A DNA stretch of 25,731 nt, taken from the IMG/VR virus record IMGVR_UViG_3300032156_000069, positions 1 to 25,731 of that record. The stretch is one strand, 5' to 3'. Shown here piece after piece: positions 1 through 25,731 of the stretch; the first letter of the stretch is position 1; each line of letters begins with the position of its first letter. Made by a program: the position numbers and the translations under genes. The DNA comes from a virus. The notes beneath the pieces were generated by a model. The model had not been told where the DNA came from. It was given only the letters and a program-made list of their open reading frames with translations, and did no database searches.

Positions 1-3000
1 GCAGTTAAAGTACCGGTGCAAGAACCCATACCAACAAAGAAAGTAACAATAGGTGCAAAGAAACCAAAGATCTATAACTCCGAAGGCGATGATGTTAAGA
101 AGTATTTAACGAGCAAATATGGGGATTTAGTACCCATATATCATAATGGTGCAGATTTAGATTTAACCAAGCAACAACTTCAGTCTAATTGGTTGGGTAG
201 AGCAGCATCCAAACAGTTATATTTTACGATAGGATCTCCGGCTTATGAAGGTAGGGGAGCTACATACAAGTTTGAAGTACCGGTTGATTTTTTATTAAAG
301 AACGCAGATCCGGATTTTGAAGATGCAAAGATTGATGATCCCTACTTTTTGAAGAAATACGGTGTTAGTGCTAATGATCTTGATATGGGTACGAGAGCTT
401 GGACAGATTATATAAACACATCAACGGATAAAAACCCTATACAGATAATGTTTAATAACACAGATGAATCTACTTTTAAGATGCCTAACGAATACTTTGT
501 TAGTAAGACGATAGAAAAGACCGGAGAAGTTGTAACTAAAGAGAAGGTAACGATAGGAGAAAAAAAGAAGTTGCCTCCACACCTACAGAAGTTTGTTGAT
601 AAAGCCAACGGTGTTTCAGTAGAGGAAATAAACATTCCCGGATACAGCCCGGAAGCTCCTACAGAGGTAAGACAAACAGTAACCATAGGATCTAAAAAGA
701 TTCCAACGGTAGATACCGGAACTATTTATAAATACCGTGTTGGTAATAGGATGCAGAAGGTTACGGTTACACCGGAAGTTAGATCCAAGATAGATAAAGC
801 AAAAGAACTTGGTGCGTTAGCATTTGAAAAAGGTATCAAAGCTCCGGCACAAGATCCGGAACTACAAAAACTACAGGTAGGGTTGCAGGTAGGAGAATCA
901 ATCCCATTGTTAATGGAATGGAAACAAGCATGGGATAAGGCAAATATGGCAAAAGGATCGCAGTTTGGACAGAAAACACCATCCGGCACAGGGGATGTAG
1001 GAGGTTATGCTAACAGGGACATTGAACTAAAGGAAATGTTTGGTGAAAGTTATGACAAGATCAGACCTATTGAGATGCCGGAGATTACACAACTTGCAAG
1101 GGAACTCTTAGGGAAAACTCCAACAGTTAAAAACTTTAGAATGAATGCACTTGGATATTTCAAGGTAGGAGATATTGTTTTAAGACCAAGCATATTCAAA
1201 GATCCATTCTTGGCTCGTAGGGTTTTGGCACATGAAATTGGACACGCAACCGATTGGCTTCCGGACTACACATTGGCAAGAGGAAACGAACTTGGCAGAA
1301 TCGGAACACTAAGGGACTTTTTAAGAGGAAGTTTTAGCGATCCGGAAACAGAAAAGAAGATAGATGATCTAACAAAAGAACTTAAAGACTTGCAGGAGAA
1401 ACGCAGAACATTAAAAGAACCGGTATTAGATGAACAAGGCAAACAAGTTATAGAAAACCAAAAGCCTAAATATATCATTTCTGATACCGGTGCAGATAAG
1501 AGTTTGTTAGCAAGAATAAAAGAGCTTAACAAAGAAGTTGATAAGTTGCAGGAAAACTCTATTAAAGACAAAGAGATCCGAAAGGAACTCAAAGATTGGA
1601 CACAGTATTGGAAACCATTTGATGAAAGCAAGGTTTCAGATCATTACCAACAATATAGGTACTCATCAGTTGAACTTTATGCTGATGCGATCTCCGGACT
1701 ATTTAATGATCCGGAAACATTGAAGATAAAAGCTCCGAAGTTTTGGGATGCTTATTTCAAATTTTTAGATAGAAAACCACAGGTTGAAAAAGCATTTTCA
1801 GATCTCCAAACCTTAATAAATGCCAAAGGCGATACCCTATATAAACGCAGAGATGAGTTTTTAGATAAAGCCTATAAGGATGCGGAGGCTAAGTTTGTAG
1901 CCAAAGAACTTGAACATCAACAAAGAAAAACAAGTGTATGGATGGATATAAGAACCTTATTTGACAGTAAAAACGCTAAGATCATAAGTCAGGTAAGGGA
2001 ATCCATTAAGCAGGGAGCAATAGTATCTGATCAAAAGAACCCGGAGATCTTGCTTGAAGATCTGCAATACATTGATTCTTATATAAAAAATAAGATTGAG
2101 GATTTATACCAACCGGTTAAGGATAAAACATCGGAAGTTGAGGATGGTTGGAATAAACTTGGAAAGATTTTACAACTTGAAAGAGCCATAAATGAAAGAG
2201 GGGAGATGGCAAATCCCGGAGGTTATGATCCAAAGACGGCACAGGAACAGTTAGATTATATGCAAAGAACCATACCGGCTAAGGATTGGGATAAACTCCA
2301 AAGTGCCAAAGACGATTTTAGAAAAGCAACGCAATCACTTGTAACCGAAGCCGAAAAAGCAGGGTTTTACAGACCGGAGATGATCCAAGAAATGAAAGCT
2401 AACCCGGCTTATGCAACATTCCAAGTTATAGATTATCTTGATACTTATGTGTCCCCATCGGTACACAGACAACTTGGAACTCTCAAGGATATTGCAAATC
2501 CGGCAACATCTTCTGTTATCAAAGCCATTAGCCTTTTGAGAGCTATTGAAAGAAACAACGCCAAGTTAACAACGATAGATTACATAAAAGAGAATCATTC
2601 GGATGAAATAATTGAAGCTCCTACACATTGGAACGGCAGAACTCAAGTTGTTACCGAAAGAAAAATGCCGGGAATGGATCTTGTAATGGTACGAGATCAA
2701 GGAAAACTCAAGGGATATTATATTGATCCCTACATCGCAAGAGGTCTTAATAATATGTCCGATCCGGCAATAAGAGCAATGTCCGGGATTATGAGAGTTA
2801 TATCCGGAGCATCCTTTTACAGACCACTTTTCACATCCGTCAACTTGGGTTTCCAAACCTATAACATCACCAAAGACTTTTTGAGATATTGGAAAAACTT
2901 ACCGGATGAAACATTAGGTCAGGCAATAAAGTCATTCCCAAAGACTTTAGGATTTTATAAGAAAGCGGTTAAACCATCTTGGGATCGTGCAATGAATCAG

Positions 3001-4470
3001 AGAAACGATCTTATTAAAGAAATGGAGGACATGAAGGTTTTAGGTCTTACCTACAATAACATCGCTAAAAACTTTGATCCGGAAGATGCACAGATTGAAA
3101 GAACATTGCAAAAAATTGGTCTTGGAAAGCCAAAAGATACAAGTCCGGCTTGGAAGAAACCATTTATAAAACTTTGGGATACTTTAGAAATCTTTGGAAA
3201 CTTTATAGAAACTCTACCAAAAGTAGCAGGATACCAACAGTTAAAAGGTGCAATGCCGGAAAGGGAACTTGTCCACTTTGTACGAACAAGACTTGGATCA
3301 CCAAACTTTAGAGAAACCGGTGCTGCAACTCCCGTAACCAATAGTATGTTTCTATTTTCAAATGCTATTAAAGAGGGAATAAAAACAGACTACGGTGCTG
3401 CAACAGCTCCAAAGACTAAATCCGGTTATTGGTTTAAGACATTCTTGGTTGATGTGATGCCAAAACTTCTGATGATTATGGCAGCCTATGGTGTTTTTGG
3501 AAAGAAAGTCAAAGAAATGATGGATAATGCAAGTGAATACGACAAGACCAACTACACGATTGTTCCTCTCGGACTTGATAAGAACGGGAAGGGTGTTTAT
3601 ATCAGAATCCCACACGATGAGTCCGGTAGACTTGTATCCGGTCTTATTTGGAAATTTCTTAATGCCGGGAATAGAAAAGATCTAAGACTTGATGATCTTG
3701 CCGATGTGTTTGCATTTTTAGCAGGTAATGTACCAAGCGAAACTCCGGCTTTTACAGCAATGGGTGCAATAACACAGTTTCTATCCGGGAAGAATCCTTA
3801 CGATTCTTTTAGAGGTAGAAACATAATATCCGATAAAGCATTTGCAGCCGGGTGGAAATATAGTTTACCGGAGTTTGCTAATTGGCTTATACAAAATCAG
3901 GGTGGTGGCATCATCCTTCCAAGTTACACTCCAAGTGATGCAGAGATGACGACACTACAAAAAGCCTTAAATATCCCGGTACTTTCCAATATCATCGGCA
4001 GGTGGATCAAGGTTTCAGACTACGGTAAGACCGAACAACTAAGGGAAATAACTGCCAAAGTAGCAAGGGAAAAGGCTAAGGTATCAATTGAGGAGGACAA
4101 GAGGATTCAACAGGCACTTGATGAGTACAAGAAAAGTGATAAATCCGATGCTGCATACAACAAGATAGAAGATAAACTTATAGATTATATTTACGATCAA
4201 AACCCGGATCTACCTCTACCGGATGTAAGAGCCAAAGTAAAAGTTGCACAAAAGAAATTAAACATTGCAGTAATAAGAGGAAAAGCAGATCCGCAGGTCA
4301 ACGCCTTAATATCTGCTGTAACCAACGATGCCAAAGCAGAACTTCTTGTAACCATTCTTTCCGGAATGGACAAGAAAGAAGCGGATGATTTTACCGGTGA
4401 GATGTTAGACGAAAAAATAATAAGTAATGATGTACTTGATAAGTACGATAGGTTACAGGAGGGCAAATGA
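1..4470 (+). CDS. Large polyvalent virion protein with zincin domain (5' partial)
   Basis: The frame is open from base 1 with no convincing start, so the N-terminus lies upstream; a GTG at 16 is only the first in-frame start-like codon (numbering below is from it). Seen: three copies of a VTIG(A/E/S)KK motif near residues 10, 178 and 222; a charged region; a metallopeptidase signature H406-E407-I-G-H410 with a plausible third zinc ligand E553 in SSVELYADAIS; long helical, coiled-coil-prone stretches (about 440-530 and 600-800); and a C-terminal half with hydrophobic segments, such as one near 1150. The organisation resembles the 'large polyvalent protein' family, and the C-terminal half recalls LPD38-type domains. 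Such proteins are thought to be packaged and injected with phage DNA. The segment about 25-150 (VPIYHNG, LYFTIG) faintly recalls ADP-ribosyltransferase-like modules, but this is a guess. It overlaps the next gene by ATGA. Confidence 0.8.
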   Translation, partial: AVKVPVQEPIPTKKVTIGAKKPKIYNSEGDDVKKYLTSKYGDLVPIYHNGADLDLTKQQLQSNWLGRAASKQLYFTIGSPAYEGRGATYKFEVPVDFLLKNADPDFEDAKIDDPYFLKKYGVSANDLDMGTRAWTDYINTSTDKNPIQIMFNNTDESTFKMPNEYFVSKTIEKTGEVVTKEKVTIGEKKKLPPHLQKFVDKANGVSVEEINIPGYSPEAPTEVRQTVTIGSKKIPTVDTGTIYKYRVGNRMQKVTVTPEVRSKIDKAKELGALAFEKGIKAPAQDPELQKLQVGLQVGESIPLLMEWKQAWDKANMAKGSQFGQKTPSGTGDVGGYANRDIELKEMFGESYDKIRPIEMPEITQLARELLGKTPTVKNFRMNALGYFKVGDIVLRPSIFKDPFLARRVLAHEIGHATDWLPDYTLARGNELGRIGTLRDFLRGSFSDPETEKKIDDLTKELKDLQEKRRTLKEPVLDEQGKQVIENQKPKYIISDTGADKSLLARIKELNKEVDKLQENSIKDKEIRKELKDWTQYWKPFDESKVSDHYQQYRYSSVELYADAISGLFNDPETLKIKAPKFWDAYFKFLDRKPQVEKAFSDLQTLINAKGDTLYKRRDEFLDKAYKDAEAKFVAKELEHQQRKTSVWMDIRTLFDSKNAKIISQVRESIKQGAIVSDQKNPEILLEDLQYIDSYIKNKIEDLYQPVKDKTSEVEDGWNKLGKILQLERAINERGEMANPGGYDPKTAQEQLDYMQRTIPAKDWDKLQSAKDDFRKATQSLVTEAEKAGFYRPEMIQEMKANPAYATFQVIDYLDTYVSPSVHRQLGTLKDIANPATSSVIKAISLLRAIERNNAKLTTIDYIKENHSDEIIEAPTHWNGRTQVVTERKMPGMDLVMVRDQGKLKGYYIDPYIARGLNNMSDPAIRAMSGIMRVISGASFYRPLFTSVNLGFQTYNITKDFLRYWKNLPDETLGQAIKSFPKTLGFYKKAVKPSWDRAMNQRNDLIKEMEDMKVLGLTYNNIAKNFDPEDAQIERTLQKIGLGKPKDTSPAWKKPFIKLWDTLEIFGNFIETLPKVAGYQQLKGAMPERELVHFVRTRLGSPNFRETGAATPVTNSMFLFSNAIKEGIKTDYGAATAPKTKSGYWFKTFLVDVMPKLLMIMAAYGVFGKKVKEMMDNASEYDKTNYTIVPLGLDKNGKGVYIRIPHDESGRLVSGLIWKFLNAGNRKDLRLDDLADVFAFLAGNVPSETPAFTAMGAITQFLSGKNPYDSFRGRNIISDKAFAAGWKYSLPEFANWLIQNQGGGIILPSYTPSDAEMTTLQKALNIPVLSNIIGRWIKVSDYGKTEQLREITAKVAREKAKVSIEEDKRIQQALDEYKKSDKSDAAYNKIEDKLIDYIYDQNPDLPLPDVRAKVKVAQKKLNIAVIRGKADPQVNALISAVTNDAKAELLVTILSGMDKKEADDFTGEMLDEKIISNDVLDKYDRLQEGK

Positions 4471-4742
4471 TAAAAGACAATAATACCATTAAAGATTGGC
4501 TTTATAACAATTCTTGGAACTTAATAATTACATTTGTAATGGTCGTGCTTGGTTTCGCACTTCTCAAGTTTCAGGTAGACGCTACAGTAATAACAGTTAA
4601 TAGGATGCAGGAACAGTTAAATAAATATCCTTCCGAACAATACTTTGAATTAAAGTTTAAGACTCAAGATGAAAAGATGACTTCTTTAGAAAAAAAGCTA
4701 GATGAAATGAACACAGATTTGAAAAAACATATGGGTGAGTGA
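4467..4742 (+). CDS. Small membrane protein with coiled-coil tail, lysis-cassette type
   Basis: A 91-residue protein. Residues about 17-36 (NLIITFVMVVLGFALLKF) form one strong transmembrane segment; the remainder is charged and heptad-like (MTSLEKKLDEMNTDLKKHM), so a short cytoplasmic N-terminus, one membrane span and an exposed coiled coil are expected. The start codon overlaps the previous stop (ATGA) and follows an excellent CAGGAGGGCAA ribosome site. Its place directly before the endolysin suggests a holin, spanin-like or lysis-accessory role, but no family signature proves it. A structural membrane protein linked to the upstream virion gene is the alternative. Confidence 0.75.
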   Translation: MIKDNNTIKDWLYNNSWNLIITFVMVVLGFALLKFQVDATVITVNRMQEQLNKYPSEQYFELKFKTQDEKMTSLEKKLDEMNTDLKKHMGE

Positions 4743-4778
4743 TTTGCTTAGTAGGTTAAATGAAAGGATAATTAAGTT

Positions 4779-5840
4779 ATGATCAAAGGCATTGATATAT
4801 CTCAATGGCAGGGTGCAGTAGATTTTTCCAAAGTTAAAACCGTGTGTGATTTTGTTGTCATAAAGGCAACGGAGGGATCAACCTTTATTGATCCTAAGTT
4901 TTCAGCCAATCAATCCGGGACAAGATCTTCCGGGATGCTTCTTGGTTACTACTGTTATACAAGACCGGATCTTGGAAACACGGTTGAATCGGAGGTTGAT
5001 TTCCTACTTAGAACAATTGGCGATCTTAAAGCCGGTGAGGTCATATTTTTAGACTATGAAGTTTCCTATGCAAAGCCGGTAGCATGGTGCAAAGCATGGC
5101 TTGATTATCTTTCCAAAAAGTTAGGTGGTTACAAGGGTTTGGTTTATCTAAATCAGAGTCTATTAAATGGCAATGATTGGTCGGGAGTGATAAGTGCCGG
5201 ATATGGTCTTTGGTTAGCGGTTTATGACTATAATACCAATTCTCCTATGCCTCAAACTAAGTGGGGACTTATGGCTTTTAGGCAATACAGCAACCGGGAA
5301 GTTATCACCGGAATATCAGCAGCCGTAGACGGTAATGTGTTTTATGGCGACAGGACAGCATATAAGAAGTATGGGTACAACTTAGTTACCATCCCGGAAA
5401 CACCACCGATAACACCGCCATCAAGTGAAGAAATAATTGCCGGACTTGAAAGGAAGTTACAGGAATCAACCGATCAGTTAATTGAGGCAACCCAAACCTT
5501 ATCCCGGATAACTACGGACTATAAGAACTATCAAGACCGTACAGTTTTGGAGATTTCCCAAAAGAACACGCAGATTGAATCTATGCAGAAAACCAATGCA
5601 GATCTAACATCGCAACTAAGTATCATGTCCAAACAGGTAGAAGATGCCACAAAAGAGAGAAAGATTGCTGTAGATGCCGTACAGCCTCTAAAAGATGCCA
5701 ACAAAAAGCTAATGGAGGAAGAAGCTATTTTACAAAAGGAATTGGACAGATTAAATGCAAAACTCCTAAAGAAACTTAAAGGTTACTCAAAAAGTGAACT
5801 GTTTAGAGCTTATTTTGGAAAGTATCCGGACAAGTATTAA
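4779..5840 (+). CDS. GH25 endolysin (N-acetylmuramidase)
   Basis: A 353-residue glycoside hydrolase family 25 lysozyme, which cleaves the beta-1,4 bond between N-acetylmuramic acid and N-acetylglucosamine in peptidoglycan. Seen: N-terminal GIDISQWQG with catalytic-site D6, FLDYE with D92 and E94, and AVDGNVF with D184, in the order and spacing typical of GH25. The catalytic domain fills residues 1-195; after a proline-rich linker (about 205-215) comes a long coiled coil (about 220-335) and a short C-terminal SELFRAYFGKYPDKY segment instead of a recognised cell-wall-binding repeat. There is no signal peptide, so export probably depends on a holin. A GAAAGGA ribosome site lies 10 bases before the ATG. 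The two flanking small membrane proteins complete a lysis cassette. Confidence 0.92.
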   Translation: MIKGIDISQWQGAVDFSKVKTVCDFVVIKATEGSTFIDPKFSANQSGTRSSGMLLGYYCYTRPDLGNTVESEVDFLLRTIGDLKAGEVIFLDYEVSYAKPVAWCKAWLDYLSKKLGGYKGLVYLNQSLLNGNDWSGVISAGYGLWLAVYDYNTNSPMPQTKWGLMAFRQYSNREVITGISAAVDGNVFYGDRTAYKKYGYNLVTIPETPPITPPSSEEIIAGLERKLQESTDQLIEATQTLSRITTDYKNYQDRTVLEISQKNTQIESMQKTNADLTSQLSIMSKQVEDATKERKIAVDAVQPLKDANKKLMEEEAILQKELDRLNAKLLKKLKGYSKSELFRAYFGKYPDKY

Positions 5841-5854
5841 GGTAGGTGATATTT

Positions 5855-6058
5855 ATGGATATTGCAGAGATCCTATTAAGCAAAAAATTTATCTTTGCTC
5901 TTGTTGCTTTGGTAATGGGTTTTGTATTGGTCTTATTAGATAAGACTACATCCGACATTTTTTTCAAGTTTGTTGAGTGGGTTGGCGGAATATATGTAGC
6001 TGGGAACATCTCGGATAAGATTAACGATACACGAAAAGAGATTGCAGATCTAAAATAA
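5855..6058 (+). CDS. Small holin-like membrane protein
   Basis: 67 residues from the ATG at 5855, preferred over an upstream in-frame GTG at 5846 because AGGTAGGTG lies at the right distance before the ATG. Residues about 10-30 (FIFALVALVMGFVLVLLD) are a clear membrane span; a second, weaker amphipathic stretch around 40-53 (FVEWVGGIYVAGNI) may associate with the membrane; the C-terminus is charged (SDKINDTRKEIADLK). Size and place right after the endolysin fit a holin, but no specific family is recognised. It is the last gene before a strong terminator, so it closes the late transcript. Confidence 0.75.
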   Translation: MDIAEILLSKKFIFALVALVMGFVLVLLDKTTSDIFFKFVEWVGGIYVAGNISDKINDTRKEIADLK

Positions 6059-6100
6059 TTTTGATATAAATAAAAAACCAATCCGAAAGGTGCGGTATTG

Positions 6101-6132
6101 AGAAGCATCCGCAAGGGTGCTTTTCTTTTTTT
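6101..6132 (+). terminator. Rho-independent terminator after lysis genes
   Basis: AAGCATCC-GCAA-GGGTGCTT forms an 8-bp stem (one G-T pair) with a tetraloop, followed by a T-rich run (TTTTCTTTTTTT). It lies 43 bases after the stop of the holin-like gene and before a new small gene, so it probably ends the late operon. Confidence 0.85.
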
Positions 6133-6154
6133 GTGAAAACTAACCTTCTATAAT
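6128..6154 (+). promoter_or_regulatory. Possible sigma70-type promoter
   Basis: A perfect TATAAT (6149-6154) sits 22 bases before a gene that has its own AAAGGAG ribosome site, just after a terminator. The -35 region is poor: only the T-rich tail of the terminator lies at the proper distance. Context supports a new transcript start here, sequence only partly. Confidence 0.35.
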
Positions 6155-6175
6155 ATGCAGTAAAAGGAGATTGAA

Positions 6176-6319
6176 ATGACTAAACAAGAAATAGTTGAAG
6201 AATTGGTACGATTGTATCGCCTCCAAGATGAAGGAAAGAATGTTAGTAAACTCATCCGGGAATTAGAAGAAAGATTGTGTGAACTAATGGGATGCGAAAA
6301 TAATGGACAGGAAGAATGA
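6176..6319 (+). CDS. Small hypothetical protein, 47 aa
   Basis: ATG at 6176 follows AAAAGGAG with good spacing. The product is short, charged and almost wholly helical (begins MTKQEIVEELVRLYRLQDEG, with a second helix around ISKLIRELEERL-like residues 22-38). No family is recognised. It sits alone between two terminators (6101 and 6325) and so is probably a monocistronic transcript. Its first residues TKQE match the start of the odd reading frame at 7079, which may be chance or a hint of relatedness. Confidence 0.6.
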   Translation: MTKQEIVEELVRLYRLQDEGKNVSKLIRELEERLCELMGCENNGQEE

Positions 6320-6324
6320 GAGTG

Positions 6325-6369
6325 ATCCCCGTTTTCTAAAATTGAGAAAGAAGGCGGGGATTTTCTTTT
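6325..6369 (+). terminator. Rho-independent terminator
   Basis: ATCCCCG (6325-6331) pairs with CGGGGAT (6355-6361); inside, TTTTCT pairs with AGAAAG around a short loop. A T-rich tail (TTTTCTTTT) follows. It begins six bases after the stop of the 47-residue gene. Confidence 0.8.
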
Positions 6370-6510
6370 GGAAACAACACAGCCACCGGATTACTCCAAT
6401 GGCTGTTGGTTGCTCCCGGCATATTTCTATGCAAGGATTAGTTCGTGAGAACCAATCACAGTCTACAACAAAAAAGAGAAAATAGCACACCTTAGTTGGT
6501 GTGTTTTTTT
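6370..6510 (+). ncRNA. Possible small RNA or minigenes between two terminators
   Basis: About 140 bases between two terminators hold no ORF of normal size. They contain a 7-bp hairpin ACAGCCA (6379-6385)/TGGCTGT (6400-6406), a small GTGA/TCAC hairpin from 6445, and a competing TTGGTT/AACCAA pairing, then the 6486 terminator. Two overlapping minigenes are also possible: TTG at 6368 to TGA at 6448 (26 residues, METTQPPDYSNGCW start) and GTG at 6445 to TAG at 6495 (16 residues). The sequence cannot decide between RNA and peptides, and no promoter is obvious. Confidence 0.3.
6486..6510 (+). terminator. Rho-independent terminator
   Basis: CACACC-TTAGTT-GGTGTG is a perfect 6-bp hairpin followed at once by seven T. 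It ends six bases before the ATG of the next gene, an unusually tight arrangement. Confidence 0.75.
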
Positions 6511-6516
6511 GTACCT

Positions 6517-6747
6517 ATGAGTAACAAACTAAAGAAAGACAATAGAAGAATAAAAGCCGACTTTCTAAACGAATACTTTTTCCCTAACGCAACAGGATAT
6601 GAAGCCAAAGAAGTCGGTAAATGGATTTTGGTTAGACAATGGCAAACTGACCATTGGGTAGTTGCCATTTGGAGTAAAGAAGCATATCAAAAATCGCAAG
6701 ATTATTACCATGAACATCAACAAAGTTTGATAGAAGATTCCGGCTGA
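6517..6747 (+). CDS. Hypothetical phage protein, 76 aa
   Basis: ATG at 6517 (MSNKLKKDN) is preferred over an in-frame GTG at 6496 that lies inside the terminator hairpin. The product is soluble, aromatic-rich and mixed alpha/beta (EVGKWILVRQW, HWVVAIWSKEAYQKSQDYY). No family is recognised, though small proteins of this look are common in phage early regions. No Shine-Dalgarno site is visible before the ATG, and the T-run of a terminator lies directly upstream, so how it is transcribed and translated is unclear; read-through of the terminator is one possibility. Confidence 0.6.
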   Translation: MSNKLKKDNRRIKADFLNEYFFPNATGYEAKEVGKWILVRQWQTDHWVVAIWSKEAYQKSQDYYHEHQQSLIEDSG

Positions 6748-6794
6748 AATAAACCGGATAGTTACCTGATGGTTGATCTACCACCTCTAAACTA

Positions 6795-7040
6795 AGTCAT
6801 AACGGAAAGACTATAAAAGACGATAGGAGGAAACAGATCCGGTGAAGTTGTCCCTGCATACTTCATCAAAAAGGATTAGCGAACAATAGTTGTACCATCA
6901 CGACTACGCTTCTTCTAACTAAGGGCATAGAGCCATTAGAGTAGTTTCTTGTAGTGATATGGTAAGTATTGCCGACAATTAAAGCGGATCAACAATACAA
7001 GATAAACAGAAAGAAATTCCTGTTTGCGGTTTCTGTTATC
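6795..7040 (+). ncRNA. Highly foldable gene-free region, candidate structured RNA
   Basis: From 6748 to 7078 no gene is seen on either strand, yet local helices follow one another: GATCC/GGATT (6836-6840/6873-6877) enclosing TGAAGT/ACTTCA (6843-6848/6860-6865); TACCATCAC (6893-6901) with GTGATATGGTA (6954-6964), enclosing GACTAC/GTAGTT (6902-6907/6941-6946), TCTAA/TTAGA (6914-6918/6936-6940) and GGC/GCC; GTATTG/CAATAC (6966-6971/6993-6998) enclosing CCG/CGG; and GATAAACAGAAA (7001-7012) with TTTCTGTTATC (7030-7040). The nested arrangement suggests a structured noncoding RNA or long leader of about 250 bases. It matches no RNA class I know. Strand is inferred from neighbouring genes. Confidence 0.4.
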
Positions 7041-7078
7041 CCTGTATTAAGTTAATACCACTAACCTAAGTTAAAACT

Positions 7079-7252
7079 CTGACTAAACAAGAACTTAAAA
7101 TCTTATATAAAGCCGGAAAGATTCAATCAAAGGATTATTTTTTGGCACTTGGTAGGATTATCAGATCCGAAACTCCGGATTTTCCTGTTCCCGATAAAAG
7201 TGTAGATATTTTGGCGATTTTTGATGGTAAATTACCGTTGTTTAAGGTTTGA
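7079..7252 (+). CDS. Probable small protein with non-standard CTG start
   Basis: An open frame of 57 codons with gene-like composition, read as (M)TKQELKILYKAGKIQSKDYF and ending KLPLFKV. It has no ATG, GTG or TTG near its start: the only fitting codon is CTG at 7079, which gives an N-terminus like that of the 6176 gene; the next in-frame TTG (in DYFLALG) would remove a third of the frame. No ribosome site precedes it. It begins 38 bases after the foldable RNA region and its stop codon overlaps the -35 box of the next promoter. It may be translated from CTG or be a decayed gene. Confidence 0.4.
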   Translation: MTKQELKILYKAGKIQSKDYFLALGRIIRSETPDFPVPDKSVDILAIFDGKLPLFKV

Positions 7253-7284
7253 CATCAGGATTTAATTAGAGTATACTCTGTCCA
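7249..7284 (+). promoter_or_regulatory. Strong sigma70-type promoter, apparently leaderless
   Basis: TTGACA (7249-7254), a 17-base spacer, TATACT (7272-7277). Six bases separate the -10 box from the ATG at 7284, so the expected first base of the transcript is the A of the ATG. A perfect 12-base palindrome AGAGTATACTCT (7268-7279) covers the -10 box and may be a repressor operator. Confidence 0.75.
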
Positions 7285-7559
7285 TGAGTAAAATATTCAA
7301 GTTACCAAAAGCTCATTGTAATCAATGTGGCTATACATGGACACCACGACTTGAAGTTATCGGTCTTTGTCCCCATTGCAAAAGTCCGTATTTTGATCAG
7401 CCAAAAAAGGAAAAAGGAACGACACCATTCAGACAATATAGAATAGACGGTGGAGAACTTTCCTATAGATCATGGCGTAATAGGAACAAAGAGTTAAGGA
7501 TTGAAAAGGAAAAAATGGTTACTTTAGCCCAATCAAGTAATAAATTGCCGGTGGAATAA
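7284..7559 (+). CDS. Zinc-ribbon protein
   Basis: A 91-residue protein with four cysteines in zinc-ribbon spacing: C12-X2-C15 and C29-X2-C32 (HCNQCGYTWTPR, GLCPHCKSPYFDQP). After the ribbon, a charged basic tail (about residues 38-80, with SYRSWRNRNKELRIEKEK) probably forms a helix. Family members of this type are small nucleic-acid-binding or protein-binding modules; no enzymatic role is suggested. The ATG has no Shine-Dalgarno site and lies at the predicted transcript start, so it should be translated from a leaderless mRNA. It is the first gene of the early-type operon that continues with the annealing protein 11 bases downstream. Confidence 0.75.
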   Translation: MSKIFKLPKAHCNQCGYTWTPRLEVIGLCPHCKSPYFDQPKKEKGTTPFRQYRIDGGELSYRSWRNRNKELRIEKEKMVTLAQSSNKLPVE

Positions 7560-7570
7560 CCCGGAAGAAA

Positions 7571-8335
7571 GTGAGCAATACAATGCCACAAGAAACCGCA
7601 AAAGTTAAGTCAGTAGAAAAAGTTAAAACTCTCAATGAGAGGTTAGCCGAGATTCAAAAGGAACTTAAAGCTCCAAAGAACCAGATTAACGAATTTGCTC
7701 ATTTCAACTATAGAAACTGCGAAGATATTTTAGAAGCCTTAAAACCCCTACTTGGGGATCTAATCCTTACACTAAGAGATGAAATAGTACAGGTAGGTGA
7801 TAGATACTATGTTAAATCTACCGCCTGTATATCAATGGACACAAATCATTTCTTGGAAGTTTCCGCATACGCAAGAGAAGCGGAAGTTAAAACCGGCATG
7901 GATTCTGCACAGATCACCGGAGCTACTTCAAGCTACGCAAGAAAATATGCACTCAACGGCTTATTCCTAATTGATGATACCCAAGATCCGGATTCAAAAG
8001 ATAACACTCCAAAACCAACAACCGAACCAATCAAGACTACTTCCGTCAGTAAACAGACGGTTGTAAAGCCGGTGGAAAAAGTTGTAAACCCGGTTGTAAA
8101 CTCCACAATCCCGGCAACAACGGAAACAAAGGGACAACTTCCAATTGGTAAAGATCCGGCAAGAGATACATCCGGAAGAACCTATTGTCCCGGAATTGAT
8201 AAGGACAAACCTTGTGGCAAAACGGTTTCAAAACGAGTTGAGGAATATTCCGTTAAAACATACCATAGGATTTTATGTATGAGTTGCCAACTAAAGTTAA
8301 AGGGAGAAAGAAATGCTCAAGAAGTTAGAGAATAA
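7571..8335 (+). CDS. erf: ERF-family single-strand annealing protein
   Basis: A phage recombinase of the ERF superfamily, which coats single-stranded DNA and anneals complementary strands during phage recombination and replication. Seen: the N-terminal ERF core with FNYRNCEDILEALKPLL (about 46-61), and the signature TGMDSAQITGATSSYARKYA (about 107-126) followed by LFLIDDTQDPD. A low-complexity linker (about 140-195) leads to a C-terminal four-cysteine finger, C206-X8-C215-X20-C236-X2-C239, probably zinc-binding. The start is uncertain: GTG at 7571 or ATG at 7583, four codons later; GGAAG is rather close to the first and rather far from the second. It lies directly after the zinc-ribbon gene and overlaps a small membrane-protein gene at its 3' end. 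Confidence 0.85.
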   Translation: MSNTMPQETAKVKSVEKVKTLNERLAEIQKELKAPKNQINEFAHFNYRNCEDILEALKPLLGDLILTLRDEIVQVGDRYYVKSTACISMDTNHFLEVSAYAREAEVKTGMDSAQITGATSSYARKYALNGLFLIDDTQDPDSKDNTPKPTTEPIKTTSVSKQTVVKPVEKVVNPVVNSTIPATTETKGQLPIGKDPARDTSGRTYCPGIDKDKPCGKTVSKRVEEYSVKTYHRILCMSCQLKLKGERNAQEVRE

Positions 8336-8444
8336 AATAAAGAACATAGATTGGGAAGGCGTGGTTGCTATCGGAGTTTTGATAGCAATTGCACTTGTTG
8401 TTCTTGCAGGTAGAGGCGGTAATGAATTTTATCCGGGAAACTAA
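8313..8444 (+). CDS. Tiny single-span membrane protein, 43 aa
   Basis: ATG at 8313 follows GGGAGAAAGAA, an acceptable ribosome site, and overlaps the 3' end of the ERF gene by 23 bases. The product is MLKKLENKIKNIDWEGV followed by a membrane span of about 20 residues (VAIGVLIAIALVVLAG) and a short tail RGGNEFYPGN. A positively charged N-terminus before the span suggests the N-terminus stays in the cytoplasm. Function unknown. Confidence 0.65.
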   Translation: MLKKLENKIKNIDWEGVVAIGVLIAIALVVLAGRGGNEFYPGN

Positions 8445-8445
8445 T

Positions 8446-8862
8446 ATGAAAATAGTAACTAAAGATAAGTGGGTTTGGATGCCACATCCGGCACACTTTA
8501 TTATGTCTGATTGGTGTAGGTTTACCCTTGCCACAAAGATTGGTAAGTATATTGTTTCAACAGTTGGGGAACTTGTCCCGGATGAAACTGTTAGGGAAAT
8601 ACATTGTCAAGTTATGGGAATAAAACTTGAAGGGAAAGGCGATGCAAGACTTGTAGACTTTATGAAGAAAGCCGGGTTTCAAGAACTTGGTTATAATCGC
8701 ATATATGAAACAATGGTTTTCAAGTGCAGAAAAGACAGTAAGAACCTTTGCTGCGGTTGGACAATTATGGTAGACAAGTGTGTTGATTCCGATGGTTACA
8801 CCGATGCAGTATCCGCAAGAAAAGGACACATGAAATATTGTAGAAAGTGGAGCAAGAGATGA
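8446..8862 (+). CDS. Conserved-type phage hypothetical, Cys-rich, 138 aa
   Basis: ATG at 8446 follows the stop of the small membrane gene by one base (TAATATG), so translation is probably coupled; GGGA lies nine bases upstream. The N-terminal part (KDKWVWMPHPAHFIMSDWCR, then LATKIGKYIVSTVGEL) is compact and aromatic-rich. The C-terminal half contains several cysteines (FKCRKD, LCCGW, DKCVDS, KYCRKW) that could bind a metal. No domain is recognised. The end overlaps the next gene by ATGA. Confidence 0.7.
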   Translation: MKIVTKDKWVWMPHPAHFIMSDWCRFTLATKIGKYIVSTVGELVPDETVREIHCQVMGIKLEGKGDARLVDFMKKAGFQELGYNRIYETMVFKCRKDSKNLCCGWTIMVDKCVDSDGYTDAVSARKGHMKYCRKWSKR

Positions 8863-9200
8863 GATCCATTGAATCAGATATTATAATAACGGGAATCCGG
8901 GCAAAGGTGGATGGATCGTTGGGTTTTAACGCAACTACTCCCGAACTTAGTCCGGAGGAGAAGGTAGCATTTATGGAGTTGCAAGGTATAAATCTCAAGA
9001 TGCTTGTTGTACCTTTGGATGAAAAAAATGCTCCACAGATCAGAGTTGATAAAGAGATTGATTCCAAAACTCCCGGACAAAGACTAAGGGCAGTTTTGTA
9101 TGTGCTTTGGGAACAAGGAAAAAAGGACAAGGACTATGAATCTTTTTACAAAGACCGCATGGAAAAGTTTATTGAAGCAGTAAAGGACAAACTATTATGA
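8859..9200 (+). CDS. Hypothetical phage early protein, 113 aa
   Basis: ATG at 8859 overlaps the previous stop (ATGA) and follows GGAG at six bases; an in-frame GTG at 8847 is less well placed. The protein starts MRSIESDIIITGIRAKVDGS, has a beta-rich first half, and ends in a helical region DSKTPGQRLRAVLYVLWEQ then FYKDRMEKFIEAVKDKL. The motif TPGQRLRAVLYVLWEQ is familiar from uncharacterised proteins in phage early or recombination regions, which agrees with its position after the ERF gene. No function can be assigned. Confidence 0.7.
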   Translation: MRSIESDIIITGIRAKVDGSLGFNATTPELSPEEKVAFMELQGINLKMLVVPLDEKNAPQIRVDKEIDSKTPGQRLRAVLYVLWEQGKKDKDYESFYKDRMEKFIEAVKDKLL

Positions 9201-9340
9201 TGAATCTTTTATTTGATCCGATTGTCGCTTCCGTCTTGACTATATTTTATATGTTGATGAAGAATTTTTTGGGAGTTGATTTACAGTACACACTCCTATT
9301 TTTTATATTACTCATTTGGGTTAGAGGAATAAGAAAATGA
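9197..9340 (+). CDS. Small two-span membrane protein, 47 aa
   Basis: ATG at 9197 overlaps the previous stop (ATGA), and its own stop overlaps the next ATG in the same way at 9337, so it is translationally coupled on both sides. Two hydrophobic segments are visible, about residues 5-22 (FDPIVASVLTIFYMLM) and 30-42 (YTLLFFILLIWV), followed by a basic end RGIRK, a hairpin-like membrane topology. Function unknown; an early-expressed membrane peptide could serve host takeover or exclusion, but nothing proves it. Confidence 0.65.
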   Translation: MMNLLFDPIVASVLTIFYMLMKNFLGVDLQYTLLFFILLIWVRGIRK

Positions 9341-9588
9341 AAGTAAATGTTAAAACAATATGGGGAGCAGGTCTTGTTAGTGTTGCATCCCCGTATGTGA
9401 GAATGGCAATGGATAAAAAAGAGGACTTAGAGATAACCTGTAAGGGTGCAACCATCATTGTACCTTTTGAGAAGTTATCAGAAAAGAAACCAAGAGATTC
9501 AACATTTACCGACAAGTTTGGTAGAAGCCACAACTATACTTTGTATGATTTCTTTTGGACAGATTTTTTGAAAGGTGGTGATAAATAA
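9337..9588 (+). CDS. Hypothetical protein, 83 aa
   Basis: ATG overlaps the previous stop (ATGA) and the TAA overlaps the next ATG by one base. The sequence is mixed alpha/beta with no recognised motif: MKVNVKTIWGAGLVSVASPY, a central ITCKGATIIVPFEKL strand-like segment, and an aromatic C-terminus YTLYDFFWTDFLKGGDK. It is coupled directly to the ParB-like gene, which suggests a joint function or expression level. Confidence 0.65.
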   Translation: MKVNVKTIWGAGLVSVASPYVRMAMDKKEDLEITCKGATIIVPFEKLSEKKPRDSTFTDKFGRSHNYTLYDFFWTDFLKGGDK

Positions 9589-10307
9589 TGACAGATATAG
9601 AATATGGAAAAGTCTACGAAACAAAAGATTACGGTATCTTCAAGAGTATTGAAGGAAACCGTAAAACTTTGGAAGGTCAAGTTGAACGCTTGATGACTTC
9701 AATTCAGGACAAAAATCTATTAGAAGTTAATCCTATCATAGTCAACACCAAGATGGAAGTTATAGACGGTCAGGCAAGGTTGTCTGCTGCAAAGCAACTC
9801 AATGTGCCAATTCATTATATGGTGGCTAAGGTGGCAAACCTTGAGGATGTAAGACTTCTTAATATCAATGTAACAAAATGGGGAATGGAGGATTACTTGG
9901 AAAGTTACTTGGCTCAAAAAGTATCTTCCTACTACACTCTTAAAAAGTTCCATGAAGAATACGCAATACCAATTACACTTTGTATCCAACTCTTATCGGG
10001 AATAACGGATAGATCAGAGGCGAGAGCATCCTTTAAGAATGGGGATTTTGTTGTTTCTTCCTTAACAGAAGCAAAAGTAATAGCCGAAAAATTGTTGGAT
10101 GTGAGGGAATTTGCCGATAGAGGTCTTTGGAGGTCAAGGGATTTTATACAAGCAGTTATTGCACTACACAAAGATCCCAAAACGAACCATAATAGGTTAT
10201 TAAAGAAGTTTAAGAAATCCGGGTTGACTATCTACAGACAGGGAAGCACACAAGATTACCTGCGAAGGTTTGCGGAAGTTTATGCCTATGTAGAGAAAGA
10301 AGATTAG
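9588..10307 (+). CDS. ParB-like nuclease-domain protein
   Basis: 239 residues. The N-terminal region carries a ParB/Srx-type fold signature: NPIIVNTKMEVIDGQARLSA (about 48-67), where IDGQ-x-R corresponds to the family's DGHxR nucleotide-binding turn. In plasmid and phage proteins this domain binds NTP or acts on DNA; here it is followed by about 150 mainly helical residues (YYTLKKFHEEYAIPITLCIQ and further) that could form a helix-turn-helix-type DNA-binding region. Role: DNA binding, transcription regulation or genome maintenance; partition is not implied since no ParA is seen. The ATG is fused to the previous stop (TAATG), with AAAGGTGGTG upstream. Confidence 0.75.
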   Translation: MTDIEYGKVYETKDYGIFKSIEGNRKTLEGQVERLMTSIQDKNLLEVNPIIVNTKMEVIDGQARLSAAKQLNVPIHYMVAKVANLEDVRLLNINVTKWGMEDYLESYLAQKVSSYYTLKKFHEEYAIPITLCIQLLSGITDRSEARASFKNGDFVVSSLTEAKVIAEKLLDVREFADRGLWRSRDFIQAVIALHKDPKTNHNRLLKKFKKSGLTIYRQGSTQDYLRRFAEVYAYVEKED

Positions 10308-10339
10308 CTTCTGCGGTTTGCCCGGAAGCCACTCCGGGT
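10307..10339 (+). promoter_or_regulatory. Overlapping alternative hairpins between genes
   Basis: GCCCGG (10320-10325) pairs with CCGGGT (10334-10339) around eight bases. An alternative GCTTC (10307-10311)/GAAGC (10325-10329) hairpin would exclude it. There is no T-run, so this is not a simple terminator. Lying just before a new gene with an AAGGA site, it may adjust expression; that is inference. Confidence 0.35.
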
Positions 10340-10358
10340 AAGACGAAGGATCTAATTC

Positions 10359-10700
10359 ATGTTGACGGAAACAATATCTAAAAGGACAGATAGTCATAAT
10401 GGAATTACTTTTACTATGTACGAAGTGAAAGACGGGCATCAAAGAGATAGTGAGGCATCGCTTCAAGGCGGTAAACTAATTCTAAAAGGTATCCAATCCG
10501 TAACCATGGCGGAAGGTCAGTATAAATATGGTGATGAGGTTATAATACAGGTTTATAATCAAGCGGGAAGTGTCGTAAAAAAAGACCGGGTAAATGAAAA
10601 CTACGATAGAATACAGATCTTTTTTACCAAAAGTATTTTTTTGGATATTTGTAAGATGATCTTAGAGGATAGATCAAATGGGCAAAAGTCAGAGGCGTAA
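10359..10700 (+). CDS. Hypothetical protein, 113 aa
   Basis: ATG at 10359 follows GAAGGA at a proper distance. The protein appears beta-rich (GITFTMYEVKDGHQ, GGKLILKGIQSVTM, YGDEVIIQVYNQAGSVVKK), consistent with a small beta-sandwich, and ends in a helix IFLDICKMILEDRS. No family is recognised. Its 3' end overlaps the following nuclease-like gene by 23 bases. Confidence 0.65.
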   Translation: MLTETISKRTDSHNGITFTMYEVKDGHQRDSEASLQGGKLILKGIQSVTMAEGQYKYGDEVIIQVYNQAGSVVKKDRVNENYDRIQIFFTKSIFLDICKMILEDRSNGQKSEA

Positions 10701-10971
10701 GGGTGGCGATGGTGAAAGAGCCATCGTTAATCTATTAAAAGATAACGGAGTTCCGGCAAAAAGAATTGCCATGATGGAAACCGGTGGCATTGATAAAGGT
10801 GATATTGAAGTTGCCGGATGTTGGCACGGACAGGTTAAGGTTGGTGAGTATATCCCGGAGTTTGATTACAAAGCAATGGAAGATGGTTCAGAGTTTTTAT
10901 TTAAGAAAAAGGATAGGAAGAAATGGCTTGTTACCATGACGCTTGACTTTTTCCTTGAAAGGTTTTTATGA
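10678..10971 (+). CDS. Hjc-like / PD-(D/E)xK nuclease-type protein
   Basis: 97 residues resembling small Holliday-junction-resolvase-type nucleases: a basic start (KSQRRKGGDGERAIVNLLKD) with conserved-looking E13, a central GIDKGDIEV with D42, and a strand GQVKVG carrying K54. In canonical PD-(D/E)xK enzymes the last motif is E-x-K; here the first position is Q52, so either the enzyme uses a variant site or it is inactive. Size fits the family minimum. A role in resolving recombination intermediates would suit its place in the same block as the ERF annealing protein. GAGGATAGATCAA precedes the ATG. Confidence 0.6.
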   Translation: MGKSQRRKGGDGERAIVNLLKDNGVPAKRIAMMETGGIDKGDIEVAGCWHGQVKVGEYIPEFDYKAMEDGSEFLFKKKDRKKWLVTMTLDFFLERFL

Positions 10972-11267
10972 AAGACTCAAAAGAAAAGATAATCTTGGAA
11001 GATAAGTTAGATGAGTTATTTCCTAAAGGGAAGTGTTCGGAGAGAGGACAGGCTCTTGTACTTTATGCCTTTGCAAAGATTCTTATTGAAGATACGAGGG
11101 AAATCAAAAAAGGTGAAACTTTTAGACGAAGTTATCAAATGGGATACAACGATGCAGTAGCGAAATTAGAAATCCAAATAGCGGAAGAAATGTTGATAGC
11201 TCAAAAAGAAGGGCAACCTACTTCAAGACTTACAAGTTTGGCTATGCGATTAACGGAGTTAAAATGA
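10968..11267 (+). CDS. Hypothetical helical protein, 99 aa
   Basis: ATG overlaps the preceding stop (ATGA), with AAAGG a few bases upstream, and its stop overlaps the next ATG. The protein is almost wholly helical and charged (DSKEKIILEDKLDELFPKG, ALVLYAFAKILIEDTREIKK, GYNDAVAKLEIQIAEEMLIA). No motif is recognised. Confidence 0.65.
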   Translation: MKDSKEKIILEDKLDELFPKGKCSERGQALVLYAFAKILIEDTREIKKGETFRRSYQMGYNDAVAKLEIQIAEEMLIAQKEGQPTSRLTSLAMRLTELK

Positions 11268-11443
11268 AACTACCACTTTGGTTTAGAAAATGGATCGGTT
11301 CTTGGTGGGGATCTTATTGCGAAGTATGTGGAGATAAGTTTGCAGAGGATCAAGAATCCTACAAAGGTGGTTGGGGAATCCGAGAATGGTGCGAGAATAA
11401 GAAATGCCCGGCTTACAAAAAGATATGCAGAGGTAAGTTATGA
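11264..11443 (+). CDS. Small Cys/Trp-rich protein, possible zinc finger, 59 aa
   Basis: ATG overlaps the previous stop and follows CGGAG at five bases. A very aromatic N-terminus (LPLWFRKWIGSWWG) precedes four cysteines, C19-X2-C22 in YCEVCGDKF and C43-X4-C48 in WCENKKCPAYKK, with C55 as an extra. This could coordinate zinc. Function unknown; its stop overlaps the next ATG (ATGA-type at 11440). Confidence 0.6.
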   Translation: MKLPLWFRKWIGSWWGSYCEVCGDKFAEDQESYKGGWGIREWCENKKCPAYKKICRGKL

Positions 11444-11607
11444 AGATTAAACGGGATATGTTTAAGAATGTCCGGGAAGTTGAGATCTCAACCAATGAAC
11501 TTAAAGAGTTGGCTACGGATATTATTGTTCAGGTGGGGTTCTTGAAAGTAGTCGGAAAGATCCCGATAATAAATTACCCATTATCAAAGAAAGATGAAAA
11601 TAACTAA
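11440..11607 (+). CDS. Small hypothetical protein, 55 aa
   Basis: ATG at 11440 overlaps the preceding stop and follows AGAGGTAAGTT, a good ribosome site. The sequence starts MKIKRDMFKNVREVEISTNE and includes a hydrophobic strand-like stretch IIVQVGFLKVVGKIPIINY. No family recognised. Its end overlaps the following gene by 14 bases. Confidence 0.55.
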   Translation: MKIKRDMFKNVREVEISTNELKELATDIIVQVGFLKVVGKIPIINYPLSKKDENN

Positions 11608-11872
11608 ACTTGAGAAGTTGGCAAACCATATAACCGGGGAGGTAAAGATCACGGTTGAAATAACTATCTCTACTTCTGATCTTGCAGAATTTGATTACTT
11701 TGGTCTTGATAAATTCCCGGATGAATCTATCCCGGATGTCTTAGTTGCGGTTGGCAGAATGTATCAAAAACGCATCAAACCGGGCAAAATCAGGCATCCG
11801 GAGGAAAATCGGCTCTCTACAATGCCCGACATTAAATCTTTTACGGGTAAGACGATACCAACTACCTTGTAA
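11594..11872 (+). CDS. Hypothetical protein, 92 aa
   Basis: ATG at 11594 lies inside the previous gene's last codons; only a weak AAAGAAAG site precedes it. The first half looks beta-rich (GEVKITVEITISTSDLAEF); the second contains a short helix (PDVLVAVGRMYQKRIKPGK) and an unstructured C-terminus. No domain is recognised. Its last codons overlap the -35 box of the next promoter. Confidence 0.6.
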   Translation: MKITKLEKLANHITGEVKITVEITISTSDLAEFDYFGLDKFPDESIPDVLVAVGRMYQKRIKPGKIRHPEENRLSTMPDIKSFTGKTIPTTL

Positions 11873-11901
11873 AAATATAATGAAAGATTATAATAATACT
11901 A
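11867..11901 (+). promoter_or_regulatory. Sigma70-type promoter, apparently leaderless
   Basis: TTGTAA (11867-11872), a 16-base spacer, and a perfect TATAAT (11889-11894). Six bases separate the -10 box from the ATG at 11901, the same geometry as at 7284, placing transcript start at the start codon. Confidence 0.55.
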
Positions 11902-12215
11902 TGCCCGTAACCTACGAAAGTATACATATTGAGGAAGCTCAAGAATACTTTTTAGTACCCATTAAAGATCAGGATTCCCTATTTTATCTTGGAAATAAAA
12001 ATAAACTTAACGCCTTAAAAATAGCAATGGATGCCTCCAAAGTTATTGCTACATCCGGTGTTGCAAGTGTCAATGAAGATGAATCCGGGACTCGTTGTTA
12101 CATTCTTTTAGATACGGATAAAACAGGTTGTGAAGAAATAATGAATGAGGTAGACCAAGTTTTAGTGGGGAATTTAGGTATAAAAAATGATAAAAATGAC
12201 ATCAAAAATCCTTAA
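11901..12215 (+). CDS. Hypothetical acidic protein, 104 aa
   Basis: Two in-frame ATGs are possible, 11880 and 11901; neither has a Shine-Dalgarno site. The ATG at 11901 is preferred because a TATAAT box ends seven bases before it. The product begins MPVTYESIHIEEAQEYFLVP and seems alpha/beta (DSLFYLGNKNKLNALKIAMD, RCYILLDTDKTGCEEIMNEV). A charged, asparagine-rich tail ends the protein. No family recognised. It overlaps the next small gene by 20 bases. Confidence 0.6.
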   Translation: MPVTYESIHIEEAQEYFLVPIKDQDSLFYLGNKNKLNALKIAMDASKVIATSGVASVNEDESGTRCYILLDTDKTGCEEIMNEVDQVLVGNLGIKNDKNDIKNP

Positions 12216-12318
12216 AAGGAACTATGCTAAAAGACTAAAAAGGCGTGGTATAGCCAAGAAACACTTAAAGTTATTTAGAAAGGGCATAAAAAAGCGTGGA
12301 AAAAAGGCTAATAAATAA
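12196..12318 (+). CDS. Very basic 40-residue peptide
   Basis: ATG at 12196 inside the previous gene's end; ends at TAA 12318, overlapping the next start. Product begins MTSKILKRNYAKRLKRRGIA and ends KKRGKKAN K; nearly half the residues are Lys or Arg, so nucleic-acid binding is likely. No good ribosome site, so coupled translation is assumed. Too short for family assignment. Confidence 0.45.
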   Translation: MTSKILKRNYAKRLKRRGIAKKHLKLFRKGIKKRGKKANK

Positions 12319-12502
12319 GATAAAAAAGTATGCAAAACTGCGGGGAGGCAAATCATATAACGAGGCAGATCCGGAAAAGTTGATAAGAGCTTTTGAAAAC
12401 GCAACGGCTGAATGGCAAAAGGTTTATGAGGAGGGTATGGATATATACCTCCATTCCATTAAAACCGGAAGGGTGAGAGCCGGTGAAAGTATGGGAAAGT
12501 AA
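12296..12502 (+). CDS. Hypothetical helical protein, 68 aa
   Basis: GTG start at 12296, with AAAGGG 12 bases upstream inside the preceding basic-peptide gene. The protein is helical and charged (KRLINKIKKYAKLRGGKSYN, EKLIRAFENATAEWQKVYEE). No motif recognised. Its TAA stop is the first paired triplet of the long inverted repeat that follows. Confidence 0.55.
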   Translation: MEKRLINKIKKYAKLRGGKSYNEADPEKLIRAFENATAEWQKVYEEGMDIYLHSIKTGRVRAGESMGK

Positions 12503-12629
12503 TTAAGGATCGGATAACTACGCCCATTCTGTAACTTGACTCTTTCGGAGCAGGGCGGTGGTATCTGCGATTGGGCAGGAGCAGACGCTACTTAATGGAG
12601 TGGGTGTAATTGTCCGATGTCTTAATTAT
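12499..12629 (+). ncRNA. Candidate structured RNA closed by a ~27-bp imperfect stem
   Basis: The arm ATCGGATAACTACGCCCA (12509-12526) pairs with TGGGTGTAATTGTCCGAT (12601-12618) over 18 positions with two G-T pairs and one C-A mismatch. Beyond a small internal loop, AATTAAG (12501-12507) pairs perfectly with CTTAATT (12621-12627), and two more pairs extend it. The 74-base apex can form CTC/GAG plus CTG/CAG (12529-12552 region) and GTA-TCTGC (12561-12568)/GCAGA (12581-12585)-TAC (12589-12591) hairpins, giving a three-way-junction outline. There is no T-run, so it is not a terminator. It fits no RNA family I recognise. It fills the gap between two genes exactly. Confidence 0.5.
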
Positions 12630-12650
12630 GATTCAATTGCAAGTTATAAT
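12622..12650 (+). promoter_or_regulatory. Weak candidate promoter
   Basis: A perfect TATAAT (12645-12650) lies 17 bases after TTAATT (12622-12627), a poor -35. Transcription would start around 12657, inside the annotated gene's first codons, so either the real start is downstream or the box is fortuitous. Confidence 0.25.
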
Positions 12651-12651
12651 A

Positions 12652-12843
12652 ATGTCGGAGGTTAATTCTTGGATAGTGGGAAATAAAACTCCCACTCCAC
12701 TAACCTACATTATTAAGAATAATCCGGAAGTGCAGACAAGAACAATCCGGGCAGCAATTGAAGCATTATGCAGGAAAGGTTATCTTCGCAAATCTTGCAT
12801 GAGAGGACAGGCGACTTATGTAAAGTTGAGGAGTATTTTCTAA
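12652..12843 (+). CDS. Putative small winged-helix-like protein, 63 aa
   Basis: Start is uncertain: ATG at 12652 (MSEVNSWIVGNK) has no Shine-Dalgarno site, while TTG at 12610, in frame and preceded by GGAG at nine bases, would begin inside the long RNA stem. The core TPLTYIIKNNPEVQTRTIRA followed by AIEALCRKGYLRKSCMRGQA and TYVKLRSIF has the helix-helix-helix-wing rhythm of a winged-helix DNA-binding domain (recognition helix TRTIRAAIEALCRKG, wing around the RGQATYVKL stretch). This is inference from pattern only. A regulator or packaging-related DNA binder would suit its place before the terminase genes. Confidence 0.5.
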   Translation: MSEVNSWIVGNKTPTPLTYIIKNNPEVQTRTIRAAIEALCRKGYLRKSCMRGQATYVKLRSIF

Positions 12844-12845
12844 TT

Positions 12846-13079
12846 ATGGAAACTAAAACTAAAAGAAATACCGGTGGTAGACATCAGGCTAAGTATGATC
12901 GTCAATGGCAAAGGACAGCCAAGAATAAGATTAAACATATTGAAGATCACAATGGTGATAAGAGCATTATTGAAAAATATAAAATAAATCCTAAGTGGAA
13001 AGGTAGTAAAAGACCGATTGTGAAGGGTAAAATCGGCAAGAGCAAAAGAAAAATCTATGACCAAAAAGAAAGATCCTAA
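12846..13079 (+). CDS. Basic hypothetical protein, 77 aa
   Basis: ATG at 12846, two bases after the preceding stop; a GAGGAG lies 12 bases upstream, so reinitiation is likely. The product is strongly basic and hydrophilic (METKTKRNTGGRHQAKYDRQ, KNKIKHIEDHNGDKSIIEKY, KGSKRPIVKGKIGKSKRKIY). It probably binds nucleic acid or is largely disordered. No family recognised. It overlaps the small terminase gene by 23 bases. Confidence 0.55.
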   Translation: METKTKRNTGGRHQAKYDRQWQRTAKNKIKHIEDHNGDKSIIEKYKINPKWKGSKRPIVKGKIGKSKRKIYDQKERS

Positions 13080-13578
13080 AGATATTAAAAAAGCCGGTAG
13101 AAAGACCAAATGGACACCGAAACTAAACGATAAGATCATTGAATACTTTAGTCTTGAACCATCTTATGAACGGGAAGTTATGCATACCAACAAGAAGGGT
13201 GAAACTTGGTCAAGTTACGAGGATAAACCTAACCGATTGCCCACTCTATTCCGCTTTGCAATGCTTAATCATATATCGCAGGATGCTATGGAAGATTGGG
13301 CGAAGGAAGAAAACAAGGACAAGTATCCCGGATTCATCGGATCATACAAGGCTGCTAAACAATTACAGAAGGAGTTTTTAATAGATAACGCACTATCCGG
13401 ACTGTACAATCCCACATTTTCAATCTTTACAGCTAAAAACATTACAGATATGAGGGATCAAATGCCCATGCTTACTCCCGATGGAGCAAATGTTATTGGT
13501 GGATTTATTTTAGTTAAGCCACCGGAAACTAAAGAAGATGCCAAAAAAGATATACCCGGAAGTACACCTAACAATTAA
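13057..13578 (+). CDS. terS: Terminase small subunit
   Basis: 173 residues. The small terminase recognises phage DNA and loads it on the large subunit for packaging. Seen: a basic N-terminus (TKKKDPKDIKKAGRKTKW), a helix-rich centre with a possible helix-turn-helix (RLPTLFRFAMLNHISQDAME and IGSYKAAKQLQKEFLIDNAL), and the segment GLYNPTFSIFTAKNITDMRD (about 116-135), a typical small-terminase oligomerisation-region motif. The C-terminal tail is disordered-looking. Its 3' end overlaps the large terminase by 41 bases, the usual coupling of this pair. Confidence 0.8.
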   Translation: MTKKKDPKDIKKAGRKTKWTPKLNDKIIEYFSLEPSYEREVMHTNKKGETWSSYEDKPNRLPTLFRFAMLNHISQDAMEDWAKEENKDKYPGFIGSYKAAKQLQKEFLIDNALSGLYNPTFSIFTAKNITDMRDQMPMLTPDGANVIGGFILVKPPETKEDAKKDIPGSTPNN

Positions 13579-14950
13579 ACAGGCTATCGCTTGGGATTTC
13601 CTAACCGATCACATAACACAGTTTTTACTCTTTGGTGGTGGTGCAGGTGGAGCAAAGTCTTGGCTTGGCTGCGTATGGTTACTCCTAATGTGCTATGAGT
13701 ATCCCGGATCAAAATGGTTTATAGGTCGTAAAGAACTCAAACGCCTAATGGCTTCCACTTACATAACCTTTATTAAGGTTTGCCAAGCATATAAAGTACC
13801 GATAACAGCATACAAGTTAGATGGCAAATACAATGTTATTGAACTTCAAAACGGATCAAAGATTGATCTGTTGGATCTTGCACATCAACCGGCAGATCCT
13901 TTGTATGAACGCTTTGGATCGTTGGAGTACACCGGAGGGTGGATTGAGGAGGCAGGGGAAGTAGAGTTTATGTGTTTTGATGTTCTAAAAACAAGGATAG
14001 GAAGGCATAGAAATGATGAGTTTGGTCTGTTCCCGGCAAAGATGCTTCTTACCTGCAACCCTACGCAAAACTTTCTATACAGAATCTTTTACAAACCATT
14101 TAGTGATAAAAGACTTTCAGAAAATATGCAGTTTATTCAAGCACTTGTTAAAGATAATCCGTTTCAAGAATCGGAATATGCACATCAATTGGATCAGATT
14201 TCAGATCCGGTACTTCGTGCAAGACTCCGTGATGGTCTTTGGGAATATAGTGCAGATTCCATGAACCTTATGAACTTTGATGCGATTATGCAGATGTTTG
14301 TTAATACCGTGCCTTATGATCAAAAGAAATATCTAACGGCAGATGTTGCCCGGTTTGGATCAGATAAGATTGTTTATGGTATATGGCAGGGAATGAATCT
14401 TGTTGAACTTGGTGAAAAAGCTAAACAAGCAACAACTCAAACAGAGGAGGACATCCGGGATTTACTTGCCAAGAAGTTTATTCCCTACAACTACGGCATT
14501 GTTGATGAAGATGGTTTGGGTGGTGGTATTGTGGATCATCTGTATGGCATCAAAGGATTTATGGGTGGAAGATCGGCACTAATTGATCCAAAGTTTACGG
14601 AGAAACGAAACTACAAGAACCTGCGAACTCAATGTTACTTCTTACTTGCTGATAGAATCAATCGCCATGAGATACAAATATCGGCACAACTTACCGAAAC
14701 CCAAAGGGAGTTGATCATTACAGATTTACAGCAGATTAAAAGAATGGATACGGCAGCCGATGCTCCACTTCAAGTTATTCCTAAAGAGGAAATCAAAGAC
14801 GCAATTGGTAGAAGCCCGGACTACGGAGATATGCTTATGATGCGAATGTATTTTGATCTTGTGAAATCTACCGGTGAATACCATGCTCCAAATGCCTCTA
14901 AGATAATCGGAGCAGGTGGATTAACAGAATGGGGAGGCATACCCTTTTAA
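13538..14950 (+). CDS. terL: Terminase large subunit
   Basis: 470-residue packaging motor with ATPase and nuclease. Seen in order: Walker A-like GGGAGGAKS (33-41), a Walker B with catalytic pair GGWIEEA (E137, E138), coupling motif LTCNP (171-175), then an RNase H-like nuclease with LTADVARFG (D269), IVDEDG (D323, D325) and SPDYGD (D428, D431). The Walker A has alanine before the lysine (GGAKS) rather than the usual glycine or serine, a variant seen in some terminase lineages. Length is normal. The start within the small-terminase gene is supported by CTAAAGAAG upstream. It is followed by an inserted HNH gene and then the portal. Confidence 0.93.
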   Translation: MPKKIYPEVHLTIKQAIAWDFLTDHITQFLLFGGGAGGAKSWLGCVWLLLMCYEYPGSKWFIGRKELKRLMASTYITFIKVCQAYKVPITAYKLDGKYNVIELQNGSKIDLLDLAHQPADPLYERFGSLEYTGGWIEEAGEVEFMCFDVLKTRIGRHRNDEFGLFPAKMLLTCNPTQNFLYRIFYKPFSDKRLSENMQFIQALVKDNPFQESEYAHQLDQISDPVLRARLRDGLWEYSADSMNLMNFDAIMQMFVNTVPYDQKKYLTADVARFGSDKIVYGIWQGMNLVELGEKAKQATTQTEEDIRDLLAKKFIPYNYGIVDEDGLGGGIVDHLYGIKGFMGGRSALIDPKFTEKRNYKNLRTQCYFLLADRINRHEIQISAQLTETQRELIITDLQQIKRMDTAADAPLQVIPKEEIKDAIGRSPDYGDMLMMRMYFDLVKSTGEYHAPNASKIIGAGGLTEWGGIPF

Positions 14951-14995
14951 TTGCAAAATATACGCAAAAAACTGCATAAATCGTGTTGTTTTATG

Positions 14996-15031
14996 TTGCA
15001 AAAGGTATTTTTTTAGAGAATACTTATATTG
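14996..15031 (+). promoter_or_regulatory. Candidate leaderless promoter for the HNH gene
   Basis: TTGCAA (14996-15001), a 17-base spacer, AATACT (15019-15024), then six bases to the GTG at 15031. Each box matches consensus at four of six positions. The spacing equals that of the promoters at 7284 and 11901. Confidence 0.4.
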
Positions 15032-15495
15032 TGAAAAAGATTAGTTTGGTAACAGAGGGACTTTTTGCTCTTGTTGATGACGAAGATTTTGAATATATCA
15101 ACAAGTATAGTTGGTATCTCGTAAGAGGTCGTGCAGCAACATTCAATAATGGCAAGACCGTTTATATGTACAGACTAATAATGAACCCGGCAAAGGATAT
15201 GGAAATAGATCATATCAATCACGACAAGTTGGACAATAGAAAGGCAAATCTACGAGTTTGTACCCGGCTGCAAAACACATGGAATAGTAAAGTACATAAA
15301 GACAATGTTACGGGATTCAGGGGTGTAAGTTTGCAGGGCGATAAATACATGGCTCAAGTGAGTGTTGACGGAGATAGAGTGTTTTTAGGTCGCTTTGATT
15401 CCCCCAAAGAAGCTGCAAGTGCTTACAATAAGTTTGCTACTGAAAATCGTGGGGAGTTTGCTTATGTAAATAGTTTTGATACAGAAGGGTTTTAA
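15031..15495 (+). CDS. HNH-AP2 homing endonuclease
   Basis: 154 residues from GTG at 15031. This start is chosen because relatives typically begin KKI-x-L-T-x-G-x-x-A-L-V-D-D-E; earlier in-frame starts such as 14983 add unrelated residues. The N-terminal part has LVDDEDFEYINKYSWYLVRG; the HNH centre is EIDHINHDKLDNRKANLR with D60, H61, N69 and N73; the C-terminal AP2-type DNA-binding domain spans about 92-148 (GFRGVSLQGDKYMAQVSV, LGRFDSPKEAASAYNKFA). Such free-standing genes nick or cut DNA of related phages and spread by repair. No intron is evident: terminase and portal look intact. It has no ribosome site, but a suitable promoter box directly before it. Confidence 0.88.
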   Translation: MKKISLVTEGLFALVDDEDFEYINKYSWYLVRGRAATFNNGKTVYMYRLIMNPAKDMEIDHINHDKLDNRKANLRVCTRLQNTWNSKVHKDNVTGFRGVSLQGDKYMAQVSVDGDRVFLGRFDSPKEAASAYNKFATENRGEFAYVNSFDTEGF

Positions 15496-15498
15496 TGT

Positions 15499-17262
15499 AT
15501 GCCTATAACTAATGATGTAGAAACCAACAAGATCACCAAAGAAAAAGATAGTAGCATGAACTACCGGGAACGCAGACACGATGATTGGAACACTAACTAC
15601 ACACTTGACCGGGATAAGATTCTTACCAACCGTTTAACCCAAAGACAATCCGTAAACATTCCACTAATGAAATATGCTTTGCAATCGGTACTCAAAGATA
15701 TTGATGAACCGCCAATGATCTTTTTTGAAAACTTGGATAACGATATGCAGAGAGAAATATACTACAACGAGGCTTGGAATGATGTTACTATCAAAAATAA
15801 ACTTGTCATCAGAGATAGGATTGATAAGAAACAAGGTGTCTTGTATGGAAGATCTTTTAAGAAACTAAACATTGTTGACGGTGCTTTCAAGTTTGAGATT
15901 GTAGATCCACAGGATATGCTTGTTGAACGCCATGTAGATCCGGCAGATATTGACTCTGCACGAACTTTAATCCAAATAAATATATTTAGAACTCTAAAAA
16001 GCATCTTGGAAAATGAAGATTATAATGCAGCCGGGAAAGCACTTCTTGCCGAACATTATTCTAAAGATTCAACATCTCAAGAACAAGAAGATAACTATAA
16101 TAGTTTTGTTGATAAGCAAAAAAAAATGGCTGATCTTGGTTTGATTGATGCTTACGATCCTTTGGTTGGTGAAACCTATATTGAACTAAACGAAGTCTAT
16201 ATGAAAGAATACGATCCGCAGTTAGGTGAGGATATTATTCAAGAATATGTAGTGGCTTCAACGGATAGCGGACTGATTAAACTTTACAAGAAGCCGTTGT
16301 TTGAAGTAATTGGTGAAACCATAGATGAGTTTTGGCACAACCATCACGCATATACTTCTTGGGCTGCTGATCCGGAACGCACAGACTTTTGGAGTGATGC
16401 TCCGGCAGATTCAATAAGACAAGCAAACCTTGTCCTTAACTCTTGGATTAGCCAATTAGTTGAGAATAGAACCTTACGCAATTTCAATATGCACTATTAC
16501 GATTCCACTAATATACAGTTTATACCACAGACATTTTCTCCGGTTGCTTGGGGATGGTATCCGACTCCGGGCAATCCAAACGATTTAATCAAAGATGTTA
16601 TTGTTGGAGATCTATCCGAATCATTAGATGAAATGCAGTTTATCATCGGCATTGCTGAAAAGGCTGTAGCAGTAAGTGGCTCTCAAACCGGACAGGTTGA
16701 ACAAAGACAGGTAACACTTGGGGAAGTGCAGATCGCAGTTGCTAATGCACAGGAAAGAACCAAGAGTATCGCAACCTTTTGTCAGGAAGATTGGAAAGAG
16801 TTTGGTTTGAAATACAGCAAGATGCTTGAGGCTGCACAAGATAAGTTAGATAACATTACGGTTTATAAGAAGGGAAGATCCGGCAGGAGATTATATAAAA
16901 AGGAACTTGCTCCAAAACAATACATGGGTAGATCCGGGTACAGAACGGTTGTTAGAATGAAATCTGATAAGGTTAATGAAGATACACAACTTCTTGAAAG
17001 ATTAGCCGGTGTCATTTCCTTAATGCCGGAAAATCAACCATTAAAAGAGATCCAAAAGAAACACGCTATGGAGTTTGCAGGTATGTCATCTGATGAGATG
17101 AAAGAGGTATTAGATTTTGAAAAATCCAAACTGGTAACACCGGCAGTTATCCCCAATGTGGAAAAGGTGGGGACAACTCCTCCGGCAGTATCAAATGTTC
17201 CTGCTGCTACGGTTGCTGCTCCGGCAACTGTACCAACGCAGATGGGAGGTGCAAATGCTTAA
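15499..17262 (+). CDS. Portal protein
   Basis: 587-residue portal, the dodecameric ring through which terminase packages DNA. Evidence is position (after terminase, before scaffold and capsid), size and sequence character: an N-terminal segment (MNYRERRHDDWNTNYTLDRD), a clip/stem region, and the conserved-looking FEIVDPQDMLVERHVDPADI and DFWSDAPADSIRQANLVLNS motifs seen in podovirus-type portals. The C-terminus is an Ala/Pro/Val-rich, flexible tail (about 545-587). AAGGG nine bases before the ATG, inside the end of the HNH gene, serves as ribosome site. It overlaps the next gene by eight bases. Confidence 0.85.
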   Translation: MPITNDVETNKITKEKDSSMNYRERRHDDWNTNYTLDRDKILTNRLTQRQSVNIPLMKYALQSVLKDIDEPPMIFFENLDNDMQREIYYNEAWNDVTIKNKLVIRDRIDKKQGVLYGRSFKKLNIVDGAFKFEIVDPQDMLVERHVDPADIDSARTLIQINIFRTLKSILENEDYNAAGKALLAEHYSKDSTSQEQEDNYNSFVDKQKKMADLGLIDAYDPLVGETYIELNEVYMKEYDPQLGEDIIQEYVVASTDSGLIKLYKKPLFEVIGETIDEFWHNHHAYTSWAADPERTDFWSDAPADSIRQANLVLNSWISQLVENRTLRNFNMHYYDSTNIQFIPQTFSPVAWGWYPTPGNPNDLIKDVIVGDLSESLDEMQFIIGIAEKAVAVSGSQTGQVEQRQVTLGEVQIAVANAQERTKSIATFCQEDWKEFGLKYSKMLEAAQDKLDNITVYKKGRSGRRLYKKELAPKQYMGRSGYRTVVRMKSDKVNEDTQLLERLAGVISLMPENQPLKEIQKKHAMEFAGMSSDEMKEVLDFEKSKLVTPAVIPNVEKVGTTPPAVSNVPAATVAAPATVPTQMGGANA

Positions 17263-17581
17263 CTTACTTGATAGGGTTTTAGAAGAAGAAGGTTTGAAGT
17301 ATGAGGATCTAAATGCTTTGGAAAGAGAAACCTATAATCAACAGATATTTCAGTTACAAACATTAACCATTGGAGATCTTAAAGATCGCCTACAGGATTT
17401 GATAAATTCCATTGCCTTGCAACTTTCTAATATGCAGGTTATTACTAATGCCGATAAGAGGAAAGATGATGTGTTAAAGGCAAGGCTTCAAAACTATTTA
17501 CTTTTAGTGGCTTTTCTAACAGCTCCGGATAAAGCGGAAAAAGCTGTAAGGGACTCACTTAAAAACAGAAAGAAGGTTTAA
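17255..17581 (+). CDS. Hypothetical head-module protein, 108 aa
   Basis: ATG at 17255, preceded by GGGAGGTGCAA and overlapping the portal stop by eight bases. Mostly helical: LLDRVLEEEGLKYEDLNALE, then DLKDRLQDLINSIALQLSNM and a basic end. The sequence gives no clear family. Its place between portal and scaffold suggests a packaging or head-completion helper; that is inference from order. Confidence 0.7.
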   Translation: MLNLLDRVLEEEGLKYEDLNALERETYNQQIFQLQTLTIGDLKDRLQDLINSIALQLSNMQVITNADKRKDDVLKARLQNYLLLVAFLTAPDKAEKAVRDSLKNRKKV

Positions 17582-17582
17582 T

Positions 17583-17765
17583 ATGCCGTTACCCGGTGCG
17601 AGATATAGAATGAAAAAAACCAAGAAGGGTTTGATGCGATTAGCCTTTGTGGATGGTAAGGTAGTTGAAGTTAAGAACATGACTACCGGTGCAGTTGAAA
17701 CTCCGAAGGAAATCAAAGCAGAAACCAAGAAGCGTAAGAAGGTTAAGAAGAAAGGGAAAAAATAA
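17583..17765 (+). CDS. Small basic phage protein, 60 aa
   Basis: ATG one base after the previous stop, with GAAGG upstream. It begins MPLPGARYRMKKTKKGLMRL and continues AFVDGKVVEVKNM, then a Lys-rich tail. Similar PLPGARYR-type short proteins occur in phage head modules without known function. The basic tail may bind DNA or capsid interior. Confidence 0.65.
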   Translation: MPLPGARYRMKKTKKGLMRLAFVDGKVVEVKNMTTGAVETPKEIKAETKKRKKVKKKGKK

Positions 17766-17766
17766 T

Positions 17767-18009
17767 ATGGATTATCCCGAAGGTGTAAAAGAAGAACTTG
17801 ATAGGATAACAGCCCTTGATCCGGAGAACCTAACCGATTATGACTTGGGATTTTTAAGAGCAAGACAGTCGTATCTTGATTATCAACAGACAAAGAAGTT
17901 TGAAAAGGTTTTGGGTGTAGAGATAGCAGCACCGAAGGTTGCAGAAGATTTACCTTTTGATGGTGTGGTAACAGAAGCACCGCCAAAGCCAAAAGCTAAA
18001 AAGAAGTAA
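17767..18009 (+). CDS. Hypothetical head-module protein, 80 aa
   Basis: ATG at 17767 (MDYPEGVKEELDRITALDPE) follows the preceding stop closely; AAAGGG lies about 12 bases upstream, so coupling is likely. A helical acidic first half (LTDYDLGFLRARQSYLDYQQ) is followed by a proline-rich, basic end (APPKPKAKKK). No family recognised. Confidence 0.65.
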   Translation: MDYPEGVKEELDRITALDPENLTDYDLGFLRARQSYLDYQQTKKFEKVLGVEIAAPKVAEDLPFDGVVTEAPPKPKAKKK

Positions 18010-18058
18010 TTATTTAATACCACCTAACCCGGATTAACCGGACAGGTCAAAGGATATT

Positions 18059-18901
18059 ATGACAGTACCAACAAACAGAAATAAAAAACCTACCCAAGAT
18101 CCCGAAATAGCAGCCATCATTAGTAGTGATGAGCCTATTGTAGAAGAACCAAAGATTGAAGATGATCCGGCAAACCAAGAACCAAAAGTAGAGGATGTTG
18201 ATACCGGAGAACCTAAAGAAACTCCGGTAGAACCAATTGTAGAGCCTCCAATTTCAGAGGAAACCCCGAAAAAGCCCGTTGTTGAGGTAAAACAACCGGA
18301 AATAGACTATAAAGAAAAGTTTAAGGAATCGTCTAAAGAGGCACTAACGCTTCATTTCAAAAACCAAAAGATCACAGAAACTATAGATGAAGCTGCTAAC
18401 CTTCCCGAACCAACAGAAGATGAAGTTAGAGAATACGCCAAAGAACAAGGCGAAGAATATGAAGATCTTACCGATCTAACCAAAGCGATTATGAAGGACA
18501 CGCTTCTTAATAAACGAAGGTTTGAGAAGATCAACGAAGCAAATAAAGAGTCTAAAGATATTAACGCATGGGTTGGGAAAGTAGATCATTTTCTTGAAAC
18601 TCCGGAAACCATAACCAAGTACCCGGATCTTATGGACAATGCAGAAGATTTTAGATCGTTTGCTCTAAAGCAAAGCAGAAGGGGAACGGATCTTGAAGAT
18701 CTTGCAACTTCATTTTTATATGGATTATCTCAATCTCCGGTAAAAAAGAACAAAGGATCACTTCTTATGACAACAGGCGGTGGCGGTGTAGAGCCAAAAC
18801 CGGCAGGTATAGATGAGGAACAAGCAAAGGTGATTAGAGTAAACAATCCTAAAGAGTACCGAAGGCTTATCAAACAAGGCAAAATAAAAATAGAAATATA
18901 G
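18059..18901 (+). CDS. Scaffold-like protein
   Basis: 280 residues, acidic and low-complexity at the N-terminus (residues 1-85, many Pro, Glu, Val), with central helices (EKFKESSKEALTLHFKNQKI, EVREYAKEQGEEYEDLTDLT, DTLLNKRRFEKINEANKESK) and a short basic C-terminus (NPKEYRRLIKQGKIKIEI). This design, and its place just before the capsid gene, match phage scaffolding proteins that template the prohead and then leave it. The basic end is the usual capsid-binding part. AAAGGA four bases upstream is the ribosome site. Assignment rests on context and composition, not a catalytic motif. Confidence 0.7.
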   Translation: MTVPTNRNKKPTQDPEIAAIISSDEPIVEEPKIEDDPANQEPKVEDVDTGEPKETPVEPIVEPPISEETPKKPVVEVKQPEIDYKEKFKESSKEALTLHFKNQKITETIDEAANLPEPTEDEVREYAKEQGEEYEDLTDLTKAIMKDTLLNKRRFEKINEANKESKDINAWVGKVDHFLETPETITKYPDLMDNAEDFRSFALKQSRRGTDLEDLATSFLYGLSQSPVKKNKGSLLMTTGGGGVEPKPAGIDEEQAKVIRVNNPKEYRRLIKQGKIKIEI

Positions 18902-18910
18902 TGATTGTAC

Positions 18911-18939
18911 TTGACGATTGTAAAAAACATCCTCACAAT
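18911..18939 (+). promoter_or_regulatory. Candidate promoter and leader before the capsid gene
   Basis: TTGACG (18911-18916), 17 bases, CACAAT (18934-18939). GATTGT/ACAATT and flanking ACTT/AAGT form an imperfect inverted repeat across it, and GATTGTA occurs twice (18903, 18915 region). The 125-base gap 18902-19026 also contains ATTGTA/TACAAT as a possible leader hairpin. It could give extra capsid expression. Confidence 0.4.
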
Positions 18940-19026
18940 TGAAGTATTAAGCTAACTCCGCATTGTAACCATAATCGGAACTGCAACCTACAATAATTAT
19001 TTATTTAAGTTGAAAGGAAAACGATT

Positions 19027-20118
19027 ATGGCAGCATATCCTACTAAACTTGCGGAGGCTTTTGCTTCTCAAGCATTAGAAATCTTTTATGCTACTTCCGT
19101 ATCAGACGCTATAACAAATAGTGAGTACGAAGGTCAGATAAAAGACAAAGCGAGTATATTAAATGTTCTAACATTCGGAGCAATTGTTGAACACGCATAT
19201 ACGGGTGCGGACATGACGGCTGATACCTTAACTGAAAGCAATTGTCAGTTATTTACCAACCAAGCATGGTATATTTATTTCACGGTAAAAGACTACGATA
19301 CTTTTAGGTCGTATATCAAAAATCCCGAAAGCACAATCCAAAAACAGGTAGCAAATAGAATGAAGCAGGTCATTGATACTTTTGTGTTGACCTTTGTAAG
19401 CGATGCCGGTGCAGATTCCATTGGAACTGATTTCTCTACAGGTACAGTTACAGTTGATGTAACGACAGGTGTTGTTACTCACTCCGGTACAGGATTCTTG
19501 GCAACTATGGTTGGAAGATTGTTTAAGGCTTTGGGACATACTAAGTATTACAGAGTTACCGCTTACGGTTCAACATCGGCAATTACCATCTCGGATGACG
19601 AGGATGATGTAGCAGTTCACTATTCCGGTGGAGCAATTGCAGGTGGAGCAACCTTTGTGATCAGAGCATTAACAGCAGTACAGACCACAGCAGCCTTGAT
19701 CTTTGGGCAGATTACAGCAGGAGCAACAGCTTTGAATAATCAATCTATCCCTCAAAACGATAGATGGTTGGTACTACCCTCAACCATTGCGGGAGTATTA
19801 AAGCAATCAGTTGAGTTTGTTGGTGTTGGATCAGAAGGTGGTAGAGAAGCCGTGATGAACGGAAAACTACCCGGAACATTTGCAGGATTTAGTGTCTTTG
19901 AAGTACCCGATTCCTATGTAACCGGTGATTCGGTTAATGGGTTTAGATGTTTGGGTGGACACAAGTCGGCAATTTGTTTTGCAATGGGCTTGACCGAAAA
20001 CGGAGTGGAAGATGCTTACAAGAACTTTGGGAAGAACTATAAATCCCTATATATCTACGGTGCGAAAGTACCCGATGAACGAAGAAAAGCTCTTGTTGAA
20101 CTATTCTTAAAGCTCTAA
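19027..20118 (+). CDS. Major capsid protein
   Basis: 363 residues; position after the scaffold, size and a very strong GAAAGGA ribosome site agree. N-terminal PTKLAEAFASQALEIFYATS, a spine-helix-like segment ESTIQKQVANRMKQVIDTFV (about 101-120), and a C-terminal GGHKSAICFAMGLTENGVED point to an HK97-fold coat of the P22-coat-like type. Residues about 133-214 (GTVTVDVTTGVVTHSGTGF, MVGRLFKALGHTKYYRVTAY, AITISDDEDDVAVHYSGG) form a beta-rich insertion resembling modules found in phage fibre and decoration proteins, probably a surface-exposed domain within the coat. No frameshift is evident. Confidence 0.85.
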   Translation: MAAYPTKLAEAFASQALEIFYATSVSDAITNSEYEGQIKDKASILNVLTFGAIVEHAYTGADMTADTLTESNCQLFTNQAWYIYFTVKDYDTFRSYIKNPESTIQKQVANRMKQVIDTFVLTFVSDAGADSIGTDFSTGTVTVDVTTGVVTHSGTGFLATMVGRLFKALGHTKYYRVTAYGSTSAITISDDEDDVAVHYSGGAIAGGATFVIRALTAVQTTAALIFGQITAGATALNNQSIPQNDRWLVLPSTIAGVLKQSVEFVGVGSEGGREAVMNGKLPGTFAGFSVFEVPDSYVTGDSVNGFRCLGGHKSAICFAMGLTENGVEDAYKNFGKNYKSLYIYGAKVPDERRKALVELFLKL

Positions 20119-20142
20119 CAAGTTAATAATTGAATAGACATC

Positions 20143-20166
20143 CCCTCCGGACTAATCTCCGGAGGG
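20143..20166 (+). promoter_or_regulatory. Strong 8-bp hairpin after the capsid gene
   Basis: CCCTCCGG (20143-20150) and CCGGAGGG (20159-20166) pair perfectly around eight bases. No T-run follows. Lying between capsid and the next structural gene, it may stabilise the capsid mRNA, mark a processing site or reduce read-through. The ribosome site of the next gene (AAAGGA) lies beyond it. Confidence 0.5.
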
Positions 20167-20193
20167 CGAGGTCGTAAGAAAGGATTATAAACA

Positions 20194-21306
20194 ATGCCGA
20201 TATTTAAGTTGAAATCTCAATTGCCTCACGATACGCAGTTGGAGATAAACCGTATTTCAGCAATTCCAACAGCACAAAGGACTACTCACGAAGCAGCCTT
20301 CTTGACGGCTATAGGCGTGGATTACATCTCAAATGCCGTTATTGCTTATGATAATGATGGCAATATCCTATACGCATCAGGAGTTACAGTTCCAACAGGT
20401 TGTTCAGGGTTTGCCAAAGGTGCAACATTTTTGAAAACTGATGCCTCAACAAATGGAATGTATATGAATACCGGATCTACTACAGTTTCCGCATGGGATC
20501 TCGTTGACCAAGCATCCACAGCAAACATTGATGATGGTGCGGTAACTATGGCTAAGTTGGCAGATATTGCCACAGCCCGTATTATAGGTCGTGCAACAGC
20601 AGCAACAGGTGTACCCGAAGCATTAACCGCAGCAAATGTACGAACAATGATCAATGTAGCCGATGGTGCTAATAACTATGTTCATCCAAATCATACAGGC
20701 GAGGTAACTTCAACAGGAGATGGTGCAACAGTTGTTGCTACTCCCGCAGATTTTACAGCAAAGGATTGGAGATTAGCGGTTAAAAGTGGAACTCCCGTAA
20801 ATGCTGTATCTTCAAGAGGAACTTTAACTGTTACAGGTGGTGGTAGCAATATAGCCGATGGTGATAAGGTAACAGTTGATACCAAACAATATACTTTTAA
20901 GACACTACTAACTCCAACAGAAGGGGAAGTTTTGATTGGTCTAACGGATACCGCAGCCTTGCTTAATCTATTAAACGCATTGAATCATACCGGGACTCCG
21001 GGAACGGATTACTCTTGTGCAGCAGCACATCCAACCGTATTAGGTCAGGCGAGTACAGCAACAACTTTAGTAGCCGAAGCAAGAACTAAAGGTGTAATAG
21101 GAAACTCCATAGCATCAACAAAGGAAATTGGAGCAGCACTATCGTGGGATGCACTTGTTCTTGGAACTACAAGAGCAGGTGTTAATGGCACGGTAGGTGC
21201 ATTAAGAGAAGTAGTTACAGACACATCCTATTTGTATATGGCTATAGCAGCCAATACGATAGCAGATGCTAATTGGAGGCGTATTGATTTAGGATCTGCC
21301 TACTAA
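20194..21306 (+). CDS. Head decoration / fibre-like protein
   Basis: 370 residues, Thr/Ala/Gly-rich, no catalytic motif. At least three modules are visible: an N-terminal part ending in GMYMNTGSTTVSAWDLVD (about 88-106), a tail-fibre-like connector with AANVRTMINVADGANNYVHP and NHTGEVTSTGDGATVV, and a beta-rich module NIADGDKVTVDTKQYTFKTL (about 218-290) of a type found repeatedly in phage decoration and fibre proteins. It follows the capsid, with AAAGGA before the ATG. A role on the capsid surface or as a fibre is likely; which one cannot be told from sequence. Confidence 0.7.
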   Translation: MPIFKLKSQLPHDTQLEINRISAIPTAQRTTHEAAFLTAIGVDYISNAVIAYDNDGNILYASGVTVPTGCSGFAKGATFLKTDASTNGMYMNTGSTTVSAWDLVDQASTANIDDGAVTMAKLADIATARIIGRATAATGVPEALTAANVRTMINVADGANNYVHPNHTGEVTSTGDGATVVATPADFTAKDWRLAVKSGTPVNAVSSRGTLTVTGGGSNIADGDKVTVDTKQYTFKTLLTPTEGEVLIGLTDTAALLNLLNALNHTGTPGTDYSCAAAHPTVLGQASTATTLVAEARTKGVIGNSIASTKEIGAALSWDALVLGTTRAGVNGTVGALREVVTDTSYLYMAIAANTIADANWRRIDLGSAY

Positions 21307-21333
21307 GGCAATCCAACGAAAGGAATATAAAAA

Positions 21334-21837
21334 ATGGCTGCAACAGTAGTAATAAATGAATATAACGGTGCAGGTGAAAGCGAAACCGTAAACATTACCA
21401 ACACAAACATGGGTAATACGGATGCTGTTAATCTTGATCCGGTAGCATTTCCAATCACTCCGGGAGATAGAAGCTATGCTAAATATCAAAAGGTTGATGT
21501 TACTGCAATGGGCGGATCTTCCAAGATTGATAATCTAAAGGTTTGGAGAACCGGAGCATTAGGCGGAGCTGCAACTCATGTAACCAATGCAAGAACCGCA
21601 GCATACGGTGGAGCAATAGCGTATGTTCAACCCGTTAAGGTAGCAATAGCAACGGTTGATCAAGCAATGCCAACAGGTGCAACGGGAACAGCTAATCTTG
21701 GGATTGGCGGATCATTAGCCGGATCATTGGTAGCAATCGGATTCTCTGATTATCTTGTCCACCAAATAGTAACCAACGCAGCAGATGTAGCGGGTAGCAC
21801 AACGACAATGAGTTACCGTTACGATGAAACTGCTTAA
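21334..21837 (+). CDS. Putative structural protein, 167 aa
   Basis: ATG preceded by GAAAGGA at a good distance. The product is small, Ala/Gly/Thr-rich and beta-rich (AATVVINEYNGAGESETVNI, GSSKIDNLKVWRTGALGG, AGSLVAIGFSDYLVHQIVTN), looking like a virion surface or head-tail joining protein with an Ig-like or jelly-roll form. No family is certain. Place between decoration and basic head proteins agrees with a structural role. Confidence 0.65.
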   Translation: MAATVVINEYNGAGESETVNITNTNMGNTDAVNLDPVAFPITPGDRSYAKYQKVDVTAMGGSSKIDNLKVWRTGALGGAATHVTNARTAAYGGAIAYVQPVKVAIATVDQAMPTGATGTANLGIGGSLAGSLVAIGFSDYLVHQIVTNAADVAGSTTTMSYRYDETA

Positions 21838-21866
21838 TTATTTAGGTCAAAGAGGAGGTTGTTAGG

Positions 21867-22109
21867 ATGAAGTATATTTTGAGAACATCGGCAAGAGCCA
21901 AAAAGTCAAAGGGCAAGAGTCTAAAACTTGTTGGTAAAAAAGCCAAACTTGGAACAGGTAAAAGATTTGCTGCATTGAAAGCAGGTTTAACTAAGAAAGG
22001 TGCTAAGAATCCCGGTGCATTGGCTGCATGGATTGGAAGAAAGAATCTTGGCAAAAGTAGATTCCAAAAATTAGCAGCAAATGCAAGAGCAAGGGCAAGA
22101 AAAGCATAA
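21867..22109 (+). CDS. Very basic phage head-region protein, 80 aa
   Basis: ATG follows AGAGGAGGTTGTTAGG. Lys/Arg/Ala-rich throughout (MKYILRTSARAKKSKGKSLK) with a conserved-looking C-terminal part KRFAALKAGLTKKGAKNPGA then LAAWIGRKNLGKSRFQKLAA. Short proteins with NPxALxAxIGRKxxGKxxFQ are widespread in phage structural regions and have no established function. Nucleic-acid binding or capsid-interior location is inferred from charge. Confidence 0.75.
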   Translation: MKYILRTSARAKKSKGKSLKLVGKKAKLGTGKRFAALKAGLTKKGAKNPGALAAWIGRKNLGKSRFQKLAANARARARKA

Positions 22110-22140
22110 AGTTGATGACTAAAGGAAAGGTTAATAAAAT

Positions 22141-22305
22141 ATGGTCAAATGTGGTCAATGTAATAAAGAGTTTGAAACTAAAGAAGTGTGCCTTGCTCAT
22201 ATTTGTGAGGTTACGGGAGTTGCTCCAACTGATCCAAGAAGTATGGGTGAGAATTACGCACAGATCCAAGAAGCAGCATTAAAGCGTGGATCTGAAAGAC
22301 AATAG
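22141..22305 (+). CDS. Small zinc-finger protein, 54 aa
   Basis: ATG at 22141 follows AAAGGAAAGG. C4-X2-C7 in MVKCGQCNKEFETKEVCLAH, with C17, H20 and C22 nearby, makes a C2H2/C2HC-like finger covering residues 4-22. The remainder (DPRSMGENYAQIQEAALKRG) is a short helix. Such mini-fingers are frequent in phage structural regions; partner unknown. It ends with TAG, one of few amber stops here. Confidence 0.65.
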   Translation: MVKCGQCNKEFETKEVCLAHICEVTGVAPTDPRSMGENYAQIQEAALKRGSERQ

Positions 22306-22367
22306 TAGTACATTTATATTGTAGCTAAACGGCAACACAATGCTTCTGCTACGGAAAGGTCAATACA

Positions 22368-22772
22368 ATGATATACAAGTTTTTCCGCCAAGAAACAGGT
22401 GAATATGAAGATGTTGCCGATGAAAAGTGGAAGTGGATTGCCACATATAATGATGGCACTCTGCTAAAGCAGTTTGATAATGAGGGTTTATTTCATCAAT
22501 TTAAGGAAATAGACCAATCAAAACTACTTTTGTTCCGCTTGGTAAGCGATGCCGGGATGTCAAAGACTTTAATATTTAAGCCCGGATGGAAGTTAATACA
22601 CTTCTATCGCAATACCGTTTTGGAAAATGGACAGGTACATCTTAGGATGACGGTCATGGGTTATGAGAAACCCGGAGAAAGGTTCTTGTTAGTTGTAATG
22701 CCTAATGACGAAGTTATCTTGACAGATGATTTAGAAAACATTGGTTTTGATATAGGAGAAAACAATGGCTGA
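22368..22772 (+). CDS. Hypothetical protein, 134 aa
   Basis: ATG with GGAAAGG upstream. The product appears beta-rich with regular turns (MIYKFFRQETGEYEDVADEK, WKWIATYNDGTLLKQFDNEG, LLLFRLVSDAGMSKTLIFKP, RFLLVVMPNDEVILTDDLEN), like a small beta-barrel. No family is certain. It overlaps the fibre gene by eight bases, suggesting a fibre-related or virion-associated role. The 62 bases before it (22306-22367) hold only a weak GTAGC/GCTAC hairpin. Confidence 0.65.
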   Translation: MIYKFFRQETGEYEDVADEKWKWIATYNDGTLLKQFDNEGLFHQFKEIDQSKLLLFRLVSDAGMSKTLIFKPGWKLIHFYRNTVLENGQVHLRMTVMGYEKPGERFLLVVMPNDEVILTDDLENIGFDIGENNG

Positions 22773-25731
22773 TGCAATAAAAAACTTTGTAAAAGTAAAT
22801 GTAAGTACAGGATATAACGATACTGCAACATCGGTTGTACTATCCGGTGGTGAAGGTGCTAAGTTACCCAATCCTGCTGTAGCCAATTATAATCTTGTTT
22901 GGTGGAATTCTACCGATTATATTAACCCGGCAGATGATCCCTATGTTGAGATCTCAAGGGTTACGGGATTGTCTACGGATACATTAACAATTGTCAGACC
23001 GGTAGTTGGAAATTCCTATAACGGAGAAACATCCGCTAATATTGCACAAAATCATAATATAGGTGGTAAAGCATATAGGATGCTTCTTGCTCCCACATAT
23101 AAAATCTTTGCAGATATTGAAACTGAAATAGCCGGGAAACAGGCAACGATGACTAAAGGTGTGGCAGCAGATATAAATGCCGGGACAGATGATGTTAAGT
23201 ACATAACCTCTTTGGCAGTTGCGGGTTCTTGGCTCAAAGATGGTTGGATTCCGGCAAGAGAAACTTGGACTTATGCTTCCTCTTTAACCTTTACAGTTGC
23301 AGCAGATTTAAGAACTAAATACTCAATAGGTACAAAACTAAAATTTCAACAGGATTTTGCTGCATATCTAAAAGCATATTACAGATTTAGTGCAGGTGCT
23401 TTGGCTACGGATTCTTCGGGCAATGCTCATGTCCTAACTCCTATATCTGCTCCCGCAGAAGATTCAAACGGAAAGTTTGCAGGTGCAGTAGTTTTGGCTA
23501 CGGATGACGCATACTCTTTGGGAGTGCCAAGTTCTGTAGCATATTATAGATTTTCAACAGGTGCTTTAACAACCGATTCATCGGGGAAAGCACACACACT
23601 CGCAGCCATATCTGTTCCGACAGAAGATGCTTCGGGGAAGTTTGGGTATGCTGCTGCCTTTGCAGGAGATGATGCTTATTCGGCAGTAGATGATGCTGAT
23701 TTCAAACCTACGGGAAACTTCTCAATAAGTGCTTGGGTTAAAGTATTAAACAATGCAGCAGAAGCATATATTTTTCAATCGTATGCCCGAAATACAAACT
23801 ATGCAGGTATTGCATTAAGTGTTAGTAGTGCCGGTCTTGCAGTTTTCTATTCGGCTAAAAATACAGGTACAACATTACACACCGACTATGAATATGCCAT
23901 TGGAGCAACAGTTATAGACGATGGTAATTGGCATCATCTTATTGGAACTTGGGATGGTGCTAACTTAAAACTATATGTTGATAATGTGCTTGATGGGGTA
24001 AATGCAACAGTTGCTTGGACAAACGCACCCGCATATCAGGCAACCAATTATGTAAGGGTTGCTTGTAGGAATCTAATAGGTGGTAATGATAACTTTCTTA
24101 CAGGTTCGGTTGATGACTTTACTATATTCAATGGTGAGGCATTAAATGCAGAGGAAATAGGAAGGATATATGCAGCAGAAATATACGGAGTAAATGACGA
24201 CTTACAACCTACAGGAGCATTTACCATCGGTGCTTGGTGCAAACGAGCAGCTTCGGGTAGTACAGAGTATGTATTCCAAAGTTTCTCACAATGGTTTCCA
24301 ACCTACGCAGGTTTCATACTTTTGAGAAGTTCTGCTTATAAATGGAGTTTTTTTACTGCGGACAATACAGGTGCAACTTATGCAGCAACAGGAACAACCT
24401 TAAATGATAATACATGGCAATATGTTGTTGGGACTTGGGATGGTTCTTTCATTCGTCTATATGTTAATGGTGTCTTGGAAGCACAAACCACTTGTACGGC
24501 AGCTCCCGCTTATCCAAAAAACTATATTAGAATTGGTTGTCGTAATACCGGAGGTTCTCCACAAAACCTGTTTTACAATGGTTCAATTGACGATTTATTC
24601 TTAGTAAACGGCATTGCTTTAGGTGCAGAAGATATTAAAAGACGCTATTTAGATAATGTGGAAATGTACGCAAATACGGTAGAGCAGAGGTATGCGATAG
24701 TGAGTGCAAACCCAACTTATGTAAACCCAAATTCAACGGTTACAATTTATATTGAGAAGGAATCTCCATTACTTAACTCAACTATAACCAATCCCTTCTA
24801 CTCCGTTGCAGAAGCACCGACCTTAATGCCAACGAGTGTTGAAGCAAGGCATCAAGCCACAATAAACAACTACAATTATCATTCTCTATTCAGAAACTCT
24901 GTTATAAATGGAAACTTTGATATATGGCAAAGAGGAACAACTTGGACTCTAACAGATGCAACTAAAACTTGGGTAGCAGACAGGTGGTTAGCTTATAACT
25001 ATTCAACTACGGCAGCAAACGCAACTTTCTCAAGACAACTTGCAGGTCTTGATGGAAGTTATTACTGTTTAAGGCTTCAAAGAAATGAAGGTGCAACTTA
25101 TGCAAGTAGGTTCTATTGGATGCAACCGTTTGAAACCATAAACTCGGTGCAGTTTAGAGGAAAGTATTTAACCATTTCATTTTATATGAGGACAGGAGCA
25201 ACTTGGGCGGGAAACACAATAGGTTGTTATGTTTATTCGGGAACAGGTACAGACCAAGTTATATGCAATGCCTTTACGGGAAGTAATATTGTGGCAAGTG
25301 CGTGTGGTGTTGTTCCTCCAACAGTTTGGACTAAATATGAAGGAACATCAACATCTGTAGTTCCTGTTAATGCAACGCAGATAGGTGTATTTTTTAAGAA
25401 CTTGGCTAACTTTACGGGTACAGCCGGTGCAAATGATTACATTGAAATAGCACAGTTACAGATAACGGCAACCGATGTACCGCTTCCTTTCTCACCAAAG
25501 AGTTACCAAGAGGAACTAAGAGATTGCCAAAGGTATTGTGTTGCTTTTACTGAACCGGATGCTTTGACTTTCTTAGGTTTTGGTATTGCCCGGTCTACAA
25601 CGGAAGTTTATGTACCAATGAAGTTTCCTGTACCTTTGCGTGTAACTCCAAATTCCATAACGGTTACTGCTTCTGATTGGCAACTATGGGACTCACAAAA
25701 TGCTGCTATAGCCACATCGGGTATTGCTTTA
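22765..25731 (+). CDS. Large tail-fibre/receptor-binding protein with LamG domains (3' partial)
   Basis: The frame stays open for 989 codons to the window end, so the C-terminus is missing. ATG at 22765 follows AGGAGAAAAC and overlaps the previous gene. Order: N-terminal region (about 1-200); two 55-residue repeats starting AYYRFS at 204 and 259 (ALxTDSSGxAH, then EDxxGKF); two LamG/concanavalin-like lectin cores, about 313-475 (NFSISAWVKV, DGNWHHLIGTWDGANLKLYV) and 480-625 (AFTIGAWCKR, DNTWQYVVGTWDGSFIRLYV); a connector; then a carbohydrate-binding-type module from about 713 (INGNFDIWQRG, ADRW); and from about 911 an ELRDCQRYC motif common near fibre C-termini. It probably binds host-surface glycans. 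Virion attachment is inferred. Confidence 0.85.
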   Translation, partial: MADAIKNFVKVNVSTGYNDTATSVVLSGGEGAKLPNPAVANYNLVWWNSTDYINPADDPYVEISRVTGLSTDTLTIVRPVVGNSYNGETSANIAQNHNIGGKAYRMLLAPTYKIFADIETEIAGKQATMTKGVAADINAGTDDVKYITSLAVAGSWLKDGWIPARETWTYASSLTFTVAADLRTKYSIGTKLKFQQDFAAYLKAYYRFSAGALATDSSGNAHVLTPISAPAEDSNGKFAGAVVLATDDAYSLGVPSSVAYYRFSTGALTTDSSGKAHTLAAISVPTEDASGKFGYAAAFAGDDAYSAVDDADFKPTGNFSISAWVKVLNNAAEAYIFQSYARNTNYAGIALSVSSAGLAVFYSAKNTGTTLHTDYEYAIGATVIDDGNWHHLIGTWDGANLKLYVDNVLDGVNATVAWTNAPAYQATNYVRVACRNLIGGNDNFLTGSVDDFTIFNGEALNAEEIGRIYAAEIYGVNDDLQPTGAFTIGAWCKRAASGSTEYVFQSFSQWFPTYAGFILLRSSAYKWSFFTADNTGATYAATGTTLNDNTWQYVVGTWDGSFIRLYVNGVLEAQTTCTAAPAYPKNYIRIGCRNTGGSPQNLFYNGSIDDLFLVNGIALGAEDIKRRYLDNVEMYANTVEQRYAIVSANPTYVNPNSTVTIYIEKESPLLNSTITNPFYSVAEAPTLMPTSVEARHQATINNYNYHSLFRNSVINGNFDIWQRGTTWTLTDATKTWVADRWLAYNYSTTAANATFSRQLAGLDGSYYCLRLQRNEGATYASRFYWMQPFETINSVQFRGKYLTISFYMRTGATWAGNTIGCYVYSGTGTDQVICNAFTGSNIVASACGVVPPTVWTKYEGTSTSVVPVNATQIGVFFKNLANFTGTAGANDYIEIAQLQITATDVPLPFSPKSYQEELRDCQRYCVAFTEPDALTFLGFGIARSTTEVYVPMKFPVPLRVTPNSITVTASDWQLWDSQNAAIATSGIAL
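23374..24660 (+). repeat. Coding repeats of LamG half-modules (A-A-core-core)
   Basis: The first repeat starts at 23374 and the second at 23539, exactly 55 codons apart, with near-identical wording (AYYRFS-AGAL-TDSSG and AYYRFS-TGAL-TDSSG). Two cores follow from 23701 and 24202, 167 codons apart. A usual tandem array would read A-core-A-core, so the present order suggests loss or exchange within a longer array. Confidence 0.7.

What the first reader, a model, noticed from the sequence alone, without database searches (positions are those of the whole stretch)
12499..12629. ~27-bp imperfect stem enclosing a 74-base apex, exactly filling an intergenic gap before the terminase block
Arms at 12501-12526 and 12601-12627 pair over 25 of about 27 positions, with wobble pairs and one mismatch, which is the pattern expected from an RNA helix kept by selection rather than a recent DNA duplication. 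The apex forms two further hairpins. It begins at a stop codon and ends where a new gene begins, lacks a T-run, and lies just upstream of the packaging genes. It could be a small RNA, a cis-regulator or RNase III site; phi29 has a packaging RNA, but no similarity to it is visible.
Basis: partly seen in the sequence, partly recalled or inferred. Interest (0 to 1): 0.65.

Follow-up and report, generated by a model that had tools for sequence, protein, structure and literature searches.

The report
Stop-to-start bridging hairpin before packaging genes
Between two genes just ahead of its DNA-packaging genes, this uncultured phage carries a ~130-base stretch that folds into a long forked hairpin, and several distant relatives keep a similar folded element in exactly the same slot although most of its letters have changed, so it is probably a working RNA switch or processing site rather than a chance palindrome.

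Summary
The feature is real and stronger than first described. On the + strand, 12499-12629 folds into a 33-bp stem (7 G-U pairs, one C-A mismatch, one bulged G) topped by two hairpins: -59.9 kcal/mol, z -7.4, 0 of 200 shuffles as stable. Rfam has no match. Searches through terminase and portal proteins found the same slot in relatives: small ORF, element, winged-helix gene, terS, terL. A long inverted repeat fills the slot in about 8 of about 15 lineages and is absent in others. L005 and L108 keep all 35 pairs, 3 through changes on both sides and 4 through G-U changes on the + strand. The window shares with them a hairpin with a 12-base loop, G[A/C]UUGGGCAGGA. In the five lineages that have both the element and the winged-helix gene, the small ORF's stop codon lies in the 5' arm and the winged-helix start lies in or just after the 3' arm. 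I favour a cis-acting intercistronic RNA switch coupling the two genes (0.40). Rivals are RNase III processing or small-RNA release (0.25) and a DNA-level packaging site (0.20). Strand preference varies between lineages, so RNA action is not proven. No transcript data exist.

The parts
12499..12532 (+). 5' arm of the main stem (19 + 14 bp); contains the stop codon TAA (12500-12502) of the upstream small ORF
   Evidence: fold; ORF list
12535..12554 (+). apical hairpin 1 (CUUGACUCUUUCGGAGCAGG)
   Evidence: fold
12557..12592 (+). apical hairpin 2, carrying the 12-nt loop GAUUGGGCAGGA at 12569-12580, shared (11 of 12 bases) with the L005/L108 elements
12595..12629 (+). 3' arm of the main stem; contains an SD-like GGAG (12597-12600) and TTG start (12610) of the next ORF, with the alternative ATG at 12628 facing the upstream stop codon
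   Evidence: start region aligned with L007 homologue
12296..12502 (+). upstream small ORF (68 aa), conserved family 'S' in relatives, no known domain
12610..12843 (+). downstream ORF, winged-helix-like family 'W' (start 12610 TTG or 12628 ATG)
   Evidence: weak Pfam HTH_27; homologues
13057..13578 (+). terminase small subunit (P22 gp3-like, weak)
13538..14950 (+). terminase large subunit

Best explanation
It is a cis-acting intercistronic RNA element. The long helix forms in the polycistronic mRNA between the small ORF and the winged-helix/terS/terL cassette. It buries the ribosome-binding region or start of the winged-helix gene and at the same time brings the upstream stop codon next to that start. 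Ribosomes finishing the small ORF would open the base of the helix and let the downstream gene be translated (coupling). The conserved apical loop (UUGGGCAGGA) would be the docking site of a regulator that stabilises or opens the helix. Shown here: structure, conserved slot, compensatory changes in one pair of relatives, stop/start geometry in five lineages, shared loop. Inferred: transcription, translational effect, the regulator.
For: z -7.4 on +. The structure sits between S and W in window, L005, L108, L405 and L436/437; in each the S stop lies within about the first 12 nt of the 5' arm and the W start lies in or within a few nt of the 3' arm. In L436 the stop UAA faces the UAU of the start region, and in the window the stop faces AUG 12628. 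In L156, which lacks the element, S and W overlap by 46 nt, so close coupling seems the ancestral or default arrangement. L005/L108: 35/35 pairs kept, 3 double and 4 one-sided G-U changes on the + strand. The 12-nt loop is shared by window and L005/L108 in the same kind of closed hairpin. GGGCAGG is enriched in structured intergenic gaps of these phages (7 seen, 0.8 expected, near-duplicate contigs included).
Against: In L419, L429 and L410 there is no winged-helix gene, and terS starts about 20-30 nt beyond the stem, so start-site burial is not universal. L405, L429, L419 and slightly L005 fold better as the - strand, which an mRNA element does not predict. A single-sequence covariance model of the window element finds no relative, and the L005/L108 model recognises only the loop hairpin in the window. 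L109 has lost the 5' arm through a deletion yet looks otherwise normal. No transcript or translation data exist.
Confidence: 0.4

Rival explanations
1. RNase III processing site or source of a stable small RNA: the long dsRNA is cut out of the polycistronic transcript, separating the upstream mRNA from the packaging mRNA and possibly releasing a forked RNA with an exposed loop.
For: More than 25 bp of near-continuous helix with arm sequence free to vary; other long hairpins occur at other gene junctions of related phages (L422:1650-1735, L472:3900-4050, L461, L458, L157:4977).
Against: Does not explain the shared loop or the close stop/start placement; an RNA processing site should also favour G-U on one strand, which is not seen across the clade.
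Confidence: 0.25
2. DNA-level site: an inverted repeat used as DNA, for example a cos/pac or terminase-binding site next to terS, or another protein-bound dyad whose two halves evolve together.
For: Location next to terS; no consistent strand preference among lineages (33:25); G+C-rich short core. HK97-type cos sites lie next to the terminase genes (PMC10448857).
Against: In the window 7 G-U against 1 A-C and 23.6 kcal/mol better on +; all one-sided changes between L005 and L108 are G-U on +. TerS resembles P22 gp3, and P22-type pac sites lie inside the gene (own knowledge). Arms are complementary at nearly every position without conserved sequence, unlike usual protein sites.
Confidence: 0.2
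3. A small non-autonomous mobile element (MITE-like inverted-repeat insert) tolerated at gene junctions.
For: Presence/absence pattern in the slot; similar apices (L157, L422) at other junctions.
Against: No target-site duplication noticed, no repeated copies in the window, no near-identical copies in IMG/VR outside this phage group; each lineage's arms differ.
Confidence: 0.1
4. A chance or recently formed palindrome that is decaying.
For: Arm differences are mostly transitions in both directions when pooled.
Against: z -7.4; same slot in about 8 lineages; compensatory changes.
Confidence: 0.05

Closest known systems
Translational-coupling hairpins that bury a downstream start (phage and ribosomal-protein operons)
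   Same: Stop codon in the 5' arm, start or SD in the 3' arm, upstream translation would open the stem
   Different: Much longer helix, forked apex with shared loop; no translation data
T7-type intercistronic RNase III sites
   Same: Long imperfect dsRNA exactly between genes of a phage operon
   Different: Conserved apical loop; no processing evidence; bigger, three-way junction
phi29 packaging RNA (pRNA)
   Same: Structured RNA candidate near packaging genes in a phage
   Different: No Rfam match; this phage has terS/terL; located in an intercistronic gap
cos/pac sites of tailed phages
   Same: Next to terS
   Different: Helix-level conservation with G-U pairs in the window; no sequence similarity tested to known cos/pac

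Membership tests
phi29-type pRNA | Match to the Rfam model (whole library scanned) | tested here: not met
   no family above gathering; only chance miRNA match at E 4.7
Intrinsic terminator | G+C-rich stem followed by T-run | tested here: not met
   none found in 12000-13600; sequence after the stem is ATGATTCAATTG
Translational-coupling hairpin | Upstream stop in 5' arm and downstream start/SD in or at 3' arm | tested here: met
   window, L005, L108, L405, L436; not so in L419, L429, L410
Translational-coupling hairpin | Downstream translation depends on upstream translation | not testable with these tools
   needs reporter assays
RNase III processing site | Double-stranded stretch of about 20 bp or more | tested here: met
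   33 bp with one mismatch and one bulge
RNase III processing site | Cleavage in vivo or in vitro | not testable with these tools
   no RNA data
Conserved structured RNA family | Covariation with pairing kept on one strand | tested here: inconclusive
   one search supports it for L005/L108 (only two distinct sequences); searches show no uniform strand preference
cos/pac site | Virion DNA ends or terminase binding at the site | not testable with these tools
   contigs only; no virion end data
MITE-like mobile element | Multiple near-identical copies | tested here: not met
   one copy in window; hits only in related phages or chance

The most novel reading that the evidence does not exclude
A previously undescribed family of 'bridging' RNA hairpins in a clade of uncultured phages. 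A long, sequence-free stem folds stop and start codons of neighbouring genes together, and a GGGCAGG-bearing apical hairpin is read by a common (host or phage) factor. Copies sit at several gene junctions, most often ahead of the packaging cassette.
Probability: 0.25. Interest if true: 0.65.

Novelty: new variant of a known kind. Interest (0 to 1): 0.48.

Why it matters
If it works as proposed, it would be an RNA-level control point for making the DNA-packaging machinery in a group of phages known only from metagenomes. A defined element, loop motif and set of natural variants (present, absent, arm-deleted) make it directly testable. If it is DNA, it would mark the packaging site of the group.

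Tried and rejected
Rfam at gathering and relaxed thresholds: nothing. A direct DNA pattern from the 3' arm in IMG/VR found none. DNA and protein searches of named phages found only distant TerL relatives (Bacteroides, Polaribacter, Flavobacterium phages) and none with the small ORF or winged-helix protein. Window-type loop pattern in IMG/VR: 51 hits, none a convincing structured relative. Loop complement in the phages or E. coli rRNA as an antisense target: no enrichment. tRNA-like reading of the L005 - strand: ARAGORN finds none. The 51-nt identical apex of L005/L108 is not by itself evidence, because longer identical runs exist elsewhere between them. Ribosomal bypassing between S and W: not tested beyond noting that the frames differ. 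Two genome-wide stem scans timed out. The literature searches returned nothing on an RNA upstream of terS.

Full report
What is there. The window is a 25.7-kb record of a virus. Its terminase, portal and capsid genes define an uncultured phage group; named phages give only distant TerL matches. At 12499-12629 the + strand folds into a 33-bp stem of two stacked parts (19 and 14 bp) separated by one C-A mismatch, with one bulged G and seven G-U pairs, crowned by two hairpins. Energy is -59.9 kcal/mol, z -7.4, with no shuffle of 200 as stable. The - strand is much weaker (-36.3). Among 140-nt windows of the whole record it is the strongest + strand fold; only the hairpin-rich region around 6321 on the - strand is slightly stronger. 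There is no terminator tail and no Rfam family.

Where it sits. The element begins on the stop codon of a 68-aa ORF (family S) and ends in the start region of a 77-aa winged-helix-like ORF (family W). The W homologue in L007 aligns from close to the N terminus, so W probably begins at TTG 12610, with an SD-like GGAG nine bases upstream, or at ATG 12628. Both starts are inside or at the base of the 3' arm, and ATG 12628 faces the S stop codon across the helix. terS and terL follow.

Relatives. TerL and portal searches of IMG/VR gave about 200 loci. Iterated protein profiles located S in 20 contigs and W in 30. A long inverted repeat fills the slot behind S in window, L005 (= L004), L108 (= L076), L405, L436/L437, L410, L419/L421 and L429. 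It is absent in L156, L413-415, L441, L452, L454 and L465; S is inverted in L003. I count about 8 of about 15 lineages; the count is by eye from near-duplicate contigs. In the lineages with the element and W, the S stop lies in the first dozen bases of the 5' arm and the W start is in or just after the 3' arm. In L156, without the element, S and W overlap by 46 nt. In L419, L429 and L410 there is no W: the element is followed directly by terS, and in L419/L429 the 5' arm lies inside the S coding sequence. Contig L109 carries a deletion joining the middle of S to the apex and removing the 5' arm; it may be a natural mutant or an assembly error.

Selection on pairing. L005 and L108 are the only distinct pair that align end to end. 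All 35 pairs are kept, 3 by changes on both sides and 4 by one-sided changes that are G-U on + and would be A-C on -. Sliding the partners removes all double changes. With two sequences the shuffle control is weak (56/500), so this supports the structure but does not prove it.

The shared loop. The window hairpin 12564-12585 and the L005/L108 hairpin have the same 12-nt loop G[A/C]UUGGGCAGGA closed by five pairs; the model built from L005/L108 finds precisely this hairpin in the window element when filters are off (10.4 bits, E 0.015 in 351 bases). L436/437 carry CGGGGCAGGUAAC in the apex. Two further long hairpins at other gene junctions, L422:1650-1735 (UUGGGCAGGG) and L157:4977-5050 (GGGCAGGAA), have it at the tip. 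GGGCAGG is over-represented in structured gaps (7 against 0.8 expected; about 5 after removing near-duplicates). The strand excess of the motif is not informative, because the whole loci are purine-rich on +.

RNA or DNA. The window (7:1 G-U to A-C), L436 and L410 favour a + strand RNA. L405, L429 and L419 are better folded on the - strand, and L005/L108 are near even. Pooled counts are 33:25 (p 0.18). The clade as a whole therefore does not prove that the pairing acts in an mRNA, and a DNA-level dyad near terS stays possible.

Conclusion. The element is conserved by position and pairing within part of a phage clade, and the most economical reading is a cis-acting intercistronic RNA that couples or gates translation of the genes leading into terS-terL, with a docked loop. 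Processing by RNase III and a DNA packaging site are the main rivals. A pRNA-like role has no support.

Noticed in passing
L021:713-839: terL reading frame is interrupted near the Walker A motif by about 37 nt containing a stop codon and a strong GC hairpin. Could be a translational bypass element, an insertion, or an assembly error.
   Followed up: no
L405:2131-4077: The terminase large subunit ORF contains an intein-like splicing domain (Pfam Intein_splicing, E 4.6e-7, just below cutoff).
   Followed up: partly
L429:1581-1800 and L419:1057-1290: Highly structured non-coding regions rich in short repeats (GTCGTCAT in L429, TTGGTCA in L419) about 1 kb upstream of the slot in both phages; possibly iteron-like origins. 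No clear counterpart at 11200-11700 of the window.
   Followed up: partly
window 6300-6510: Cluster of strong hairpins on both strands (z -5.5 on -), with T-rich stretches after some of them on +; probably terminators.
   Followed up: partly
window 6748-7283: 535-base stretch without a convincing gene, with moderately strong fold (z -4.3) and no tRNA.
   Followed up: no
window 14983-15495: Stand-alone HNH endonuclease gene (Pfam HNH_3) between terL and portal, likely a homing-type insertion; a similar gene lies upstream of terL in L008.
   Followed up: no
L472:3890-4050: Another long imperfect stem with several apical hairpins bridging the terL stop codon and the portal start.
   Followed up: partly
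L109:5200-5280 (reverse strand): Deletion joining the middle of the small ORF to the element's apex, removing the whole 5' arm.
   Followed up: partly
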